A DNA stretch of 64,000 nucleotides from Bradyrhizobium monzae (GTDB lineage: Bacteria > Pseudomonadota > Alphaproteobacteria > Rhizobiales > Xanthobacteraceae), in assembly GCF_021458635.1 (NCBI RefSeq), contig NZ_JAIRDQ010000001.1, positions 1,736,001 through 1,800,000 on the forward strand, read 5' to 3'. The translations under genes were made by a program, and so were the position numbers. The notes under the pieces were generated by a model. The model was not told the origin of the DNA and made no database searches. It worked only from the letters and a program-made list of their open reading frames with translations. Positions 1 to 64,000 of this stretch are shown one piece after another. Position 1 is the first letter of the stretch. The number at the start of each line of letters is the position of its first letter.

Positions 1-375
1 CTTGCGGCCGTTGGTCACGACGTCCATGCGGTTGGTGCCGATCTGCTTCGGATCGGGCGCGAGCTGGGTGATGCCGTCATAGGACGTGCCGAACAGATAG
101 CCCGATCCATTGTCATACGTCATCGCGTTGCCGTAGCGGCGAAGGTCGGCCATGGCCGCGTCCTTCGTCAGCTCGCCCGCATCGACGCGCTTCTTCAGCG
201 CGGCTGCATAGTTGCGGCCGAGGTCGACGATCGACTTGGCCTGATCGATGCGCGCATTCACCATCTCGCGCTTCATCAGGTATCCGGCAAGAACTCCGGC
301 GACGCACAGGCCGAACAAGGTGACGCCGACAAGAATGCCAAGCTTGGAGGCGATCTTCAGATTGCTCAACTTCAC
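1..375 (-). CDS. Methyl-accepting chemotaxis protein, N-terminal part (cut by window edge)
   Basis: The first 125 residues of a membrane chemoreceptor read leftwards off the window. A GTG start at 375 follows a GGAG about nine bases upstream. Residues about 8-28 form one hydrophobic segment, and the following periplasmic stretch (helix, then YDNGSGYLFG) looks like the start of a Cache-type sensor domain as in many rhizobial MCPs. The HAMP and signalling domains would lie outside the window. The family senses small molecules and controls CheA at the inner membrane. The ligand cannot be told from this fragment. Confidence 0.8.
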   Translation of the reverse strand, partial: MKLSNLKIASKLGILVGVTLFGLCVAGVLAGYLMKREMVNARIDQAKSIVDLGRNYAAALKKRVDAGELTKDAAMADLRRYGNAMTYDNGSGYLFGTSYDGITQLAPDPKQIGTNRMDVVTNGRK

Positions 376-637
376 GGGGTGGGCTCCGGGGAAAAAGGGA
401 TGCGGGCGCGCGAGTGAATCGATCGAAATTGAATCAACTTTTAGTGTCGGACCCCTTAGCAAGTTACTTACACGCCTCCGTAGAAGCCCGGACGATGCCG
501 GCAAAAACGACAAATAATCTCGACGGCGACAACCGGGAATTGTACGCGACCGCGCCGATTTCGCGTAAAAGACGCAAAGGCCCGAGCGAGAAGGCCGGGT
601 CACAACAAGAACCGACAAACCAAATCGGGAGCAGGAA

Positions 638-1681
638 ATGCCGAAATACAGGGTGGTGACGCCGAAGGGCGCGAGCTTCACGGTCGCCGGCAGCGACTAT
701 TCGTACGAGCGCGAGGCGCTCGATCCGATCGATGCCGAGATCGTCGAGGCGCCGGCCAACGAGGCGGAGTTCATCGCCGCCGCGAAGAATGCCGACGCGA
801 TCTACGCCAAGGGCATCCCGATCACCAAGACCATCATCGACGCGCTGGAAAGCTGCAAGGTCATCACGCTCGGTTCGGTCGGCGTCGACAGCGTCGACGT
901 GAAGGCGGCGACCGCGCGCGGCATTCCCGTCACCAACATCCCCGACACGTTCATCGAGGAAGTCGCCGACCACGCCATGATGCTGCTGCTCGCCGGCTTC
1001 CGCCGCCTGGTCGAGCAGGACAAGATGGTACGCACCGGCCGTTGGGCCGAGGGCCGGCCGGCACTGCTCAAGGTTCCGCGGCTGATGGGCCAGACGCTCG
1101 GCTTCGTTTCGTTCGGCCGCGTCGCGCGTGCGGTTGCGAAACGCGCCGCGCCGTTCGGCCTGCGCATGATGGCCTACGATCCCTTCATCCAGGAAACACT
1201 GATGTGGGACCACGGCGTCATTCCGGCGACGCTGAACGAAGTGCTGTCGCAATCCGACTTCGTCTCGATGCACGCGCCTGCCCGGCCCGAAGTGCATCAC
1301 ATGCTGACCGAGAAGCATTTTCGGCAGATGAAAAGGGGCTCGATCTTCATCAACACCGGGCGCGGCGCCACCGTGGACGAGGAGAGCCTGATCAAGGCGC
1401 TGCAGGAGGGCTGGATCGCGCACGCCGCCCTCGACGTGCTGGAGAAGGAACCGCCGTCGCACAACAACCCCATCCTCAGCATGGAGAACGTGACCCTGAC
1501 CGCCCATGTCGCCTCGGCCTCGGCACGGTTCGACGAGGCACGCAAGCGCCGAGTAGGCTACGAATTGTCACTGGTGCTTCAGGGCATGTGGCCGGTAAGC
1601 TGCGTGAACCCGTCGGTGCTGCAAGACACCGCGCTCCGCCGCTGGCAGCCCGTCAGCATGGACCGCGGTCCGAACAGCTAA
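638..1681 (+). CDS. D-isomer-specific 2-hydroxyacid dehydrogenase (phosphoglycerate-dehydrogenase-like)
   Basis: A 347-residue NAD-dependent dehydrogenase of the D-2-hydroxyacid family. The Rossmann part lies at about residues 105-290, with catalytic Arg242 (in NTGRG), Glu271 (in EKEP) and His290 (in LTAHVAS). The nucleotide loop at 155-160 reads GFVSFG, so the second glycine of GxGxxG is serine. The start follows a GGGAGCAGGAA ribosome site. It lies 102 bases upstream of a sugar-type ABC binding-protein gene in the same direction, so it may act on a carbon compound imported by that system (inference). The exact substrate is unknown; family members reduce or oxidise glycerate, glyoxylate, lactate and related acids. 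Confidence 0.88.
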   Translation: MPKYRVVTPKGASFTVAGSDYSYEREALDPIDAEIVEAPANEAEFIAAAKNADAIYAKGIPITKTIIDALESCKVITLGSVGVDSVDVKAATARGIPVTNIPDTFIEEVADHAMMLLLAGFRRLVEQDKMVRTGRWAEGRPALLKVPRLMGQTLGFVSFGRVARAVAKRAAPFGLRMMAYDPFIQETLMWDHGVIPATLNEVLSQSDFVSMHAPARPEVHHMLTEKHFRQMKRGSIFINTGRGATVDEESLIKALQEGWIAHAALDVLEKEPPSHNNPILSMENVTLTAHVASASARFDEARKRRVGYELSLVLQGMWPVSCVNPSVLQDTALRRWQPVSMDRGPNS

Positions 1682-1732
1682 GGCGGCCGGCCGCAAATAG
1701 CGCGCCGAAAGACCGGCAAAAGAACGAAACGG

Positions 1733-1762
1733 CCCTTCACCGGCGATCAACGCCGGGAAGGG
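1733..1762 (+). other. Stem-loop before the ABC binding-protein gene
   Basis: An interrupted inverted repeat: CCCTT, then CCGGCG, a five-base loop ATCAA, then CGCCGG and AAGGG. It ends about 20 bases before the ATG at 1784 and has no T-run. It could be a weak terminator for the upstream dehydrogenase or a leader structure stabilising the downstream mRNA. The sequence does not decide between these. Confidence 0.45.
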
Positions 1763-1783
1763 AGACATCATAGGGAGGAACTG

Positions 1784-3127
1784 ATGAGGAACGACATCAC
1801 ACGTCGTGATGCCTTGGCGCTGGGCCTGTCCGTTGCAACGGTCGCCGCCACTGGTGTTGCAGCGCACGCTCAATCCGCGATCAAGGCCGCCGACGTCCCC
1901 GCGCCGAAACTGCCGATCGAGAAGGGCGCAAGCTTGCGCATGCTGCGGCCGGTGCGCTTCGTCCAGGCCGACGAAGACGTGTTCCGCGCCAATGCAGCCA
2001 AGTTCACCAAGGAGACCGGCGTCGAGGTCAAGGTCGATTTCGTCGGCTGGGAAGACATCAACCAGCAGACCGCGGTGACCGCCAATTCCGGCGCCGGCCC
2101 CGACATCATCATCGGCTTCTCCGATGCTCCGCACATCTACATCGACAAGCTGATCGAGCTGACCGACGTCGCCGACTATGCCGGCAAGCGTTACGGTGGC
2201 TGGCTGCCGCTGGCGCAGCGCTACGGCAAGAAGAACAAGAGCGACACCTGGATCGGCCTGCCGTTCGGCGCGACCGCGGGTCCGCTGATCTACCGCAAGT
2301 CGATCCTGCAATCGGTCGGCTTCGACAAGGTGCCGGAAGACCATGCCGGCATTCTCGACCTCTGCCAGAAGCTGCAAAAGGCCGGCAAGCCGGCGGGCTT
2401 CGCGCTTGGCAACGCCAAGGGCGACGGCAACGGCTTTGCGAGCTGGGCGCTGTGGTCGCACAACGCCGCCCTGCTCAACGAAGAGGGCGACGTCATCATC
2501 AACAGCAAGGAGACCATCGCCGCCCTGAACTGGGTCAAGCAGCTCTACCCGACCTTCATCGCCGGCACGACCTCGTGGAACGACGTCAGCAACAACCGCG
2601 CCTATGCCGCGCAGGAGATCGCGCTGACCGCCAACGGCGTCTCGCTGTACTTCTCGCTGAAGAACGATCCGGCGACCAAGGCGATCGCCGACGACAGCGA
2701 GCATCAGCTGCTGCCGAAGGGCGTGGCCAAGGTCTCGCCGATGGCGGGCCTGACGCTGAATGCCATGGTGTTCAAGCACAGCCAGTACCCCAACGCCGCA
2801 AAGGCCTTCCTGCAATTCATGCTGGAGAAGGACCAATACGAGCCGTGGCTCAACGCCAACTCCGGCTATTGGGCGCAGCCGCTCGCGGCCTATGCCGAGG
2901 CCGCCGTGTGGTCGCAGGATCCGAAGGTGAAGCTGTTCAAGGACACCATGAACAGCACCTATTACGACGGCTATGCGGGCCCGATCTCGACGGCGACCGG
3001 CGCCGTCAGCGCCGACTATGTGCTGATCCAGATGTTCGCGTCGGTTGCGACCGGTGCGGCCACGCCGGAGGCCGCCGCCGCAGAAGCCGAGCAGCGCTGC
3101 AAGCGGTATTTCAGGCGGCAGAAGTAG
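1784..3127 (+). CDS. ABC transporter substrate-binding protein, extracellular solute-binding family 1
   Basis: A 447-residue periplasmic binding protein for a sugar or polyol-type ABC importer. The N-terminus has a twin-arginine-like motif (TRRDALALG) before a hydrophobic run ending near AHAQ at residue 30, so it may be exported folded through Tat. The mature part has the UgpB/MalE-like fold signature, for example GPDIIIGFSDAP near residue 105. A strong AGGGAGGAACTG ribosome site precedes the ATG. Two permease genes follow at 3295 and 4244, separated from it by a palindromic repeat. No ATPase gene is present in the cluster. The ligand cannot be assigned from sequence. Confidence 0.9.
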   Translation: MRNDITRRDALALGLSVATVAATGVAAHAQSAIKAADVPAPKLPIEKGASLRMLRPVRFVQADEDVFRANAAKFTKETGVEVKVDFVGWEDINQQTAVTANSGAGPDIIIGFSDAPHIYIDKLIELTDVADYAGKRYGGWLPLAQRYGKKNKSDTWIGLPFGATAGPLIYRKSILQSVGFDKVPEDHAGILDLCQKLQKAGKPAGFALGNAKGDGNGFASWALWSHNAALLNEEGDVIINSKETIAALNWVKQLYPTFIAGTTSWNDVSNNRAYAAQEIALTANGVSLYFSLKNDPATKAIADDSEHQLLPKGVAKVSPMAGLTLNAMVFKHSQYPNAAKAFLQFMLEKDQYEPWLNANSGYWAQPLAAYAEAAVWSQDPKVKLFKDTMNSTYYDGYAGPISTATGAVSADYVLIQMFASVATGAATPEAAAAEAEQRCKRYFRRQK

Positions 3128-3143
3128 CGGCCGAAAGAACGGC

Positions 3144-3260
3144 CGTCATTGCGAGCGAAGCAAAGCAATCCAGTCTGTCTCCACAATTGCAGTCTGGATT
3201 GCTTCGTCGCAATAGCGCAAAATTGCTACGCAATTTTGTCGCGAGCTCCTCGCAATGACG
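3144..3260. repeat. Palindromic intergenic repeat, copy A (inside an ABC operon)
   Basis: An imperfect inverted repeat opening with CGTCATTGCGAGCGAAGC and closing with CTCGCAATGACG, with AGCAATCCAG/CTGGATTGCT arms inside. The same element recurs at 17617-17702 and 24775-24856. This copy is longer because it carries a nested hairpin, CAAAATTGC-TAC-GCAATTTTG. It sits between the binding-protein gene and the first permease gene. A transcript would fold strongly here, which could protect the upstream message from 3' decay or reduce readthrough into the permeases. Confidence 0.85.
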
Positions 3261-3294
3261 GGTTTGGTGATCGTCAACGACAGGACAACAACGA

Positions 3295-4251
3295 ATGTCC
3301 GTGACCACCCTCTCCCCAACCGTACTGATCCAGCGGCAACCGAACTGGCTGGTGCGCCTGTTCGACTACAAGCCGTTCCTGGTCGTGATGTGCCTCGCGC
3401 CCGCGATCGGCTTGCTTGCGGTGTTCCTGACCTATCCGCTGGGGCTCGGCATCTGGCTCGCTTTCACCGACACCACGATCGGCCGGAAGGGCGAGTTCAT
3501 AGGCCTGGAGAACTTCCAGTACCTGCTCACCGATTCGCTGTGGTGGAACGCGGTGTTCTACAGCGTGGTCTACACGGGCATCGCGACCTTCGGAAAGTTC
3601 GCGCTCGGCTTCTGGCTCGCGCTGTTGCTCAACAACCATTTTCCGTTCAAGAGCCTGTTGCGCGCGATCATCCTGCTGCCCTGGATCGTGCCGACGGTGC
3701 TGTCGGCGCTGGCATTCTGGTGGATCTACGATCCGCAATTCTCGATCATCTCCTATTTGCTGGTCGACGTGCTGCATTGGCGCACGACCAATATCGACTT
3801 CCTCGGCTCGCCCTGGCCGGCGCGGTTCTCGCTGATCGCCGCCAATATCTGGCGTGGCATACCCTTTGTCGCGATCTCGCTGCTGGCGGGCCTGCAGACC
3901 ATCTCGCCCTCGCTCTACGAAGCGGCGATGCTCGACGGCGCCAGCGCCTGGCAGCGCTTCCGCTACATCACCTTTCCGATGATGATGCCGATCCTCGCCA
4001 TCGTCATGACCTTCTCGATCATCTTCACCTTCACCGACTTCCAGCTGGTCTACGCCATCACCCGCGGCGGGCCGGGCAACTCGACGCATTTGCTGGCGAC
4101 GCTCGCGTTCCAGCGCGGCATCGCCGGCGGTGAGCTCGGCGAGGGTGCGGCAATCGCGGTGTCGATGATCCCGTTCCTGGTGTTCGCGACGCTGTTTTCC
4201 TATTTCGGCCTGGCGCGCCGCAAATGGCAGCAGGGAGAGGCCAATGACTGA
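3295..4251 (+). CDS. ABC transporter permease, MalF/UgpA type
   Basis: A 318-residue inner-membrane permease with about six hydrophobic segments, the first at about residues 31-55. The cytoplasmic EAA loop reads EAAMLDGASAWQRFRYITFP (about residues 211-230), the site that docks the ATPase. It overlaps the next permease gene by 8 bases, so the two are translationally coupled. Together with the binding protein at 1784 they form a sugar-family (CUT1) importer. The ATPase must come from elsewhere, as is common when a shared MsmK/UgpC-type ATPase serves several systems. Confidence 0.92.
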   Translation: MSVTTLSPTVLIQRQPNWLVRLFDYKPFLVVMCLAPAIGLLAVFLTYPLGLGIWLAFTDTTIGRKGEFIGLENFQYLLTDSLWWNAVFYSVVYTGIATFGKFALGFWLALLLNNHFPFKSLLRAIILLPWIVPTVLSALAFWWIYDPQFSIISYLLVDVLHWRTTNIDFLGSPWPARFSLIAANIWRGIPFVAISLLAGLQTISPSLYEAAMLDGASAWQRFRYITFPMMMPILAIVMTFSIIFTFTDFQLVYAITRGGPGNSTHLLATLAFQRGIAGGELGEGAAIAVSMIPFLVFATLFSYFGLARRKWQQGEAND

Positions 4252-5146
4252 TACCGCCGCGCAACCCACAGCCGTCGCCGACGCCAAAGCGGCACCCGAC
4301 ACCATGGCCTGGGATTCCGGGCTGCGCCGGCTGATGATGATCTATCTGCCGCTCGGCTGCTTCGTGCTGATCCTGCTGTTTCCGTTCTACTGGATGGCGA
4401 TCACGTCGTTCAAGCCGAACGCGGAGCTGATGAACTACAAGGAGCACAATCCGTTCTGGATCACCTCGCCGACGCTGGCGCACATCAAGCACCTCTTGTT
4501 CGACACCGCCTATCCGCGCTGGCTCTGGACGACGATGCTGGTTGCGATCGGAGCAACCACATTGTCCCTGATCGCGAGCACGCTGGCTGCCTATGCCATC
4601 GAGCGGCTTCGCTTCCGCGGCAGTCCCTATGTCGGCCTCGGCATCTATATGGCCTATCTCGTGCCGCCGTCGATCCTGTTCATTCCGCTCGCAACCGTCG
4701 TGGTGCAGTTCGGCCTGTTCGACTCGCCGCTGGCGCTGATCCTGGTCTATCCGACCTTCCTGGTGCCGTTCTGCACCTGGCTGCTGATCGGCTATTTCAA
4801 GTCGATCCCCTATGAGCTCGAGGAATGCGCGCTGGTCGACGGCGCGACGCGGCTGCAGATCCTGCGGCGGATCACGCTGCCGCTCGCGGTGCCCGGCCTG
4901 ATCTCGGCCGGCATCTTCTCCTTCACGCTGTCCTGGAACGAGTTCATCTACGCGCTCGCCTTCATCCAGAGCGGCGCCAACAAGACCGTGCCGGTCGCGA
5001 TCCTGACCGAGCTCGTCACCGGCGACGTCTACCAGTGGGGCGCGCTGATGGCGGGCTCGCTGCTGGGCTCGCTGCCGGTTGCAATCTTCTACTCGCTGTT
5101 CGTGGACTACTACGTGTCTTCGCTCACCGGCGCGGTGAAGGAGTAA
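4244..5146 (+). CDS. ABC transporter permease, MalG/UgpE type
   Basis: The second permease (300 residues) of the same importer. The start lies inside the end of the preceding gene, after a GGGAGAGG ribosome site. The hydrophobic N-terminal segment is at about residues 30-55 and there are about six membrane spans. The EAA loop reads ECALVDGATRLQILRRITLP, a slightly divergent form (ECA for EAA) near residue 190. It pairs with the upstream permease as the transmembrane heterodimer. No ATPase gene follows; the next gene is an unrelated exported hydrolase after 129 bases. Confidence 0.92.
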   Translation: MTDTAAQPTAVADAKAAPDTMAWDSGLRRLMMIYLPLGCFVLILLFPFYWMAITSFKPNAELMNYKEHNPFWITSPTLAHIKHLLFDTAYPRWLWTTMLVAIGATTLSLIASTLAAYAIERLRFRGSPYVGLGIYMAYLVPPSILFIPLATVVVQFGLFDSPLALILVYPTFLVPFCTWLLIGYFKSIPYELEECALVDGATRLQILRRITLPLAVPGLISAGIFSFTLSWNEFIYALAFIQSGANKTVPVAILTELVTGDVYQWGALMAGSLLGSLPVAIFYSLFVDYYVSSLTGAVKE

Positions 5147-5275
5147 CGGACCACCGCGCGCGTAAGCGATCGTGCAGTCCTGATAGACTGCTGTCTGTCC
5201 TGGTCGCACCTTAGCGCGCCGACGGCGGAGCGACCGTGGCCGCAATCAATCCTCGCTTCAGAAAGCGAGCATCGC

Positions 5276-6247
5276 ATGGGATCGCAAGAACTCCATTCAA
5301 TGTCCCGACGCGGCTTTTGCCTGTGTTGCGTCGGCGGCGCTGCGTTCGCTGCCACAGCGGGCTGGCTCAGCCCTCGACAGGCTTACGCCGAAGCGCGCGG
5401 CCTCGTCAGCCTAATCAAGGACAGCGCGGCAACATCACAGATCAAGACGTACAAGCTGCGTAACAACATCAGCGTGCTCGAAGGATCCGGCGGCAACATC
5501 GCCGTCCTCACCGGGCCAGACGGCAAGCTTCTGGTCGACGCCGGAATCGGCGTATCGCGCCCGCAACTGAGCAAGACGCTTGCCGAAATCAGCGGCGAGC
5601 CGATCGCTCATCTGATCAATACGCACTGGCACTTCGACCATGCCGACGGCAACGAATGGCTGAGCGTTGCTGGCGCGAAGATCATCGCCCACGAGAACAC
5701 CCGCAAGCATCTCGCCGGCGTCCAGCGGGTCGAGGATTGGGACTACAATTTCCTGCCGCTTTCCGCAGGCGCTCTCCCGACCCAGGTGTTTGCCAGGGAA
5801 CACAGTCTCAAGCTCAACGGAGCGTCGATCGCGCTGAAATATTATGGGCCCGCCCACACCGACAGCGACATCTCGGTCATGTTCGCCGAGGCCAATGTCC
5901 TCCATGTCGGCGACACCTTCTGGAACGGCATCTATCCCTTCATCGACCATTCCACCGGCGGCAGCATCGACGGCATGATTGCGGCGTCCGACGCCAATCT
6001 GGCGGCGGCCAAAGACGACACCATCATCATCCCCGGTCATGGCAAGCCCGTCAGCAACAAGGCCGAGCTACAGGAATTCCGCGACATGCTGGTCGCCATC
6101 AGGGACAACGTCGGCAGTCTCAAGAAACAGGGAAAAACGCGCGGCGAGACGGTTGCCGCCAAGCCGACAGCCGCGTTCGACGCGAAGTGGGGTCAGTTCG
6201 TCATCGACCCCGGCTTTTTCACCCGGCTGGTCTATGAAAGCGCGTGA
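5276..6247 (+). CDS. Exported metallo-beta-lactamase-fold hydrolase
   Basis: A 323-residue MBL-fold protein. The zinc-binding motif HWHFDH is at residues 117-122, followed by GPAHTDSD, a GDTFWNG block and IIPGHGKP, which supply the other metal ligands. The N-terminus (SRRGFCLCCVGGAAFAA) looks like a twin-arginine signal with unusual cysteines. An internal ATG at 5300 would begin just before SRRGF and is an alternative start. A small stem-loop (CTCGCTT/AAGCGAG, 5252-5269) lies just before the first start. The family includes periplasmic lactamase-like, quinoprotein-related and thiol hydrolases. The substrate is unknown. Confidence 0.88.
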   Translation: MGSQELHSMSRRGFCLCCVGGAAFAATAGWLSPRQAYAEARGLVSLIKDSAATSQIKTYKLRNNISVLEGSGGNIAVLTGPDGKLLVDAGIGVSRPQLSKTLAEISGEPIAHLINTHWHFDHADGNEWLSVAGAKIIAHENTRKHLAGVQRVEDWDYNFLPLSAGALPTQVFAREHSLKLNGASIALKYYGPAHTDSDISVMFAEANVLHVGDTFWNGIYPFIDHSTGGSIDGMIAASDANLAAAKDDTIIIPGHGKPVSNKAELQEFRDMLVAIRDNVGSLKKQGKTRGETVAAKPTAAFDAKWGQFVIDPGFFTRLVYESA

Positions 6248-6357
6248 GACGCAGGCGCACGGTAAAGAAATAGCCTGTGCCTGCGGCGTTTGGCCCGGTT
6301 TCACAAAACTGCAATAAGCGATCCGCATAAGGCGTCGTCCGCTAACAGGAGACGCAC

Positions 6358-7713
6358 ATGCGCGCGACTTTTCTCAGCACCGTCGCAACGATCATTCTCA
6401 CCGCGAGCACCGCGCTCGCGCAGAGCGGAGGTGAATTTCCGGCCAAGCTCGCCGGCCACGTGGTGATGCCGGCCGCGACCTTCATCGATGCCCCGGCCGA
6501 TGCCCCCGCTGATCTCAAGACCTCGGGGAAATACACCACCGGCAAGCGCGTCGATGCGCTCGGCACCGTGATGGGAAAATCCTTTGAACGTTCGACCGGC
6601 GTCTCGCTGCCGTTCAAGGGCCAGCCGCTGCAGGGTCATTCCGGCATCAAGAAGATGCCCGACGGCAGCTTCTGGGTCATCACCGACAACGGCATGGGCG
6701 CGCGCGCCAATTCGATGGACTCGATGCTTTACCTGAACCACTACAAGATGGATTGGGCGGGCGGCAAGATCGAGCGCGAAGCAACCGTCTTCCTGCATGA
6801 CCCCGACAGACGCGTGCCGTTCCGCATCGTCCACGAGGACACCGAGAGGCGCTATCTCACCGGCGCCGACTTCGACACCGAAGGTTTCCAGATCATCGGC
6901 GACACCTTCTGGATCGGCGACGAGTTCGGCCCCTACATCCTGAAGGCCGACAAGACCGGCAAGATCCTCGCCGTGTTCGAGACCATTGCCGACGGCAAGC
7001 CGGTGCGCTCGCCCGACCATTGGGCGGTGGGGACGCCCGGTGCTCCGGGCGCGACCTACACCAACGTCAACCTCCGCCGCTCCAAGGGCTTTGAGGGCTT
7101 CGCCTCCTCCAAGGACGGCAAATTCCTCTACGGCTTGCTCGAGGGCCCGCTGTGGGATGCCGACAAGAAGGATTGGGAGCGGGTCGACGGCAAGGAAGCC
7201 TCCCGCATCCTCGAATTCGACGTCGCCGCGGAGAAATTCACCGGCCGTTACTGGCAGTATGTGTTCGAGCAGAACGGCAACGCCATCGGCGACTTCAACA
7301 TGATCGATCCGAGCGCCGGTCTCGTCATCGAGCGCGACAACGGCGAAGGCACGCCTGACAAGGCCTGCCCGGCGGGCACCCGCGACGTAAACTGCTTCCC
7401 CGACGTTGCCAAGTTCAAGCGCGTCTACAAGATCGAGCTCTCCGACGCCAGTGTCGGCAAACCCGTGCGCAAGATCGGCTATATCGACCTGATGAAGATC
7501 CAGGACCCCGACAAGAAGGCGCGCAAGCCGCTCAATGACGGCGTCTACACCTTCCCGTTTTTCACCATCGAGAACGTCGATCGCGTCGACGACACCCACA
7601 TCATCGTCGGCAACGACAACAATCTGCCGTTCTCGTCGAGCCGCGATCCCAACAAGGCCGACGACGACGAGTTCATGCTGCTCGAAGTCGCCGATTTCCT
7701 GAAGGCGAAGTAA
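6358..7713 (+). CDS. Exported phytase-like esterase domain protein
   Basis: A 451-residue secreted protein. A classical signal peptide (about residues 1-21, ending STALA) leads into one large domain of the phytase-like esterase family (PF13449 type). Typical motifs are GHSGIKKMPDGSFWVITDNG near residue 90 and GDEFGPYI near residue 185, with acidic repeats expected of a propeller fold. The ribosome site is AACAGGAGACGCAC. It is probably monocistronic, since a palindromic repeat and a convergent gene follow. Family members are linked with phosphate-ester hydrolysis, but the activity of this one is not shown by the sequence. Confidence 0.8.
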   Translation: MRATFLSTVATIILTASTALAQSGGEFPAKLAGHVVMPAATFIDAPADAPADLKTSGKYTTGKRVDALGTVMGKSFERSTGVSLPFKGQPLQGHSGIKKMPDGSFWVITDNGMGARANSMDSMLYLNHYKMDWAGGKIEREATVFLHDPDRRVPFRIVHEDTERRYLTGADFDTEGFQIIGDTFWIGDEFGPYILKADKTGKILAVFETIADGKPVRSPDHWAVGTPGAPGATYTNVNLRRSKGFEGFASSKDGKFLYGLLEGPLWDADKKDWERVDGKEASRILEFDVAAEKFTGRYWQYVFEQNGNAIGDFNMIDPSAGLVIERDNGEGTPDKACPAGTRDVNCFPDVAKFKRVYKIELSDASVGKPVRKIGYIDLMKIQDPDKKARKPLNDGVYTFPFFTIENVDRVDDTHIIVGNDNNLPFSSSRDPNKADDDEFMLLEVADFLKAK

Positions 7714-7720
7714 GGCCGCG

Positions 7721-7841
7721 CCCTCTCCTCTCCCTCCCCCGCTTGCGGGGGAGGGCCGGGGAGAGGGTGTCGCAACAACGAAGGCTCCCCAAGAGGAAAG
7801 AGCCCTCACCCCAACTCTCTCCCGCAAGCGGGAGAGGGAGC
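7721..7841. repeat. GC-rich double-hairpin repeat between convergent genes
   Basis: Two related hairpins lie in the 151 bases between the convergent genes ending at 7713 and 7865. The first is CCCTCCCCCGC-TT-GCGGGGGAGGG (7732-7755) and the second is CTCTCCCGC-AA-GCGGGAGAG (7817-7836), in opposite flanking context. This pattern is a familiar dispersed repeat in Bradyrhizobium-type genomes (recalled, not checked). It could stop transcription from both sides. Confidence 0.75.
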
Positions 7842-7864
7842 GTACCTCCTTCGTGGCTGGCAAC

Positions 7865-9544
7865 CTAGCCCGACGGCACGATCACCATGCTCTTGTCCTT
7901 CGGCCAGCGGGCGCGCCAGGCGAAGTTGATGTCCTTGACCTCGCCGGGCTTGGCGTCGAACGACCATTCCAGCACGCCGCGCTTGTCACGAATATCTTTT
8001 GCCGTAGGCGGCGTGGTCGCGGGCAGCATCTCCACGACGATCTCGTCATTCTCGCTGACCGGCAGCTGATCCTCGATCGCGACGTGAATCGGGAAGTCGT
8101 GGCCGTTGCGGATTGTGGTCTTGTAGGCGCGCTCGTCGGTCTTCGACGTCGTCACGATCAAGCCTGCCGAGCCTTCGTTGCGCTTGAGCACCGCGCGCTC
8201 GATCTTGACCTTGTCGTCGGCGCCGAAGCCGAGCCGCACGATGTCGTCCTTGGCCGAAGCGGACAGCTTGCCGCGGCCGACGAAGACACCGTCGCGGTAG
8301 ATCGCGACCTTGCCCGGCAGCAACGTCGTGTCATCGGTCTGCTTGAAGCTGGCTTCGAGGAACGCGGTGGGATCCAGCACCGGCGCAGCGCGCACCGCGA
8401 GATCCGCAGGCACGCTCATCGAGGCGATACGCAGGCTCTTGGCGCCTTCGGCGGCGCCGAGGCTGACGCGACCGGGGATCTTGAAGGTGGCCTGGAAATC
8501 ACCGATCTCGGCAACCGCTTGCTGTTCGTCGGCGCGTTGGGCGGGCAGATCAAATTGTTCCCTTGGGGTCTCCATCTTTCGCAACATCGGCGCCGCTGCA
8601 GGCGCAGGCATCACCATGTCCGAAACCTGGCCCAGCGCGCGCGGCTTCGGCACTTGCGGATATTGCGCCACCAGCGATCCCAGCTCCGGCGCGCTGCCGC
8701 CGCGGGCGATACGGACGGTGGAAACACCGAGCGTGACGTTCGACCAGTCCTCGCCGGTCGATTGCGTCACCTCGGCGCGGCGGACCAGCTCGAGTTGCGG
8801 CTTGCGGTCCTTGGCGCCGGTGTCGAGCCGGGCGTCGTAGAGCGGCAGCCAGCGCGCATTGCGCACGGCGTAAGTCACCCGCAGCGTCGCTTTCGTCGCC
8901 GCCGTCGAGGCGACGTCGATCCGCACCTCCAGCTTGCTCGGTGGCTTGGCGGATCGGTCGGCTTCGAGTTGCGCGATCTGGCGATCGATCTCGCGCTGCT
9001 TTCGCGCGGCATCGCGGATCGTGGCCTCGGCGGCAGCGACTTCCTCGGCCACGGCGGTAAAGGCCGCGCGCCATTCGGTGATCGGGCGCGCCTCGCCCTT
9101 CTCGCCGAGGCCGGCGGGAGAGGCTTCGGCGAAGCGTTGCGCGAATTTGCGCCGGGCGGCGGCCGCATCGATCGCGCCTTGCTGGTCGGCGCGCTCGTCC
9201 TTGAGCGCCTCGATACGCTTGTCGAGCTCGGAAAGATTGACCGGCGGCACCGCGCGTGGCGGCCGCGCGTCGATGGTGCCGATGGTGAGCTTTGCGCCGG
9301 CCTCACCTTCGACGCGGAGAGAGGACGGATCGAGCGAGAGCGGAAAATCCCTGGCGACCAGCGTGCTGTCGCCGGAGGCGAGGTCGATCGCGATCAAGCG
9401 GGTGACGGTGGCGCCGTCAGGATAGACGGTGACGGTGTCGATGGCCGATGTGGCGTCCACATCGGCGGCCCATGAGGGCGCGGCGAGCGCCGCGATCACC
9501 AGGACCAGGCTCGTCGCCGCCAGACATCTTGCGATCGTGCGCAT
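7865..9544 (-). CDS. MuiA-family surface protein (DUF4140/DUF4139)
   Basis: A 559-residue exported protein of the mucoidy inhibitor MuiA family. A signal peptide ends near APSWA (about residue 28). An N-terminal DUF4140 domain follows (about 30-120), then a charged helical or coiled-coil stretch (about 85-200, with LSELDKRIEALKDERADQQG), then the C-terminal DUF4139 beta-rich domain. The start at 9544 was chosen because GGCAGGGAGAAG lies four bases upstream and the signal peptide begins there; 18 more codons are open upstream. The role in alphaproteobacteria is poorly known. It is convergent with the phytase-like gene. Confidence 0.85.
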   Translation of the reverse strand: MRTIARCLAATSLVLVIAALAAPSWAADVDATSAIDTVTVYPDGATVTRLIAIDLASGDSTLVARDFPLSLDPSSLRVEGEAGAKLTIGTIDARPPRAVPPVNLSELDKRIEALKDERADQQGAIDAAAARRKFAQRFAEASPAGLGEKGEARPITEWRAAFTAVAEEVAAAEATIRDAARKQREIDRQIAQLEADRSAKPPSKLEVRIDVASTAATKATLRVTYAVRNARWLPLYDARLDTGAKDRKPQLELVRRAEVTQSTGEDWSNVTLGVSTVRIARGGSAPELGSLVAQYPQVPKPRALGQVSDMVMPAPAAAPMLRKMETPREQFDLPAQRADEQQAVAEIGDFQATFKIPGRVSLGAAEGAKSLRIASMSVPADLAVRAAPVLDPTAFLEASFKQTDDTTLLPGKVAIYRDGVFVGRGKLSASAKDDIVRLGFGADDKVKIERAVLKRNEGSAGLIVTTSKTDERAYKTTIRNGHDFPIHVAIEDQLPVSENDEIVVEMLPATTPPTAKDIRDKRGVLEWSFDAKPGEVKDINFAWRARWPKDKSMVIVPSG

Positions 9545-9733
9545 CAAACTTCTCCCTGCCGATATCGCCGCGCCGCCAGCCGGACGCTGCGAAAACATGC
9601 CACGCCATCGTGGTGAGACGCGGCAGGGAAGGAACTGGTTCGATTGGGGTTTCCGTTGGGCGCCGCTGCGGCGGCACCATGGCCGCGGAACGCGTCACCG
9701 CGCCGCGGCAGAACCTCGACTCAAAGGCCGCGT

Positions 9734-10354
9734 TCAGGTCTGGCTGGGCGAACCCTGCCCGTAGATGCGGCGGAGCAAATCTGTCACGTTGCGGGCGCCG
9801 GCCTTCTTCAAAATGCCGGCGCGATAGCCCTCGACCGTGCGTGCGCTCAGATGTATGCGACGGGCGATTTCCTTGTTGGTCAGGCCGGCGGCGAGATGGG
9901 CGAGCACGTCGCCTTCGCGCGCGGTCAGGGGCTCGCAGCCGGGCAGCCAGCGCTGCCGGCTCGAATCGGGCTGGGCGGACTCGTCGATCGCGGCATCGAT
10001 CCGACCGACGACGTCGTGGGTGCGAAACGGCTTCTCGATGAAATCTGCCGCGCCGCTCTTGATGGCGTCGACCGCCATGGCAATGCTGCCGTTCGCCGAG
10101 GTGACCAACACCGGCGCCATGCAGTTTTCCTCGCGCAGGCGCCTGAGCACGTCGAGGGCGGAGCGATCCGGCGGCATCTCCAGCAACACACAGGCCGGCA
10201 TCCGCGCCTTGGCCTCCGACAAAAGCGATGCGCCGTCGGCAAAGCAAATCACGTCGTAGGCGCTCTGTTGAAGCGCCGTCGACAGTTGTTCGCGGGAGGC
10301 GGCGTCAGTTTCAATGACGAATACCTCACCCTTGGAAAGCATGTTTCCCGGCAT
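9734..10354 (-). CDS. FixJ/LuxR-type response regulator with degenerate receiver
   Basis: A 206-residue two-domain protein: receiver at about 10-125 and a LuxR/FixJ helix-turn-helix at about 143-195 (LTAREGDVLAHLAAG ... NKEIARRIHLSARTVE). The receiver keeps Thr85 and Lys108 (in EKPF). The acidic pair is Glu15-Thr16, and the phosphoacceptor position appears to be Glu59 (ACVLLEMPP), with one residue missing after it. It may therefore work without phosphorylation or be locked in one state. No histidine kinase is adjacent. It diverges from the AraC gene at 10557. The start at 10354 was preferred; an in-frame ATG also occurs five codons in. Confidence 0.85.
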   Translation of the reverse strand: MPGNMLSKGEVFVIETDAASREQLSTALQQSAYDVICFADGASLLSEAKARMPACVLLEMPPDRSALDVLRRLREENCMAPVLVTSANGSIAMAVDAIKSGAADFIEKPFRTHDVVGRIDAAIDESAQPDSSRQRWLPGCEPLTAREGDVLAHLAAGLTNKEIARRIHLSARTVEGYRAGILKKAGARNVTDLLRRIYGQGSPSQT

Positions 10355-10488
10355 AATCCCGATCCAGTAATGTCTTGGTCAAATGGCACGTGACGGCCGG
10401 AGGCCCCATCGCGCCCCGCCGTCAATGAGCACGGCATTCGCGCCTGTGCTTCGGTCTTCCTTATGTATGTTCCACACTGTTCCCGGAT

Positions 10489-10525
10489 TTGACGGATCGG
10501 GACAGAAACTTTACATTTCGGGACA
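10489..10525 (+). promoter_or_regulatory. Predicted promoter and direct repeats of the AraC gene
   Basis: TTGACG (10489-10494), a 17-base spacer, then TACATT (10512-10517) resemble a sigma-70 promoter, placing the transcript start near 10524 and a leader of about 33 bases before the ATG at 10557. Two copies of TCGGGACA (10497-10504 and 10518-10525) lie exactly 21 bases apart on either side of the -10 element, as expected for a dimer binding two helical turns. Autoregulation by the AraC protein is an inference. Confidence 0.5.
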
Positions 10526-10556
10526 TCTGCGGGAATGGCTGACAGGAACAGGTCGC

Positions 10557-11594
10557 ATGACCGACCTCATTCGCAGCGCAGGCTTGAGCTGTTACCCGGA
10601 AGTCGCCCGGTCGGTCGGGCTCGACCCCAGGCAGATGATGCGCAGGGTCAGACTGCCGCTGGCCATCCTCGACAAGCCCGATACACCCATTGCGGTCCCA
10701 GCTTTGCGTCGCCTGCTCGAATTGTCGGCAGAGGAATCCGGTGCCGAAGATTTCGGCTTACGGCTGGCCGAGCGCGGCGGCCTCACCAATTTCGGCGCGG
10801 TCGGCCTGATCGTGCGCGAACAAGCAACCGTCGGTGAAGCCATCGACGCTTTCTCGCGCTTCATCCATATCCATCATGACGGCATGAAGCTCGACGTTGT
10901 CAGAGACAAGCAGACCGTGACCGTCACATTGCATCTGCGCGGTCGGCAGCCGACGGCCCCGCGCCAGTCGATCGACATGGCGCTGGGCAGTGTTCACCGC
11001 ATCATCCAGTCGCTGTACGGAGGTGACTGGCGGCCGCAGGAGGTGCATCTGCACTACCCGCCGCCGCACGACCGCAAGCGCTACCGCGACTTCTTCGGCT
11101 GCCGCGTGATCTTCAATGCGGAGGAGGATTCGATCCTGTTGTCGGCGCACGACATGGAGCGGCGGATCCCGAGCGCGCATCCGCTGATCGCGAACTATCT
11201 GCGCAAGCGGATCGAGGCGATCGAAAGCCGGCCGGCGAGCTGGGAGGAGAAGGTCGACGAGGTCGTGCGCATCCTGCTCGCAGGTGGCGACTGCACGGTC
11301 GAACGCGTCGCCGAGCATCTCGCCTGCACACGTCGCACCATCCACCGGCGCTTGGCTGAAGCCGGTACCAGCTTCTCGGCCATCCTGGATGCGCAGCGCG
11401 CCGATCTCGTGATCCAGCTGATCGAGGACCCCGGCCGGCCGCTGGCGGATATTGCCGCACAGCTCGGCTTCTCCGCGCAGAGCGCCATGGCCCGCTGGTT
11501 CCGCGGCCGCTTCGGCTGCACCATCACCGACTGGCGCAAGGGCGTGCGGCCGCTGGCGCAGCCGGCCGACGTCGCGTCGGCATCAGCCGCTTAG
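10557..11594 (+). CDS. AraC-family transcriptional regulator
   Basis: A 345-residue regulator. Residues about 20-205 match the arabinose-binding-like sensory domain of the OruR/ArgR-like AraC subgroup (RSAGLSCYPEVARSVGLDP at the start). The C-terminal 100 residues carry two helix-turn-helix units (VERVAEHLACTRRTIHRRL and LADIAAQLGFSAQSAMARWF). The ATG at 10557 was chosen over longer frames because AGGAACAGG lies upstream and the conserved domain begins there. It ends three bases before the convergent nnrS gene. The inducer and targets are unknown. Confidence 0.88.
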   Translation: MTDLIRSAGLSCYPEVARSVGLDPRQMMRRVRLPLAILDKPDTPIAVPALRRLLELSAEESGAEDFGLRLAERGGLTNFGAVGLIVREQATVGEAIDAFSRFIHIHHDGMKLDVVRDKQTVTVTLHLRGRQPTAPRQSIDMALGSVHRIIQSLYGGDWRPQEVHLHYPPPHDRKRYRDFFGCRVIFNAEEDSILLSAHDMERRIPSAHPLIANYLRKRIEAIESRPASWEEKVDEVVRILLAGGDCTVERVAEHLACTRRTIHRRLAEAGTSFSAILDAQRADLVIQLIEDPGRPLADIAAQLGFSAQSAMARWFRGRFGCTITDWRKGVRPLAQPADVASASAA

Positions 11595-11597
11595 GGT

Positions 11598-12809
11598 TCA
11601 GCGCGCCGGCGCCGGCACGCCCATGATGGCGAGTGCGCGCCGCGGGCTGCCGGCGAGCAGCGGTCCGAACGCGGCTGCAAAACCGAGGAACGCGACGATC
11701 CAGCCGCAGGCGGTGATGTGCAGCAGCACATCGCCATGCGCCGGCAACACCACGGCGGCGACCCGCGCCAGTGCCGCGACGATGATCGCGACGTAGATGG
11801 CTTGCGTCGCCAGTGACGCCGTCAGCGCCTGCCCGGTATGACCAAGGCTCGCGCGCGTCATCACCGCGAGCGTCATGATTCCGGCCGCGCCCGTCATCCA
11901 GGCATGAATGCCCGCACTCGGCGGCAGCTCACCGAAGCCGGCCAACGCATTGAGGAAGAAGCCGAGCGGAACGAAGGCGTAGCCGACATGCAGGATCAGC
12001 AGCAGCCGCTCCCGCGTGGTGCGATCACCGGCCCAGCGCGCGAGCCGCACCAGGTGCAGCAAGCCGACAAGCGCCATTGCAACCCCTGTAACCGTGTTCA
12101 GCGGCGCCGCGATCCACGCGATGAGCGTCAGCGCACTCAACCCGATCACCACGCCATCGAACCGTCCGAACGGCACCGGCAGGCGGCCGGAGTTGAACTT
12201 GACCAGCCAGTTGCGGGTAAAACTCGGGATGATGCGGCCGCCGATCAGCGAGATCAGCAGCACGACCACGCCGATGCCGACGCGAATGCTGACATCGGCT
12301 GCACCTTCGTAGTGGGCTTCGAGATGGAAGGCGACATTGCCGCCAAGCAGCACCAGCGCGAGCACGACGACCGGCAGATTGCGCCAATTGCCGCCCGCGA
12401 TGATCTCGCGCGTTGCCGCCGCAACGACGAGTGCCAGAAAGGCGGCGTCGACGCCCAGCGCGAACGCCCAGCCGATCTCGGCGGACAGAACCACCGCGGC
12501 GCGCCCGGCGAGCCAGACCACCAGCAGCGCGCCAAGCGACGTGCCCTGGATCGGAAGGCGCCCGGTCCAGTTCGGGATCGCCGTGAACAGGAACCCGGTG
12601 ATGACAGCGGGCAGGAAGCCAAAGAGCATCTCGTGGACATGCCAGTCCCGCGGCGCGAAGGCCGATGTGACCGACAGCTCGCCATAGAACATCGGCAGCC
12701 AGACCAGGATCGACAGGCCCGCCTGGATCGCGGCGAGCAGGAAAAAGGGTCGAAAGCTGTTCGCAAACAGCGGCCAGCCCGCAAAGTTACGGGATCGTAC
12801 GCCAGCCAT
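11598..12809 (-). CDS. nnrS: NnrS family haem/copper membrane protein
   Basis: A 403-residue polytopic inner-membrane protein, about 12 spans, of the NnrS family linked with nitric oxide tolerance and denitrification. Typical features are the N-terminal FRPFFLLAA near residue 20, HVHEMLFGF near residue 56 and conserved histidines in later spans. The start at 12809 follows AGGAG seven bases upstream and fits the family N-terminus. It diverges from the Crp/Fnr-type gene at 12950 and shares its NnrR box. The -10-like TATTTT lies at the expected distance from that box, so NO-dependent activation is likely. Confidence 0.92.
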   Translation of the reverse strand: MAGVRSRNFAGWPLFANSFRPFFLLAAIQAGLSILVWLPMFYGELSVTSAFAPRDWHVHEMLFGFLPAVITGFLFTAIPNWTGRLPIQGTSLGALLVVWLAGRAAVVLSAEIGWAFALGVDAAFLALVVAAATREIIAGGNWRNLPVVVLALVLLGGNVAFHLEAHYEGAADVSIRVGIGVVVLLISLIGGRIIPSFTRNWLVKFNSGRLPVPFGRFDGVVIGLSALTLIAWIAAPLNTVTGVAMALVGLLHLVRLARWAGDRTTRERLLLILHVGYAFVPLGFFLNALAGFGELPPSAGIHAWMTGAAGIMTLAVMTRASLGHTGQALTASLATQAIYVAIIVAALARVAAVVLPAHGDVLLHITACGWIVAFLGFAAAFGPLLAGSPRRALAIMGVPAPAR

Positions 12810-12856
12810 GGGGCAACTCCTGTGAATTCGGACCGTCACTTGGATCCTGACTTGGA

Positions 12857-12897
12857 AAAATACTGCCGTCCGGCCGGCCCGTTTTGCGCTATCGCAA
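12857..12897 (-). promoter_or_regulatory. Shared NnrR box and nnrS promoter
   Basis: TTGCGCTATCGCAA at 12884-12897 is a near-perfect Crp/Fnr-family operator with TTGCG/CGCAA arms and a four-base centre. On the nnrS strand a -10-like TATTTT (12857-12862) is centred 31 bases away, which puts the box at about -41.5, the class II activation position. On the other strand the box centre is about 59 bases before the nnrR ATG, so the same site could autoregulate nnrR. Confidence 0.75.
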
Positions 12898-12949
12898 ACT
12901 ACTGGACGATTGCAGGTGCCATCACACTCCTGAGCGCCAAGGAGGCAGG

Positions 12950-13660
12950 ATGGCCAAGGTCGACACATCGCTGGTTGCGCATTTGCCGCTGTTTGCCGGC
13001 GTCAAGCCGGAAGCCCTCGACGAGATCCTGCGCGAGGCCCGATCAGTGCGCTATCCCAAAAACACCGCCATTTTCGAGCAGGGCGCGGACGCGCAGTCCT
13101 TCTTCCTGCTGCTGCACGGCCATGTCCGCGCCGCCAAGACCACGCCGGCCGGCGAACAGATCGTGGTACGCTATGTCGCGCCCGGCGAGACCTTCGGGCT
13201 CGCAATGGCGATTGGCGCCGCGCAGTATCCGGCGACCGCGATGGCGGTCGATGACAGCGTCGCGCTGATCTGGCCGAATTCGGCCTGGCCGCGGCTGACC
13301 GAACGGTTTCCCGCGCTTGCCGCCAACACGATGCAGACCGTCGGCAAGCGGCTGCAGGAGAGCCACACCCGTATTCTCGAAATGTCGACCCAGCAGGTCG
13401 AGCAGCGCGTCGCGCATGCGCTGCTGCGGCTCGCCAGCCAGTCCGGCAAGAAGCTCGACCACGGCATCGAGATCGACTTCCCGATCAGCCGCCAGGACAT
13501 CGCGCAGATGACCGGCACCACGCTGCACACGGTGAGCCGTATCCTCAGCGGCTGGGAGAGCCAGGGTCTGGTCGAGAGCGGCCGGCAGCGCATCATCCTG
13601 CGCGATCCGCACAGGATCGTCGTGCTGGCAGAGCGGAATCCGGGCAGCGGCGCCGCCTGA
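12950..13660 (+). CDS. nnrR: Crp/Fnr-family regulator, NnrR/Dnr type
   Basis: A 236-residue regulator. The cyclic-nucleotide-like sensor domain is at about 10-125, the dimer helix at about 125-160 and a winged helix at about 165-225. It contains no cysteine at all, so it cannot hold an Fnr-type iron-sulphur cluster, which fits the NO-responsive NnrR/Dnr group. The recognition helix reads TLHTVSRIL, with His193 where Fnr has Glu and with Ser196-Arg197 conserved; the nearby boxes begin TTGCG rather than TTGAT. The start follows GGAGG five bases upstream. It is surrounded by nnrS, hemN, nirK and nirV, which supports the assignment. Confidence 0.88.
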   Translation: MAKVDTSLVAHLPLFAGVKPEALDEILREARSVRYPKNTAIFEQGADAQSFFLLLHGHVRAAKTTPAGEQIVVRYVAPGETFGLAMAIGAAQYPATAMAVDDSVALIWPNSAWPRLTERFPALAANTMQTVGKRLQESHTRILEMSTQQVEQRVAHALLRLASQSGKKLDHGIEIDFPISRQDIAQMTGTTLHTVSRILSGWESQGLVESGRQRIILRDPHRIVVLAERNPGSGAA

Positions 13661-13707
13661 CGATAGGGGTGAGGTCGGGCGCGCCCCCGCGCAGATTCCA
13701 ACTCATA

Positions 13708-13905
13708 TCATGCCGGCACGCATTCGCTCAGCGCGGCGAGAAACTTGTCGCGATCGATGCCGTGCTCGCGGCAGGCGTCGTCCACGGTATGGAAGGTTGC
13801 GATCGGACAGCCGACACAGGCCATCCTGAAGGCGAGGAACACGCGGATCGTGTGCGGCGCCGCGCGCATGATGTCATCGACCAGATCGTCGGATCGGAAG
13901 GGCAT
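13708..13905 (-). CDS. DUF1858 redox-disulfide small protein
   Basis: A 65-residue protein of the DUF1858 / hybrid-cluster-associated redox disulfide family. The motif ACVGCPIATFHTVDDA carries a CxxC pair near residues 29-32. Such proteins are found beside hybrid cluster proteins, nitrite reductases and NO-response genes, and are thought to act in nitrosative redox chemistry; the exact reaction is unknown. The ATG at 13905 follows a GGAG. An NnrR box with a matching -10 lies directly upstream, so it appears to be transcribed separately from hemN, which ends at 13979. Confidence 0.85.
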   Translation of the reverse strand: MPFRSDDLVDDIMRAAPHTIRVFLAFRMACVGCPIATFHTVDDACREHGIDRDKFLAALSECVPA

Positions 13906-13926
13906 GGACAACTCCGTTCCGAAGTG

Positions 13927-13967
13927 ACGATAGCGGAGCTGGGCTGAGTTTCTTTGTTGAAGCGCAA
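13927..13967 (-). promoter_or_regulatory. NnrR box and -10 of the DUF1858 gene
   Basis: TTGTTGAAGCGCAA at 13954-13967 has the TTG-N8-CAA form with one perfect CGCAA arm. On the minus strand TATCGT (13927-13932) is centred 31 bases downstream, the same geometry as at nnrS. The transcript would start near 13919, giving a leader of about 14 bases before the ATG at 13905. Confidence 0.65.
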
Positions 13968-13978
13968 GCTGGTGGCAA

Positions 13979-15331
13979 CTACACCGCCCGGCTATGCAGC
14001 TGCTTACCCGGATCCAGATGCGCATCGAACGCGGCCGCGACGCTGCGGACCAGGAAGCGCGCGTCGTTCGCGACCGCAAGGCGATCGCCGTCGAGCCTCA
14101 CCACGCCATCCGAGATCAACGGCTCCAGCCGCGACGCAGACTTGAGCATCGCCTCCGGCTTTGCGCCATGACGCGCGCAGATGTCGCCGAGATCGGCGCC
14201 GAACTCGCACATGATGCGCTCGATGATGTCGGCACGCAGCCGGTCGTCATCGGTGAGCCCATAGCCTTTTGCGGTGGCGAGGCGGCCATCCGCGATGCCC
14301 TGCGCATAGGCACCGATCTGCACCGCGTTCTGGACGTAGCCCTGCGGCAGACGTCCGATCGCACTGGCGCCGAAGCCGAGCAGGACCTCGCTTTGGTCGG
14401 TGGTGTAGCCCTGGAAATTGCGCCGCAGCGTCCCCTGCTCGAATGCGACCGCCATGGCGTCGTCGGGGCGCGCAAAATGGTCGAGCCCGATCTGCATATA
14501 GCCGGCCTCCTTCAGCGCGTTGGCGATGGCGCAGGCCTGGTCATGGCGCGCAAGGCCGTCGGGCAGATGATCCACGTTGATCATGCGCTGGTGCTTCTTG
14601 AAATCAGGCACATGCGCATAGCCGAACACCGAGAAGCGGGCCGGCGCGAGCTCCAGCGAACGCCGCACCGTATCCAGGCAGGACGCAATCGTCTGGTGCG
14701 GCAGGCCGTAGATCAGGTCGAAATTGATCCCCTTGATGCCGGCGCTCTGGAGCATGTCGACGACGGAGGCGGTCTGTTCAAAACTCTGCAGGCGGTTGAT
14801 TGCGCGCTGCACGACGGGATCGAAGCTTTGAACGCCGAGGCTGGCGCGGTTGACGCCGGAGAGCCGCATCGCTTCCACCATCTCTGATGTCAGCGTGCGC
14901 GGGTCGATCTCGACCGCAATCTCGGCCGAAGGCAACACGAAGAAGACGTGACGCATCGCCGCCATCAGCTCGGCAAAGGCCTCCGGCGCCATGATCGTCG
15001 GCGTGCCACCGCCGAAATGGATGTGCCCGACCTTGATGCGGCGGCCGATGGCATCAGTGACCTCGGCGATTTCGCTGCGCAACGTCCGCTGATAGGACGC
15101 GATCAGCCCGTCGCGGCGAACGATCTGGGTATGGCAGCCGCAATACCAGCACATCTCGCGACAGAACGGCACGTGCAGATAAAGTGATGCGCTCGCGTTC
15201 GAGGGAAGCTCCGACAACCAGCGTGCGTAGGTGTCGGCACCTATCGACGGCGAGAAATGCGGCGCGGTCGGATAGCTCGTGTAGCGCGGCAGGCGCTCCT
15301 CGCCGTAGCTTGCCGCGAGATCGGTCCTCAT
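13979..15331 (-). CDS. hemN: Oxygen-independent coproporphyrinogen III oxidase
   Basis: A 450-residue radical-SAM enzyme converting coproporphyrinogen III to protoporphyrinogen IX without oxygen, needed for haem synthesis under low oxygen. The cluster motif CxxxCxxC is Cys57-Cys61-Cys64, followed by Cys66, in FCREMCWYCGC. FGGGTPTIM (about residues 107-115) follows in the barrel, and the HemN C-terminal domain is present. The length fits HemN proper (about 450). A TAGGAT ribosome site precedes the ATG. Lying between nirK and nnrR, it supplies haem for denitrifying growth. Confidence 0.95.
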   Translation of the reverse strand: MRTDLAASYGEERLPRYTSYPTAPHFSPSIGADTYARWLSELPSNASASLYLHVPFCREMCWYCGCHTQIVRRDGLIASYQRTLRSEIAEVTDAIGRRIKVGHIHFGGGTPTIMAPEAFAELMAAMRHVFFVLPSAEIAVEIDPRTLTSEMVEAMRLSGVNRASLGVQSFDPVVQRAINRLQSFEQTASVVDMLQSAGIKGINFDLIYGLPHQTIASCLDTVRRSLELAPARFSVFGYAHVPDFKKHQRMINVDHLPDGLARHDQACAIANALKEAGYMQIGLDHFARPDDAMAVAFEQGTLRRNFQGYTTDQSEVLLGFGASAIGRLPQGYVQNAVQIGAYAQGIADGRLATAKGYGLTDDDRLRADIIERIMCEFGADLGDICARHGAKPEAMLKSASRLEPLISDGVVRLDGDRLAVANDARFLVRSVAAAFDAHLDPGKQLHSRAV

Positions 15332-15499
15332 ATCCTACCCATTCGTCGATTGATGCCGCTTGCGGTAACGGCAGGCTCCGGATGGCACTGGATTACCCGC
15401 TTTCGAACCCGCGACCTTGCGCTCGCTCAAAGTCCGGGCGCCGTGCCGCGCGTCGGTGCACCTCCTAAGGAATTCACCGGAGGCGAATCCGGCAAAACC

Positions 15500-15513
15500 T
15501 TGTCGCAGCGCAA
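15500..15513 (+). promoter_or_regulatory. NnrR/FixK-type box upstream of nirK
   Basis: TTGTCGCAGCGCAA has the TTG-N8-CAA form with one perfect CGCAA arm, like the box at 13954. It is centred 76 bases before the nirK ATG, which would place the transcript start near 15548 and a leader of about 35 bases. The expected -10 position reads CACACT, a weak match. Confidence 0.65.
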
Positions 15514-15582
15514 ACACTCTTGCGGCAACAGGCGCACACTGCATCCGTCATTAAAACCCTTTCACATGAAGGATGCTTTACG

Positions 15583-16680
15583 ATGTTCACCCGCAGAGCC
15601 GCATTGATCAGCGCCGCCGCGACCGCTCTGATGCTCGCGACACCCGCCTTCCCTGCCAGCGATCTCAAGCTGCCGCGGCAGAAGGTCGAGCTGGTCGCCC
15701 CGCCCTTCGTGCACGCGCACGAGCAGGCCACGACGCAAGTGCCCAAGATCATGGAATTCAAGATGACCATCGAGGAGAAAAAGGTGGTGATCGACGACAA
15801 GGGCACGACCTTCCAGGCCATGACCTTCAACGGCTCGATGCCGGGCCCGCTGATGGTCGTGCATGAAGGCGACTATGTCGAGCTGACGCTGCTCAATCCC
15901 GCGACCAACACCATGCCGCACAACATCGACTTCCACTCCGCGACCGGTGCGCTTGGCGGCGCCGAGCTCACGCTGGTCAATCCCGGCGAGCAGGTCGTGC
16001 TGCGCTGGAAGGCGACGCGGACCGGCGTGTTCGTCTATCACTGCGCGCCGGGCGGCCCGATGATCCCCTGGCATGTCGTCTCCGGCATGAACGGCGCCGT
16101 GATGGTGCTGCCGCGCGACGGACTGAACGACGGCAAGGGCCACGCGCTGAAATACGACAAGATCTACTATGTCGGCGAGCAGGACATGTACGTGCCGCGC
16201 GACGAGAAGGGCAATTTCAAGTCGTACGACTCGCCGGGCGAGGCCTTCACCGACACCGAAGAGGTGATGAAGAAGCTGATCCCCTCCCACGTCGTGTTCA
16301 ACGGCAAGGTCGGCGCGCTCACCGGCAAGAACGCGCTGACGGCCAAGGTCGGCGAGAACGTGCTGATCGTGCATTCGCAGGCCAACCGCGACAGCCGCCC
16401 GCATCTGATCGGCGGCCATGGCGACTATGTCTGGGAGACCGGCAAGTTCTCCAACCCGCCGGAGACGGGGCTCGAGACCTGGTTCATCCGCGGCGGCTCG
16501 GCGGGCGCGGCGATGTACAAGTTCCTGCAGCCCGGCATCTACGCCTATGTCACGCATAATCTGATCGAGGCCGCCGACCTCGGCGCCACTGCGCACTTCA
16601 AGGTCGAAGGCAAGTGGAACGACGATCTGATGACCCAGGTGAAGGCGCCTGCGGAGATACCGGCTCCCAATACCAACTAG
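15583..16680 (+). CDS. nirK: Copper-containing nitrite reductase
   Basis: A 365-residue periplasmic enzyme reducing nitrite to nitric oxide, the defining step of denitrification. The signal peptide (residues 1-26, TRR near the start) suggests Tat or Sec export. Type 1 copper ligands are His113, Cys154, His164 and Met169. Type 2 ligands are His118, His153 and His325. Catalytic Asp116 and His274 are also present, so the enzyme looks intact. The start was set at 15583 after AAGGA because the signal peptide begins there. An NnrR-type box lies upstream and a terminator-like hairpin just downstream, before nirV. Confidence 0.97.
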
Positions 16681-16689
16681 ATGCAACAA

Positions 16690-16720
16690 GGGGCCGGCCA
16701 TCGCCGGCCCCTTCTTCTTT
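16690..16720 (+). terminator. Rho-independent terminator between nirK and nirV
   Basis: A nine-pair stem GGGGCCGGC / GCCGGCCCC with loop CATC is followed by TTCTTCTTT. It begins ten bases after the nirK stop and ends a few bases before the nirV ribosome site. It probably lowers nirV expression relative to nirK by partial termination. Confidence 0.85.
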
Positions 16721-16726
16721 CGGGGG

Positions 16727-17608
16727 ATGACCATGCTGATTGCATTCAAGCTGAAATTGCTACTTGCCTGTGCGGCCGGCTTCGCAGGACCACTGGCTGT
16801 TGCGCCCCTGGTCTCCGAGATGTCGACGCGCGGCGCGCAAGGCGAGCCTGTGATCGTCGAGATCGCCGCAGGCAGCTTCGCTTATCGCGAGGCCGGCGAT
16901 TTCACCCGCGCCGGGCAGCAGGCCGAAGCGCCGCTGCACAGATTGCAATTCACGCGGCCGCTTCACATCATGCGCGAGCAGGTCTCCTCCGCCGCCTACC
17001 AGCTTTGCGTGCGGGACGGCGAATGCCATGCGCTCGATCGCGGCGTGACGATTGCGCCCGACCGCCCCGCGGTGCAGGTAAGCTGGCACGATGCGCAGGC
17101 CTATGCCAGCTGGCTGTCGCGCCAGACCGGCCATCACTATCGTCTGCCGAGCGATGCGGAATGGGCCTTTGCCGCGGGCTCAAAGTTCAGGGATGACGGT
17201 GCGCCGGTCGAGGCGGACGATCCCTCAAAACGCTGGATCAGCCGCTACGAGCGTGAATCCGAACGTGACCTGTCCGACACCACGGCCTATCCGTTCGGCC
17301 AGTTCGGCCTGAACGAGCGTGGCGTGTCCGATCTCGCCGGCAATGTCTGGGAGTGGACCTCGACCTGCTTCGTGCGCTCGCGCGTCGACGAAGCCGGCAA
17401 GGCCGGCCGCCCGACGGTAAATTGCGGCGTGCGCGTCGCCGAGGGCGCGCACCGTGCCTACGTCACCGACTTCATCCGCGACGCCCGCGCCGGCGGCTGC
17501 GCCCAAGGCGTGCCACCCGCCAATCTCGGCTTCCGCCTAGTGCGCGAGGAGCGGTCGTGGGTGGCGAGCGTGTCGGCGAGGTGGGGGAAGGTCTGGGCGC
17601 GGTCGTAG
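16727..17608 (+). CDS. nirV: NirV-like formylglycine-generating-enzyme domain protein
   Basis: A 293-residue exported protein with a hydrophobic N-terminus (about residues 5-27) and a SUMF1/FGE-sulfatase domain from about residue 40 to the end (VQVSWHDAQAYASWLSRQTG, YRLPSDAEWAFAA, NVWEWTS, GFRLVRE). It follows nirK as nirV does in many copper-type denitrifiers. The function is unproven; a role in maturing or supporting NirK is usually proposed. The ATG at 16727 sits after TTTCGGGG; the ATG at 16733 is equally possible. Confidence 0.88.
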   Translation: MTMLIAFKLKLLLACAAGFAGPLAVAPLVSEMSTRGAQGEPVIVEIAAGSFAYREAGDFTRAGQQAEAPLHRLQFTRPLHIMREQVSSAAYQLCVRDGECHALDRGVTIAPDRPAVQVSWHDAQAYASWLSRQTGHHYRLPSDAEWAFAAGSKFRDDGAPVEADDPSKRWISRYERESERDLSDTTAYPFGQFGLNERGVSDLAGNVWEWTSTCFVRSRVDEAGKAGRPTVNCGVRVAEGAHRAYVTDFIRDARAGGCAQGVPPANLGFRLVREERSWVASVSARWGKVWARS

Positions 17609-17616
17609 CGACGCTC

Positions 17617-17702
17617 CGTCATTGCGAGCACAGCGAAGCAATCCAGAGTCTTTCCGCAGAAACAGTCTGGATTGCTTCGTCGCTTCGCTCCTCGCAACGA
17701 CG
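17617..17702. repeat. Palindromic intergenic repeat, copy B
   Basis: The same element as at 3144-3260, without the nested hairpin. It opens CGTCATTGCGAGCACAGC, has AGCAATCCAGA/TCTGGATTGCT arms and closes CTCGCAACGACG. It starts nine bases after the nirV stop and separates it from the convergent CoA-transferase genes. Confidence 0.85.
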
Positions 17703-17804
17703 ACTTGGAGGCGACGCGCGCCTTCGCAAGTACCTGCATTGCATTGGCAAACGAAAATGGTCGGGACGAAGCCCGGCCATTCCTAATCGTTCGGGATCGT
17801 TGCC

Positions 17805-18455
17805 TTACGTGTTTTTCAGCGCGACGCGGAATTCGGCTTCGGTCTTGGCCTTGACCTCGTCGAGCGTGACGCCGTCGGCGAGCTCGATCAGCGCCATGCC
17901 GCCGTCGCCGTGCTTGTCGATGGTGAACACGGCGAGATCGGTCACGACCATGTCGACGACGCGCTCGCCGGTCAGCGGCAGATTGCACTTCTTCAGGAGC
18001 TTGGCGCCGTCCTTGGCGGAATGCTCCATCACCACGACGACGCGCTTGACGCCGGCGACGAGGTCCATCGCGCCGCCCATGCCCTTGACCATCTTGCCGG
18101 GGATCATCCAGTTGGCGAGATCGCCGTTCTGGGCCACCTGCATGGCGCCGAGGATCGACAGGTCCATGTGGCCGCCGCGGATCATGCCGAAGGAATCCGC
18201 GCTGGAGAAATACGAGGTCGAGGGCAGCTCGCTCACGGTCTGCTTGCCGGCGTTGATCAGATCGGCGTCCTCTTCGCCCTCATAGGGGAACGGGCCCATG
18301 CCGAGCATGCCGTTCTCGCTCTGGAGGCTGACGTCGACGCCGTCAGGGATGTAGTTCGAGACCAGCGTCGGGATGCCGATGCCGAGGTTGACGTAATAGC
18401 CGTCACGCAATTCCTTCGCGGCGCGCGCAGCCATCTGTTCACGGGTCCAGGCCAT
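17805..18455 (-). CDS. scoB: 3-oxoacid CoA-transferase subunit B
   Basis: A 216-residue beta subunit of a succinyl-CoA:3-ketoacid-type CoA transferase. [15 protein letters not shown] (about residues 23-37) and the catalytic glutamate motif [10 protein letters not shown] (about residues 46-55) are intact. The enzyme moves CoA from succinyl-CoA to acetoacetate in ketone-body and polyhydroxybutyrate breakdown. AGGAGAT precedes the ATG. It is 15 bases downstream of subunit A in the same direction. Members of this family also act on 3-oxoadipate, so pcaJ is an alternative; the length and motifs favour scoB. Confidence 0.93.
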
Positions 18456-18470
18456 ATCGATCTCCTGATC

Positions 18471-19178
18471 TTAAGCGGCGGTGCGCGGGCGGGTGTTGCG
18501 GAATTCGATGCGCTTCTGGGCCGTGCCGACCTCGACGATGCGCTTCACGAAAATGCCGGGCGTGTGGATGTGGTCGGGATTGAGTTCACCGGCGGGAACC
18601 AGATGCTCGACCTCGGCCACCGTAACCTTGGCGGCGGTCGCCATCATCGGGTTAAAGTTGCGCGCGGTCTTGCGGTAAATCAGGTTGCCGGCGGTATCGC
18701 CCTTCCAGGCATGCACGATAGCGAGGTCGGCGAACAGCCCGCGCTCCATCAGGTACTTCTCGCCGTCGAACTCCTTCACTTCCTTGCCTTCGGCGATCAG
18801 CGTGCCGACGCCGGTCTTGGTATAGAAGGCCGGGATGCCGGCGCCGCCGGCGCGGATGCGCTCCGCCAGCGTGCCCTGCGGATTGAATTCGAGTTCCAGC
18901 TCGCCGGCGAGGAATTGCTGGGCGAACAGTTTGTTCTCGCCGACATAGGACGAGATCATCTTCTTGATCTGGCGGGTTTCCAGCAGGCGGCTAAGCCCGA
19001 TGCCGTCGACGCCGGCATTGTTCGAGACAACGGTCAGACCCTTCACGCCGGAGTCGCGGATCGCGTCCGACAGGGTCTCGGCGATGCCGCAGAGGCCGAA
19101 GCCACCCGACATGATCATCATGTTGTCCTTGAGAACGCCCTCAAGAGCCGACTTGGCGTCGGGATAGACCTTGTTCAT
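18471..19178 (-). CDS. scoA: 3-oxoacid CoA-transferase subunit A
   Basis: A 235-residue alpha subunit. The CoA-binding region includes SGGFGLCGIAETL (about residues 24-36) and the family block NKVYPDAKSALEGVL at the start. It forms the heteromer with the subunit encoded just downstream. The upstream region (19179-19439) diverges towards the AsmA gene and contains a short perfect hairpin at 19305-19323. Confidence 0.93.
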   Translation of the reverse strand: MNKVYPDAKSALEGVLKDNMMIMSGGFGLCGIAETLSDAIRDSGVKGLTVVSNNAGVDGIGLSRLLETRQIKKMISSYVGENKLFAQQFLAGELELEFNPQGTLAERIRAGGAGIPAFYTKTGVGTLIAEGKEVKEFDGEKYLMERGLFADLAIVHAWKGDTAGNLIYRKTARNFNPMMATAAKVTVAEVEHLVPAGELNPDHIHTPGIFVKRIVEVGTAQKRIEFRNTRPRTAA

Positions 19179-19304
19179 GAAAAAACCCTCGACTGAAGCT
19201 GCGGCCTGCAGGCGTCGCGCCCTTATTGGCGGCGATTATTAGGCGAAATCGTCCGAAGCCGTCAATGATACGGGGTTTTCCGTTCCGAGACCCGGTGATA
19301 GAAG

Positions 19305-19323
19305 CTGCCCACACCGTGGGCAG
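19305..19323. other. Perfect short hairpin between scoA and the AsmA gene
   Basis: CTGCCCAC-ACC-GTGGGCAG, eight paired bases, lies in the 261-base divergent intergenic region. It has no T-run on either side, so it is more likely an operator or leader element than a terminator. Nothing else in this region was recognised. Confidence 0.35.
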
Positions 19324-19439
19324 ACCCGTCCTCGGCCTTGAAAGCGACAAGAAAACCCATCAAGTTGCGGGGGTTGGGCGTGGGGGCGCGCAGGTTTCTC
19401 GCCCCGCCCTTTTGCTCCAGCGACCAACCCGATCAGGAC

Positions 19440-21353
19440 ATGCCATTGACCATGGCCCAAGGAATGAAGCGCCTCGGGACGCCGATCGCGGCGCTGTTCG
19501 GCGTCGCGCTGATCGCCCTGATCGCGACCTCCTGGCTCATCAACCGCGACGCGTTGCGCAAGGCCGTGGAAGCGCAGATTCGCGATGTCACCGGGCTCGA
19601 GCTCAGCGTGGCGGGCAGCATCGACATTTCCGTGCTGCCGGCGAGCTACATCTCGTTCCATGATGTCGGCCTGAAGGGCGGCGGCACCGCCGACCCCGCG
19701 CTTCATGTCGACGTGCTCACCGCCAATCTCCGGCTCTTGCCGCTGCTGCTGCAACGGTTCGAGATCGCCGACCTGACGCTGCTGCGGCCACACATCCATG
19801 TCAGCCTGAAGCCGGACGGCGAGAGCAACTGGACACCCTTTATCCAGACCATCGCACGGACGATGAAGCCCGGCGCCGACAACCAGGTCTCGTTCTCCGA
19901 AATCAGGATCCAGGACGGCGTGCTCAATTACGAGGACGTCGCCACGAACGCCACCGAGAAGTTCGAGGACATCGACCTGTCGCTGGCCTGGCCCTCGATC
20001 TCGCGCTCCTTTGCCGCGACCGGACAGTTCGACTGGCGTGGCGAGCGCGTCGACGGCTCGATCAGCATTGCCGATTTCGTCGCCGCGCTCTCGGGCGACC
20101 GCTCCGGGTTGAAGGCGCGGATTGCCAGCGCACCGCTCAAGCTCGCCTTCGACGGCAGCGTCGCCAACCGCACCAGCCCAATGATGGAAGGCACGCTCAC
20201 GATCGACAGCCCGTCCTTGCGCAACGCGTTGCGCTGGACCGGCCAGCCGCAGCCCGGCAGCGGCGGCTTCGGCCGCTTCGCGCTGAAGGCGCGCGCCAAT
20301 GTCGTCGGCGCCTCGATCGCGCTCACCAACGTCAATGTCGAGCTCGACGGCAACACCGCCGAAGGCGTGATTACTTATGCCAATAACGGCCGGCAGACGC
20401 TGCAGGCGACGCTCGCCGCCGACGCGCTGGACCTGACACCCTATATCTCCACCTTCCGCCTGCTCGCGAGCGGTGCGCGCGACTGGAACAGGCAGCTGTT
20501 CGATCTCAACGGGCTTTCGAGCACCGACCTCGACATGCGCCTGTCGGCCGCCAGGCTGACGGTCGGCCCCTCGAAGCTCGGCCGCACCGCGATCGGCGCC
20601 AACTTGCGCAACGGCACGCTGGCGCTCTCGGTCGGCGAGGCACAGGTCTATGGCGGCATCGCCAAGGGCTCGTTCGGCATCTCGCGCTCCGACACGGTCG
20701 CCGACATCAAGGCGCAATTCCAGTTCACCGACGTCGACCTCCAGGCCTGCGCCTCCGAACTGTTCGGCCTCAACAAGCTGTCCGGCCGCGGCAATATCAA
20801 CGTGTCGCTGCTTGCTTCCGGCTCGAGCCCGTTCGGCCTGGTGCAGTCGCTCGACGGCACCGCCACCGTGACCGGGCATGACGGCGCGATCGCGGGCTTC
20901 AACGCCGAGCAGTTGCTGAAGCGGCTGGAGCGCCGGCCGTTGTCGGGCGGCGGCAATTTCCGCAACGGCTCGACGCCCTTCGACAATCTCACCATCGCCG
21001 TGAAATTCGCCGATGGGATCGCCACTGCCGAGGACATCCGCATCGAAGGGCCGGCCGCGAAGATCACGCTGACCGGCACGGCATCGGTGCCCACGCGCGA
21101 ATACGACATGAAGGGTGTGGCGAGTCTCAACACAACGTCCGGCTTTCAACTGCCGTTCATGGTGCAGGGCCCCTGGGACGATCCGCTGATCTTTCCCGAT
21201 CCCGAGGCCCTGATCCGCCACTCGCCCGCTGCGTCTCCTTTCCTCGATTTGCTGAAGCAGCGCATCACCGGCGGAAAGCGACAGGCACCCGAGGGATCGC
21301 CGACCGCGGAGAACGCGAAGGAAAACGCCAAAGAGGGCGCGAAGTCGAACTGA
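19440..21353 (+). CDS. AsmA family outer-membrane-assembly/lipid-transport protein
   Basis: A 637-residue protein with one N-terminal membrane span (about residues 12-32), then the AsmA N-terminal repeat (EAQIRDVTGLELSVAGSIDIS near residue 43) and a C-terminal AsmA-like domain (LNISLLASGSSP-like block near 455, DGTATVTGHDGAI near 472). AsmA proteins are inner-membrane-anchored periplasmic proteins thought to help phospholipid transport or assembly of the outer membrane. Starts at 19440, 19452 or 19464 all keep the anchor; the first was used. It appears monocistronic. Confidence 0.85.
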   Translation: MPLTMAQGMKRLGTPIAALFGVALIALIATSWLINRDALRKAVEAQIRDVTGLELSVAGSIDISVLPASYISFHDVGLKGGGTADPALHVDVLTANLRLLPLLLQRFEIADLTLLRPHIHVSLKPDGESNWTPFIQTIARTMKPGADNQVSFSEIRIQDGVLNYEDVATNATEKFEDIDLSLAWPSISRSFAATGQFDWRGERVDGSISIADFVAALSGDRSGLKARIASAPLKLAFDGSVANRTSPMMEGTLTIDSPSLRNALRWTGQPQPGSGGFGRFALKARANVVGASIALTNVNVELDGNTAEGVITYANNGRQTLQATLAADALDLTPYISTFRLLASGARDWNRQLFDLNGLSSTDLDMRLSAARLTVGPSKLGRTAIGANLRNGTLALSVGEAQVYGGIAKGSFGISRSDTVADIKAQFQFTDVDLQACASELFGLNKLSGRGNINVSLLASGSSPFGLVQSLDGTATVTGHDGAIAGFNAEQLLKRLERRPLSGGGNFRNGSTPFDNLTIAVKFADGIATAEDIRIEGPAAKITLTGTASVPTREYDMKGVASLNTTSGFQLPFMVQGPWDDPLIFPDPEALIRHSPAASPFLDLLKQRITGGKRQAPEGSPTAENAKENAKEGAKSN

Positions 21354-21470
21354 GGACGGCGTCCGCGACATCGGCGAATTGATCGGGGCGAATTGATGCG
21401 GCGATCGCATCGATGCCCACATTAAGCATCTCCTTCAGCCCGGTAACCCTCGACCTAGGTCTGACAACAT

Positions 21471-21526
21471 GCCGCTAGATCGGATAGCGGCCATGCGCTA
21501 GTGTTTTATCCGACCGGTTAAAACAC
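21471..21526 (+). promoter_or_regulatory. Two inverted repeats upstream of the second sugar ABC operon
   Basis: The first dyad is GCCGCTA-N7-TAGCGGC (21471-21491). The second is GTGTTTTA-N10-TAAAACAC (21501-21526), whose centre adds CCG/CGG symmetry. Their centres are about 32 bases apart, close to three helical turns, and the second ends 22 bases before the GTG start at 21549. They are good candidates for operators of a dimeric regulator of this importer; the second could also form an mRNA hairpin. No regulator gene is adjacent. Confidence 0.55.
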
Positions 21527-21548
21527 CGGCGGCTTGAGGGAGAAAAAC

Positions 21549-22934
21549 GTGAAATTCAAGGTTATTGGCGCAGTATCACTGGCGGTCGCTGCGGCCGGGC
21601 TGTTTGCAGCCGCTGCACCCGCATTTGCACAGCAAAAGACGATTACGGTCTGGTGGGGCAAGGGCTTCTATCGCTCCGAAGACGACGCGCTGCTCGATAC
21701 GATCAAGAAGTTCGAAGCCAAGACGGGCATCAAGGTCGAATTGTCGCAGTACGCGATCCAGGACATGATTCCGAAGACGGTCGCCGCACTCGACGCCGGC
21801 ACCGTGCCCGACGTCGCCTATTCCGATTCCTATGACGTGCAGGCGCAAGGCAAGTGGGCCTACGAGGGCAAGCTCGAGGATCTCACCGACGTCATGGAGC
21901 CGATCAAGGACCGGTTCGTTCAGAACACGCTGGACGCCTCGATCCTCTATAACGACGTCACCAAGAAGAAGGCCTATTACGGCTTCCCGCTGAAGCAGCA
22001 GAGCATGCACGTCCAGATTTGGAACGACATGCTGGAGAAAGCCGGTTTCAAGCAGAGCGACATCCCGACCGACTGGGCGGGCTACTGGTCATTCTGGTGC
22101 GACAAGGTGCAGCCGGGCATCCGCAAGGCCACCGGCCAGCGCATCTACGCCGTCGGCCAGCCGATGGGCGTGGAGTCGACCGACGCCTTCCAGTCGTTCT
22201 ACACCTTCATGGACGCCTATCACGTCAAGCTGGTCGATGATGACGGCAAGCTCACGGTCGACGACCCTAAGGTACGCGAGAACCTGATCCACGCGCTGAA
22301 GGACTACACCGACACCTATATCAAGGGCTGCACCCCGCCGTCCTCGACGACCTGGAAGGATCCCGACAACAACGTCGCCTTCCACAACAAGACGATCGTG
22401 ATGACCCACAATTTCACGATCTCGATCGCGGCGAAGTGGTACGAAGACTCGCAGAATCAGGCGCTCACGCAGGAGCAGCGCGACGCCGGCAAGAAGGCCT
22501 ATGAGCAGGACATCATCACCGCGTCCTTCCCGAAGGCGCCGGATGGTTCGACCATCCGCTACCGCTCGGACGTCAAGACCGGCTTGATCTTCACCGCAGC
22601 CAAGAACAAGGCCGAGGCCAAGCAGTTCATCAGCTTCCTGCTCCAGGAAGAGAATGTCCGCCCTTATATCGAGGGTGCGCTCGGCCGCTGGTTCCCGGTG
22701 ACCAAGGAAAGCCAGGAAAGCCCGTTCTGGCAGGCTGACAAGCATCGCAAGGCCGTGTACGCGCAGTTCAAGGGCGGCACTGCACCGTTCGACTTCACCA
22801 AGAACTGGAAGTTCACGATTCTCAACAACGAGAACATCTGGGCCAAGGCGATGAATCGGGTCGTCAGCGAGAAGGTCCCGGTCGACAAGGCCGTCGACGA
22901 GATGATTGTCCGCATCAAGCAGGTTGCGGGCTAA
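21549..22934 (+). CDS. ABC transporter substrate-binding protein, extracellular solute-binding family 1
   Basis: A 461-residue periplasmic binding protein with a Sec signal peptide (residues 1-28, ending AAPAFAQ). The mature start ITVWWGKGFYRSEDDALLDT resembles sugar or polyol CUT1 binding proteins. The GTG at 21549 was chosen because GAGGGAGA lies six bases upstream; the frame is open five codons further with only a TTG. Two permease genes follow at 23032 and 23901, after two hairpins. No ATPase gene is in the operon. The ligand is unknown. Confidence 0.9.
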   Translation: MKFKVIGAVSLAVAAAGLFAAAAPAFAQQKTITVWWGKGFYRSEDDALLDTIKKFEAKTGIKVELSQYAIQDMIPKTVAALDAGTVPDVAYSDSYDVQAQGKWAYEGKLEDLTDVMEPIKDRFVQNTLDASILYNDVTKKKAYYGFPLKQQSMHVQIWNDMLEKAGFKQSDIPTDWAGYWSFWCDKVQPGIRKATGQRIYAVGQPMGVESTDAFQSFYTFMDAYHVKLVDDDGKLTVDDPKVRENLIHALKDYTDTYIKGCTPPSSTTWKDPDNNVAFHNKTIVMTHNFTISIAAKWYEDSQNQALTQEQRDAGKKAYEQDIITASFPKAPDGSTIRYRSDVKTGLIFTAAKNKAEAKQFISFLLQEENVRPYIEGALGRWFPVTKESQESPFWQADKHRKAVYAQFKGGTAPFDFTKNWKFTILNNENIWAKAMNRVVSEKVPVDKAVDEMIVRIKQVAG

Positions 22935-22946
22935 GTTCTCTTTCTT

Positions 22947-23006
22947 CCTCTCCTCGCTGGCGCGGGGAGAGGCAAAACGCTAACACCGGCCGCCTCGTGC
23001 GGCCGG
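22947..23006 (+). other. Two stem-loops between binding-protein and permease genes
   Basis: CCTCTCC/GGAGAGG (22947-22972) and the perfect CCGGCCGC-CTCGT-GCGGCCGG (22986-23006) lie in the 97-base gap. The second is followed only by AAGTCCTTTC. Such structures after binding-protein genes usually stabilise the upstream message and reduce readthrough, giving more binding protein than permease. Confidence 0.7.
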
Positions 23007-23031
23007 AAGTCCTTTCAAAGAGTCCCAAAGA

Positions 23032-23904
23032 ATGGCGATCACGCTCTCTGGCGATCATGCGCTCCCCTCCCCTCCCCTGTCGCCGCGGCTGACCCCGGCG
23101 CAGGTCTGGGGCATCGTGCTGCTCGCGCCCTATCTGCTCGTTTTCCTCGCCTTCGTGGTCTACCCCGTCTGCTACGGGCTGTGGCTGGCGCGGGCCCCGT
23201 CGAACTATGTCGCGCTCTATAACGACCCGATCTTCGCGCGCGCCGCGGTCAACACGCTGATCTTCCTGGTCATCGGCATCAACATCAAGATGCTGATCGC
23301 GCTGTTCCTGTCCGGCTTCTTCGCCATGCAGCGCACCTGGATCAAATGGCTCTCGGTGATCTTCATCCTGCCCTGGGCGGTGCCGTCGATCCCGACCATC
23401 CTGTCCGTGCGCTTCATGTTCAATCCCGAATGGGGCGTGATCAACCACCTCATTTTCTCTTTCACCGGCGATGACGGTCCGAACTGGCTGAACGACCCGA
23501 CCGTGGCGCTGACCATGGCGATCGGCGTGCACATCTGGAAGTCGCTGCCGTTCTGGACGCTGATCCTGATCACCGGCCGCCTTGCGATCGCGCAGGATCT
23601 GTTCGAGGCTGCCGAGGTCGACGGCGCGAGCTGGTGGCAGAAATTCCGCTTCATCACCTGGCCGTCGATGCAGACGCTCTACATCACCTGCACGCTGCTC
23701 TCGATGATCTGGACGCTCGGCGACTTCAACAGCGTCTACCTGCTCACCGGCGGTGGTCCGGCCGATCTCACCCACGTGCTGTCGACGCTCGGCATCCGCT
23801 ATCTCCGGCTCGACCAGCTTTCGCTCGCGATGGCCTCCATCGTCTGCGCGATGCCGTTCGTCCTGCCGCTCGTGTATTTCATGATGAAACGGTTGTCGCG
23901 ATGA
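23032..23904 (+). CDS. ABC transporter permease, MalF/UgpA type
   Basis: A 290-residue permease with about six membrane spans; the first is at about residues 25-50. The EAA loop is EAAEVDGASWWQKFRFITWP near residue 190. It overlaps the next permease by four bases (ATGA). With the binding protein at 21549 it forms the second sugar-type importer of the window that lacks its own ATPase. Confidence 0.92.
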   Translation: MAITLSGDHALPSPPLSPRLTPAQVWGIVLLAPYLLVFLAFVVYPVCYGLWLARAPSNYVALYNDPIFARAAVNTLIFLVIGINIKMLIALFLSGFFAMQRTWIKWLSVIFILPWAVPSIPTILSVRFMFNPEWGVINHLIFSFTGDDGPNWLNDPTVALTMAIGVHIWKSLPFWTLILITGRLAIAQDLFEAAEVDGASWWQKFRFITWPSMQTLYITCTLLSMIWTLGDFNSVYLLTGGGPADLTHVLSTLGIRYLRLDQLSLAMASIVCAMPFVLPLVYFMMKRLSR

Positions 23905-24767
23905 AGCTTCCCGGCGTAAGCGAATTTTCCTGGCGCGACGTCGCGACGGAAGCGCGGCTGCTGCTGATCGGTATTCCCGTCTTCCTGTGGACGATGATCC
24001 CGATCTACCACATGTTCCTGTTCGCGATCTCCCCGAAGGAGGACGCGTTCTCGGGCAAGCTGTGGCCGGACCATCCGACGCTGCACAACTTCGAAATCGT
24101 GTTCAAGCAGCAGCATTATTTCCTGCGCGACTTCTACGCGCAGTTCTGGAATTCGACGCTGATCGCAGCCGCAGTCGGCGCGCTGACGCTGTTCATCGCG
24201 ACCGCCGCGGCGTTCTCGATCTCACGGCTGAAGGTGCCGGGCGGACGCATGGTGCTGAACCTCGCGCTGTTCACCTATTTCATTCCGGCGGCGTTCCTCG
24301 CAGTGCCGATGTACCGGACCATGGGCAATTACGGGCTGCTCAACAATCACTGGGCGCTGATCCTGGCGATGGTGACGATCGCCAGCCCTTACGCGATCTG
24401 GGTGCTCAAGCAGGCCTCGGACAAGCTGCCGGTCGAGCTGGATGAAGCCGCGGTGATGGACGGCGCCACCACGCTGCAGATCTTCCGCCTGGTCTATCTG
24501 CCGCTGATGATGCCCTCGCTGGTCGCGATCGGCACCTATGCGGTGCTGCTCGCCTGGAACGAATATCTCTACGCGTTCCTGCTGCTCTCGAACGATCGCG
24601 AGATCACGCTTCCCGTCGCACTCGGCAACTTCCTCGCCGCCGACGACTCGCCCTGGGAGCTGCTGATGACCACCGGCTTCATCTACGCGCTGCCGCCGGC
24701 CGCGGTCTATTACGCCTTCCGCCGCTACATGGTGGGCGGGCTGACAGCGGGCGCCGTGAAGTCCTAG
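23901..24767 (+). CDS. ABC transporter permease, MalG/UgpE type
   Basis: A 288-residue partner permease. The ATG at 23901 overlaps the stop of the preceding gene as ATGA and begins MKLPGVSEF, before the first membrane span at about residues 20-42. The EAA loop EAAVMDGATTLQIFRLVYLP lies near residue 185. The frame is open much further upstream, but that part overlaps the upstream permease and is not real. A palindromic repeat separates its end from the convergent potC-like gene. Confidence 0.92.
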   Translation: MKLPGVSEFSWRDVATEARLLLIGIPVFLWTMIPIYHMFLFAISPKEDAFSGKLWPDHPTLHNFEIVFKQQHYFLRDFYAQFWNSTLIAAAVGALTLFIATAAAFSISRLKVPGGRMVLNLALFTYFIPAAFLAVPMYRTMGNYGLLNNHWALILAMVTIASPYAIWVLKQASDKLPVELDEAAVMDGATTLQIFRLVYLPLMMPSLVAIGTYAVLLAWNEYLYAFLLLSNDREITLPVALGNFLAADDSPWELLMTTGFIYALPPAAVYYAFRRYMVGGLTAGAVKS

Positions 24768-24774
24768 CACCGCT

Positions 24775-24856
24775 CGTCATTGCGAGCGAAGGCGAGGCAA
24801 TCCAGGAATATGTCCGCGGAGACTTTCTGGATTGCTTCGCTTCGCTCGCAATGACG
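24775..24856. repeat. Palindromic intergenic repeat, copy C
   Basis: The third copy of the element at 3144 and 17617, and the most symmetric. CGTCATTGCGAGCGAAGG opens it and CTTCGCTCGCAATGACG closes it. It fills nearly the whole gap between the convergent genes ending at 24767 and 24863, and could end transcription from both sides. Confidence 0.88.
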
Positions 24857-24862
24857 ACAGAC

Positions 24863-25675
24863 TTATAGCGGCGCCGCGCTCTCGCCCTGCGAGCTCGAAA
24901 GCTTTGAGGCAAGCGAGGCGATGACGATGACGACCGCGATCAGGGCGATCACCAGCGTGCAGATCGCATTGATCTCCGGCTTTACGCCGAGCCGCACCTC
25001 GGAATAGATCCGGATCGGCAACGTCGCCGATCCAGGCCCCGTGGTGAAGCTCGCGATCACGAGGTCGTCGAGCGAGAGCGTAAAGGCGAGCATCCATCCG
25101 GCGACGATCGCCGGCGCGATCAGTGGCAGCGTCACCGACAGGAAGGCGCGGACGGGGGCGCAGCCGAGGTCCATCGCCGCCTCCTCCAGCGACCGGTCGA
25201 GCGAGCCGAGGCGCGACTGCACGACGACGGCGACGAAGCACATCGTCAGCGTGGTGTGGGCAATCGTCACCGTCCAGAAGCCGCGCTCGGCGTTCAGCGC
25301 CACGAACAGCAGCAGCAACGACAGTCCCGTGATCACCTCCGGCATCACCAGCGGCGCGTAGAGCATGCCCGAGAACAGCGTACGGCCGCGAAAGCGCTCG
25401 CCGCGCGACAGCGCCACTGCAGCCAGCGTGCCGATCAACGTCGCAATGGTCGCAGATGCAACCGCGACCCGCAGGCTCATCCAGGATGCCTCGATCATGG
25501 CCCGGTCGCCAAAGAACTCGTAATACCAACGCAGCGACCAGCCGCCCCACACCGTCACCAGCCGCGAGGCGTTGAAGGAATAAATAACGAGAATGAGGAT
25601 CGGCAGATAGAGGAAGCCGAGCCCGAGCGCGAGCGAGGCGATGTTGAAGCGGGACAGACGGGAGACCTTGCGCAT
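24863..25675 (-). CDS. ABC transporter permease, PotC-like
   Basis: A 270-residue permease of the polyamine/opine/iron-type (PotC) family, about six spans, the first at about residues 10-30. The EAA loop EEAAMDLGCAPVRAFLSVTLP lies near residue 150. The ATG at 25675 lies one base after the stop of the upstream permease gene (TGA-G-ATG), so translation is coupled. It is the last gene of the glpD-potA-potB-potC-like operon. No binding protein follows. Confidence 0.9.
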   Translation of the reverse strand: MRKVSRLSRFNIASLALGLGFLYLPILILVIYSFNASRLVTVWGGWSLRWYYEFFGDRAMIEASWMSLRVAVASATIATLIGTLAAVALSRGERFRGRTLFSGMLYAPLVMPEVITGLSLLLLFVALNAERGFWTVTIAHTTLTMCFVAVVVQSRLGSLDRSLEEAAMDLGCAPVRAFLSVTLPLIAPAIVAGWMLAFTLSLDDLVIASFTTGPGSATLPIRIYSEVRLGVKPEINAICTLVIALIAVVIVIASLASKLSSSQGESAAPL

Positions 25676-25676
25676 C

Positions 25677-26588
25677 TCACCGTTCCTCCAGCTGCCGCCG
25701 CTGCAGCCGCTCATAGAGCAGAAGCGGCAGCAGCAGCACCACGAGCAGCACGATCGCCGCGCTCGAGGCAACCGGCCAATCCTTGTTGGTGAAGAATTCG
25801 AGCCACAGCGTCTGGCCGATCATCAGCGAATTCGAGCCGGCGAGCAGATCAGGAATCACGAATTCGCCGACGATCGGGATGAAGCACAAGAGCACGCCGG
25901 CGCCGACGCCCGGCAACGACAACGGGAAGGTGACGAGCCAGAACACCTGCCACGGCGGCGCGCCGAGATCACTGGCCGCCTCCTCCAGCGCCGGCTCCAT
26001 CTTGGCGAGCGTGGCATAGAGCGGCAGGATCATGAACGGCAGATAGGAATAGACGATGCCGATATACATCGCGGTGTCGGTGGACAGCCACACCACCGGC
26101 TGGCTGACCAGATGCAGCGCCAGCAGGATCTGATTGAGCAGGCCGTCGTGCTGCAGGATGTTGATCCAGGCATAGATGCGGATCAGGAACGAGGTCCAGA
26201 ACGGCACGATCACCAGCACCATCGCCATCGCCTGCCAGCGCTTCGGCAGCCGCGCCATGCCGTAGGCGATGGGATAGCCGATCAGCAGCAGCAACGCGGT
26301 CGCTGTCACCGCAACGGTGAGGCTGCGCAGATAGGCGAACACATAGATGTCGTCGGAGGCGATCAGCTTGAAATTGTCGATTCCCAACGCGGCAAAGGCC
26401 GCCCGGATCGTCGTCCACCCCGCTGTCAGGTCGAACACCGGCTCGTAAGGCGGCTGCGCGATTGCCGTCTGCGACAGGCTGATCTTCAGCACGAAGCCGA
26501 ACGGCACCAGGAAGAACAACACCATCCAGACATAGGGTGCGATCGCGGCGAAGCGGGCCGGTCGCGCGAAAATCCGGCGCGCGCTCAT
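25677..26588 (-). CDS. ABC transporter permease, PotB-like
   Basis: A 303-residue permease with spans beginning about residue 15. The EAA loop EEAASDLGAPPWQVFWLVTFP lies near residue 205. The ATG at 26588 overlaps the stop of the ATPase gene as ATGA; a longer frame exists but would overlap the ATPase gene further. It forms the PotB/PotC-type pair with the next gene. Confidence 0.9.
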   Translation of the reverse strand: MSARRIFARPARFAAIAPYVWMVLFFLVPFGFVLKISLSQTAIAQPPYEPVFDLTAGWTTIRAAFAALGIDNFKLIASDDIYVFAYLRSLTVAVTATALLLLIGYPIAYGMARLPKRWQAMAMVLVIVPFWTSFLIRIYAWINILQHDGLLNQILLALHLVSQPVVWLSTDTAMYIGIVYSYLPFMILPLYATLAKMEPALEEAASDLGAPPWQVFWLVTFPLSLPGVGAGVLLCFIPIVGEFVIPDLLAGSNSLMIGQTLWLEFFTNKDWPVASSAAIVLLVVLLLPLLLYERLQRRQLEER

Positions 26589-27754
26589 GACGGCAGCACC
26601 ACGCAATCGTCAGGCGTGAACCAGGCGACGATTTGCTGATTCAGGCTATAGGCATCGACATCGAGGCGCGCGCTGTTGGCGACGGACGCCTGCACCACGC
26701 CGCCGGTATCGAGCTTCACCTTGTAGGTGGTGGTGCCGCCGAGATAGCAGATGTCGGCAATCACGCCGTCCAGCCGGTTGATCGCGGTTTCATGACCGGC
26801 CTCGCTCACGGGACCGCGACGCGACAGCTTGACCTTCTCGGGGCGGATCGCGACCGAAAATCTGCTCTCGCCGACGGGCTGGCGCGGCGCGGCCACCACC
26901 AGCGTGCCCGCATCGCGCGTACCAATGATCAGGCGATGACCATCGCACAATTTGGATTCGGCGTCGAACAGATTGATGTCGCCGACGAACTCCGCGATCC
27001 AGCGCGAGCGCGGTGCCTCGTAGAGCTCGCGCGGACCAGCAACCTGGGCGAGCTTGCCGGCATTCATCACGCCGATTCTATCAGCCATCGTCATCGCCTC
27101 TTCCTGGTCGTGGGTGACGATGATGAAGGTCATGCCGAGCCGGCGCTGCAGCTGCATCAGCTCGCCTTGCGTGTTTTCGCGCAACTTCTTGTCGAGGGCT
27201 GCGAGCGGCTCGTCGAGCAGCAACAATTGCGGTCGGCGCGCCAGCGCGCGGGCCAGCGCGACGCGCTGCCGCTGGCCGCCGGAGAGCTGGTCGGGCTTGC
27301 GCTTCTCCAGCCCGTCCAGCTTTACCAGCGCGACCATCTCCGCGACGCGCGTTGCGATGTCGGCGCGTGCCAGACGTGCGCGCTTCAAACCGAAGGCGAT
27401 GTTGTCGCGCACTGAGAGATGCGGAAACAGCGCGTAGTTCTGGAACATCATGTTGATCGGGCGCTCATGCGGCAGCGCCTGCGCGATGTCCTTGCCCCCG
27501 AGCAGGATGCGCCCCTCGTCCGGAGCCTCGAAGCCCGCGAGCATGCGCAGCAGCGTGGTCTTGCCGCAGCCGCTGGGGCCGAGTAGCGCAAAGAACTCAC
27601 CGGCCTTGATGTCGAGCGACACGCCGTCGACCGCACGGAACGTCCCGAACGTCTTGGCCACGCCCTCGATGCGCAACAGTGGCTCGCCCGCGGCCGGATG
27701 CATCTCTCCAGCCGCATTGGCCACGGCGTCCGTTCTGGGCAACTCGTCAGTCAT
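26585..27754 (-). CDS. ABC transporter ATP-binding protein, PotA-like
   Basis: A 389-residue ATPase. Walker A is GPSGCGKTT (about residues 59-67), the signature LSGGQRQR (about 157-164), Walker B LLLLDEP and the switch histidine in VTHDQEEA. The last 100 residues form the TOBE domain typical of PotA and UgpC. GGCAGGGACC precedes the ATG at 27754. It starts the transporter part of the operon, 52 bases after glpD. The family imports spermidine, putrescine or related compounds. Without a binding-protein gene nearby the substrate is open. Confidence 0.93.
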   Translation of the reverse strand: MTDELPRTDAVANAAGEMHPAAGEPLLRIEGVAKTFGTFRAVDGVSLDIKAGEFFALLGPSGCGKTTLLRMLAGFEAPDEGRILLGGKDIAQALPHERPINMMFQNYALFPHLSVRDNIAFGLKRARLARADIATRVAEMVALVKLDGLEKRKPDQLSGGQRQRVALARALARRPQLLLLDEPLAALDKKLRENTQGELMQLQRRLGMTFIIVTHDQEEAMTMADRIGVMNAGKLAQVAGPRELYEAPRSRWIAEFVGDINLFDAESKLCDGHRLIIGTRDAGTLVVAAPRQPVGESRFSVAIRPEKVKLSRRGPVSEAGHETAINRLDGVIADICYLGGTTTYKVKLDTGGVVQASVANSARLDVDAYSLNQQIVAWFTPDDCVVLPS

Positions 27755-27806
27755 GGTCCCTGCCAACCCCAATGCCGCCGCACGCTAGCGGCGGATCGAG
27801 CTTTGC

Positions 27807-29285
27807 TCAACCGGTTCGGGGCGGATCGTTCACACCCGCCATGAAGGCAGCCAGCGCGTCGCGGTCCGCCGCAGGCATGGTTAGGCCGAGCTTGGAGCGG
27901 CGCCACAGGATATCGTCCGGAAAGCGCGCCCATTCGCGGGCCATGAGATAGCGCACCTCGGCGCCGGTCAGGTCGGGGCCGAAGGCCGGTCCCAGCTCGT
28001 CGCGCGTCTTCGCCTCGCCCAGCACGGCCGGCAATCGCGAGCCGTAGGCCGCGACCAGGCGCCGGGCCTGCGGCTCGGAGAGAAAGCGCCAGCGGTGGCA
28101 CGCGAGGTCGACCTCTGTCTCGAAGCGATCCCAGGCAAAATCTCCCCCGGGCAATGCTGCGCCGGCGGTCCAGCGCGGCGACATCGGATAGAACGGCGTC
28201 AGCCGCGTCACCGCTCGCTCCGCGCGCAGCCGCGAGGTCGTAACGTCGCCGCCGAACATCGTGAGCAGCGGCGCCTTGCCGCGCCGCGCGTGGAACTGCG
28301 TCGTGCCGTCGCGTCGCCGCGCGGACGCGGGCGTCAAATTGACGCCGGAGACCGTGCGCACCACATCGGTCGGGCCAACGCGCTCGCGGAAATAGCGGCT
28401 CGCAGCCTCGCAGAGATAGCTGACATCGGCGCCCGGCATCGCCACGATGGCGGGATCGCCGGTGAAATCATGCGTGACCGTGCCGACCAGCGTGAAATCA
28501 CGCTCGAACGGGCCGGCAAAGATCAGCCGTCCGTCGCTGTTCTGGAACACATAGACGTTGTCGGACTCGAACAGCCTGGGCACGACGATCTGGCTCATCT
28601 GCGTGGCCACCAACGCCGGCTGCGGCTGCCGCAGCACGGTCTCCGCGACCATCGACGTCCAGCCGCCGGTGGCATTGGCCAGCGCGCGTGCCGTGATCAC
28701 CCGGCGATGGCCGCGGTCGATCAGCGCGAGCCGCCAGACGTCGGTCCTGTCGGCGCGCACGCAGCGCGCCCCGGTCCGGATCGCGGCACCACGCTCGGCG
28801 GCATCCAGCGCCGTGAGCACCACCAGGCGCGAATCGTCGACGACACAATCGGCATATTCGAACGCGATGCCGAACGGCCGTTTCAGCGCGTTGCCCACCG
28901 GATGATGCGTGATGTCGATCGTCGTCGATCCGAGCAGGCCGCCGCGGCTCGTGAGGGCGTCATAGACATACAGCCCTGCCCGCAACAGCCATGGCGGACG
29001 TTCGTCGGAATGGGCGGGGATCACAAAGCTCATCGGCCGCACCAGATGCGGCGCGATCCGGAGCCAGGTCGCCCGCTCGGCCAACGCCCGGCGCACCCGC
29101 CAGAAGTTGCGGCGTTCCAGCACGGATAAATCGCCGTGGATCAGCCGCGGTGTCGCCGATGACGCGGCGGCGGCGAGATCGCCCTGCTCGATCAGGATCA
29201 CCCTTAAGCCCCGGCCGGCGGCATCGCGCGCGAGGCTGACGCCGTTCAGGCCGCCACCGATGATCGCGAGGTCGTAGTCCGCCAT
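27807..29285 (-). CDS. glpD: Glycerol-3-phosphate dehydrogenase (FAD-dependent)
   Basis: A 492-residue flavoprotein of the GlpD family, oxidising glycerol-3-phosphate to dihydroxyacetone phosphate at the inner membrane. The FAD-binding GGGLNGVSLARDAAGRG lies at residues 10-26. The motif that usually reads SSKLIHGGLRYLE is SSATPRLIHGDLSVLE here, a modest change. The C-terminal GlpD domain (GAEVRYLMAREWA) is present. It heads the same-direction cluster leading to the potABC-like genes and lies 39 bases downstream of the PAS-GGDEF-EAL gene. An export or uptake link to glycerol compounds is an inference. Confidence 0.88.
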   Translation of the reverse strand: MADYDLAIIGGGLNGVSLARDAAGRGLRVILIEQGDLAAAASSATPRLIHGDLSVLERRNFWRVRRALAERATWLRIAPHLVRPMSFVIPAHSDERPPWLLRAGLYVYDALTSRGGLLGSTTIDITHHPVGNALKRPFGIAFEYADCVVDDSRLVVLTALDAAERGAAIRTGARCVRADRTDVWRLALIDRGHRRVITARALANATGGWTSMVAETVLRQPQPALVATQMSQIVVPRLFESDNVYVFQNSDGRLIFAGPFERDFTLVGTVTHDFTGDPAIVAMPGADVSYLCEAASRYFRERVGPTDVVRTVSGVNLTPASARRRDGTTQFHARRGKAPLLTMFGGDVTTSRLRAERAVTRLTPFYPMSPRWTAGAALPGGDFAWDRFETEVDLACHRWRFLSEPQARRLVAAYGSRLPAVLGEAKTRDELGPAFGPDLTGAEVRYLMAREWARFPDDILWRRSKLGLTMPAADRDALAAFMAGVNDPPRTG

Positions 29286-29324
29286 GAAGCCGTCGGGAGC
29301 GAGCGAGGTGAGTGCCCAACACCA

Positions 29325-31979
29325 CTAGCCGGTCTTGAGCGCAAGCTCCATGGCCTCGACGCGGCCGACGAGGCCGGCATATTTCCCGATGGGCAGCGGC
29401 TTGCCGAGCAGATACCCCTGCACGCCGTCACAGCCTTCCCTGGCAAGGAAAGCGAGCTGGTCGATGGTCTCGACGCCTTCGGCGATGATCGACATGTCGA
29501 GGCCGTGACCGAGGTCGATTACGGCGCGGACGATCGCGGCTGATTGCGGATTGCGGCCGAGATTGATGATGAAGGCGCGGTCGATCTTGATCTTGTCGAA
29601 CGGAAACGCCTGGAGATAGCTCAGCGAGGAATAGCCGCTGCCGAAATCGTCCATCGAGATACGGACCCCGAGCGCCTTCAGACGGCGCAGCAACGCCAGG
29701 CCGCGATCGAAGTCCTCGATCAGCACGCCCTCGGTAATTTCCAGCTCGAGCCGGCCGGGAGCCAAGCCCGTCTCGATCAGGATCGAATGGACGAGCCCGA
29801 CCACGTCGCCGTGCATGAACTGCGCCGGCGACAGATTGACCGCGACCTGCAGCGGCTTCGGCCACGACGCCGCCTCGCGGCAGACCTCGCGCAGGATCCA
29901 TTCGCCCATCTCGACGATCAGGCCGCTCTCTTCCGCGATCGGGATGAATTCGGCCGGCGAGACCTGGCCACGCACCGGATGCTGCCAGCGCGCCAGGGCC
30001 TCGAAGCCGATGATCTCGCTCTCGACGACGCTGTTGCGCGCGATGCCCTGGGGCTGGAAGGCCAGCGACAGCTCGCCGTTCTTGATCGCCTTTGACAGAT
30101 CCTGGTGCAGCACGCGACGGTCGCGAATCTGCTGGTCCATCTCGGGCTGGTAGAGGCTGATCGTACCGCGCGATTTCTGCTTGGCGCGGAACAGGGCGGC
30201 GCCGGCATTGGCGAGCAGCGAAGCACCATCGGGGCCGTTGTGCGGGAAGATCGACATGCCGGTGGTGATACCGGCTCGGACCGCGCGGCCATCGATATGG
30301 AATTCGGGCGCAAGCACCTCGCCAAGCTGCTGCGCCAGCGCGAGGCCCGCATCGGGCTGCTTGCCGTCGATAATCAGGCCGAATTCGTCGCCGGAGAGGC
30401 GCGCCACCAGGCCGCCGCGTGCGGCGTCCTGGAACCGCTGAGCCACCTCGATCAGCAGCTTGTCGCCAAGCGCATGGCCGAACACGTCGTTGACTTCCTT
30501 GAGGCCGTCGAGATCGACGCACAGGACCGCGAACTCCTCGTCGGTTCCCTCGCAGGCCTCGATCATCTGGTTCAGTGCCTGAAGGAAGGCGGCTCGGTTC
30601 GGCAAATCGGTGAGGCCGTCATGATAGGCCATGTGCGCCATCCGCGACTCGGTCTGCCGGCGGTTGGTGACGTCCTCGTGGGTCTTGATCAGATATTGCG
30701 GCTCGCCGGCATCGTTGAGCACCGTGGCGCGCCGGGTCAGGAACAGGCGCAGGCCGTCCTTGGTGGAGATCGGATGCTCCTCGGTGATCATCCCGCGCTT
30801 TTTGATCGCGGCCTCGTCGCGCGCGATGATCAGCTTGGCTTCCTTGGCATTGAAGATGTCGGAGGCGGTCAGGCCGGTGGCTTCCTCGCGCCGGCGGTTG
30901 AGGATCGTCTCAGCGCTGCGGTTGGCGAGCAGGTAGCTGCCATCCTTGACCTGCTCCACGATCAGCGCGACCGGAATGTTGTCGACCACCAGCTCGAGGA
31001 ACTTCTTGGTGCTTTCCAGCTCCATCGACAGGGATTGCCGATCGGTGATGTCCTCGAACACCACCAGCAGGAATTCCGGCTTGTTGCTCTCGTTGCGGAC
31101 CACGATGCGGATCGAGGCCACCATGCGCCGGGCCTGGTCGCGCTGGACCTCGACCTCGAACTCGTTGCGATACTGCCCTTCCGGCGCCAGCAGCGCGGCC
31201 CGGTCGGTCGCCTCGATGCTCGCCGCCGATTTCGCTCCGAACAGCTCGCGCGCATTCTTGCCGACGACCTGGTCGCGCGAAAAACCCCAGAACCGCTCAT
31301 AGGCGCGGTTGGCAAAGATGTAGCGACCGTCTTCGATATTCTTCGCGGCCACGCAGGCCGGCACGTTGTCCAGCACGGTTTCCAGGAATTGCTTGGTCGA
31401 GGCGAGCTGCCGCGACAGCTTGCGCTGCTCGCTGACGTCGAGATGGGTCGCCACCGAGCCGCCATTCGGCAGAATGAAATATTTGACCAGGATGGCGCGG
31501 CCGTCCGGCAGTTCGCTGATCAGGCCGTTGGAGCTCGCCGCCTTCTCGTAGAAGTCGTCGTCGGAGACGGCGAGGACCCCGCGCTGGCGCCGCAACTCGA
31601 GGATGTCGTAGCCGCTCATGCCGGTCCACAGATCCGAGCGCGTCAGGCCGTAGATCTCGAGATAGCGATCGTTGCAGAAGATGATGCGCCGCTGCGCATC
31701 CGTCATCACCACGCCCTGGTTGAGATTGTTCATCGCGGAGGAGACGAAGGCGTTGCGCCGCAACTGCGAACGCTTGCTCCGGCGCAGCGCGGAATGGATC
31801 CACAGCGCGATGGCTGCCAGGAACGCGCAGACGACAATGCCCCCGATCAGGGCTTCCCAGACCAGATTGGGGTCGAAATTGCCAAGATAGTTCGGCGGAA
31901 CAAGGGTGTCGGCATCGGCACGCGAAGGCGCGACCGCGCTGGCCAGGCACACGACGGCCTGCACAGCAATCGGAAGCAT
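29325..31979 (-). CDS. PAS-GGDEF-EAL membrane sensor (cyclic-di-GMP enzyme)
   Basis: An 884-residue receptor. An N-terminal signal-like segment (residues 1-21) and a membrane span at about 45-62 are followed by three PAS domains (about 75-185, 195-320 and 330-440), a GGDEF domain (about 450-615) and an EAL domain (about 630-875). The cyclase motif is SGDEF, with serine for the first glycine, and the RxxD inhibitory site is absent. The EAL domain keeps GFEALARW, DDFGSGYSS and EGVET, so phosphodiesterase activity is likely. The ATG at 31979 was chosen because AGGAAGG lies four bases upstream; ten further codons are open. Confidence 0.9.
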   Translation of the reverse strand: MLPIAVQAVVCLASAVAPSRADADTLVPPNYLGNFDPNLVWEALIGGIVVCAFLAAIALWIHSALRRSKRSQLRRNAFVSSAMNNLNQGVVMTDAQRRIIFCNDRYLEIYGLTRSDLWTGMSGYDILELRRQRGVLAVSDDDFYEKAASSNGLISELPDGRAILVKYFILPNGGSVATHLDVSEQRKLSRQLASTKQFLETVLDNVPACVAAKNIEDGRYIFANRAYERFWGFSRDQVVGKNARELFGAKSAASIEATDRAALLAPEGQYRNEFEVEVQRDQARRMVASIRIVVRNESNKPEFLLVVFEDITDRQSLSMELESTKKFLELVVDNIPVALIVEQVKDGSYLLANRSAETILNRRREEATGLTASDIFNAKEAKLIIARDEAAIKKRGMITEEHPISTKDGLRLFLTRRATVLNDAGEPQYLIKTHEDVTNRRQTESRMAHMAYHDGLTDLPNRAAFLQALNQMIEACEGTDEEFAVLCVDLDGLKEVNDVFGHALGDKLLIEVAQRFQDAARGGLVARLSGDEFGLIIDGKQPDAGLALAQQLGEVLAPEFHIDGRAVRAGITTGMSIFPHNGPDGASLLANAGAALFRAKQKSRGTISLYQPEMDQQIRDRRVLHQDLSKAIKNGELSLAFQPQGIARNSVVESEIIGFEALARWQHPVRGQVSPAEFIPIAEESGLIVEMGEWILREVCREAASWPKPLQVAVNLSPAQFMHGDVVGLVHSILIETGLAPGRLELEITEGVLIEDFDRGLALLRRLKALGVRISMDDFGSGYSSLSYLQAFPFDKIKIDRAFIINLGRNPQSAAIVRAVIDLGHGLDMSIIAEGVETIDQLAFLAREGCDGVQGYLLGKPLPIGKYAGLVGRVEAMELALKTG

Positions 31980-32214
31980 GCTGCCTTCCTGCCAGTTCTT
32001 CTCAGCCATCAGCCACCCGCGATTTCAACTGCGGATTGTCTGGCTTCACGGGTTTGGATCGGGTAAACGCCTGTACGCCCAACAGAAAAATGTGACGCGA
32101 AATACGGCAATTGCCCTGACATGATAAATTCTTCCTTAATGGACAACAGCAGCACGGCTCGTTTCCCAGGCAAACCGGCCCTCTCGGCAACTTCAACGGG
32201 ACTTCTGCGCAACC

Positions 32215-33318
32215 ATGGATAGGGTCGACTGCGTCGTCATCGGAGCCGGCGTCGTCGGGCTCGCGGTGGCCCGGAAGCTGGCCCAGGCCGGGCGCGAAGT
32301 GATCGTGCTCGAGGAAGCCGAGGCCATCGGCACCATCACCTCCTCACGCAACAGCGAGGTGATCCATGCCGGGATCTACTACCGCGCCGGAAGCTGGATG
32401 GCGCGCATGTGCGTCAGCGGCAAGCATGCGCTCTATCGCTATTGCGGCGAGCGCGGCATCCCGCACAAGAACTGCGGCAAGCTGATCGTCGCGACCAATG
32501 CGAAGGAAACCGAGAAGCTGCAATCGATCAAGGCGCATGCCGAGGCCAACGGCGTGCTCGACATGCAGTTGCTCTCGGGCGAAGCCGCGCGCGCGCTGGA
32601 GCCGGCGTTGGCTTGCGACGCCGCACTGCTCTCGCCGTCGACCGGCATCATCGACAGCCATGCCTACATGCTCTCGCTGCGCGGCGAGGCAGAGGAAGCG
32701 GGCGCGGCGTTCGCCTTTCACACGCCGCTGATCCGCGCCAAGGCGGATGCCGGAATGATCGAGATCGAAGCCGGCGGCGAAGCGCCGATGACCTTGCAAT
32801 GCGACCTGCTGGTCAACGCCGCCGGCCTTTCGGCGACGACCGTCGCGCGCCACATCGACGGCATGCCGGTTGACCGGATTCCGCCGGCCTATCTCGCCAA
32901 GGGAAACTATTTCAGCTGCAACACGCGCGCACCGTTCTCGCGCCTGATCTATCCGGTGCCCGAACCCGGCGGGCTCGGCGTGCATCTCACCCTGGACATG
33001 GCAGGACAGGCGCGCTTTGGCCCCGACGTCGAATGGATCGAGACGATCGACTATGAGGTCGATCCGTCGCGCGCCGAGCGCTTCTATCCTGCGATCCGCA
33101 AATACTGGCCGACGCTTCCAGACGGCGCGTTGATGCCGAGCTATTCGGGCATCCGCCCGAAGATCGTGCCGCCGGCCGTAGCAACGCAGGATTTCCTGAT
33201 GCAGGGTCCGCGCGACCATGGCGTCGCGGGTCTGGTCAATCTGTTCGGCATTGAATCGCCGGGACTGACATCGTCGCTCGCGATCGCAGACCACGTCGCG
33301 GAGCTCGCGCTGATCTAA
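32215..33318 (+). CDS. FAD-dependent oxidoreductase, L-2-hydroxyglutarate oxidase-like
   Basis: A 367-residue flavoprotein. The FAD dinucleotide fold is at the N-terminus ([20 protein letters not shown], residues 8-27), then [14 protein letters not shown] (about 43-56), which is characteristic of the LhgO/L2HGDH group, and a C-terminal SGIRPKIV near residue 310. The reaction would be oxidation of L-2-hydroxyglutarate to 2-oxoglutarate with electrons passed to quinone. Substrate certainty is moderate because the wider DAO family is broad. It stands alone between divergent genes. Confidence 0.83.
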
Positions 33319-33421
33319 TCCTGCGCAACCATGATCGCGCACCTTACAGCAGGGACGAGCACAAAGGGTCTCATCCCTGCCTGAAAGGATGCGATCAAAC
33401 TCTACACTGATACGGGGGTTA

Positions 33422-33604
33422 CTAGTGGAGCGTGTCGCCGGTATGCTTCAGACGCTCGATCTGGTCCTTGACCAGCAACTTCCGTCGCTTCAACTCAACA
33501 ATTTGCAGGTCGTCTGTTGAAAGGTGCACGAGAGCTTCGTGCAATTCGTTTTCGAGAGTTTTGTGCTTCCGTTCCAATTCAACCAGATGTGCCTGAATTG
33601 TCAT
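33422..33604 (-). CDS. YdcH family small protein (DUF465)
   Basis: A 60-residue helical protein. The family pattern is clear: HLVELERKHKTLENELHEAL followed by VELKRRKLLVKDQIERLK, two charged helices with heptad spacing. The function is unknown; members are short coiled-coil proteins widespread in alphaproteobacteria. AGGAGG lies six bases before the ATG, so it is well translated. A related gene at 33930 is divergent from it. Confidence 0.9.
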   Translation of the reverse strand: MTIQAHLVELERKHKTLENELHEALVHLSTDDLQIVELKRRKLLVKDQIERLKHTGDTLH

Positions 33605-33929
33605 TCGAAACCTCCTCGGTAGGGGTGAACCTTGGATTCGATCCGGACGAGGAAGTGTACATCACCGATTCGTTCTGTCGATAAGTATCCTCGTCGCACC
33701 GTCATTTTTGAAATTCATATGTAATGAAGCGTGAGTAAGGAACCACGTGGTGAAAAATCCATGATATCAATGAGCTTGCGCTACACCGCGGCGAATCGTT
33801 GAAATATCTTGCGAGAGCGCGGTGCGCGAAGGTCGCAGGCCGCTTGCGATCACGCCGCACAAGGACGATAATTTCCACAGGGCATCCACAGCCTTAATCT
33901 CAGCCTTTCGGTTTTCGGCCACCGCAAAC
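33605..33929. other. Divergent intergenic region between the two YdcH-type genes
   Basis: This 325-base stretch, more AT-rich than its neighbours, separates the two YdcH genes. It contains a candidate promoter for the left gene at 33654-33681. No further gene, repeat or RNA was recognised in it. Confidence 0.5.
33654..33681 (-). promoter_or_regulatory. Candidate promoter of the left YdcH gene
   Basis: On the minus strand TCGACA (33676-33681) and TACACT (33654-33659) are 16 bases apart and resemble sigma-70 elements. The leader would be about 45 bases long. The match is moderate. Confidence 0.35.
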
Positions 33930-34136
33930 ATGACCAATGAAGACGAGCGTGAGCTCGAAGCCGAGCTCACCCGGTTGCAGCAGGAACACCGAGATCTCGA
34001 TGCGGCGATCGATGCACTGCATCAATCGCCCGCCCCCGACCTGTTGCGGCTACAGCGGCTGAAGAAGCGCAAGCTGTTGTTGCGCGACCGTATCGCCTTC
34101 ATCGAAGACCAGATCACGCCCGACATCATCGCCTGA
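33930..34136 (+). CDS. YdcH family small protein (DUF465), second copy
   Basis: A 68-residue paralogue-like protein of the same family: acidic N-terminus NEDERELEAELTRLQQEHRD, then LLRLQRLKKRKLLLRDRIAFIED. The ATG at 33930 was chosen because the family domain begins there; a further 36 open codons upstream do not resemble the family. The ribosome site is weak. The function is unknown. Confidence 0.82.
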   Translation: MTNEDERELEAELTRLQQEHRDLDAAIDALHQSPAPDLLRLQRLKKRKLLLRDRIAFIEDQITPDIIA

Positions 34137-34249
34137 TCCGCTGGCAGTCGCGGATTGCTGCGCAGGAATCCGCTTGACTCGAAAAGAACAAAAGAGGAAC
34201 ATAAATCCTGCCCCCGACGCCCCAGGAAACGCCCGCAAGGACACCGCAG

Positions 34250-34468
34250 ATGTCAGTCCCCGCCCTTCTCGACAACAGCTATTATGAGCAAGCCTGCGAT
34301 CAGGCGATCGCGATGTGTGACGGCAATCTGCGCAGCACCATCAAGGCGCTGATCATGGCCAACGAATATCTGGAAGCCGAACTGGAAGAGCTGCAGGCCG
34401 CGATCTCGGCCGGCTGCGTTCCCGAGACCTCGCGCAGCTGGACGCGGGGCAAGAGCGGCGCCGCTTGA
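34250..34468 (+). CDS. Small conserved hypothetical protein (72 residues)
   Basis: I do not recognise a named family. The protein is acidic and mostly helical (NLRSTIKALIMANEYLEAEL then EELQAAI), with two cysteines. AAGGACACCGCAG precedes the ATG. It lies between the second YdcH gene and another small gene in the same direction, so the three may share a transcript. Confidence 0.7.
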   Translation: MSVPALLDNSYYEQACDQAIAMCDGNLRSTIKALIMANEYLEAELEELQAAISAGCVPETSRSWTRGKSGAA

Positions 34469-34489
34469 ATTCATCAATGGAGCAACGCC

Positions 34490-34741
34490 ATGTCGGACGT
34501 GACCTACTACGTTGCAATGCCCTTCCTGATCGATGCCGACGGATCGCCTGTCGCGGGCGCCGCCGAGGAATGCCAGAGCTCGACGGCCGCGTTGCGGCGC
34601 GCCGAGGCCCTGGCGCGCAGTGCCGGCCACATCGGCGCGGTCGCATTCAGCCGCAGCGGCGATCCCATGACCGGCGAATTCGGTGACGCCACGCTGCTGC
34701 GCAGATTCGGCAACGTCCCGGAAGATCTGGCCACGCTTTAG
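34490..34741 (+). CDS. Small hypothetical protein (83 residues)
   Basis: No family is recognised. It begins MSDVTYYVAMPFLIDADG and has an Ala/Glu-rich middle. It starts 21 bases after the preceding small gene and ends two bases before the convergent GGDEF gene. The tight packing and GC pattern support it being real. Confidence 0.68.
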   Translation: MSDVTYYVAMPFLIDADGSPVAGAAEECQSSTAALRRAEALARSAGHIGAVAFSRSGDPMTGEFGDATLLRRFGNVPEDLATL

Positions 34742-34743
34742 GA

Positions 34744-35517
34744 TCAGCTGCTGGCAAGCCTGATCTCCGGCTCGTGCCGCCGGCGGGCCTTGCGCACATA
34801 CATGGCGGCGTCGGCCTCCTCCAGCGCGCGGACGGCATCGGACTGCGCACCGAGCAACGCGACACCGGCGGAGGCGCCCGCGGTCACGTGCTGGCCGCGA
34901 AAGGTGAACGACAAATCGTCGATCGCCTGCTCGAAGACCAGGGCCTTCGCCTTGGCATCGGTCTCGCTGAGATTCCACAACAGCAGCGCAAACTCGTCAC
35001 CGCCGAGACGCCCGACCACGTCGGAGGCGCGGATCTGCCGTGTCAGCGTCGCGGCGATCGCCTTCAGCACCTCATCGCCGGCGCCATGACCGAAGGAATC
35101 ATTGATCGGCTTCAACCGGTCGACGTCGAGCACGATCAGCGCGCCGCTGGCGCGGTAGCGCTTCATGTAGGCGACGGCACGCTGGAGCTCGCGCTCGAAG
35201 CCGCGCCGGTTGGGTATGTCCAGCAGGAAATCGGTGTCGGCCGCCGCCTCGAGCTCGGCGACGCGCCGCAGCGCCTGCGTGAGCTTGGTCCGCAGGCCGC
35301 GGATGGTCGCCTTGCTGCTATCCTTGCTCGTTTCCTTGGCAGCGCGAGCTGCGGCCGCACGGCGCGGCGCCGCAGCCCGCTTGGATGCAGTTTTCGTTCG
35401 GCTTCCGCCGGTTTTTCGGCCCTTTTTGGCCTTCGCAGCGGTCGCCCTTTTTGGATTCTTCATGGGCATCCTGCTCAATGAAGGCTTGCGGGGATTCACC
35501 AAGACAGGATAGTCCAT
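34744..35517 (-). CDS. Diguanylate cyclase with histone-H1-like basic tail
   Basis: A 257-residue protein. Residues about 19-70 are rich in Lys, Arg and Ala (AKAKKGRKTGGSRTKTASKR), like the tail of H1-like proteins. A short helix (about 72-93) leads to a complete GGDEF domain. GGDEF is at 172-176 and the inhibitory RxxD site is Arg163-Asp166, so it should be active and feedback-controlled. It makes cyclic di-GMP from GTP. There is no sensor domain or membrane span, so the basic tail may target it to nucleic acid (inference). AGGAG precedes the ATG at 35517, which supports the tail being translated. Confidence 0.88.
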   Translation of the reverse strand: MDYPVLVNPRKPSLSRMPMKNPKRATAAKAKKGRKTGGSRTKTASKRAAAPRRAAAARAAKETSKDSSKATIRGLRTKLTQALRRVAELEAAADTDFLLDIPNRRGFERELQRAVAYMKRYRASGALIVLDVDRLKPINDSFGHGAGDEVLKAIAATLTRQIRASDVVGRLGGDEFALLLWNLSETDAKAKALVFEQAIDDLSFTFRGQHVTAGASAGVALLGAQSDAVRALEEADAAMYVRKARRRHEPEIRLASS

Positions 35518-35604
35518 TCGCTTCTCCTTGCCACCGCCTTGCGAGCCGCCGGCCGGAACCGTTAATCTGGCCTATCTTTCTGTTTTCCGAGCACAATTGA
35601 CGCC

Positions 35605-36093
35605 ATGACCGCGCCGATCGCCATCATTATGGGAAGCCAGTCGGACTGGGAGACGATGCGGCACGCCGCCGACACGCTCACAGCGCTTGGCGTCACCTTC
35701 GACGCCCGCATCGTTTCGGCACACCGCACCCCTGACCGGCTCTTTAGCTTCGCCAAGGGCGCCAAGGCGGCCGGTTTCAAGGTCATCATCGCCGGCGCCG
35801 GCGGTGCTGCACATCTGCCCGGCATGGCCGCGGCGTTGACGGAACTGCCGGTGTTCGGCGTGCCCGTCGAGTCCAGGACGCTGAAGGGCATCGATTCGCT
35901 CTATTCGATCGTTCAGATGCCCGCCGGCATTCCGGTCGGCACGCTCGCGATCGGCAAGGCCGGCGCGATCAACGCGGCGCTGCTCGCAGCGTCCGTGCTG
36001 GCGCTGTCCGATCCGGCCCTGTCCGACCGCCTCGCCGCCTGGCGCAAGGCCCAGACCGAGGCGGTTGCCGAGCGCCCGGAGGACAAGGCGTGA
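35605..36093 (+). CDS. purE: N5-carboxyaminoimidazole ribonucleotide mutase
   Basis: A 162-residue class I Pur[10 protein letters not shown] (residues 10-18), SAHRTPDRL and [11 protein letters not shown] are the substrate-binding signatures. It moves the carboxyl group of N5-CAIR to form CAIR in purine synthesis. It overlaps purK, which makes its substrate, by four bases (GTGA). Confidence 0.97.
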
Positions 36094-37196
36094 CTGACGC
36101 AAAGCAGGTGAAGCTGAAACCCGGCGACACCATCGGAATTCTCGGCGGCGGACAACTCGGACGGATGCTGGCCATGGCGGCGGCGCGGCTCGGCCTGCGC
36201 TGCCAGGTGTTCTCGCCCGATCCGGATTCGCCCGCCTTCGACGTCGTGCTGAACGCGACCTGCGCCGAATATGCCGATGTCGAAGCGCTCGAAATGTTCG
36301 CCCACGACGTCGACGTCATCACCTACGAATTCGAGAACGTGCCGGCCGCTGCCGCCATGGTGCTGGACGCACGCCGCCCCGTGCTGCCCAACCGCAAGAT
36401 CCTCGAGACCACCCAGGACCGGCTCGCCGAGAAGGATTTTGTCACCCGGCTCGGCATCGGCACCGCCGCTTATGCCGACGTCACCTCGGTCGCATCATTG
36501 CGCGAGGCGATCGCCAAGATCGGCCTCCCCGCCGTCCTGAAAACCCGTCGCTTCGGCTATGACGGCAAGGGCCAGGCCATCATCCGCGAGGGCGACGACA
36601 TCGCGAAGGTCTGGACCAGCCTCGCCACCAAATCGGCGATCCTGGAAGCCTTCATCCCGTACGAGCGCGAGATCTCCGTGATCGCCGCGCGCTCGGCCGC
36701 AGGCCAGGTCGAATGCTTCGACGTCACCGAAAACGAGCATCGCGACCACATTCTGAAGATTTCCCGCGCGCCCGCGCCGATCCCGGATGCGCTCGCCGAA
36801 GAGGCGCGCAGCATCGCCGGCAAGATCGCGACCGCGCTCGACTATGTCGGCGTGCTGGCGGTGGAAATGTTCGTGCTCTCCAATGGCACCGGGCCGAAGG
36901 TGCTGGTCAACGAGATCGCTCCGCGCGTGCACAATTCCGGACACTGGACGCTCGACGGCGCGTCCGTCTCCCAGTTCGAGCAGCACATCCGCGCCATTGC
37001 CGGCTGGCCGCTCGGCAAGCCGGTGCGTCACGGTGAGGTCGTCACCATGACCAATCTGATCGGCGACGAGATCAACGAGTACGAGACCTGGCTGAGCGTG
37101 CCAGGCGCGACCGTCCACATCTACGGCAAAGGCGTGCCGCGCCCCGGCCGCAAGATGGGCCACGTCACCGAAGTCAGGCCTTCAAAAAGCAAGTGA
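36090..37196 (+). CDS. purK: N5-carboxyaminoimidazole ribonucleotide synthase
   Basis: A 368-residue ATP-grasp enzyme that carboxylates AIR using ATP and bicarbonate. [20 protein letters not shown] (about residues 13-32) and [14 protein letters not shown] near residue 272 are diagnostic. The start is GTG, overlapping the purE stop, so the pair is translationally coupled. A hairpin with a T-run follows. Confidence 0.97.
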
Positions 37197-37202
37197 GAGG
37201 AC

Positions 37203-37230
37203 CGCAGCAAAAGCTGCGATCCCGTTTTTT
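37203..37230 (+). terminator. Terminator after purEK
   Basis: CGCAGC-AAAA-GCTGCG followed after six bases by TTTTTT. The stem is short but the tail is good. Confidence 0.65.
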
Positions 37231-37282
37231 CGAGTTTTTGTCTTGACGCGAACCGATATCCACGTCGCTCGAAAACGCTCTA

Positions 37283-37380
37283 AAGCGCGATGAGATCTGG
37301 ATGAATCGTCATCGCGCTTCAGGTGGTTGTTTGCGCATGATCTTTCCGGAAAACCGCTTCGCACTTTTCCGGATCATGCA
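37283..37380. repeat. Two adjacent palindromic repeats (dispersed intergenic type)
   Basis: First, AAGCGCGATGA (37283-37293) pairs with TCATCGCGCTT (37309-37319). Second, GCATGATC and TTCCGGAAAA (from 37335) pair with TTTTCCGG and ATCATGC (ending 37379). Both are familiar short intergenic repeats of Bradyrhizobium-type genomes (recalled, not searched). The last base abuts the aqpZ stop, so the pair could end the aqpZ transcript. Confidence 0.75.
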
Positions 37381-38103
37381 CTAGGCCGTCTTCACGCCCG
37401 CGACGACGCCTGAGGGCTCCTCGCTGAGCCAGCGATAGATCACCCCGCCGAGCGCGCCACCGATCAACGGTGCGACCCAGAACAGCCAGAGCTGCGCCAG
37501 CGCCCAGCCGCCGACGAACAGCGCAGGGCCCGTGCTACGCGCCGGGTTCACCGACGTGTTGGTGACGGGGATGCTGACGAGATGGATCATCACCAGCGCA
37601 AGTCCGATCGCGAGCGGGGCAAAGCCCGCGGGCGCGCGACCGTGGGTCGAGCCCATGATGACGAACAGGAACATCATGGTCATCACCACCTCGGTGACGA
37701 AGCAGACGACCATGCTGTACTGGCCGGGCGAATGCGCGCCATAACCGTTGGAGGCGAAGCCCTTCGTGACGTCGAATCCCGGCGCACCGCTGGCGATCAC
37801 ATAGAGCAGCTCGGCGGCGACGATCGCTCCGCAGACCTGCGCGATCACGTAGGGCAGGATCTGGCCTGCCGGAAAGCGTCCTCCGGCGGCAAGGCCGACC
37901 GTGACGGCCGGGTTGAGATGGCACCCCGAGATATGGCCGATCGCATAGGCCATGGTGACGACGCTCAAGCCGAAGGCCAACGACACACCGACCAGGCCGA
38001 TGCCGACTTGCGGAAAGCCGGCCGCGATGACCGCGCTGCCGCAGCCTGCGAATGTGAGCCAGAACGTGCCGATGGCCTCAGCAGCATATTTCTTCATGTC
38101 CAT
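37381..38103 (-). CDS. aqpZ: Aquaporin Z
   Basis: A 240-residue six-span water channel. The two pore motifs are HLNPAVT (about residue 61) and SVNPARS (about residue 182). The remaining selectivity-filter pattern and length match AqpZ rather than the longer glycerol facilitators. It works in the inner membrane. The gene is convergent with purEK and divergent from rpsU. Confidence 0.95.
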
Positions 38104-38362
38104 GTGGCGTCTCCCCTGATTTCAAAGATTCCGGAACTATGTCCGTCGCGACCCCCGTTCTGGCGCCGAATCTCCCAAATCGGGCCCGCGTGGAAGCATT
38201 TTCGCCGCATTTAATGGCTGAACTTGGCCCGAAACTCCGCTTGGCAGGTGGACATGGCAGGTTTTGTCTGATACATCCGCGCGCTCAAGGTTAAGGGCTT
38301 GCGCTTTTGCCGTCCCTTTGACTTACCAGAATTCAAATCCGATCCACTGAAGAGGATGCCGC

Positions 38363-38665
38363 GTGCAGGTTCTCGTTCGCGATAACAATGTCGACCAAGC
38401 CCTCAAGGCGCTGAAAAAGAAGATGCAGCGCGAGGGTATTTTCCGCGAGATGAAGCTCCGCGGACACTACGAGAAGCCCTCTGAGAAGAAGGCCCGCGAA
38501 AAGGCCGAAGCCGTGCGCCGCGCGCGCAAGCTGGCCCGCAAGAAGCTGCAGCGTGAAGGCCTGCTGCCGATGAAGCCGAAGCCGGTGTTCGGCGCTGGCC
38601 CCGGTGGCGACCGTGGCGGCCGCGGCGGCCCGGGCGCTGGTGCAGGTCCGCGCGGACCGCGCTGA
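38363..38665 (+). CDS. rpsU: 30S ribosomal protein S21
   Basis: A 100-residue S21. The conserved core ([20 protein letters not shown], then [20 protein letters not shown]) covers residues 2-70. A Gly/Pro-rich tail (about residues 74-100) is longer than in E. coli S21 (about 71) but is seen in rhizobial copies. The start is GTG after GAGG. Its own terminator follows at 38699, so it is a single-gene unit. Confidence 0.95.
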
Positions 38666-38698
38666 TCTTGCCGAGATTGCAGGACTGAGTTTTCAATG

Positions 38699-38728
38699 AC
38701 GCGGGCCCCGGGCCCGCGTTATTATTTT
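38699..38728 (+). terminator. Terminator after rpsU
   Basis: A very strong GC stem (ACGCGGG / CCCGCGT around a GC-rich centre) is followed by TATTATTTT. It sits 33 bases after the rpsU stop. Confidence 0.88.
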
Positions 38729-38790
38729 GTGAGCGGTGCCTTTCTGGGATGGGGCACTACAGATGCGGCACCAGCGCGAGCGAACCGTAG

Positions 38791-39441
38791 ATGGCCTCCC
38801 CTTTCCCCGAGCCCGGCTTGGCGCGGTTGCGCCGGATCTGGCGCCAGCCGCTCGCGCTGACCTTGGTGGGGATCGCACTATGCGGTTGCTCCTTCGATCT
38901 CGGCTCGCTGATGCCGGAAAAGGACAAGCCGCAGGAGGCGCCCAAGGCGGCTGCCGCCCCGGATGACGCAGTCAGCGCCGCCAACGTCACCGAAGCCCAG
39001 ACCCACACGACAAAAGCCCAGGCACTGGCCAAGTCGGGCGAGACGCAGGCAGCACTCGACGAGTTCAACCGCGCCGTCGCGCTCGATCCCTACAATGCGC
39101 AGGCGCTCTACGGCCGTGCCCTGCTCTACCAAGGCAATAACGAGCACGACTTCGCGATCGCCGATTTCGGTGCTGCAAGCGGGCTCAATCCACAAAAGGC
39201 CGAGCCGCTGCTCGGCCGCGCCGTCAGCTATCTCGCCATCGGAAAGGTCAAGGAGGCGGCGGCCGATCTCGATGAGGCTGCAGAGGCCGATCCGCACAAC
39301 GCGCAGGTCTGGACGACACGGGGACAGGCCTATGAGCGGCTGGGCGACAAGACCAAGGCTGCGGCGTCCTACAACAAGGCCGTCAGCCTGCGCCCACGCG
39401 ATGACGCCGCCCGCAGCGGCCTGGCCCGCGTTGGCGGCTGA
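38791..39441 (+). CDS. TPR-repeat lipoprotein
   Basis: A 216-residue protein. A hydrophobic N-terminus (about residues 18-32) ends in a lipobox LCGC, so it is probably lipid-anchored. An Ala/Pro-rich linker follows, then four TPR units (about residues 68-210, e.g. EFNRAVALDPYNAQALYGRA). Such repeats bind other proteins; some relatives assist secretion or pilus assembly. Its partner is unknown. Confidence 0.82.
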   Translation: MASPFPEPGLARLRRIWRQPLALTLVGIALCGCSFDLGSLMPEKDKPQEAPKAAAAPDDAVSAANVTEAQTHTTKAQALAKSGETQAALDEFNRAVALDPYNAQALYGRALLYQGNNEHDFAIADFGAASGLNPQKAEPLLGRAVSYLAIGKVKEAAADLDEAAEADPHNAQVWTTRGQAYERLGDKTKAAASYNKAVSLRPRDDAARSGLARVGG

Positions 39442-39450
39442 CAGAGCGTC

Positions 39451-40428
39451 TTAATCGGGGGTGGAACTCTTCGGCAGGACCGAGTGGAACATCGACTTCA
39501 TGCCCGACAGCATGTCGTCGGCGACATTGGTCTTCTTCGGCCGCGGCATTGACGCACCGGCGTCGGCGCGCAGGTCGAGCGGGGGCGCGATCACCGGCAC
39601 GGGAATGTCAGCCGGGGGCGTCATCCGATTCGGGTCGTCGTTGCCGACCGAGGCCGTGTAGGACGGGCTTCCCTGCGAGGAACCGCCATTGCCATAGGCC
39701 TCGGGCAAGGGCGTCGACACCGTGATTGGCGGCGGCAGGGGACGCACCCCGGACGGCTCCAAGGAGATGACACGCGGGGCCTCCGGCGTGCGGGCAGCTT
39801 CCCGCATTGCAGGCTCAGCGGTCCGCTCGGCCGGCTTGGTCTCGGCGGACTTGGTTTCGGCGGACTTGGCTTCGAGGGACTTGGCCTCGAGGGACTTGGC
39901 TTCGACGGACTTGGCCTCGACAGATTTGGCCTCAGCGGCCTTCCCCTCGGGCGACTTGCGCAGACGCTCGATGGCGGCGCGCGCGAGATCATTGGCGTCG
40001 GGGGTCGCGGCAGGCGACGCAGCAGCCGGCGCCGAATTAGCTTCAACCACCGGCGTGGTAGCTGCCGGGGGCGACTTGGCAGCCGCCTTCTCACGCGCCG
40101 CGGGACGGCCGTGCGAAGCGGTCTCGGCGGGAGCAACGTCCGCAGCCTTGACGTCCGCCTTGGTCTCGGACTTGTCGGCAGGCTTCTCGACCGTCGCCTT
40201 CTCGGTCACATTCTTCTCGGAGACGCCCTTGGCCTTGACGCCGGGCGTGGGAAGGTTGGCGGTATCCGCCGGCTTGGCGTCCTTGCCGGCATTGGCCGGC
40301 ACCACCACCGCCGGGGTATCCGCCGCCGGCCTGGCGTTGATGTAGTGATTAACGATGTAGGCCCCGATGATCGTCGCGAGCACCGAGGGGAAAATATCCA
40401 TCGAAATTTTAGCGAGGTATTTCAGCAT
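39451..40428 (-). CDS. Membrane-anchored low-complexity protein with EAKS repeats
   Basis: A 325-residue protein of unknown function. A hydrophobic segment (about residues 11-30) anchors it. The rest is Ala/Lys/Pro/Glu-rich and probably disordered, with a run of five-residue units (E-A-K-S-V/L/A) at about residues 165-199. The last 40 residues (NVADDMLSGMKSMFHSVLP) look like an amphipathic helix. The gene is read towards the TPR lipoprotein gene with nine bases between stops. Confidence 0.68.
   Translation of the reverse strand: MLKYLAKISMDIFPSVLATIIGAYIVNHYINARPAADTPAVVVPANAGKDAKPADTANLPTPGVKAKGVSEKNVTEKATVEKPADKSETKADVKAADVAPAETASHGRPAAREKAAAKSPPAATTPVVEANSAPAAASPAATPDANDLARAAIERLRKSPEGKAAEAKSVEAKSVEAKSLEAKSLEAKSAETKSAETKPAERTAEPAMREAARTPEAPRVISLEPSGVRPLPPPITVSTPLPEAYGNGGSSQGSPSYTASVGNDDPNRMTPPADIPVPVIAPPLDLRADAGASMPRPKKTNVADDMLSGMKSMFHSVLPKSSTPD
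39832..39936 (-). repeat. Tandem 15-base repeat, seven units
   Basis: Seven units like GGACTTGGCTTCGAG lie end to end within the coding sequence of the low-complexity protein and encode its pentapeptide repeats. The outermost units are more diverged. Such arrays expand and contract by slipped pairing, so length may differ between strains. Confidence 0.85.
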
Positions 40429-40521
40429 TTCTCGGCCACTCCCCGCGCGATCTGATGCGGGAACTTTGGGGCATTGTAAGGGATCAACTGCGACGGATCG
40501 ATGGCAAAGGTTACGCGTGCC

Positions 40522-40806
40522 TTACGGCTTCAGCTCAATCTCAAGGAACACGATCTCGGTTGAGGTTTCGTTAAGTACGTCGTGTTGGACGCCGGCTTTG
40601 CGAAAGTAAGATTTTCCGGCCGCAAGCTGCGCCTTGGAACGCTCCCCATTGGGCGCCACGATGGTCATTTCGCCGGCCACGACGGGAACGATCACATAGT
40701 CCATTCCGTGGGTGTGATGCCCGGTCGCGCTGCCCGGGGCAAGCCGCCATTCGGTCACCCGGACCTCATCATTGTCGACCTGAACCTCGGACCTGGCGGC
40801 AAGCAT
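40522..40806 (-). CDS. Small cupin-domain protein
   Basis: A 94-residue single-domain cupin. The first motif GHHTHGMDYVIVPVVAGE (about residues 29-46) supplies metal-ligand histidines, and GKSYFRKAGVQHDVLNE gives the second. AGGAGG precedes the ATG at 40806; a longer frame is open but lacks family resemblance. The substrate is unknown. It lies 22 bases downstream of the Ca2+/H+ antiporter gene in the same direction. Confidence 0.87.
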   Translation of the reverse strand: MLAARSEVQVDNDEVRVTEWRLAPGSATGHHTHGMDYVIVPVVAGEMTIVAPNGERSKAQLAAGKSYFRKAGVQHDVLNETSTEIVFLEIELKP

Positions 40807-40828
40807 CGGAACCCTCCTGGGAATCGGT

Positions 40829-41926
40829 TCAGGGTACGAAGACCATGAACACGTAGACGGCAAATACCACCATATGGACCAGCCCGAACAGGACATTGGT
40901 CCTGCCGGTACCGAAGGTCAGCATGCTCAGCAAGAATGTCAGGAACATCAGTGCCGTGTTCTGGGGATTGAGGCCCAGTACCAGCGGCTGGTCGAACGCA
41001 TAGGTGGCGATTCCGACCGCCGGGATGGTCAGGCCGATCGTGGCGAGCGAGGACCCGAGCGCCAGGTTGATGCTCTTCTGGAGGTCGTTCTTGCGAGCCG
41101 CCGCGATCGCCGAGACGCCCTCGGGCATCAGGATCAGGAGCGCGACCAAGAGGCCCGCAAACGCCGGCGGAGCGCCGATCCTGTCGGCGACGGCGTCCAC
41201 CACCAGCGAGAATTTCTTGGCGAGGAGAACGACGGCCAGGAGCGAGATCAGCAGCAGCACGATGCTCAACACCAGCATCTTGCCTGACAAACGCGCCTCG
41301 CCGCCCTCACCGTCCGCCCGCTCGTGAACGAAGTAGTCCTTGTGCAGGACGATCTGGATGTAGAGGAACACGCCATAAAGCACGATCGTGATGAGGTCGA
41401 CGAAGCCGAGCTGGAGCGTCGAATAGATCGGCCCCGGCGTCGTCAGCGTGTAGTTGGGCATGATCAGCGTCAGGGTCGCGAGCGCGATCAGCACGCTGAG
41501 ATAGACGTTGGCACCGGAGACCTGAAAACCCTGCTCGCGGTAGCGAAGCCCGCCGATGAACACGCAGAGGCCGACGAGACCGTTGCAGACGATCATGACG
41601 ACCGCAAAAACGGTGTCGCGCGCCAGTTCCGGCGCGGGCTTGTCGCCGAGCATGATCGTGGTGATCAGCGCGACCTCGATGACGGTCACTGCGAGCGTCA
41701 GCAGCAGCGTGCCGTAGGGCTCGCCGATCCGCTCCGCGATCACCTCGGAATGATGCACGGCCGCGAACACGGTGCCGAACAGGATCACCAGCAGGACGAC
41801 CGCGAACAAGGCTCCGCCCGCCGACAGGGTGAAGCCGTAGCCGGTCACGGTGACGATCAGGAATAGCAGCACCGCCAGAGCGGGGAAGATCCAGGACGAC
41901 CGCGGCATCGGTCCGTGTGCGCTCAT
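40829..41926 (-). CDS. Calcium:proton antiporter (ChaA type)
   Basis: A 365-residue inner-membrane exchanger with about 11 spans. Two internally similar halves carry the acidic helix signatures of the Ca2+/cation antiporter superfamily (EVALITTIML near residue 79 and MPEGVSAIAAARK near residue 268). It would export Ca2+ or Na+/K+ in exchange for protons. The cupin gene follows closely. Confidence 0.88.
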   Translation of the reverse strand: MSAHGPMPRSSWIFPALAVLLFLIVTVTGYGFTLSAGGALFAVVLLVILFGTVFAAVHHSEVIAERIGEPYGTLLLTLAVTVIEVALITTIMLGDKPAPELARDTVFAVVMIVCNGLVGLCVFIGGLRYREQGFQVSGANVYLSVLIALATLTLIMPNYTLTTPGPIYSTLQLGFVDLITIVLYGVFLYIQIVLHKDYFVHERADGEGGEARLSGKMLVLSIVLLLISLLAVVLLAKKFSLVVDAVADRIGAPPAFAGLLVALLILMPEGVSAIAAARKNDLQKSINLALGSSLATIGLTIPAVGIATYAFDQPLVLGLNPQNTALMFLTFLLSMLTFGTGRTNVLFGLVHMVVFAVYVFMVFVP

Positions 41927-41989
41927 GCAGGCGATTCCTTCATTAGACGGGCCGCCGATTATGCGCGAGAAGATCGCGCCCGTCAGCCC

Positions 41990-42790
41990 TCAGGAGCCGC
42001 TAATGAAGCGTCGCGCGATCTCGGCCATGCCAAAGCTGCCGAGATCGTCATGCCCGCCCGCAGGGATACGAACGAACTGCTTCGGCTCGCGCGCCAGCGC
42101 GAACAGCCTCTCGCCGAATGCGATCGGGATGGTCCGGTCCTGCGCGCCATGGACGATCAGGAGCGGCACTGTGACGCGCGCAATGCGCCGGTCCGAGTGG
42201 AGCGGATCCCGGATCAAGAGGCGGACCGGAACGAAGCGGAATTGCGCAGCTGCGACGTCGGCGATCGACGTGTAGGGCGCTTCGAGGACCAGCTTTTGGA
42301 TTGGATGATCGGACGCCACAGCGACGGCAACGCCGGTCCCGAGCGAGAATCCCCAAGCGACGATGCGCTGGGCGTCATAGCGCGCCGCCGCGAACGAATA
42401 CGCAGCCGTCCCGTCGCGCAGCAGGCCGTCTTCGCTCGGCGCACCGCTGGAGCCCGCATAGCCGCGATAGGACAGAGCCACGAGACCGGTGCCGTCAGCC
42501 GTCAAGGCCTTGAAACGACCGACCAGGCCGGCGAGAAAATCGCCATTGCCAGGGAAATAGAGGATCACGGGACGGCCGGGCCGCGCCGGCACGTGCCAGG
42601 CGATCACGTTCTCGCCGTCCGATGCCGCCAGGACGTGCTCCTCGGCTTCCGGAAAGCCGGCGGCAGCGGGCGCCGTCCGCTCGATGGTCGGGATCGGAAA
42701 CAGCATGTCGCGTTGCTTGAAATAGAGCAGCGCGAGACCGGCGAGATAGCCGGCCGCAAGAATGATGGCGATCCACTTGATGACGGTCAT
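41990..42790 (-). CDS. Alpha/beta hydrolase, membrane-anchored
   Basis: A 266-residue protein with one N-terminal hydrophobic span (about residues 5-25). The fold is clear: LYFPGNGDFLAG forms the oxyanion region, GFSLGTG (about residue 151) holds the nucleophile serine and PAGGHDDLG the catalytic histidine. It resembles the ABHD12/13-like family of serine hydrolases. The ATG at 42790 was preferred to a GTG ten codons upstream. The substrate is unknown. Confidence 0.85.
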   Translation of the reverse strand: MTVIKWIAIILAAGYLAGLALLYFKQRDMLFPIPTIERTAPAAAGFPEAEEHVLAASDGENVIAWHVPARPGRPVILYFPGNGDFLAGLVGRFKALTADGTGLVALSYRGYAGSSGAPSEDGLLRDGTAAYSFAAARYDAQRIVAWGFSLGTGVAVAVASDHPIQKLVLEAPYTSIADVAAAQFRFVPVRLLIRDPLHSDRRIARVTVPLLIVHGAQDRTIPIAFGERLFALAREPKQFVRIPAGGHDDLGSFGMAEIARRFISGS

Positions 42791-42866
42791 GCCGGACGGA
42801 ATCTCACGTCGGCCGCCCACCGCCGCATGGACGGCGCGCCGATTGACGCGCCGCTGCCGCGCGATG

Positions 42867-44267
42867 CTACATCGCCTTGACGATGTTCTCGGTGACCTTC
42901 TTGGCGTCGCCGAGCAGCATCATGGTGTTGTCGCGGTAGAACAGCGGATTGTCGATACCGGCATAACCCGATGCCAGTGACCGCTTGATGAACATCACTG
43001 TGCCGGCCTTCCAGACCTGGAGCACGGGCATGCCGTAGATCGGCGAGGTCTTGTCCTCTTCGGCCGCCGGGTTGGTGACGTCGTTGGCGCCGATCACGAA
43101 GGCGATGTCGGCCTGCGCGAATTCGGAGTTGATGTCCTCGAGCTCGAACACCTCGTCGTAGGGCACGTTGGCCTCGGCGAGCAGCACGTTCATATGGCCG
43201 GGCATGCGGCCCGCGACCGGGTGAATGGCATACTTCACCTCGACGCCTTCCTTCTTCAGGACATCGCCCATTTCACGAAGCGCGTGCTGGGCCTGCGCCA
43301 CCGCCATGCCGTAGCCGGGCACGATGATGACCTTCTGCGCGTTCTTCATGATGAAGGCCGCATCATCGGCCGAGCCGAGCTTGGCGGGCTTCTGCTCACC
43401 GCCTGCTCCTCCGCCGGCCGCCGCCGTCTCGCCGCCGAAGCCGCCGAGGATGACCGAGATGAAGGAGCGGTTCATCGCGTGGCACATGATGTAGGACAGG
43501 ATCGCGCCGGAGGAGCCAACCAGCGCGCCGGTGATGATCAGCGCGGAATTGCCCAGCGTGAAGCCGATGCCGGCCGCGGCCCAGCCGGAGTAGGAGTTGA
43601 GCATCGAGATCACGACCGGCATGTCGGCGCCACCGATCGGGACGATCATGAGCACGCCGAGCGCCAGCGCCAGGATGACGGTCATCCAGAAGTCGAACGC
43701 GCTGCCCGACATCACCAGCCCGACGATGAAGACGACGAGCGCGATCGCGAGCGCGATGTTGATGATGTGACGGAACGGCAGAATGATCGGGGCGCCGCTC
43801 ATGCGGGCCGACAGCTTCAGGAACGCGATCACCGAGCCGGTGAAGGTCAGCGCGCCGATGGCGACGCCGAGCGACATTTCGACCAGGCTCTGCGCATGGA
43901 TGTTGCCGGGCGTGCCGATGTCGAAGGCCTCGGGCGCATAGAACGCGCCGGCGGCGACCAGCACCGCGGCCATGCCGACCAGGGAGTGGAAGGCGGCGAC
44001 CAGTTCCGGCATCGACGTCATCGGCACGCGGCGCGCGATCACCGCACCGATGCCGCCGCCGATCGCGATCGCGAGGATGACCAGCAGCCAGGCCACGCCG
44101 TCAGCCGGCGGGTGGCTCGCAAGCGTAGTGGCGACCGCGATCGCCATGCCGATCATGCCGAAAAGATTGCCCTGGCGCGACGACGCCGGGCTCGAAAGTC
44201 CACGCAGCGACAGGATGAACAGCACCCCCGCCACGAGATACAAGAATGCAGAGAGATTAGCGCTCAT
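42867..44267 (-). CDS. pntB: NAD(P) transhydrogenase subunit beta
   Basis: A 466-residue protein. About nine membrane spans (residues 1-265) precede the NADP-binding domain III (IVPGYGMAVAQAQHALREM near residue 315, and GANDVTNPAAEEDKTSPIYG). It couples proton flow to hydride transfer from NADH to NADP+. It is the last gene of pntAa-pntAb-pntB, 39 bases after pntAb. Confidence 0.96.
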   Translation of the reverse strand: MSANLSAFLYLVAGVLFILSLRGLSSPASSRQGNLFGMIGMAIAVATTLASHPPADGVAWLLVILAIAIGGGIGAVIARRVPMTSMPELVAAFHSLVGMAAVLVAAGAFYAPEAFDIGTPGNIHAQSLVEMSLGVAIGALTFTGSVIAFLKLSARMSGAPIILPFRHIINIALAIALVVFIVGLVMSGSAFDFWMTVILALALGVLMIVPIGGADMPVVISMLNSYSGWAAAGIGFTLGNSALIITGALVGSSGAILSYIMCHAMNRSFISVILGGFGGETAAAGGGAGGEQKPAKLGSADDAAFIMKNAQKVIIVPGYGMAVAQAQHALREMGDVLKKEGVEVKYAIHPVAGRMPGHMNVLLAEANVPYDEVFELEDINSEFAQADIAFVIGANDVTNPAAEEDKTSPIYGMPVLQVWKAGTVMFIKRSLASGYAGIDNPLFYRDNTMMLLGDAKKVTENIVKAM

Positions 44268-44306
44268 CTCAGGTCCCCATTGATCCCATCAGCCCGAGGT
44301 GGCCGC

Positions 44307-44624
44307 TTACTTCGACTTCTTCTTGTACATCGCCAGCATTCGCTGGGTGACAAGGAAGCCGCCAAAGATGTTCACGCAGGCAAAGATGAGCGCGACGAAG
44401 CCGAAGCCGCGCGCCCAGCCCGAACCGCTCGAGACATTTGCGACGCCGACCGCAAGCAGCGCACCGACCACGATCACCGAGGAGATCGCGTTGGTCACGC
44501 TCATCAGCGGCGTGTGCAGCGCAGGCGTCACCGACCACACGACGAAATAGCCGACAAAGACGGCGAGGACGAAGATCGACAGCCGGAAGATAAAGGGGTC
44601 GACGAGTTGTGCAGCATGCTCCAT
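44307..44624 (-). CDS. pntAb: NAD(P) transhydrogenase subunit alpha part 2 (membrane)
   Basis: A 105-residue protein with three or four spans ([20 protein letters not shown] near residue 14). It corresponds to the C-terminal membrane part of E. coli PntA, here encoded separately, as is usual in alphaproteobacteria. CAAGGAGAG precedes the ATG at 44624. It lies 21 bases after pntAa. Confidence 0.94.
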
Positions 44625-44645
44625 GGCGGCTCTCCTTGGGCCCAA

Positions 44646-45776
44646 TTAAGCCGACTTGGGCTGAAAGTTCGGGTGAATCACGGCGCCGTCCTTGGTCAGC
44701 GCGGTAGCCTTGACGAGTTCATCGTCCCAGTTGACGGCAAGCTTCTTCTCTTTCTTGTCGACCATAGTTTCGATGAAGGAGAACAGATTGCGTGCGTAGA
44801 GGCTCGAGGCCGAGGCCGCGACGCGGCCGGCGACGTTGGTGTAGCCGACGATCTTGATGCCATCGAGGTCGACGACCTCGCCCGGCCTGGCGCCCTCGAC
44901 ATTGCCGCCGCGCTCGACGGCGAGATCGACCAGCACCGAACCCGGCTTCATCGACTTGACCATCTCGCCCGAGACGAGCTTCGGCGCGGGTCGGCCCGGG
45001 ATCAGAGCGGTGGTGATGACGATGTCCTGCTTCTTGATGTGCTCGGCGGTGAGCGCGGCCTGCTTGGCCTGGTACTCCTTGGACATCTCCTTGGCGTAGC
45101 CACCGGCGGTCTGCGCGTTCTTGAATTCCTCGTCCTCGACGGCGAGGAATTTTGCGCCGAGCGATTCGACCTGCTCCTTGGTCGCGGGCCGCACGTCGGT
45201 CGCGGTGACGATGGCGCCGAGACGGCGCGCGGTCGCGATCGCCTGGAGGCCGGCGACGCCGACGCCCATCACGAACACCTTGGCGGCCGGCACGGTGCCG
45301 GCGGCGGTCATCATCATCGGGAAGGCACGGCCGAAGGCCTCGGCGCCCTCGATCACGGCGCGGTAGCCGGCGAGATTGGCCTGCGACGACAGCACGTCCA
45401 TCACCTGCGCGCGGGTGATGCGCGGCATCAATTCCATCGCGAAGGCGGAGACGCCGGCATCGGCGATCGTCTTCAGCGCGGCCTCGTTGCCATAGGGGTC
45501 CATGATGGCGATGACGAGCGCGCCGCGCTTGTATTGCGAGAGCTCGGACGCCTCGGGGCGCTTCACCTTGATGATGATGTCGGCGTCTTTCAGCGCATCG
45601 GCGCTGACCGTGGCGCCCACGGCGGTGAACTCGGAATCCGGCAGGCCCGATTTGAGGCCGGCGCCCGGCTCGACGGCGATCTCGGCGCCCAGCGCCTTGA
45701 ACTTCTTCACCGTATCGGGCGAAGCGGCAACACGCGGCTCCGACGGATCGATTTCCTTGGCAACGGCGATCTTCAT
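44646..45776 (-). CDS. pntAa: NAD(P) transhydrogenase subunit alpha part 1 (NAD-binding)
   Basis: A 376-residue soluble domain I. The NAD motif VMGVGVAGLQAIATARRLGA lies near residue 165, and RVAASPDTVKKFKALGAE near the start is shared with alanine dehydrogenase. It is the first gene of the operon. Splitting PntA after domain I is the normal arrangement in this class. Confidence 0.96.
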   Translation of the reverse strand: MKIAVAKEIDPSEPRVAASPDTVKKFKALGAEIAVEPGAGLKSGLPDSEFTAVGATVSADALKDADIIIKVKRPEASELSQYKRGALVIAIMDPYGNEAALKTIADAGVSAFAMELMPRITRAQVMDVLSSQANLAGYRAVIEGAEAFGRAFPMMMTAAGTVPAAKVFVMGVGVAGLQAIATARRLGAIVTATDVRPATKEQVESLGAKFLAVEDEEFKNAQTAGGYAKEMSKEYQAKQAALTAEHIKKQDIVITTALIPGRPAPKLVSGEMVKSMKPGSVLVDLAVERGGNVEGARPGEVVDLDGIKIVGYTNVAGRVAASASSLYARNLFSFIETMVDKKEKKLAVNWDDELVKATALTKDGAVIHPNFQPKSA

Positions 45777-45918
45777 AGGCCCTCCGGCGACGCGGGAAAA
45801 AGCGCGCGCGCAAACTTAGCGTTACTCCCGCAACGTTGCATACCGGCTTTGGAACCGGCTTGTTTGCAAATTTAGTGGGCAGCTGCCGCCGCAGACGTGG
45901 GCAGCCGCCGAAGACGAG

Positions 45919-46071
45919 TTAGGTGAGGAAGATCGCCATCAGGATGACGATGAGCGCGACCGAGGCCGTGCCGTATTTCACGAGCTTGATGAAGCCCTCG
46001 TAGGTCTGCTCGTGGGCAACGTAGTCGTTGCCGTCGGCGGTGGTGTACGCCACTTCGCTATGATCAGCCAT
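45919..46071 (-). CDS. aa3-type cytochrome c oxidase subunit IV
   Basis: A 50-residue protein. It begins MADHSEVAYTTADGNDY, with HEQTYEGFIKLVKYGT and one C-terminal membrane helix (ASVALIVILMAIFLT), which match the bacterial aa3 oxidase subunit IV family. This small subunit packs against the oxidase in the inner membrane. It is encoded here away from any other oxidase gene, after the pnt operon. The ATG at 46071 is the only sensible start. Confidence 0.88.
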   Translation of the reverse strand: MADHSEVAYTTADGNDYVAHEQTYEGFIKLVKYGTASVALIVILMAIFLT

Positions 46072-46170
46072 TGATGATGTCCCCAGTCGAAAGTCGAATT
46101 CTTCGGTTGGGATACCTTAAACCTTCGAGCAGGGCAACGGCACCGAAGCGCGGTTTTCCAGCAAATAGGC

Positions 46171-46566
46171 TCATTTGGAATCCAGATTATCGCGGATCCA
46201 GCGGACGAGGCTCTGCTCGCTGACTTCACCGGCGGCGAGGGAGAGGATGATGGTCGTTGCCTCGGCTGGATCGGGACTGAAAGCCACAGCATTCCGGTGC
46301 AGAAAGACCATCATCGCCATGAAGGCGATGCGCTTGTTTCCATCAACGAATGCGTGGTTTTTCGCGAGCCCGAATGCATAAGCAGCAGCAAGTTCGTCGA
46401 GCTGCGCCTGCTCATAGCGCCATCTGTTGATGGGCCGCTCCAACGCTGAGCGCAACATGCCTTCGTCGCGCAACCCCGGCGCACCGCCGAAACGGCGGAG
46501 TTGTCGGCCATGAATTGCGACAGCCTGCTCGTAGGTGATCCAGAGCGGCTCTTCGGGCTCGCTCAT
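46171..46566 (-). CDS. Doc-type toxin (Fic/Doc family, death on curing)
   Basis: A 131-residue Fic-fold protein. The active motif HAFVDGNKR (residues 71-79) matches HxFx(D/N)GNKR, with the catalytic histidine present; LRSALERP (about 38-45) is another Doc signature. P1 Doc phosphorylates elongation factor Tu; this one is assigned by motif only. It lies 12 bases after the AbrB-type gene in the same direction, so the two form a toxin-antitoxin module. Confidence 0.9.
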   Translation of the reverse strand: MSEPEEPLWITYEQAVAIHGRQLRRFGGAPGLRDEGMLRSALERPINRWRYEQAQLDELAAAYAFGLAKNHAFVDGNKRIAFMAMMVFLHRNAVAFSPDPAEATTIILSLAAGEVSEQSLVRWIRDNLDSK

Positions 46567-46578
46567 TTGATCAAGCTC

Positions 46579-46803
46579 TTACTTCGCCAGCGCAGCGAGA
46601 GTGTCGCGATATTTGTCCATGATCTCGTCGGCGATTTCCATCGTCCGCTCGAAATCGGGATCGTGCGGCAGAAGCTGAAAACCACCACCAGGCAATTCCA
46701 CGACGTGGAGTTGCTGCCCGCGCTTGAGATCGAGCCGCTGCATCAACTCGCGCGGCAGCAACAGACCATCCGAATTACCGATCTTCTTGATCTCGATCTT
46801 CAT
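46579..46803 (-). CDS. AbrB/MazE-type antitoxin
   Basis: A 74-residue protein. The N-terminal swapped-hairpin DNA-binding domain is clear (MKIEIKKIGNSDGLLLPREL, then LKRGQQLHVVELPGGG). The C-terminal helix (about residues 50-74, FERTMEIADEIMDKYRDTL) would bind and block the toxin. AGGAAGG precedes the ATG at 46803. It lies just downstream of an 18-base perfect palindrome that overlaps the promoter, as expected for autorepression. Confidence 0.9.
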   Translation of the reverse strand: MKIEIKKIGNSDGLLLPRELMQRLDLKRGQQLHVVELPGGGFQLLPHDPDFERTMEIADEIMDKYRDTLAALAK

Positions 46804-46825
46804 GGCCTTCCTGCCATCCCGATAG

Positions 46826-46864
46826 GTTATACATATGTATAACATCGCCCGGGCGGAGGTTCAA
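46826..46864 (-). promoter_or_regulatory. Promoter and palindromic operator of the AbrB-Doc module
   Basis: GTTATACATATGTATAAC (46826-46843) is an 18-base perfect palindrome. On the minus strand TTGAAC (46859-46864) and TATACA (46836-46841) are separated by 17 bases, so the -10 lies inside the palindrome. The antitoxin ATG is 23 bases downstream. Repression by the AbrB-type antitoxin is a strong inference. Confidence 0.7.
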
Positions 46865-46908
46865 CAGATGTTTTACGTGACTTCCGCTCGCGCCGAGCCC
46901 GGCCCCGC

Positions 46909-48816
46909 TCAGCCCATCGCCTCCAGCTCGTCGATCATTCCTGCGATGACCGAGAGTCCGCCGTCCCAGAATTTCGGGTCCTTGGCGTCGAGCCCGAACG
47001 GGCGCAGCAGCTCGGAATAATGCTTGGTGCCGCCGGCGGCGAGCATGTCGAGATAGCGCTCGGCAAAGCCCTCGGCCGCATTCTCGTAGACGGCGTAGAG
47101 CGAGTTCACGAGGCAATCGCCGAAGGCATAAGCGTAGACATAGAACGGCGAGTGGATGAAGTGCGGGATGTACATCCAGTAGTTCTCGTAGCCCGCCTTG
47201 ATCTCGATCGCCGGCCCCAGGCTCTCGCCCTGCACCGACAGCCAGAGCTCGCCGAGCCGCGTCGCGGTGAGCTCGCCGTTCTTGCGCTCGGTGTGGACCG
47301 CGCGCTCGAACGAATAGAACGCGATTTGCCGCACCACGGTATTGATCATGTCCTCGACCTTGCCGGCGAGCAGCGCCTGGCGCTGCTTTGCGCTCTTGGT
47401 CTGCGCCAGCAGCCGCCTGAACGTGAGCATCTCGCCGAACACGCTGGCGGTCTCGGCGAGCGTCAGCGGCGTCGGCGCCATCAGCGCGCCGTTCTTCGCC
47501 GCCAGCACCTGATGCACGCCGTGGCCGAGCTCATGTGCAAGCGTCATCACGTCGCGCGGCTTGCCCTGGTAGTTCATCAGGACGTAAGGATGCGCCGACG
47601 GCGTGGTCGGATGCGAGAAGGCGCCCGGCGCCTTGCCCGGACGCACCGGCGCGTCGATCCAGCGGTCGGTGAAGAAGCGCTCGGCGATATCGGCCATTTT
47701 CGGCGAGAAGCCGCGATAGGCTGACAGCACCATGTTGCGCGCATCGGGCCAGCCGATCGTGTCGGTCGCGGCGAACGGCAGCGGTGCGTTGCGGTCCCAA
47801 TAGGCCAGCCGCTTCTTGCCGAACCACTTCGCCTTCAGCGCGTAGTAGCGATGCGACAGCTTTGGGTAGGCCGCGCGGACCGAGGCGACCAGCGCATCCA
47901 CCACCTCGCGCTCGACGCGATTGCTGAGATGCCGGGAATCCGCGACGTCCTTGAACCCGCGCCAATTGTCAGAGATATCCTTGTCCTTGGCGAGCGTGTT
48001 GGTGATCAGCGCAAAGGTGCGCTCGTTGGCCTTGAAGGTTTTCGCCAGAGCTTCCGCCGCGGCCTTGCGCTTGGCGCCGTCGCGGTCCTGCAGGAAGTTC
48101 AGCGTCGGCTCGATGGCGAGCTCTTTAGCGCCGACCTTGAAGCGCAGGCCGGAGATGGTCTGGTCGAACAACCGGTTGAACGCGGAATAACCGGTTTGCG
48201 CCTTCTCAAGGAAGAGCTGCTCGAGCCTGTCGTCGAGCTGATACGGCTTCTCCTTGCGCAGGTCCTCGATCCACGGACGGTAGTGCGCGAGCTCGGCGGC
48301 CTGCATTCCGCGGTTCAAAATATCGTCATCGATTCGATTGAGCTCGAGCGCGAAGAACAGAAGATGCGTCGATGCTGCCGTCAGCCGCTCGGAGACGTCG
48401 CCGTAAAACTTTGAAATCGTAGGGTCCACGCTGTCACCGGCGTGGACGAGGCCGGCATAGGAGCCGAGACGGCCGGCGACATCGTCGATCGCCTCATAGC
48501 GTCGCACGGCTTCCGCGAGCCATTTTCCGCCATCTTCGTTTGCTGTGCCTGTTGCGAGCTTGTCCTTGTAGTCGGTCTCGAACGCGACGCAATCGGCATC
48601 CATCGTTTCGAGATCGCGCGCCACTTCCGGCGCATCGATCCCGGAATAGAGATCGGCGAGGTTCCACTCCGGAAGCTTGCCGGTCTTGCTCGCAGGTTTG
48701 GAGGGTTTTGCCTTGGCGGCGGATTTCTTGACGGCGGATTGCTTGGCAGCTGGCTTGCGGAGAGCAGACTTTTTAAGAGCGGTCTCTTTAAGGGCGGTCT
48801 TGGAGCGCGAAGTCAT
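46909..48816 (-). CDS. pepF: Oligoendopeptidase F (M3 family) with basic N-terminal tail
   Basis: A 635-residue M3 metallopeptidase. The zinc motif HELGH lies near residue 426 in LAHELGHGVHQ, with the third ligand downstream. It cleaves short peptides in the cytoplasm. The first 45 residues are Lys/Ala-rich with repeated KKSA/KPAAK units and no counterpart in the usual PepF. There is no later ATG before the conserved domain begins near EWNLADLYSGID, so the tail appears to be translated. Confidence 0.92.
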   Translation of the reverse strand: MTSRSKTALKETALKKSALRKPAAKQSAVKKSAAKAKPSKPASKTGKLPEWNLADLYSGIDAPEVARDLETMDADCVAFETDYKDKLATGTANEDGGKWLAEAVRRYEAIDDVAGRLGSYAGLVHAGDSVDPTISKFYGDVSERLTAASTHLLFFALELNRIDDDILNRGMQAAELAHYRPWIEDLRKEKPYQLDDRLEQLFLEKAQTGYSAFNRLFDQTISGLRFKVGAKELAIEPTLNFLQDRDGAKRKAAAEALAKTFKANERTFALITNTLAKDKDISDNWRGFKDVADSRHLSNRVEREVVDALVASVRAAYPKLSHRYYALKAKWFGKKRLAYWDRNAPLPFAATDTIGWPDARNMVLSAYRGFSPKMADIAERFFTDRWIDAPVRPGKAPGAFSHPTTPSAHPYVLMNYQGKPRDVMTLAHELGHGVHQVLAAKNGALMAPTPLTLAETASVFGEMLTFRRLLAQTKSAKQRQALLAGKVEDMINTVVRQIAFYSFERAVHTERKNGELTATRLGELWLSVQGESLGPAIEIKAGYENYWMYIPHFIHSPFYVYAYAFGDCLVNSLYAVYENAAEGFAERYLDMLAAGGTKHYSELLRPFGLDAKDPKFWDGGLSVIAGMIDELEAMG

Positions 48817-48943
48817 TGTGTGGGAAACCTGTGTTCAACGAACGCTGCGGCGGGCGGGGGCATCAAGGTTTAAGAGTGCGTTAATCGGCTTCGGCCAGAG
48901 TGACCCGATTCGAGACAGATAGTAGTAGCGTGCGGGGAGCACC

Positions 48944-50440
48944 ATGGCTGCCAGTATTTTGATCGCCGACGACGACGCCGTAGCCCGCCGTCTGGTCGAG
49001 AACATGGTGCAGAAATGCGGCTATGAGACGGTCGTCGTCGAGTCCGGCGACGCCGCAATCGCGGCCCTCACTGCCCCCGATGCGCCGGCGATCGACGCCG
49101 TGATCCTCGATCTCGTGATGCCCGGCCTCGACGGCATGGGCGTGCTGGCGAAAATCCGCGAAGCCGGCCTCAGCGTACCCGTCATCGTGCAGACCGCCCA
49201 TGGCGGCATCGACAACGTGATCTCGGCGATGCGCGCCGGCGCTGCCGATTTCGTGGTCAAGCCGGTCGGCGTGGAGCGGCTCCAGGTCTCGTTGCGCAAC
49301 GCGCTCAACGCCTCCGCACTCAAGGGCGAATTGCAACGCATCCGTCACAGCCGCGAGGGCAGGCTGACCTTCTCCGACATCATCACGCGCGCCGAAGCGA
49401 TGGCGGGCGTGATGCGCGCGGCCCAGAAGGCGGCGAACTCCTCGATCCCGGTGCTGATCGAAGGCGAGTCCGGCGTCGGCAAGGAAATGTTCGCGCGCGC
49501 CATCCACGGCAGCGGCGAGCGCAAGGCAAAGCCCTTCGTTGCAGTCAATTGCGGCGCGATCCCCGACAACCTCGTCGAGTCCATCCTGTTTGGCCACGAG
49601 AAGGGCGCGTTCACCGGCGCGACCGAGCGGCATACCGGCAAGTTTGTCGAGGCCCATGGCGGCACGCTGTTTCTGGACGAGGTCAGCGAGCTGCCGCTGA
49701 CCACGCAGGTCAAATTGCTCCGCGCCCTGCAGGAAGGCGCAGTCGAGGCCGTCGGAGGCCGCAAGCCCGTGAAGGTCGACGTCCGCATCATCTCCGCGAC
49801 CAATCGCAAGCTTCTGGAGCGGGTGAAACAGGGACACTTCCGGGAAGATCTGTTCTACCGCCTGCACGTGCTGCCGCTGACAATCCCGTCGCTCAGGGCC
49901 CGGCGCGAGGACATTCCGCATCTCCTGCGGCATTTTCTGGCGCGCTTTGCCGCCGAGGAGAACCGCCCGATCTCCGGCGTCAGCGGTGAGGCCATGGCGC
50001 ATCTCGCCCAGCTCGACTGGCCCGGGAACATCCGCCAGCTCGAAAACGCTGTTTACCGCGCGGTGGTGATGAGCGAGGGCGACCAGCTCGGCCTCGACGA
50101 TTTCCCGCTGGTCGCGTCGCATCCGCAGACCGCAACGGAGATTCCAACCGCGCCGCTGATGATCGAGCCTATCGCAGCGCCATCGTTGGTGTCGGGTAAT
50201 GAAATACCGATCGTTCCGCTGCCCCTGGCAGGGTCTCTCTCGATGTTGACCTCCACCGGCGATGTCCGTTCTCTCGAAGACATGGAGAACGAGATCATCC
50301 GCTTTGCGATCTCGCACTATCGCGGGCAGATGTCGGAGGTGGCGCGTCGCCTCAAAATCGGCAGATCCACGCTCTACCGCAAACTCGATGAAGCCGGGGT
50401 TCCCGGACATGGCGGGAAAAGCGGCGAGGAGACGCACTGA
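48944..50440 (+). CDS. Sigma-54-dependent response regulator (NtrC family)
   Basis: A 498-residue regulator. The receiver has Asp56 in VILDLVMPG. The AAA+ domain has Walker A GESGVGKE (174-181), the sigma-54 contact loop GAFTGA (221-226) and Walker B TLFLDE (241-246). The C-terminus has a Fis-type helix-turn-helix (MSEVARRLKIGRSTLYRKL). All catalytic features are intact, so it should activate sigma-54 promoters. No kinase or target operon is adjacent; it is an orphan in this window. Confidence 0.92.
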   Translation: MAASILIADDDAVARRLVENMVQKCGYETVVVESGDAAIAALTAPDAPAIDAVILDLVMPGLDGMGVLAKIREAGLSVPVIVQTAHGGIDNVISAMRAGAADFVVKPVGVERLQVSLRNALNASALKGELQRIRHSREGRLTFSDIITRAEAMAGVMRAAQKAANSSIPVLIEGESGVGKEMFARAIHGSGERKAKPFVAVNCGAIPDNLVESILFGHEKGAFTGATERHTGKFVEAHGGTLFLDEVSELPLTTQVKLLRALQEGAVEAVGGRKPVKVDVRIISATNRKLLERVKQGHFREDLFYRLHVLPLTIPSLRARREDIPHLLRHFLARFAAEENRPISGVSGEAMAHLAQLDWPGNIRQLENAVYRAVVMSEGDQLGLDDFPLVASHPQTATEIPTAPLMIEPIAAPSLVSGNEIPIVPLPLAGSLSMLTSTGDVRSLEDMENEIIRFAISHYRGQMSEVARRLKIGRSTLYRKLDEAGVPGHGGKSGEETH

Positions 50441-50785
50441 ACCTCATGCGAACGAGGTTCGCGCGGCCCGGCATTGCGCCCGCAACCCGTTGAATTACGG
50501 CAAAATTCGGCAGCGCACCGAACCGTGACTTGGAAGTGACAGACACCGGGAAAAGCGCGCGGTGAAGCCGCACAATCCGTTGCAAACGGCCTGTCTTGAA
50601 GTCAGTTTGTCGTGAGTTGTCCCGGGTAGCGCTGGCCGCAAAAACGGGGCCTGTATATCGTCTGCGTATGAATCGTTGCGTGCAGGCGTGCAACTTTCGA
50701 GAGGCCGGCGCGGTTTAGCCGAAACTCAATTTGGCGATAACGAAGCTGTTCCACGGGGGACAGTTCACCCAAGGGGTGCGACACA
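50441..50785. other. Intergenic region upstream of the L,D-transpeptidase gene
   Basis: This 345-base stretch follows the NtrC-type gene. A hairpin GAACCTC/GAGGTTC (50439-50460) spans the stop codon and lacks a T-run. No gene or repeat was recognised; a promoter for the next gene must lie here but no convincing -35/-10 pair was seen. Confidence 0.5.
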
Positions 50786-53035
50786 ATGCGTGACTGTTTG
50801 AACCACCGTGCAGGCTTTGACCGCGTTTTGGCGACGATCGCGGCGACCCTCCTCACGGTATCGGCCGGCTCTGCGCTGGCACAGGATCAGGCGCGCAGCA
50901 GTGCTGCCGAGCTCGCGATCGAAGCCGCGATCCCGCGCCCCGAGCCCGCAAACGTCCCGCCCCCGACCGCATCCGACATCAAGCTCGACACCACCGCCAC
51001 GGTCCAGGACGCGCCGAAGGAGCCCGCCAAGGAAACTGCGAAGGAGCCCGTGAAGGCCGAGGCTGTCCCAGCTCCCGACAAGGTCGAGACCAAGCCGTCC
51101 GGCGTCGCCACCACGCCGGCGGCCGACGCGCCGAAGAGTGAAACGGCCAAGACCGAGCCTGCGAATCCCGAACCTGCGAATCCCGAACCTGCGAAGACCG
51201 AACCAGCAAAAGCCGACACTGCAGCAGCTCCGGCGGCCACCCCCGCTGCACCTGCGGCGGCAGCAGCGACCCCGGCCGCCGAGCCCGTGAAGGAGGCCGC
51301 GAGCAACGTCCCCGCCGCCGACCAGCCGGTCGCCGACAAGATCAAGGATATCATCGGCGCCAAGACCTCGCGCCATTTCGACCGCAAGAACGAGCGCGCG
51401 GCGATCGAGAAATTCTACGGCGCCCGTGACTTCGCGCCGGTCTGGACACAGGCCGGCAGCCTGACGGCCGCGGCCAAGGGCGTGATCGCGCGGTTGAAGG
51501 ACGCGGCCTCTGACGGCCTCAATCCCGCCGACTATCCGGTGCCGGATTTCGCCGCCGCCACGACGCCCGATGCGCTCGCCGATGCCGAGTTGAAGCTCAC
51601 CGCCAGCATGTTCGATTATGCGCGCCAGGCGCAGAGCGGCCGCATGCACTGGTCCCAGGTCAGCGCCGACATCCTCTATCCCGAGCATCCGACCGATCCG
51701 AACGAGGTGCTCACCAAGGTCACGACGGCGGCCGACGCCTCGGCCGCGCTCGACAGCTACAACCCGCCACAGAAGCTCTACAGGGAGCTGAAGGCAAAGC
51801 TCGCGCAGCTGCGCGGCCAGGGCGACGGCCCGGTGATCGAGATCACCGACGGCCCGGCGCTGAAGTACACGCCGGCCAAGGGCAAGAAGCAGGCGGAAGT
51901 CGTCGTGCAGGATCCGCGCGTGCCGCAGCTCCGCGCCAAGCTCGGCATCACCGAGAACGCCAGCGATGACCGTTACGATGCCACGGTCGCCGATGCCGTG
52001 CGAAAATTCCAGGACGGCGCCGAGATCAAGGCGACCGGCGTGCTCGACGCGCCGACCGTGAAGGCGATGAACAGCCCGAAGCGCGACAAGCAGATCGACA
52101 CCGTGCTGGTGAACATGGAGCGCTGGCGCTGGTTGCCGCGCGACCTCGGCGTGCCCTCGCTGGGCGACGCCTACGTCATCCTCAACATTCCCGACTACAC
52201 GCTGAAGGTGATGCAGCGCGGCCAGCAGGTCTGGACCACCCGCGTCGTGACCGGCAAGCCGGGCCAGCACGCGACGCCGCTGCTGACCGAGACGATGAAG
52301 TACATCACGGTCAACCCGACCTGGAACGTGCCGCCGTCGATCGTCTATGGCGAATATCTGCCGGCGCTGCAGCAGGACCCGACCGTGCTTCAGCGCATGG
52401 GCCTGAAACTCGAGCAGAACCGCGACGGCTCGGTGCACATCTCGCAGCCGCCCGGTGAAGCCAACGCACTCGGCCGCATCCGCTTCAACTTCCCGAACAA
52501 GTTCCTGGTCTATCAGCACGACACGCCGGACAAGAACCTGTTCGCCAGGGAAGATCGCGCCTTCAGCCATGGCTGCATGCGCGTTCAATATCCCGATCAG
52601 TACGCCTCCGTGCTGCTCAATATCGCCCTGCCGGGCGACAAGTACACGCCGGAGCGCGTGCGCAGCATGTACGGCTCGGGTGAGGTCGACCTGAAATTCC
52701 CGACCCCGATCCCGGTCAACATCACCTACCAGACCGCCTTCGTGGATGACGGCGGCAAGCTGCAATTCCGCAAGGACGTCTATGGTCGCGACGCGACCAT
52801 GATCAACATCCTGAAGAACAGCCGCGGCAAGGACCTCGAGAACGTCGTTGCTCACTCGCAGCCGAGCTATTCGCGCCCGGCGACGACGCTGCCGTCCGGC
52901 GTGGCGGTGGCCAACAATGGCGGTGGTTTCGGCTCGTCCGGCCCGAACTTCTTCGAGCGCCTGTTCGGCGCACCGACCCCGCCGCCCGCCCCGATCGGCC
53001 GCCGGCCCCAGCAGCAGCGGGTATTCACCCGCTGA
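50786..53035 (+). CDS. L,D-transpeptidase (YcbB/LdtD-like)
   Basis: A 749-residue exported cell-wall enzyme. A signal peptide (residues about 12-32) and a Pro/Ala/Glu/Lys-rich linker (about 40-180, with repeated EPANPEPAK-type units) precede a scaffold region, a peptidoglycan-binding domain (about 380-430) and the catalytic YkuD domain (about 455-625). The active site motif SHGCMR lies near residue 594. It cross-links meso-DAP residues of peptidoglycan in the periplasm. A terminator-like hairpin follows, before a DUF882 gene. Confidence 0.92.
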   Translation: MRDCLNHRAGFDRVLATIAATLLTVSAGSALAQDQARSSAAELAIEAAIPRPEPANVPPPTASDIKLDTTATVQDAPKEPAKETAKEPVKAEAVPAPDKVETKPSGVATTPAADAPKSETAKTEPANPEPANPEPAKTEPAKADTAAAPAATPAAPAAAAATPAAEPVKEAASNVPAADQPVADKIKDIIGAKTSRHFDRKNERAAIEKFYGARDFAPVWTQAGSLTAAAKGVIARLKDAASDGLNPADYPVPDFAAATTPDALADAELKLTASMFDYARQAQSGRMHWSQVSADILYPEHPTDPNEVLTKVTTAADASAALDSYNPPQKLYRELKAKLAQLRGQGDGPVIEITDGPALKYTPAKGKKQAEVVVQDPRVPQLRAKLGITENASDDRYDATVADAVRKFQDGAEIKATGVLDAPTVKAMNSPKRDKQIDTVLVNMERWRWLPRDLGVPSLGDAYVILNIPDYTLKVMQRGQQVWTTRVVTGKPGQHATPLLTETMKYITVNPTWNVPPSIVYGEYLPALQQDPTVLQRMGLKLEQNRDGSVHISQPPGEANALGRIRFNFPNKFLVYQHDTPDKNLFAREDRAFSHGCMRVQYPDQYASVLLNIALPGDKYTPERVRSMYGSGEVDLKFPTPIPVNITYQTAFVDDGGKLQFRKDVYGRDATMINILKNSRGKDLENVVAHSQPSYSRPATTLPSGVAVANNGGGFGSSGPNFFERLFGAPTPPPAPIGRRPQQQRVFTR

Positions 53036-53080
53036 GGCCCGGCTGAGCCGTCTCAGCTTCCGAAATTCTTGAACGAAATC

Positions 53081-53110
53081 AACGACCCCGCCCCATGGAC
53101 GGGGTCGTTT
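53081..53110 (+). terminator. Terminator after the L,D-transpeptidase gene
   Basis: AACGACCCCG and CGGGGTCGTT form a ten-pair stem with a nine-base loop. The T-run is short, so termination may be partial. Confidence 0.65.
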
Positions 53111-53321
53111 AACGTTAACCATTCGCCACCCGAGTTCGGGCGGCGGGCGTTTTTTCGCCACACTCAGACGCTTAGGATTGTAGTCTGACTTGGTTTGGGG
53201 GCGGGAAGGTCAACCTCGAATTAACCTTCTCGCTTTAACAAAGCGTTCATCCTCTTTCGCGCGCTAACGGGGTTGGCGGGAGAGTCCATTTTGAACGCTC
53301 GTCGACTGGGTGGGCTCATAC

Positions 53322-54911
53322 GTGCTGGCTGGTTTCGCACGCAAATTTGCTGCGGTGTCGTTGTCCCATGCGGGAGTGAAGGTCGGATCTCGGATCGGCC
53401 TCGCCTCGCTGGTGCTGCTTGCGGCTGCCGGTTCGGTTCATAACGCCGCAGCGCTGAACGAAACCAAGACGCTCTCCTTCCATCACACCCATTCCGGCGA
53501 AGACCTCACCGTCACCTTCAAGCGCGATGGCCGCTACGACGAAGCCGCGCTGAAGACTCTCAACCACTTCCTGCGCGACTGGCGCACTCAGGACGAGACG
53601 GTCATGGACCGTCACCTCTTCGATATCCTCTGGGAAGTCTATCGCGACGTCGACGGCAAGCAGCCGATCCAGATCATCTCGTCCTATCGCTCCCCCGCCA
53701 CCAACTCCATGCTCCGCCGCCGCTCCTCTGGCGTGGCGCGCTTCAGCCAGCACATGCTGGGCCATGCGATGGACTTCTACATCCCGAACGTTCCGCTGGA
53801 GCAGATCCGCTTCGCCGGCCTGCGCCTGCAGCGCGGCGGGGTCGGCTTCTACCCGACCTCCGGCTCGCCCTTCGTGCATCTCGACACCGGCAGCATCCGG
53901 CACTGGCCGCGCATGACGCATGACCAGCTCGTCCGCGTGTTCCCGGACGGCCGCACCGTCCACGTCCCGACCGACGGCACGCCGCTGAAAGGTTACGAAC
54001 TCGCCAAGGCCGACATCGAGCGGCGCGGCGATGAGACCGCGGCCCTCGGCAAGCCCAGCTTCTTCGCCGCCTTGTTCAAGGGCAAGTCGGCTCCCGCCAG
54101 CAGCGACGAGGATGACGAGGGCGTGGCCGAGAAGCCCGCGACAACCACCGTGGTCGCAGCCGCCGCCAAGCCGGCCGATCCGGTCCCGACGCCCCGCGCC
54201 AAGCCGTCGGTCGCCGCCGCGATCCAGCTCGCCTCGGCCGACGTGCAGTTCGTTGCGCCGCCCAAGCCGAAGCCCGCGCCCGTGGCTGACAAGCCGGCTG
54301 CCGGTAAGCTTGAGACCCCCGCCGATATCATCAACGCCCGCGGCTTCTGGGATGCGCCTGCCACGCCGCAGCAAGCGACGCCGGCACAGATCGCCGCGCT
54401 GAAGGCGCGCCAGGCGCTTGCCGCCGCCACCGATCCACAACCGACCGCGAGCGTCTCCAACGCAACCCTTCAGGCGCTGGCTTACGCGCCGGCCGCCTCC
54501 CCGGTCGACCGCGCCAACGTCGTCGCCGCCTCTGCGCCGATCCCGCGCGGCGTGCGCCCGGTGTCCGCCGCCCGCAATTCTGCGCCGGCCACCGAGATCA
54601 ATACCGTCGTCGGCAAGACCACCGACGGCATGATCGCCACCGCGACCCGGCTCTCCGCCGCCAAGGGCGAGAGCATCTGGCTGAAGATCGTGATGCTGTC
54701 GCCGAGTGCCAGCCGCGCGATGTCGGTGACGCTGATGGGCGAGCTCGATACGGTCGCGTTGCGCGGCTTTTTCGTGAAGCCGCAGGCCGTGATCGCAATG
54801 GGTTTCACCGATGATCCGATGCAGGGCCTGTCCTGCGACAGTTTCTCGGGCAGCGCCACCGCCAAGCTCGAGACGACGTCGTTCGTCATGCGCACCGCCG
54901 CGTTGCGATGA
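53322..54911 (+). CDS. DUF882 (YcbK-like) peptidoglycan-associated protein
   Basis: An about 529-residue exported protein. A hydrophobic N-terminal segment (about residues 24-42) precedes the DUF882 domain (about 48-200), a peptidase M15-like zinc fold with QHMLGHAMDFYIP and FVHLDTG as ligand motifs. Residues about 250-420 are Ala/Pro-rich and disordered, followed by a conserved C-terminal region. It probably trims peptidoglycan. The GTG at 53322 follows GGGTGGG; a GTG four codons earlier (53310) is also possible. It directly follows the L,D-transpeptidase, suggesting a cell-wall pair. Confidence 0.82.
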   Translation: MLAGFARKFAAVSLSHAGVKVGSRIGLASLVLLAAAGSVHNAAALNETKTLSFHHTHSGEDLTVTFKRDGRYDEAALKTLNHFLRDWRTQDETVMDRHLFDILWEVYRDVDGKQPIQIISSYRSPATNSMLRRRSSGVARFSQHMLGHAMDFYIPNVPLEQIRFAGLRLQRGGVGFYPTSGSPFVHLDTGSIRHWPRMTHDQLVRVFPDGRTVHVPTDGTPLKGYELAKADIERRGDETAALGKPSFFAALFKGKSAPASSDEDDEGVAEKPATTTVVAAAAKPADPVPTPRAKPSVAAAIQLASADVQFVAPPKPKPAPVADKPAAGKLETPADIINARGFWDAPATPQQATPAQIAALKARQALAAATDPQPTASVSNATLQALAYAPAASPVDRANVVAASAPIPRGVRPVSAARNSAPATEINTVVGKTTDGMIATATRLSAAKGESIWLKIVMLSPSASRAMSVTLMGELDTVALRGFFVKPQAVIAMGFTDDPMQGLSCDSFSGSATAKLETTSFVMRTAALR

Positions 54912-54921
54912 GGCTGACAGC

Positions 54922-55347
54922 CTAGCGCGCCTTCTTTGCTCGCCGATCCAGATGATAGGTCAGCGCCAGCGACAGGCAGATCGATAGCTCCTGCTTCGGC
55001 AGCTTGCCCGACACCGGCAGCAGCAACGCCCTGGTCTGCCGGTATTCGAACGCATCGGGAAAGCGCTCGCGAAACGTATCGACCAGCGTTGTCTTGCAGT
55101 TGAACAGAATTGCGGCGTGCTCGGAGTCTTTGAGGCGGCCAAGCCGGATGGTCGAGCCGCTGCCGGTCTCGTCGGTCAGGTAGGCGGGCTCGCCCCATTT
55201 CAGGGTTTCGGTGAGCCGGCCGACATTGTCATGCGTTGCAGCAGTCGCGAAGATCAGTCCGCGCACCTGGAGCAGCCGCTTGCCGACCGGCGCCGGGAAA
55301 GCGTCGAAAACGCGGCTCACTTCGCGTGGCAACGTCGGCTCAATCAC
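54922..55347 (-). CDS. DUF1801 domain protein
   Basis: A 141-residue cytoplasmic protein of the DUF1801 (YdhG-like) family. The pattern ETLKWGEPAYL (about residues 48-58) and the IRLGRLKDSEHAAILFNCKT block are typical. The function is unknown. It is convergent with the DUF882 gene, with ten bases between stops. Confidence 0.85.
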   Translation of the reverse strand: MIEPTLPREVSRVFDAFPAPVGKRLLQVRGLIFATAATHDNVGRLTETLKWGEPAYLTDETGSGSTIRLGRLKDSEHAAILFNCKTTLVDTFRERFPDAFEYRQTRALLLPVSGKLPKQELSICLSLALTYHLDRRAKKAR

Positions 55348-55390
55348 GGCTTCACTCTCGATCGCTCATCAGTCTCCGCGATCCGCCAGA

Positions 55391-57157
55391 TCAGGCCGGC
55401 AGGCCAGCTCCGCGAAGGCCAGCCTCGTAGCGCTGACGGTCAACGTCGCGCTTATAATGCTGAGTGGAGAGATGATTGGCCACTGAAAATGCCGGCTCGC
55501 GCTTGAGAACCTCGGCCGCGTGAGCGCCGGCCGCAATCGCGTTGCCCATCTGGGCGAAGATCGCGGCAAGAAATGCGTGGTGGGTTTGATCGGGCCGCGT
55601 GATCCGTGAGAAGGCCTCGGCGGCTTCGGCGTATTTCTCGGCACAATAATAGGCGCGCCCGAGATGGCTCCAGAAGCGTTCCGGGTGGTACGGGTTGAGC
55701 CGCATCGCCTTCCTGATCCAGTCGATGCCCTCCTCCGGCCTCCCCAGCCAGGTCAACAGTTCGCCCTGCTGCACCACCACAAGATCATAGTTCGGGTTGA
55801 GCGCGAGCGCCCGCTCCTGATGGTAGGTGGCCTTGTCATGGTCGTCGCGGTTCAGATTGAGCGCCGCGAGGATGCGGTGGACGTCGCTGTCATTGTCGTC
55901 GAGGACCAGCGCGGTCTCCAGCTCAGACGCCACCTGCTGGAACGTGGTGTCGCGATCCGCGCACCAGCTATAGACCCAGGTCTGGCCCAGAACGCACGCC
56001 TTCCACGCGTGTGCGTGAGCATAGTTCGCATCGAGCTCGAGCGCCCGGTCGAGCAGAAGTTGCGCCCGCGCATTGTCTTCGCGATTGGAACGATGGTGTA
56101 AGACCTTTGCGGCCAGCACGCATTCATAAGCCGCCATGTTGTCCGTGGGCTTGCGGTTCGCCCGATCGTGCGTGGCCGCCTCGACGCGGCCGGGCAACGT
56201 GGCGGCGATCGCCCGGGTCATCTCGTCCTGGATGGCGAAGATATCCTTGAGCTCGCCGTCGTAGCGTTCGGCCCAAATGTGCCGATCGGTTTCCGCATCG
56301 ATCAGCTGCACGGTGACGCGGACGCGATCTCCGGCCTTTCGCACACTGCCCTCGATGACATAATCGACGCCGAATTCTCGGCCGACGTCCTGCACCTTGA
56401 CCGCCTTGCCCTTGTACACAAAGGTCGAGTTGCGGGAGATCACCAACAGGTCGTGGAAGCGTGACAGCTCGGTGATGATGTCTTCGGTCAAGCCATCCGC
56501 GAAGAACTCCTGTTCCGGGTCGCCGCTCATGTTGGCGAAGGGCAGCACGGCGATGGACGGCTTCTTCGACTTGCCGGTCGTCCTCGCAGGGCCCTTCGTG
56601 CCGTCTGATGCGCTTGCCGGGCTCCCCTCCAGTCGTATCCGGTAGACCCGGATCGGGCGGACGATGTTCTTGACGTTCTGCTCGCCGATATCCTCGAATG
56701 CAACGCCATCAAGCCGCTCGCCGAGTTGGTCGCGCACCGCGCTCGAGATGCAGATACCTCCAGGTTCGGCCAGGGCCTCCAGCCGTGCCGCGACGTTGAC
56801 GCCGTCGCCGAAAATATCGTTCTGGTCGACGATCACGTCGCCCAGATTGATGCCGATGCGGAATTGTATCCATCGCGGCGGCGGGACGTCGGCGTTGCGT
56901 CGACCCATCCGGTTCTGAATTTCAGCAGCGCACAGCACGGCGTCGACGACGCTATGAAATTCGACGAGCATGCCGTCGCCCGTCGTCTTGATGATGCGGC
57001 CGTGATTTTTGGCAATGGCCGGATCGATCAGCTCGATCCGGTGGGTCTTGAGGCGCGCGAGCGTGCCAGCCTCATCGACCTCCATGAGCCGACTAAAGCC
57101 GACCATGTCAGCCGCGAGGACCGCTGCGAGCCTGCGCTCAGGTCCAGGCACATCCAT
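55391..57157 (-). CDS. Adenylate cyclase class III with TolB-like and TPR regions
   Basis: A 588-residue protein common in Bradyrhizobium. An N-terminal class III cyclase domain (about residues 8-175) has AADMVGFSRLME with the first metal aspartate and TTGDGMLVEF with the second. A TolB-like region (about 200-325, FADGLTEDIITELSRF) and six or so TPR units (about 335-570) follow. It would make cyclic AMP in response to a signal read by the C-terminal part. No membrane span is present. The activity is assigned by motif. Confidence 0.88.
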   Translation of the reverse strand: MDVPGPERRLAAVLAADMVGFSRLMEVDEAGTLARLKTHRIELIDPAIAKNHGRIIKTTGDGMLVEFHSVVDAVLCAAEIQNRMGRRNADVPPPRWIQFRIGINLGDVIVDQNDIFGDGVNVAARLEALAEPGGICISSAVRDQLGERLDGVAFEDIGEQNVKNIVRPIRVYRIRLEGSPASASDGTKGPARTTGKSKKPSIAVLPFANMSGDPEQEFFADGLTEDIITELSRFHDLLVISRNSTFVYKGKAVKVQDVGREFGVDYVIEGSVRKAGDRVRVTVQLIDAETDRHIWAERYDGELKDIFAIQDEMTRAIAATLPGRVEAATHDRANRKPTDNMAAYECVLAAKVLHHRSNREDNARAQLLLDRALELDANYAHAHAWKACVLGQTWVYSWCADRDTTFQQVASELETALVLDDNDSDVHRILAALNLNRDDHDKATYHQERALALNPNYDLVVVQQGELLTWLGRPEEGIDWIRKAMRLNPYHPERFWSHLGRAYYCAEKYAEAAEAFSRITRPDQTHHAFLAAIFAQMGNAIAAGAHAAEVLKREPAFSVANHLSTQHYKRDVDRQRYEAGLRGAGLPA

Positions 57158-57267
57158 TGCTCGGTCCCTTCACCGAGCACTCTAGCAGACAAGCGGATTT
57201 TGCCCAAGCTGGGTGCGCTGCGGCGGGACGAGGTACTCCTTACCGGTGACGCTGCGGCCTCATCGCC

Positions 57268-57540
57268 TCAGATCATCCCCAGCGCCTGCATGTAGGTCTC
57301 GAGAATCGTCTCGGCCTCGGCCCGTTCGTTGGGATCCTGCTTGCGCATGCGTACGATGGTGCGCAGCGCCTTGACGTCGTAACCGTTGCCCTTGGCTTCG
57401 GCGAAGACGTCGCGAATGTCGTCGGAGATCGCCTTCTTCTCTTCCTCCAGCCGCTCGATGCGCTCGATGATGGATTTGAGCTGGTCCTTGGCAAATTTCG
57501 TCGCGGGCTCATCGTCGCGGACGGCGGCGGAGGTGGCCAT
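57268..57540 (-). CDS. gapR: GapR-family DNA-binding protein (DUF2312)
   Basis: A 90-residue helical protein. [20 protein letters not shown] (about residues 16-35), then [20 protein letters not shown], match the GapR family. In Caulobacter GapR encircles overtwisted DNA and helps replication and transcription. The ATG at 57540 follows GGGAG; the longer open frame lacks the family start. Confidence 0.9.
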
Positions 57541-57737
57541 CTTGGTACTCCCAATGGAACTGGCAAAACGAGGTGACGCCGGCATCCTCACCGCGCGTGC
57601 TGGCAAGACCCTTAGGGTTGGCGCCGACTGCGTTCAAGCAAGCATCGCGCTCGTCCACAGCGCGCCCACACCTTCCTGCAGCTGAGCGAAGAAAGCTGTT
57701 GTGTGGTGCGACTCAAGCCGGCCCCCGGACAGTCACC

Positions 57738-58043
57738 TCAGTGACTGTGGGGAGGGACCTTCTTCATCGCCTCGTGCTGCTCGGGCGTGGCCGTGCCCTG
57801 GTGCTTTGCCTTCCAGGTCTCGTACGGCATGCCGTACACGGCTTCCCGGCTCTCGTCCTTGCTCAAGCTGACGCCTTGCGCGTCGGCAGCCTCCTTGAGC
57901 CAGTTGGACAGGCAGTTGCGGCAGAAGCCGGCGAGATTCATCAGATCGATGTTCTGGACGTCCGTCCGCGTCTTCAAATGATCGAGCAGGCGCCGGAAAG
58001 CGGCCGCCTCGAGCTCCGTTCTGGTTTTGTCGTCGATTGCCAT
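57738..58043 (-). CDS. DUF1244 protein
   Basis: A 101-residue protein of the DUF1244 family. FCRNCLSNWL (about residues 40-49) with two cysteines and the C-terminal KVPPHSH are characteristic. The structure is helical; the function is not established. The ATG at 58043 was chosen for the family N-terminus MAIDDKTR. Confidence 0.88.
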   Translation of the reverse strand: MAIDDKTRTELEAAAFRRLLDHLKTRTDVQNIDLMNLAGFCRNCLSNWLKEAADAQGVSLSKDESREAVYGMPYETWKAKHQGTATPEQHEAMKKVPPHSH

Positions 58044-58213
58044 AGCTGGACCTCTGGCTCTGACCTTGATGGTGGTCACCCTTACGGGATCAGGTGGGGT
58101 CCTGTCACAGATTTTGCCATATCGCGGCGCAAACGGAGCCCTTGGGTGCCCCGGGGCAGGTTCCGCCCACCCCTACGCCAAATCGTCAATGATCTGATAT
58201 AGCTTCCGCGACA

Positions 58214-58810
58214 ATGATCGCCGAATCTCCCCGCTCCCCCCTTCGCCTGCTCGCCCGGTTGGTCCCGGTGCTGGTGGTTGCTCTGCTGTGTCTCTGGTCC
58301 AGTCCGGCCTCGGCCGATTTCCGGCTTTGCAACAACACCTCGAGCCGGGTCGGCATCGCGCTTGGCTACAAGGACGCCGACGGCTGGACCACCGAAGGCT
58401 GGTGGAACATCTCGTCCCGCTCCTGCGAGACCCTGCTGCGGGGAACGCTGGTCGCCCGCTACTATTACATCTACGCGATCGACTATGACCGCGGCGGCGA
58501 ATGGTCGGGGCAGGCCTTCATGTGCTCGCGCGACAAGGAATTCACCATCCGCGGCACCGAGGACTGCCTGGCGCGCGGCTATGACCGGACCGGCTATTTC
58601 GAGGTCGATACCGGCGAGCAGCGGGCCTGGACGGTCCAGCTCACCGATGCCAACGAGCAGCCCGCCCAGCAACGTGTCCCCGGGATGCCCGGCCCTGTTG
58701 GCCCAGGTGGCGGCGTTCCGGGTTTGCCCAATAGCCCGCCCGGTGGTACCCCCCCCGCCGCGCCTGGCCTTCCGCCAGCCCCCTCGCCACCGTCTGGAAA
58801 TAAGCCATGA
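58214..58810 (+). CDS. DUF1036 exported protein
   Basis: A 198-residue protein. A signal peptide (about residues 12-35) precedes a DUF1036 domain (about 36-150) with DFRLCNNTSSRVGIALGYKD and WWNISSRSC. A Pro/Gly-rich tail follows. The function is unknown. It overlaps pyk by four bases (ATGA), an arrangement I associate with alphaproteobacteria. Confidence 0.9.
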   Translation: MIAESPRSPLRLLARLVPVLVVALLCLWSSPASADFRLCNNTSSRVGIALGYKDADGWTTEGWWNISSRSCETLLRGTLVARYYYIYAIDYDRGGEWSGQAFMCSRDKEFTIRGTEDCLARGYDRTGYFEVDTGEQRAWTVQLTDANEQPAQQRVPGMPGPVGPGGGVPGLPNSPPGGTPPAAPGLPPAPSPPSGNKP

Positions 58811-60243
58811 GGCGTCTTCGCCGTATCAAGATTCTCGCGACTCTCGGACCTGCTTCTTCGGACCTCGCGATGATCCGCCGCCTGTTCGAGGCCGGCGCCG
58901 ACGTATTCCGCATCAACATGAGCCACACCCCGCATGACAAGATGCGGGAGCTGGTGGCGACGATCCGCAACGTCGAGAGCAGCTATGGCCGCCCGATCGG
59001 CATCCTGGTCGACCTTCAAGGCCCGAAGCTCCGGCTTGGCGCGTTCGCGGAAGGCGCGGTGCAGCTCCAGAACGGCCAGACCTTCACGCTCGATTCCGAC
59101 AAGACCCCGGGCGATGCCAGCCGCGTCAATCTTCCCCATCCGGAGATTCTTGCTGCACTTCGGCCCGGCCATGCCCTGCTGCTCGATGACGGCAAGGTGC
59201 GGCTGATCGCGGAAGAGACCACGAAGGAGCACGCGGTGACGCGCGTCGTGGTCGGCGGCAAGATGTCCGACCGCAAGGGCGTCAGCCTTCCGGATACGGA
59301 CCTGCCGGTCTCGGCGATGACGCCGAAGGACCGCGCCGACCTCGAAGCCGCGCTGGTCACCGGCGTCGACTGGATTGCGCTGTCCTTCGTGCAGCGCGCC
59401 GATGACGTGATCGAGGCCAAGAAGATGATCCGTGGCCGCGCCGCGGTCATGGCCAAGATCGAGAAGCCGCAGGCGATCGACCGCCTCGCCGACATCATCG
59501 AGGCCTCCGACGCGCTGATGGTGGCGCGTGGCGACCTCGGCGTCGAGCTGCCGCTGGAGCGCGTGCCGAGCCTGCAGAAGCAGATGACGCGCATGGCGCG
59601 CCGCGCCGGCAAGCCGGTGGTGATCGCAACACAAATGCTGGAATCGATGATCCAGTCGCCGGTGCCGACCCGTGCCGAAGTCTCCGACGTCGCCACCGCC
59701 GTCTACGAGGGCGCCGACGCCATCATGCTGTCGGCGGAATCGGCGGCCGGCAAATTCCCGGTCGAGGCGGTCTCGACCATGAACCGCATCGGCGAGGAGG
59801 TCGAGCGCGACCCGACCTACCGGTCCGTGATCACGGCCCAGCGCCCCGCACCGGAGTCGACCGCGGGCGACGCCATCGCCGACGCCGCGCGGCAGATCGC
59901 CGAGACGCTCGACCTGCCCGCCCTGATCTGCTGGACCAGCTCCGGCTCGACCGCCGTGCGCGTGGCGCGCGAGCGGCCGAAGCCGCCGGTCGTGGCGATC
60001 ACGCCGAACATCCAGGCCGGCCGTCGGCTCGCCGTCGTGTGGGGCGTGCATTGCGTCGTGGCGGAGGATGCGCGCGACCAGGACGACATGGTGAGCCGCG
60101 CCGGCCAGATCGCCTTCCGCGACGGTTTCGTCCGCGCCGGCCAGCGCGTGATCATCGTCGCCGGCGTGCCGCTCGGCATTCCCGGCACCACCAACATGGT
60201 GCGCATCGCCTCCGTCGGCCCCGAGGGCGACGCAAATATCTGA
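58807..60243 (+). CDS. pyk: Pyruvate kinase
   Basis: A 478-residue glycolytic enzyme converting phosphoenolpyruvate and ADP to pyruvate and ATP. RRIKILATLGPASS at the start, the active-site lysine motif AVMAKIEKPQ near residue 216 and MVARGDLGVELPLERVP near residue 239 are intact. It is translationally coupled to the DUF1036 gene. Confidence 0.97.
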   Translation: MRRLRRIKILATLGPASSDLAMIRRLFEAGADVFRINMSHTPHDKMRELVATIRNVESSYGRPIGILVDLQGPKLRLGAFAEGAVQLQNGQTFTLDSDKTPGDASRVNLPHPEILAALRPGHALLLDDGKVRLIAEETTKEHAVTRVVVGGKMSDRKGVSLPDTDLPVSAMTPKDRADLEAALVTGVDWIALSFVQRADDVIEAKKMIRGRAAVMAKIEKPQAIDRLADIIEASDALMVARGDLGVELPLERVPSLQKQMTRMARRAGKPVVIATQMLESMIQSPVPTRAEVSDVATAVYEGADAIMLSAESAAGKFPVEAVSTMNRIGEEVERDPTYRSVITAQRPAPESTAGDAIADAARQIAETLDLPALICWTSSGSTAVRVARERPKPPVVAITPNIQAGRRLAVVWGVHCVVAEDARDQDDMVSRAGQIAFRDGFVRAGQRVIIVAGVPLGIPGTTNMVRIASVGPEGDANI

Positions 60244-60392
60244 TCCGCGCGCCCCGGCCGACAAAAAAATCGAAAACAACCCCATGCACAGTAGCCGGCC
60301 GGTCCGGCTGCTTTGCTCGGGTTGTACGAAAAGACGTGCTCGGGCAACGGCCTGAGCGCGATCGGCTCGGAGCCCCCATGGGAGCGGGGTTT

Positions 60393-61073
60393 CTAAGCCC
60401 CGACCAGCGCCTTGGCCGTCGGCAGCAGAGTCTGCTGCACCACCAGGCCGCGGGCGCGGGCGTCCATGACGCCGACGGCGCGCAGCGCAAGCAGCGTCAC
60501 GGTCTGCACCGCATCGCGCATCTTGACGGGATCTTCGAGATTGTCCGGCGCAAGCGGGCCGACCAGCGCTTCGTGCAGCGCCCCCAGCAGCGCGGTCGCG
60601 GCCAACGCGGTGTCCTGCGCCGGCAGATGGCCGGCGCGCACGGCTGCATCGATCCGCCCGGCCATCTCGCCCGCGATCTCGCGGCGGCTGGCCAAACGGG
60701 ACGCACTGACATCGACATCGACAGGCTCGGCCAAAATGCCCCAGGCCAGCCGGCGCTGCGACAGCGTATGAACGGCCACCGTGGTCACGGCCGCCGCCAG
60801 CGCCGAGGACGGGCCAGGCGCGGCATCGGCCGCCCGCCGGATCGCCGCGAGCTCGTCGCGCGAGACCTCGGAAATCAGTTCGGAGATCAGCTCAGCCTTG
60901 GAAGGGAAGTAGCGATAGACGGTGCCGGCCGCCACGTTGGCCCGGACCGCGACCGGTGCGATCTGCACCGCCGCCATGCCGCCTTCCGCCGCGGCTTCCC
61001 TTGCCGCCGCCAGAATGGCGCTGCGCCGAGCCGCAAGGCGCTTAACCACTTGATGCGTTCGCCGATAAACCAT
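60393..61073 (-). CDS. TetR-family regulator
   Basis: A 226-residue regulator. The N-terminal helix-turn-helix covers about residues 20-65 (MAAVQIAPVAVRANVAAGTVYRYF-like region). The C-terminal part is Ala-rich and ligand-specific, with no known class. The ATG at 61073 follows AGGAAG. A partial dyad TGAACAACTATTCA lies at 61160-61173, 87 bases upstream, and may be its operator. The divergent gene is the polytopic protein at 61342. Confidence 0.88.
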   Translation of the reverse strand: MVYRRTHQVVKRLAARRSAILAAAREAAAEGGMAAVQIAPVAVRANVAAGTVYRYFPSKAELISELISEVSRDELAAIRRAADAAPGPSSALAAAVTTVAVHTLSQRRLAWGILAEPVDVDVSASRLASRREIAGEMAGRIDAAVRAGHLPAQDTALAATALLGALHEALVGPLAPDNLEDPVKMRDAVQTVTLLALRAVGVMDARARGLVVQQTLLPTAKALVGA

Positions 61074-61341
61074 GGCGCGCTTCCTGTCCCACACGCTTGC
61101 CGCACGCCCGCGGCCGAACGCTTCGTCACTGCACTAGATGCAAATCGCCCCGCAAGGACTGAACAACTATTCAGGGGGGATGACAAGAAGCAAATGCGTC
61201 CCTGCATTGATTCATGCAACCTTAACTGGCTGGACATAGTCCTACGGGGATCAACCGGAATTCGGCCATGCGCCCTACAAGCGTACTTTCTGCGTCGCAT
61301 CCCGTTTTCGAAAATGGGCTGCCATCAAACGTGGCGCCTTG

Positions 61342-62982
61342 ATGCTGCAGCGCACGACGACCATTGCTGACTTGCCCGACTCCCTCGCCATGCCCGCGGC
61401 CGGAAGCCTGCGGCGATCAAGGACGACGAACCTGCGCGGGAAAGCGCTTGCACCCATCGCCATTGTCGTCTGCTCGATGCTGGCCGGCGCGCTCTACACC
61501 TTCGCGATGGGCGAGGACGTCAACTGGGATTGGCAGAACTACCACGAGTACAATGTCTGGGCCGTGCTCTATGGCCGCTATGGCGTCGATGCGGTCCCGC
61601 CGGGCTTTCAGACCTACTTCAATCCGATCGTCTATTTCCCCGTCTATTACCTCCGGCACTATCTGCCGTCGCCGTATGGGCTGATGATCATCGGCGCAAT
61701 TCACGGCCTCAACCTCGCGCTGATTTGCCTGTTTGCACGCGTCGCCCTGCGTCAGGCCGCAACCGTCGCTGCGATCGCGGCGGCGGTCGCAATCGCGGCC
61801 TCAGGTCCGATGACGCTCTCGGAAGTGGGCACGAGCTTTTCCGACGTGCTGCTGGCATTGCCGGTGATCGGCGGGTTCCTTCTGATCCTGGCTGCGGATC
61901 GCCGGCCCGCAGCCAGCCATCTGCTGGCCGGGCTCCTGATCGGTGCCGCGGTCGGGCTCAAGCTGACCAATGTCGTCTACGCGATCGGCGCAGCCGCAGC
62001 AGTGCTCGCCGCGGCGCGTCCGCTTCGCGCGACCGTTCTGCTTGGATTCGGCGGGATCGTCGGCGCGGCGCTCACGGGCGGCGAATGGTGCCTGATCGCC
62101 TGGCGCGACACCGGCAATCCGATCTTCCCGCTGTTCAATGCGGTCTTCCAGTCGGGCGAGGTGGCGGCCATCAATCTGATGGACGCGCAGTTCATGCCCC
62201 ACAGCGTGTCCGACGCACTGGCCTATCCGTTCTATTGGCTGATGGGCGACCACAGAGGCGCGGAGCATCCGTTCCGCGACGCCCGCTTCGCGGTCGTGAC
62301 GGTCCTGCTCGTGCTCGGCCTGCTTGTGCGCGTGGCGCGCGGCAGCGCGATCCTCACACGACGCGACGTGCAGCTGGTGGTGCTGTTTGCCGTCTCGTAT
62401 CTGGCGTGGCTCGGCCTGTTCTCGATCCAGCGCTATGCGGTGGTTCTGGAATTGTTGTGCGGCCCGATCATCGTTCTGCTGCTCGCGCGTCTCGCTGCAA
62501 GCGCGACGCCGACATTGCCCACGGTGTCCTCGGCTCCGCTGAACGTGCTGATGGTGACGGTTGCAGCCGCGATCGCATTGTGGTCGCAGCCGGCGGACTG
62601 GTGGCACCGCCCCTGGTCCGAGATCTACCGGCCGAAGATCGCCGACGCGCTCGATCAGCCCGCGACCTACTTCATCCTCGGCAAGCCGCTCGCCTACATC
62701 GCGCCGCAGCTTCCGCCGCAGTCGCGCTTCTACCTGCTCGCCGATATCGGTGTGCCCATCGTTCCCGGCGGCATCTTCGACCAGCGCATCCGCGCCGGGC
62801 TGAAGGCTCCCCTGCCCGGCGGTCTCCGTGAATTGCACATGCGCGGCGAACCGGACCGCAGCACGCTGCTGGATCGCTACGCGCTTGCGATCGATCGTTC
62901 CCGGCCCTGTGTCGCCATCGAGGGCGCCCGCATCGGCACGGTGCTCGAAAGCTGCCCGCTCATCGAGCGGGCTACGCATTAG
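61342..62982 (+). CDS. Polytopic membrane protein, GT-C glycosyltransferase-like
   Basis: A 546-residue protein with about ten membrane spans, beginning at about residue 38. The first outer loop contains GEDVNWDWQNYHEYNVWA, with an acidic and aromatic pattern resembling mannosyl- or arabinosyl-type GT-C enzymes. The C-terminal 110 residues form a soluble domain. A sugar-lipid transfer role is an inference from architecture only; no named family was recognised. A TTG lies one codon earlier, but the ATG at 61342 is preferred. Confidence 0.72.
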   Translation: MLQRTTTIADLPDSLAMPAAGSLRRSRTTNLRGKALAPIAIVVCSMLAGALYTFAMGEDVNWDWQNYHEYNVWAVLYGRYGVDAVPPGFQTYFNPIVYFPVYYLRHYLPSPYGLMIIGAIHGLNLALICLFARVALRQAATVAAIAAAVAIAASGPMTLSEVGTSFSDVLLALPVIGGFLLILAADRRPAASHLLAGLLIGAAVGLKLTNVVYAIGAAAAVLAAARPLRATVLLGFGGIVGAALTGGEWCLIAWRDTGNPIFPLFNAVFQSGEVAAINLMDAQFMPHSVSDALAYPFYWLMGDHRGAEHPFRDARFAVVTVLLVLGLLVRVARGSAILTRRDVQLVVLFAVSYLAWLGLFSIQRYAVVLELLCGPIIVLLLARLAASATPTLPTVSSAPLNVLMVTVAAAIALWSQPADWWHRPWSEIYRPKIADALDQPATYFILGKPLAYIAPQLPPQSRFYLLADIGVPIVPGGIFDQRIRAGLKAPLPGGLRELHMRGEPDRSTLLDRYALAIDRSRPCVAIEGARIGTVLESCPLIERATH

Positions 62983-63163
62983 GACGTGTACTCATAAAGG
63001 CATGCCATGTCGGCTGTCGGCGGCAGACCGGACGCGGGGCTGTGCTTCCCCCGATGTTGCTTGTGACCCAAAGTGGACGTTAGTCGGACCGTGCGGCCGA
63101 CTCGTCAATTTTCATGATTGGCTGGGCTGCCTTGACCTGCTGGCCGATTCGGTCACGCACGAT

Positions 63164-63847
63164 TCAAATTTTGTTTTTTGACCTTGAGGCAGGCAAATCT
63201 CCGCCCGCGTGGTCGTTGCCACGGTGCGCGGCGATGAACATGGCGACGGCCGACCGACAATAGGATTCGATTTCGTTGTCGTCCTCTGCTTTCGCCTGAT
63301 CGAAGCGTGCGATCATCAGGAGATCGGATCCTTTGAAAAGCGCGGCAAACAAGCGAGCGGACCGGAGAGGATCGGGCACGTTCAAAACCGCCTGCGCGTG
63401 CAACTGACGCAACAGGGCCTCGATTTCGGCGATGACATGGGCGGGGCCGGCTTCGAAATGGAGCTTGCTCAACGCGTTTTGACTCGTCTTGTCGGCCATG
63501 ACCATGGTTTCGAGACTGCGGACGTCTGATCTCAACAGCGTGCGAAGCAGTGATGATCCCACCGCCATGAGTTGATCTTCGACCGTAGCGTCGACGCCTT
63601 CAAGAAGAGCCTGTGGTGCAAACAACTGCTGGCAGCCGGCCGCCATGGCCGCGCCGAACAGCGCCTCCTTGTTCTCGAAGTGCCTGTAGATGCTGAGCTT
63701 GGATATCTTCGCTCGCTGGGCGACCTTGTCCAACGTCGTCGCTTGAAAACCCAATTCCACAAAGAGTTCGCGCGCGGCGTCGACAATCGTTTGGCCAAGC
63801 GCCTCGTTGACGGGCCGGCCGCGCCGGCCCTGGCTGTTTTCGGTCAC
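63164..63847 (-). CDS. TetR-family regulator
   Basis: A 227-residue regulator. The start is GTG at 63847, giving VTENSQGRRGRPVNEALGQ, then the helix-turn-helix (about residues 25-65, TTLDKVAQRAKISKLSIYRHF). The C-terminal half resembles AcrR-type members. A 26-base dyad lies 20 bases upstream of the start and over the divergent promoter, so it probably represses both itself and the gene to the right. Confidence 0.88.
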   Translation of the reverse strand: MTENSQGRRGRPVNEALGQTIVDAARELFVELGFQATTLDKVAQRAKISKLSIYRHFENKEALFGAAMAAGCQQLFAPQALLEGVDATVEDQLMAVGSSLLRTLLRSDVRSLETMVMADKTSQNALSKLHFEAGPAHVIAEIEALLRQLHAQAVLNVPDPLRSARLFAALFKGSDLLMIARFDQAKAEDDNEIESYCRSAVAMFIAAHRGNDHAGGDLPASRSKNKI

Positions 63848-63861
63848 GATAATTCCAGTAC

Positions 63862-63893
63862 TTGACAGTATCCTAATTCTTGAATTACGATAC
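63862..63893 (+). promoter_or_regulatory. TetR operator overlapping a divergent promoter
   Basis: TTGACA (63862-63867) and TACGAT (63886-63891), 18 bases apart, form a promoter reading right. GTATCCTAATTC and GAATTACGATAC, with TT between, form a 26-base dyad at 63868-63893 with one mismatch, filling the spacer and -10. Binding of the adjacent TetR protein here would block the promoter. Confidence 0.72.
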
Positions 63894-63941
63894 CATGAAG
63901 TATCTGAAATGTGCAAGCCGATGGGTAGGGTGACTTCTTCG

Positions 63942-64000
63942 ATGCAACGACGAGCCCTGCTGCAGTTGGCTGCGCTTTCCACCATCGGCCTCGCCCACGC
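63942..64000 (+). CDS. Exported protein, N-terminal part (cut by window edge)
   Basis: The visible 19 codons read MQRRALLQLAALSTIGLAH, a twin-arginine-like signal peptide. An in-frame ATG at 63921 could add seven residues. The body of the protein lies outside the window, so the function is unknown. It is the likely target of the divergent TetR gene. Confidence 0.55.
   Translation, partial: MQRRALLQLAALSTIGLAH

Follow-up and report, generated by a model that had tools for sequence, protein, structure and literature searches.

The question raised by this locus is how a FixJ-like regulator is controlled when glutamate occupies its phosphoacceptor site and no kinase gene lies beside it. The regulator is encoded at 9734..10354 on the minus strand of the window, the whole 64,000-nucleotide stretch of Bradyrhizobium monzae DNA that was analysed, and comprises 206 amino acids without an internal stop. 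Pfam assigns residues 11-119 (9998..10324, minus strand) to a receiver (REC) domain (PF00072, Response_reg; 1.6e-16, 60.8 bits against a cut-off of 30.2) and residues 142-195 (9770..9931, minus strand) to a LuxR/GerE HTH domain (PF00196; 3.6e-15, 55.8 bits, above the cut-off). An AlphaFold model based on 22 sequences (mean pLDDT 80.7, pTM 0.60) has five strands and five helices in a (beta-alpha)5 fold, plus the HTH, and both this fold and the REC-then-GerE order are those of the FixJ/NarL class by output. The best solved relative by sequence and by fold is full-length B. japonicum FixJ (5xso, 5xt2; 30% identity by fold search), which has the same domain plan but differs in retaining the acidic pair and the Asp. 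Identity with FixJ proper was ruled out by the NCBIfam model NF006900, for which the regulator scores 138 bits against a cut-off of 255.

Alignment with the 5xso structure places Glu59 (codon GAG, 10178..10180, minus strand) opposite the phospho-Asp of FixJ, and Glu15-Thr16 (codons 10307..10312, minus strand) opposite its Asp pair, with a one-residue gap directly after Glu59 that leaves the beta3-alpha3 loop one residue short. The initial annotation had proposed each of these departures (Glu at the phosphoacceptor site, one missing residue and a replaced acidic pair), and the alignment agrees with all three. Its further claim that Thr85 and Lys108 remain stands for Lys108 but not for Thr85: it is Ser86 that aligns with the conserved FixJ Thr (M-T-G), and Thr85 is the T-1 position, itself altered, as 78 of 87 Asp-type relatives have Ile there. 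The regulator thus reads E15-T16-D17, E59 and K108; from the canonical response-regulator set Ser86 and Lys108 are present, together with the K-3 aromatic Phe105, and the Asp and the second acid are absent. In the model, strands 3 and 4 end with Glu59 and Ser86, respectively, and Lys108 follows directly on strand 5.

A PF00072 receiver in which the acceptor Asp is replaced and a further active-site residue is lost (here to Thr16) has the sequence features of an aspartate-less receiver. Such proteins make up ~4% of all receivers and most of them keep the first acid and lose the second (PMC12632262), while Glu is the commonest acceptor replacement, at 26% (PMC4395418). The regulator resembles them in this pattern of acids, in having no linked kinase and in its DNA-binding output. 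With Glu59 for the acceptor Asp and Thr16 for a metal-binding acid, the residues establish, at the level of sequence, that the regulator would be unable to take phosphate in the usual way.

The kinase context is in line with the statement in the initial annotation that no kinase stands beside the gene. HATPase_c is absent from the whole 64-kb window, and the nearest match on the same contig, among the matches listed, is ~274 kb off (C1:1470975-1471307). FixJ-like genes on three other contigs of this genome (C5, C23 and C43) adjoin kinase ATPase domains, unlike the regulator. Elsewhere in the window, at 48944-50437 (plus strand), an NtrC-type regulator (REC, sigma-54 activator and Fis HTH) is encoded, again in a window without any HATPase_c match. 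Loss of Asp phosphorylation is supported by Glu59, Thr16 and the missing nearby kinase. That the protein is still phosphorylated by a distant kinase, through inefficient chemistry or as phospho-Glu, strikes us as highly improbable: Ser86, Lys108 and Phe105 are kept, the genome has 73 HATPase_c matches, and phosphorylation of Glu has been mentioned as chemically possible (PMC4395418), but 116 of 118 close orthologues lack both the Asp and the second metal ligand, and no kinase is linked.

These orthologues come from a search of 265 Bradyrhizobium genomes, from which all 118 close orthologues (identity >=80%, window included) were taken; among the extracted frames one begins at a non-standard ATT and a few at GTG or TTG. 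Among the matches listed, at least 12 further genomes have a distant homologue with an AraC gene next to it; L151, L153 and L154, also fetched, are not such homologues and represent the Asp-type paralogue. Aligning homologues had been suggested earlier as a check on whether Glu59 is conserved, and Glu is found in 116 of the 118 close orthologues, the other two having Asp, and in 11 of the 12 listed distant AraC-linked homologues. Separately fetched GTDB loci, which overlap in species with the set of 118, have Glu59 in 56 of 56 close orthologues. Thr16, Phe105, Lys108 and Phe110 (at K+2) are each present in 118/118. Position 15 is Asp in 77 and Glu in 41, and Glu15 is therefore one of two states. 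At position 16 the 12 listed distant AraC-linked rows have Asp (9), Asn (2) or Glu (1), and they show no shortening directly after Glu59. Read from these alignments, Glu59 is a lineage trait across much of the genus.

On a tree of 73 close rows, built without the trait columns, site 15 changed between Asp and Glu 16 times and site 59 changed twice, and therefore it appears to be Glu itself that is kept, not merely an acid. The codons at site 59 are GAG (109), GAA (6) and GAC (2) in 117 rows, and those at site 15 are GAC (64), GAT (12), GAA (33) and GAG (8), which leaves the mutational step open. The receiver and the HTH have median dN/dS values of 0.102 and 0.100 (1,490 and 1,494 pairs, respectively, retained from 1,500 sampled; 117 of 118 rows). 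Chance or sequencing error behind Glu59 was ruled out by the agreement of 116 genomes and the median dN/dS of 0.10-0.11. A decaying duplicate without function would account for the lost active-site and loop residues and for the truncated HTH in 1 of 118 copies, yet it is extremely improbable given a full-length reading frame in 117 of 118, a dN/dS of ~0.10 in both domains, and conserved neighbours and intergenic blocks; a pseudogene was ruled out by the same dN/dS and full-length copies. Together with the frequency of Glu in close and listed distant homologues, the contrast between sites 15 and 59 bears out selective upkeep of Glu59, and we regard maintenance of both the protein and Glu59 by selection as demonstrated.

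The idea in the initial annotation that the protein may be permanently active or use a signal other than phosphate is partly supported. Homologues with Asp at this place, which that annotation had named as what would refute its reading, do occur, in the Asp-type paralogue family and in L150, L155 and L163; given their settings, they do not refute it. The two close orthologues with Asp59 both stand in damaged loci: a frame change truncates the HTH of L155 (181 aa), and L163, alone among 117 fetched orthologues, lacks the AraC gene. Counted post hoc, by hand and with kinship ignored, the odds that both Asp59 rows, two of 118, would be both damaged loci are 1 in 6,903; on the same terms they rise to 15 in 6,903 when the damaged loci are taken to include L164, L166, L169 and L170, whose AraC reading frames are doubtful. 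The dN/dS of L163 (0.187) is the highest, just above the background maximum, and that of L155 (0.145) falls inside the background of 0.085-0.179. The third row, L150 (G151), is AraC-linked and has Asp59 with an intact DDD, but its loop is altered in another way and T-1 is Ala; it would be either a reversal or an early branch.

The closest relatives of the regulator are an Asp-type paralogue family (C14:2986-3582 in the same genome, L283-L313 in other genera), ~39-53% identical. In contrast to the regulator, its members have an intact Asp, nearly always the acidic pair, and Ser-Gly at T/T+1; in the window's genome a kinase domain adjoins the paralogue, ~0.5 kb away, and an AraC neighbour was not found in the flanks examined. 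Asp59 was read in 40 of 40 further relatives, 38 of them from other genera, and Asp also occurs in 53 Bradyrhizobium paralogue loci. For the residue comparison, Glu-type rows were chosen by Glu59, and L150, L155 and L163 are excluded by design. Thr85 is found in 116/116 close Glu-type, 10/11 distant Glu-type and 0/87 Asp-type rows (among the four commonest letters), and Cys78 in 116/116, 8/11 and 1/87, respectively. In the recognition helix the Glu-type proteins have Gly176-Tyr177, versus mostly Asp-His in the Asp-type family.

The distribution of Cys78 bears on a reading that gives Glu59 a structural role instead of a phosphomimetic one and puts the receiver under the control of thiol redox (Cys78 with Cys55 or Cys37), a small ligand or a protein contact. 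We consider it unlikely. It would fit Cys37 and Cys55 being present in 116/116 close Glu-type proteins, the Cys-based control known for RitR and HP1021 and the ligand control of other pseudo-receivers (PMC12632262), as well as the Phe at K+2, which does not favour a constitutively active state. The redox part is weakened by three Glu-type homologues without Cys78 (L147, L149 and L152), from which it follows that Glu59 came without Cys78, and by the occurrence of Cys55 in 55/87 and Cys37 in 70/87 Asp-type relatives too. The paralogue invites another reading, in which the regulator acts as a heterodimer partner or competitor of this ~52% identical protein, as WhiI does for BldM (PMC12632262). 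The two co-occur, with 2 matches at E<=1e-45 in nearly all Glu-type genomes, among the matches listed; the differences at residues 176-177 and at position 196 nevertheless make shared DNA sites unlikely and the genes are unlinked (C1 versus C14 in the same genome), so that we rate this arrangement as rather improbable.

Among the matches listed, nine of 11 distant Glu rows keep an acid at position 16; Glu59 thus occurs together with an intact acidic pair and appears to have arisen before the second metal ligand was lost. Loop shortening is seen only in the Thr16 clade. The order of events would then be duplication of an Asp-type regulator that came to sit beside araC, replacement of Asp59 by Glu followed by Thr85 and Cys78, then loss of the second acid to Thr16 and, last, shortening of the loop. 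In a quick tree, to be read with its long branches (L150, L149, L152 and the outgroup) in mind, the main clade of 83 rows (82 of the Glu lineage plus L150) has an SH-aLRT support of 97, the Thr16 clade 100, and the grouping of all 85 AraC-linked rows only 44. The tree nests the seven full-loop close rows within the short-loop rows; constraining the 66 short-loop rows together gives a likelihood 15.2 higher (p-AU 0.762), and constraining together the 82 main-clade rows without L150 (80 Glu-type rows plus the nested Asp59 rows L155 and L163) gives one 1.96 higher (p 0.547). These tests are compatible with the short loop having arisen once, and Glu once in the main clade (L150 excluded), but do not prove it.

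The divergent partner, at 10557..11594 on the plus strand, encodes an AraC-family regulator with Arabinose_bd and HTH_18 domains (Pfam, NCBIfam). Its best NCBIfam match is QhpR, and it was not filed as QhpR because its score of 181.7 bits is below the cut-off of 250. With its start taken as 10557, the two genes share an intergenic region of 202 bp (10355..10556); an upstream ATG at 10383 is unused in the aligned distant AraC homologues (~335-345 aa aligned). The divergent AraC gene adjoins the regulator in 116 of 117 fetched close orthologues and in 12 of 12 listed distant ones, and this neighbour was not found in the 4-kb flanks of the 40 further Asp relatives.

Two promoter-like matches occur in the intergenic region, against 0.2 expected in shuffles. 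A putative sigma-70-like promoter of the AraC gene, TTGACG-N17-TACATT (10489..10517, plus strand), is a consensus match, and the second, TTGACC-N18-GATTAT, is oddly placed, overlapping the start codon of the regulator. By eye, no convincing sigma-54 or EcfG promoters were seen in the intergenic regions, and the window has no Rfam match. A direct repeat with 21-bp spacing is the usual shape of an AraC-family operator, and such a repeat, TCGGGACA-N13-TCGGGACA with a 21-bp period (10497..10525, plus strand), is likely the operator of the AraC protein. It is the sole exact copy in the genome, and of the 118 close and 12 listed distant AraC-linked loci, 115 and 10, respectively, contain TGTCCC-N15-TGTCCC with at most one mismatch. 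It is missing from L149 and L152, and the best matches in the three paralogue loci carry 3-4 mismatches. Just 5' of the regulator start, TTTGACCAAGACATT (10369..10383, minus strand) is exact in 92 of 118 close loci and in 0 of 15 distant loci.

A wider regulon defined by the AraC repeat was considered and set aside: with at most two mismatches it occurs at 12 places in the genome (reversed control, 1), the exact form only in this intergenic region, and several of the others are 21-bp tandem arrays. Tandem 21-bp repeats with near-copies of the TCGGGACA half-site lie outside the window at C1:1812950-1812999 and C6:67515-67606 and are probably minisatellites. A CTACTTG-like motif is common to the upstream regions of the Asp-type paralogue in L151, L153 and L154 and, by eye, is absent beside the Glu-type gene.

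Downstream of the regulator, a DUF4139/DUF4140 protein of the mucoidy inhibitor MuiA family (TIGR02231; 7865..9598, minus strand) is encoded in 116 of 117 fetched orthologues, and this gene is a possible candidate target. A stretch of ~40 bases near 9616-9662, between the two genes, is nearly invariant in 117 close loci. On the other side, 11598-16680 holds NnrS (minus), an FNR/CRP-type regulator (plus), DUF1858 (minus), hemN (minus) and a nirK-like multicopper oxidase (plus), matching the order of the B. diazoefficiens nnrR (blr7084)-nirK (blr7089) region, given as blr7084-bsl7085-bll7086-blr7089 (PMC6710368). From that order our guess would put the B. diazoefficiens orthologue near bll7081. 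A literature search found no paper on the regulator gene, its AraC partnership or its graded history, and a search by locus tag gave only blr7084 (nnrR). Upstream sequence extends beyond 6.5 kb in 115 orthologues, of which 94 have NnrS, 92 the FNR-type gene and 89 nirK on that side; within the flanks examined, none of these genes accompanies any of the 12 listed distant AraC-linked loci. A role as a denitrification-specific regulator was rejected, as this link is patchy in close loci and absent in distant ones, and looks secondary.

Our best explanation, to which we give about an even chance, is a phosphorylation-independent pseudo-receiver regulator, probably active-like through Glu59, with an output that would depend on expression under the AraC protein or jointly with it. 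Glu59 would probably mimic phospho-Asp by extending to Ser86 and Lys108, and the receiver would stay active-like through the coupling pair Ser86-Phe105, which is retained; from this we infer constitutive activity. The amount of protein would then set its activity, under or jointly with the divergent AraC regulator, whose ligand-binding domain may have taken over the sensing role of the lost kinase, as suggested by its co-retention with the regulator and the shared, conserved putative operator. In favour count the conservation of Glu59 and Thr16, the changes at site 59 versus site 15, the restriction of Asp59 to L155 and L163 among close orthologues, the dN/dS values, the Asp of the further relatives and paralogue loci, the lack of a kinase domain in the window, in contrast to the one near the Asp-type paralogue, the AraC co-retention, the conserved repeat, Thr85 in the Glu clade and the changed recognition helix, as well as the related-class regulator DevR, in which overexpressed D54E raised target expression above wild type (PMC4973870). 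Against it count that overexpressed DevR D54V was also active and that D54E was inactive in an earlier report (PMC4973870), the two Asp59 orthologues plus L150, and the dN/dS of L155 within the background; the absence of the repeat from L149 and L152 counts against the AraC step. Permanent activity in particular is opposed by the Phe at K+2, which biases CheY towards the inactive form (PMC12632262), and by ChxR of Chlamydia trachomatis, which still binds DNA when its natural Glu is replaced by Asp or Ala (PMC4395418). ChxR resembles the regulator in its natural Glu at the acceptor position and is phosphorylation-independent; it differs in its OmpR/PhoB-type output, and the part of PMC4395418 available to us mentions no AraC link for it.

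Glu-type receivers are a kind already known. What is added here, and sets the lineage apart from other aspartate-less receivers, is a stepwise natural series within one genus, in which the divergent AraC neighbour is fixed and Asp has returned naturally twice. How pseudo-receivers are switched on and how they evolved from real receivers is described as an open question in a 2025 review (PMC12632262), and this lineage offers close proteins at successive steps, with an ancestor-like Asp-type paralogue in the same cells, in easily handled bacteria; the two Asp returns in damaged loci add to its value. Whether Glu59 is an activating mimic or structural can be addressed by residue swaps between existing natural proteins. 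More tentatively, and with well under an even chance of being right, the locus may be a two-gene switch that takes the place of a histidine kinase and its response regulator and consists of an AraC-type sensor and a FixJ-type executor, the latter permanently 'phosphorylated-looking', with a stepwise origin visible in living Bradyrhizobium and Asp regained only where the pair is broken. If so, the ligand would be sensed by the AraC protein and the signal carried by the Glu-type regulator.
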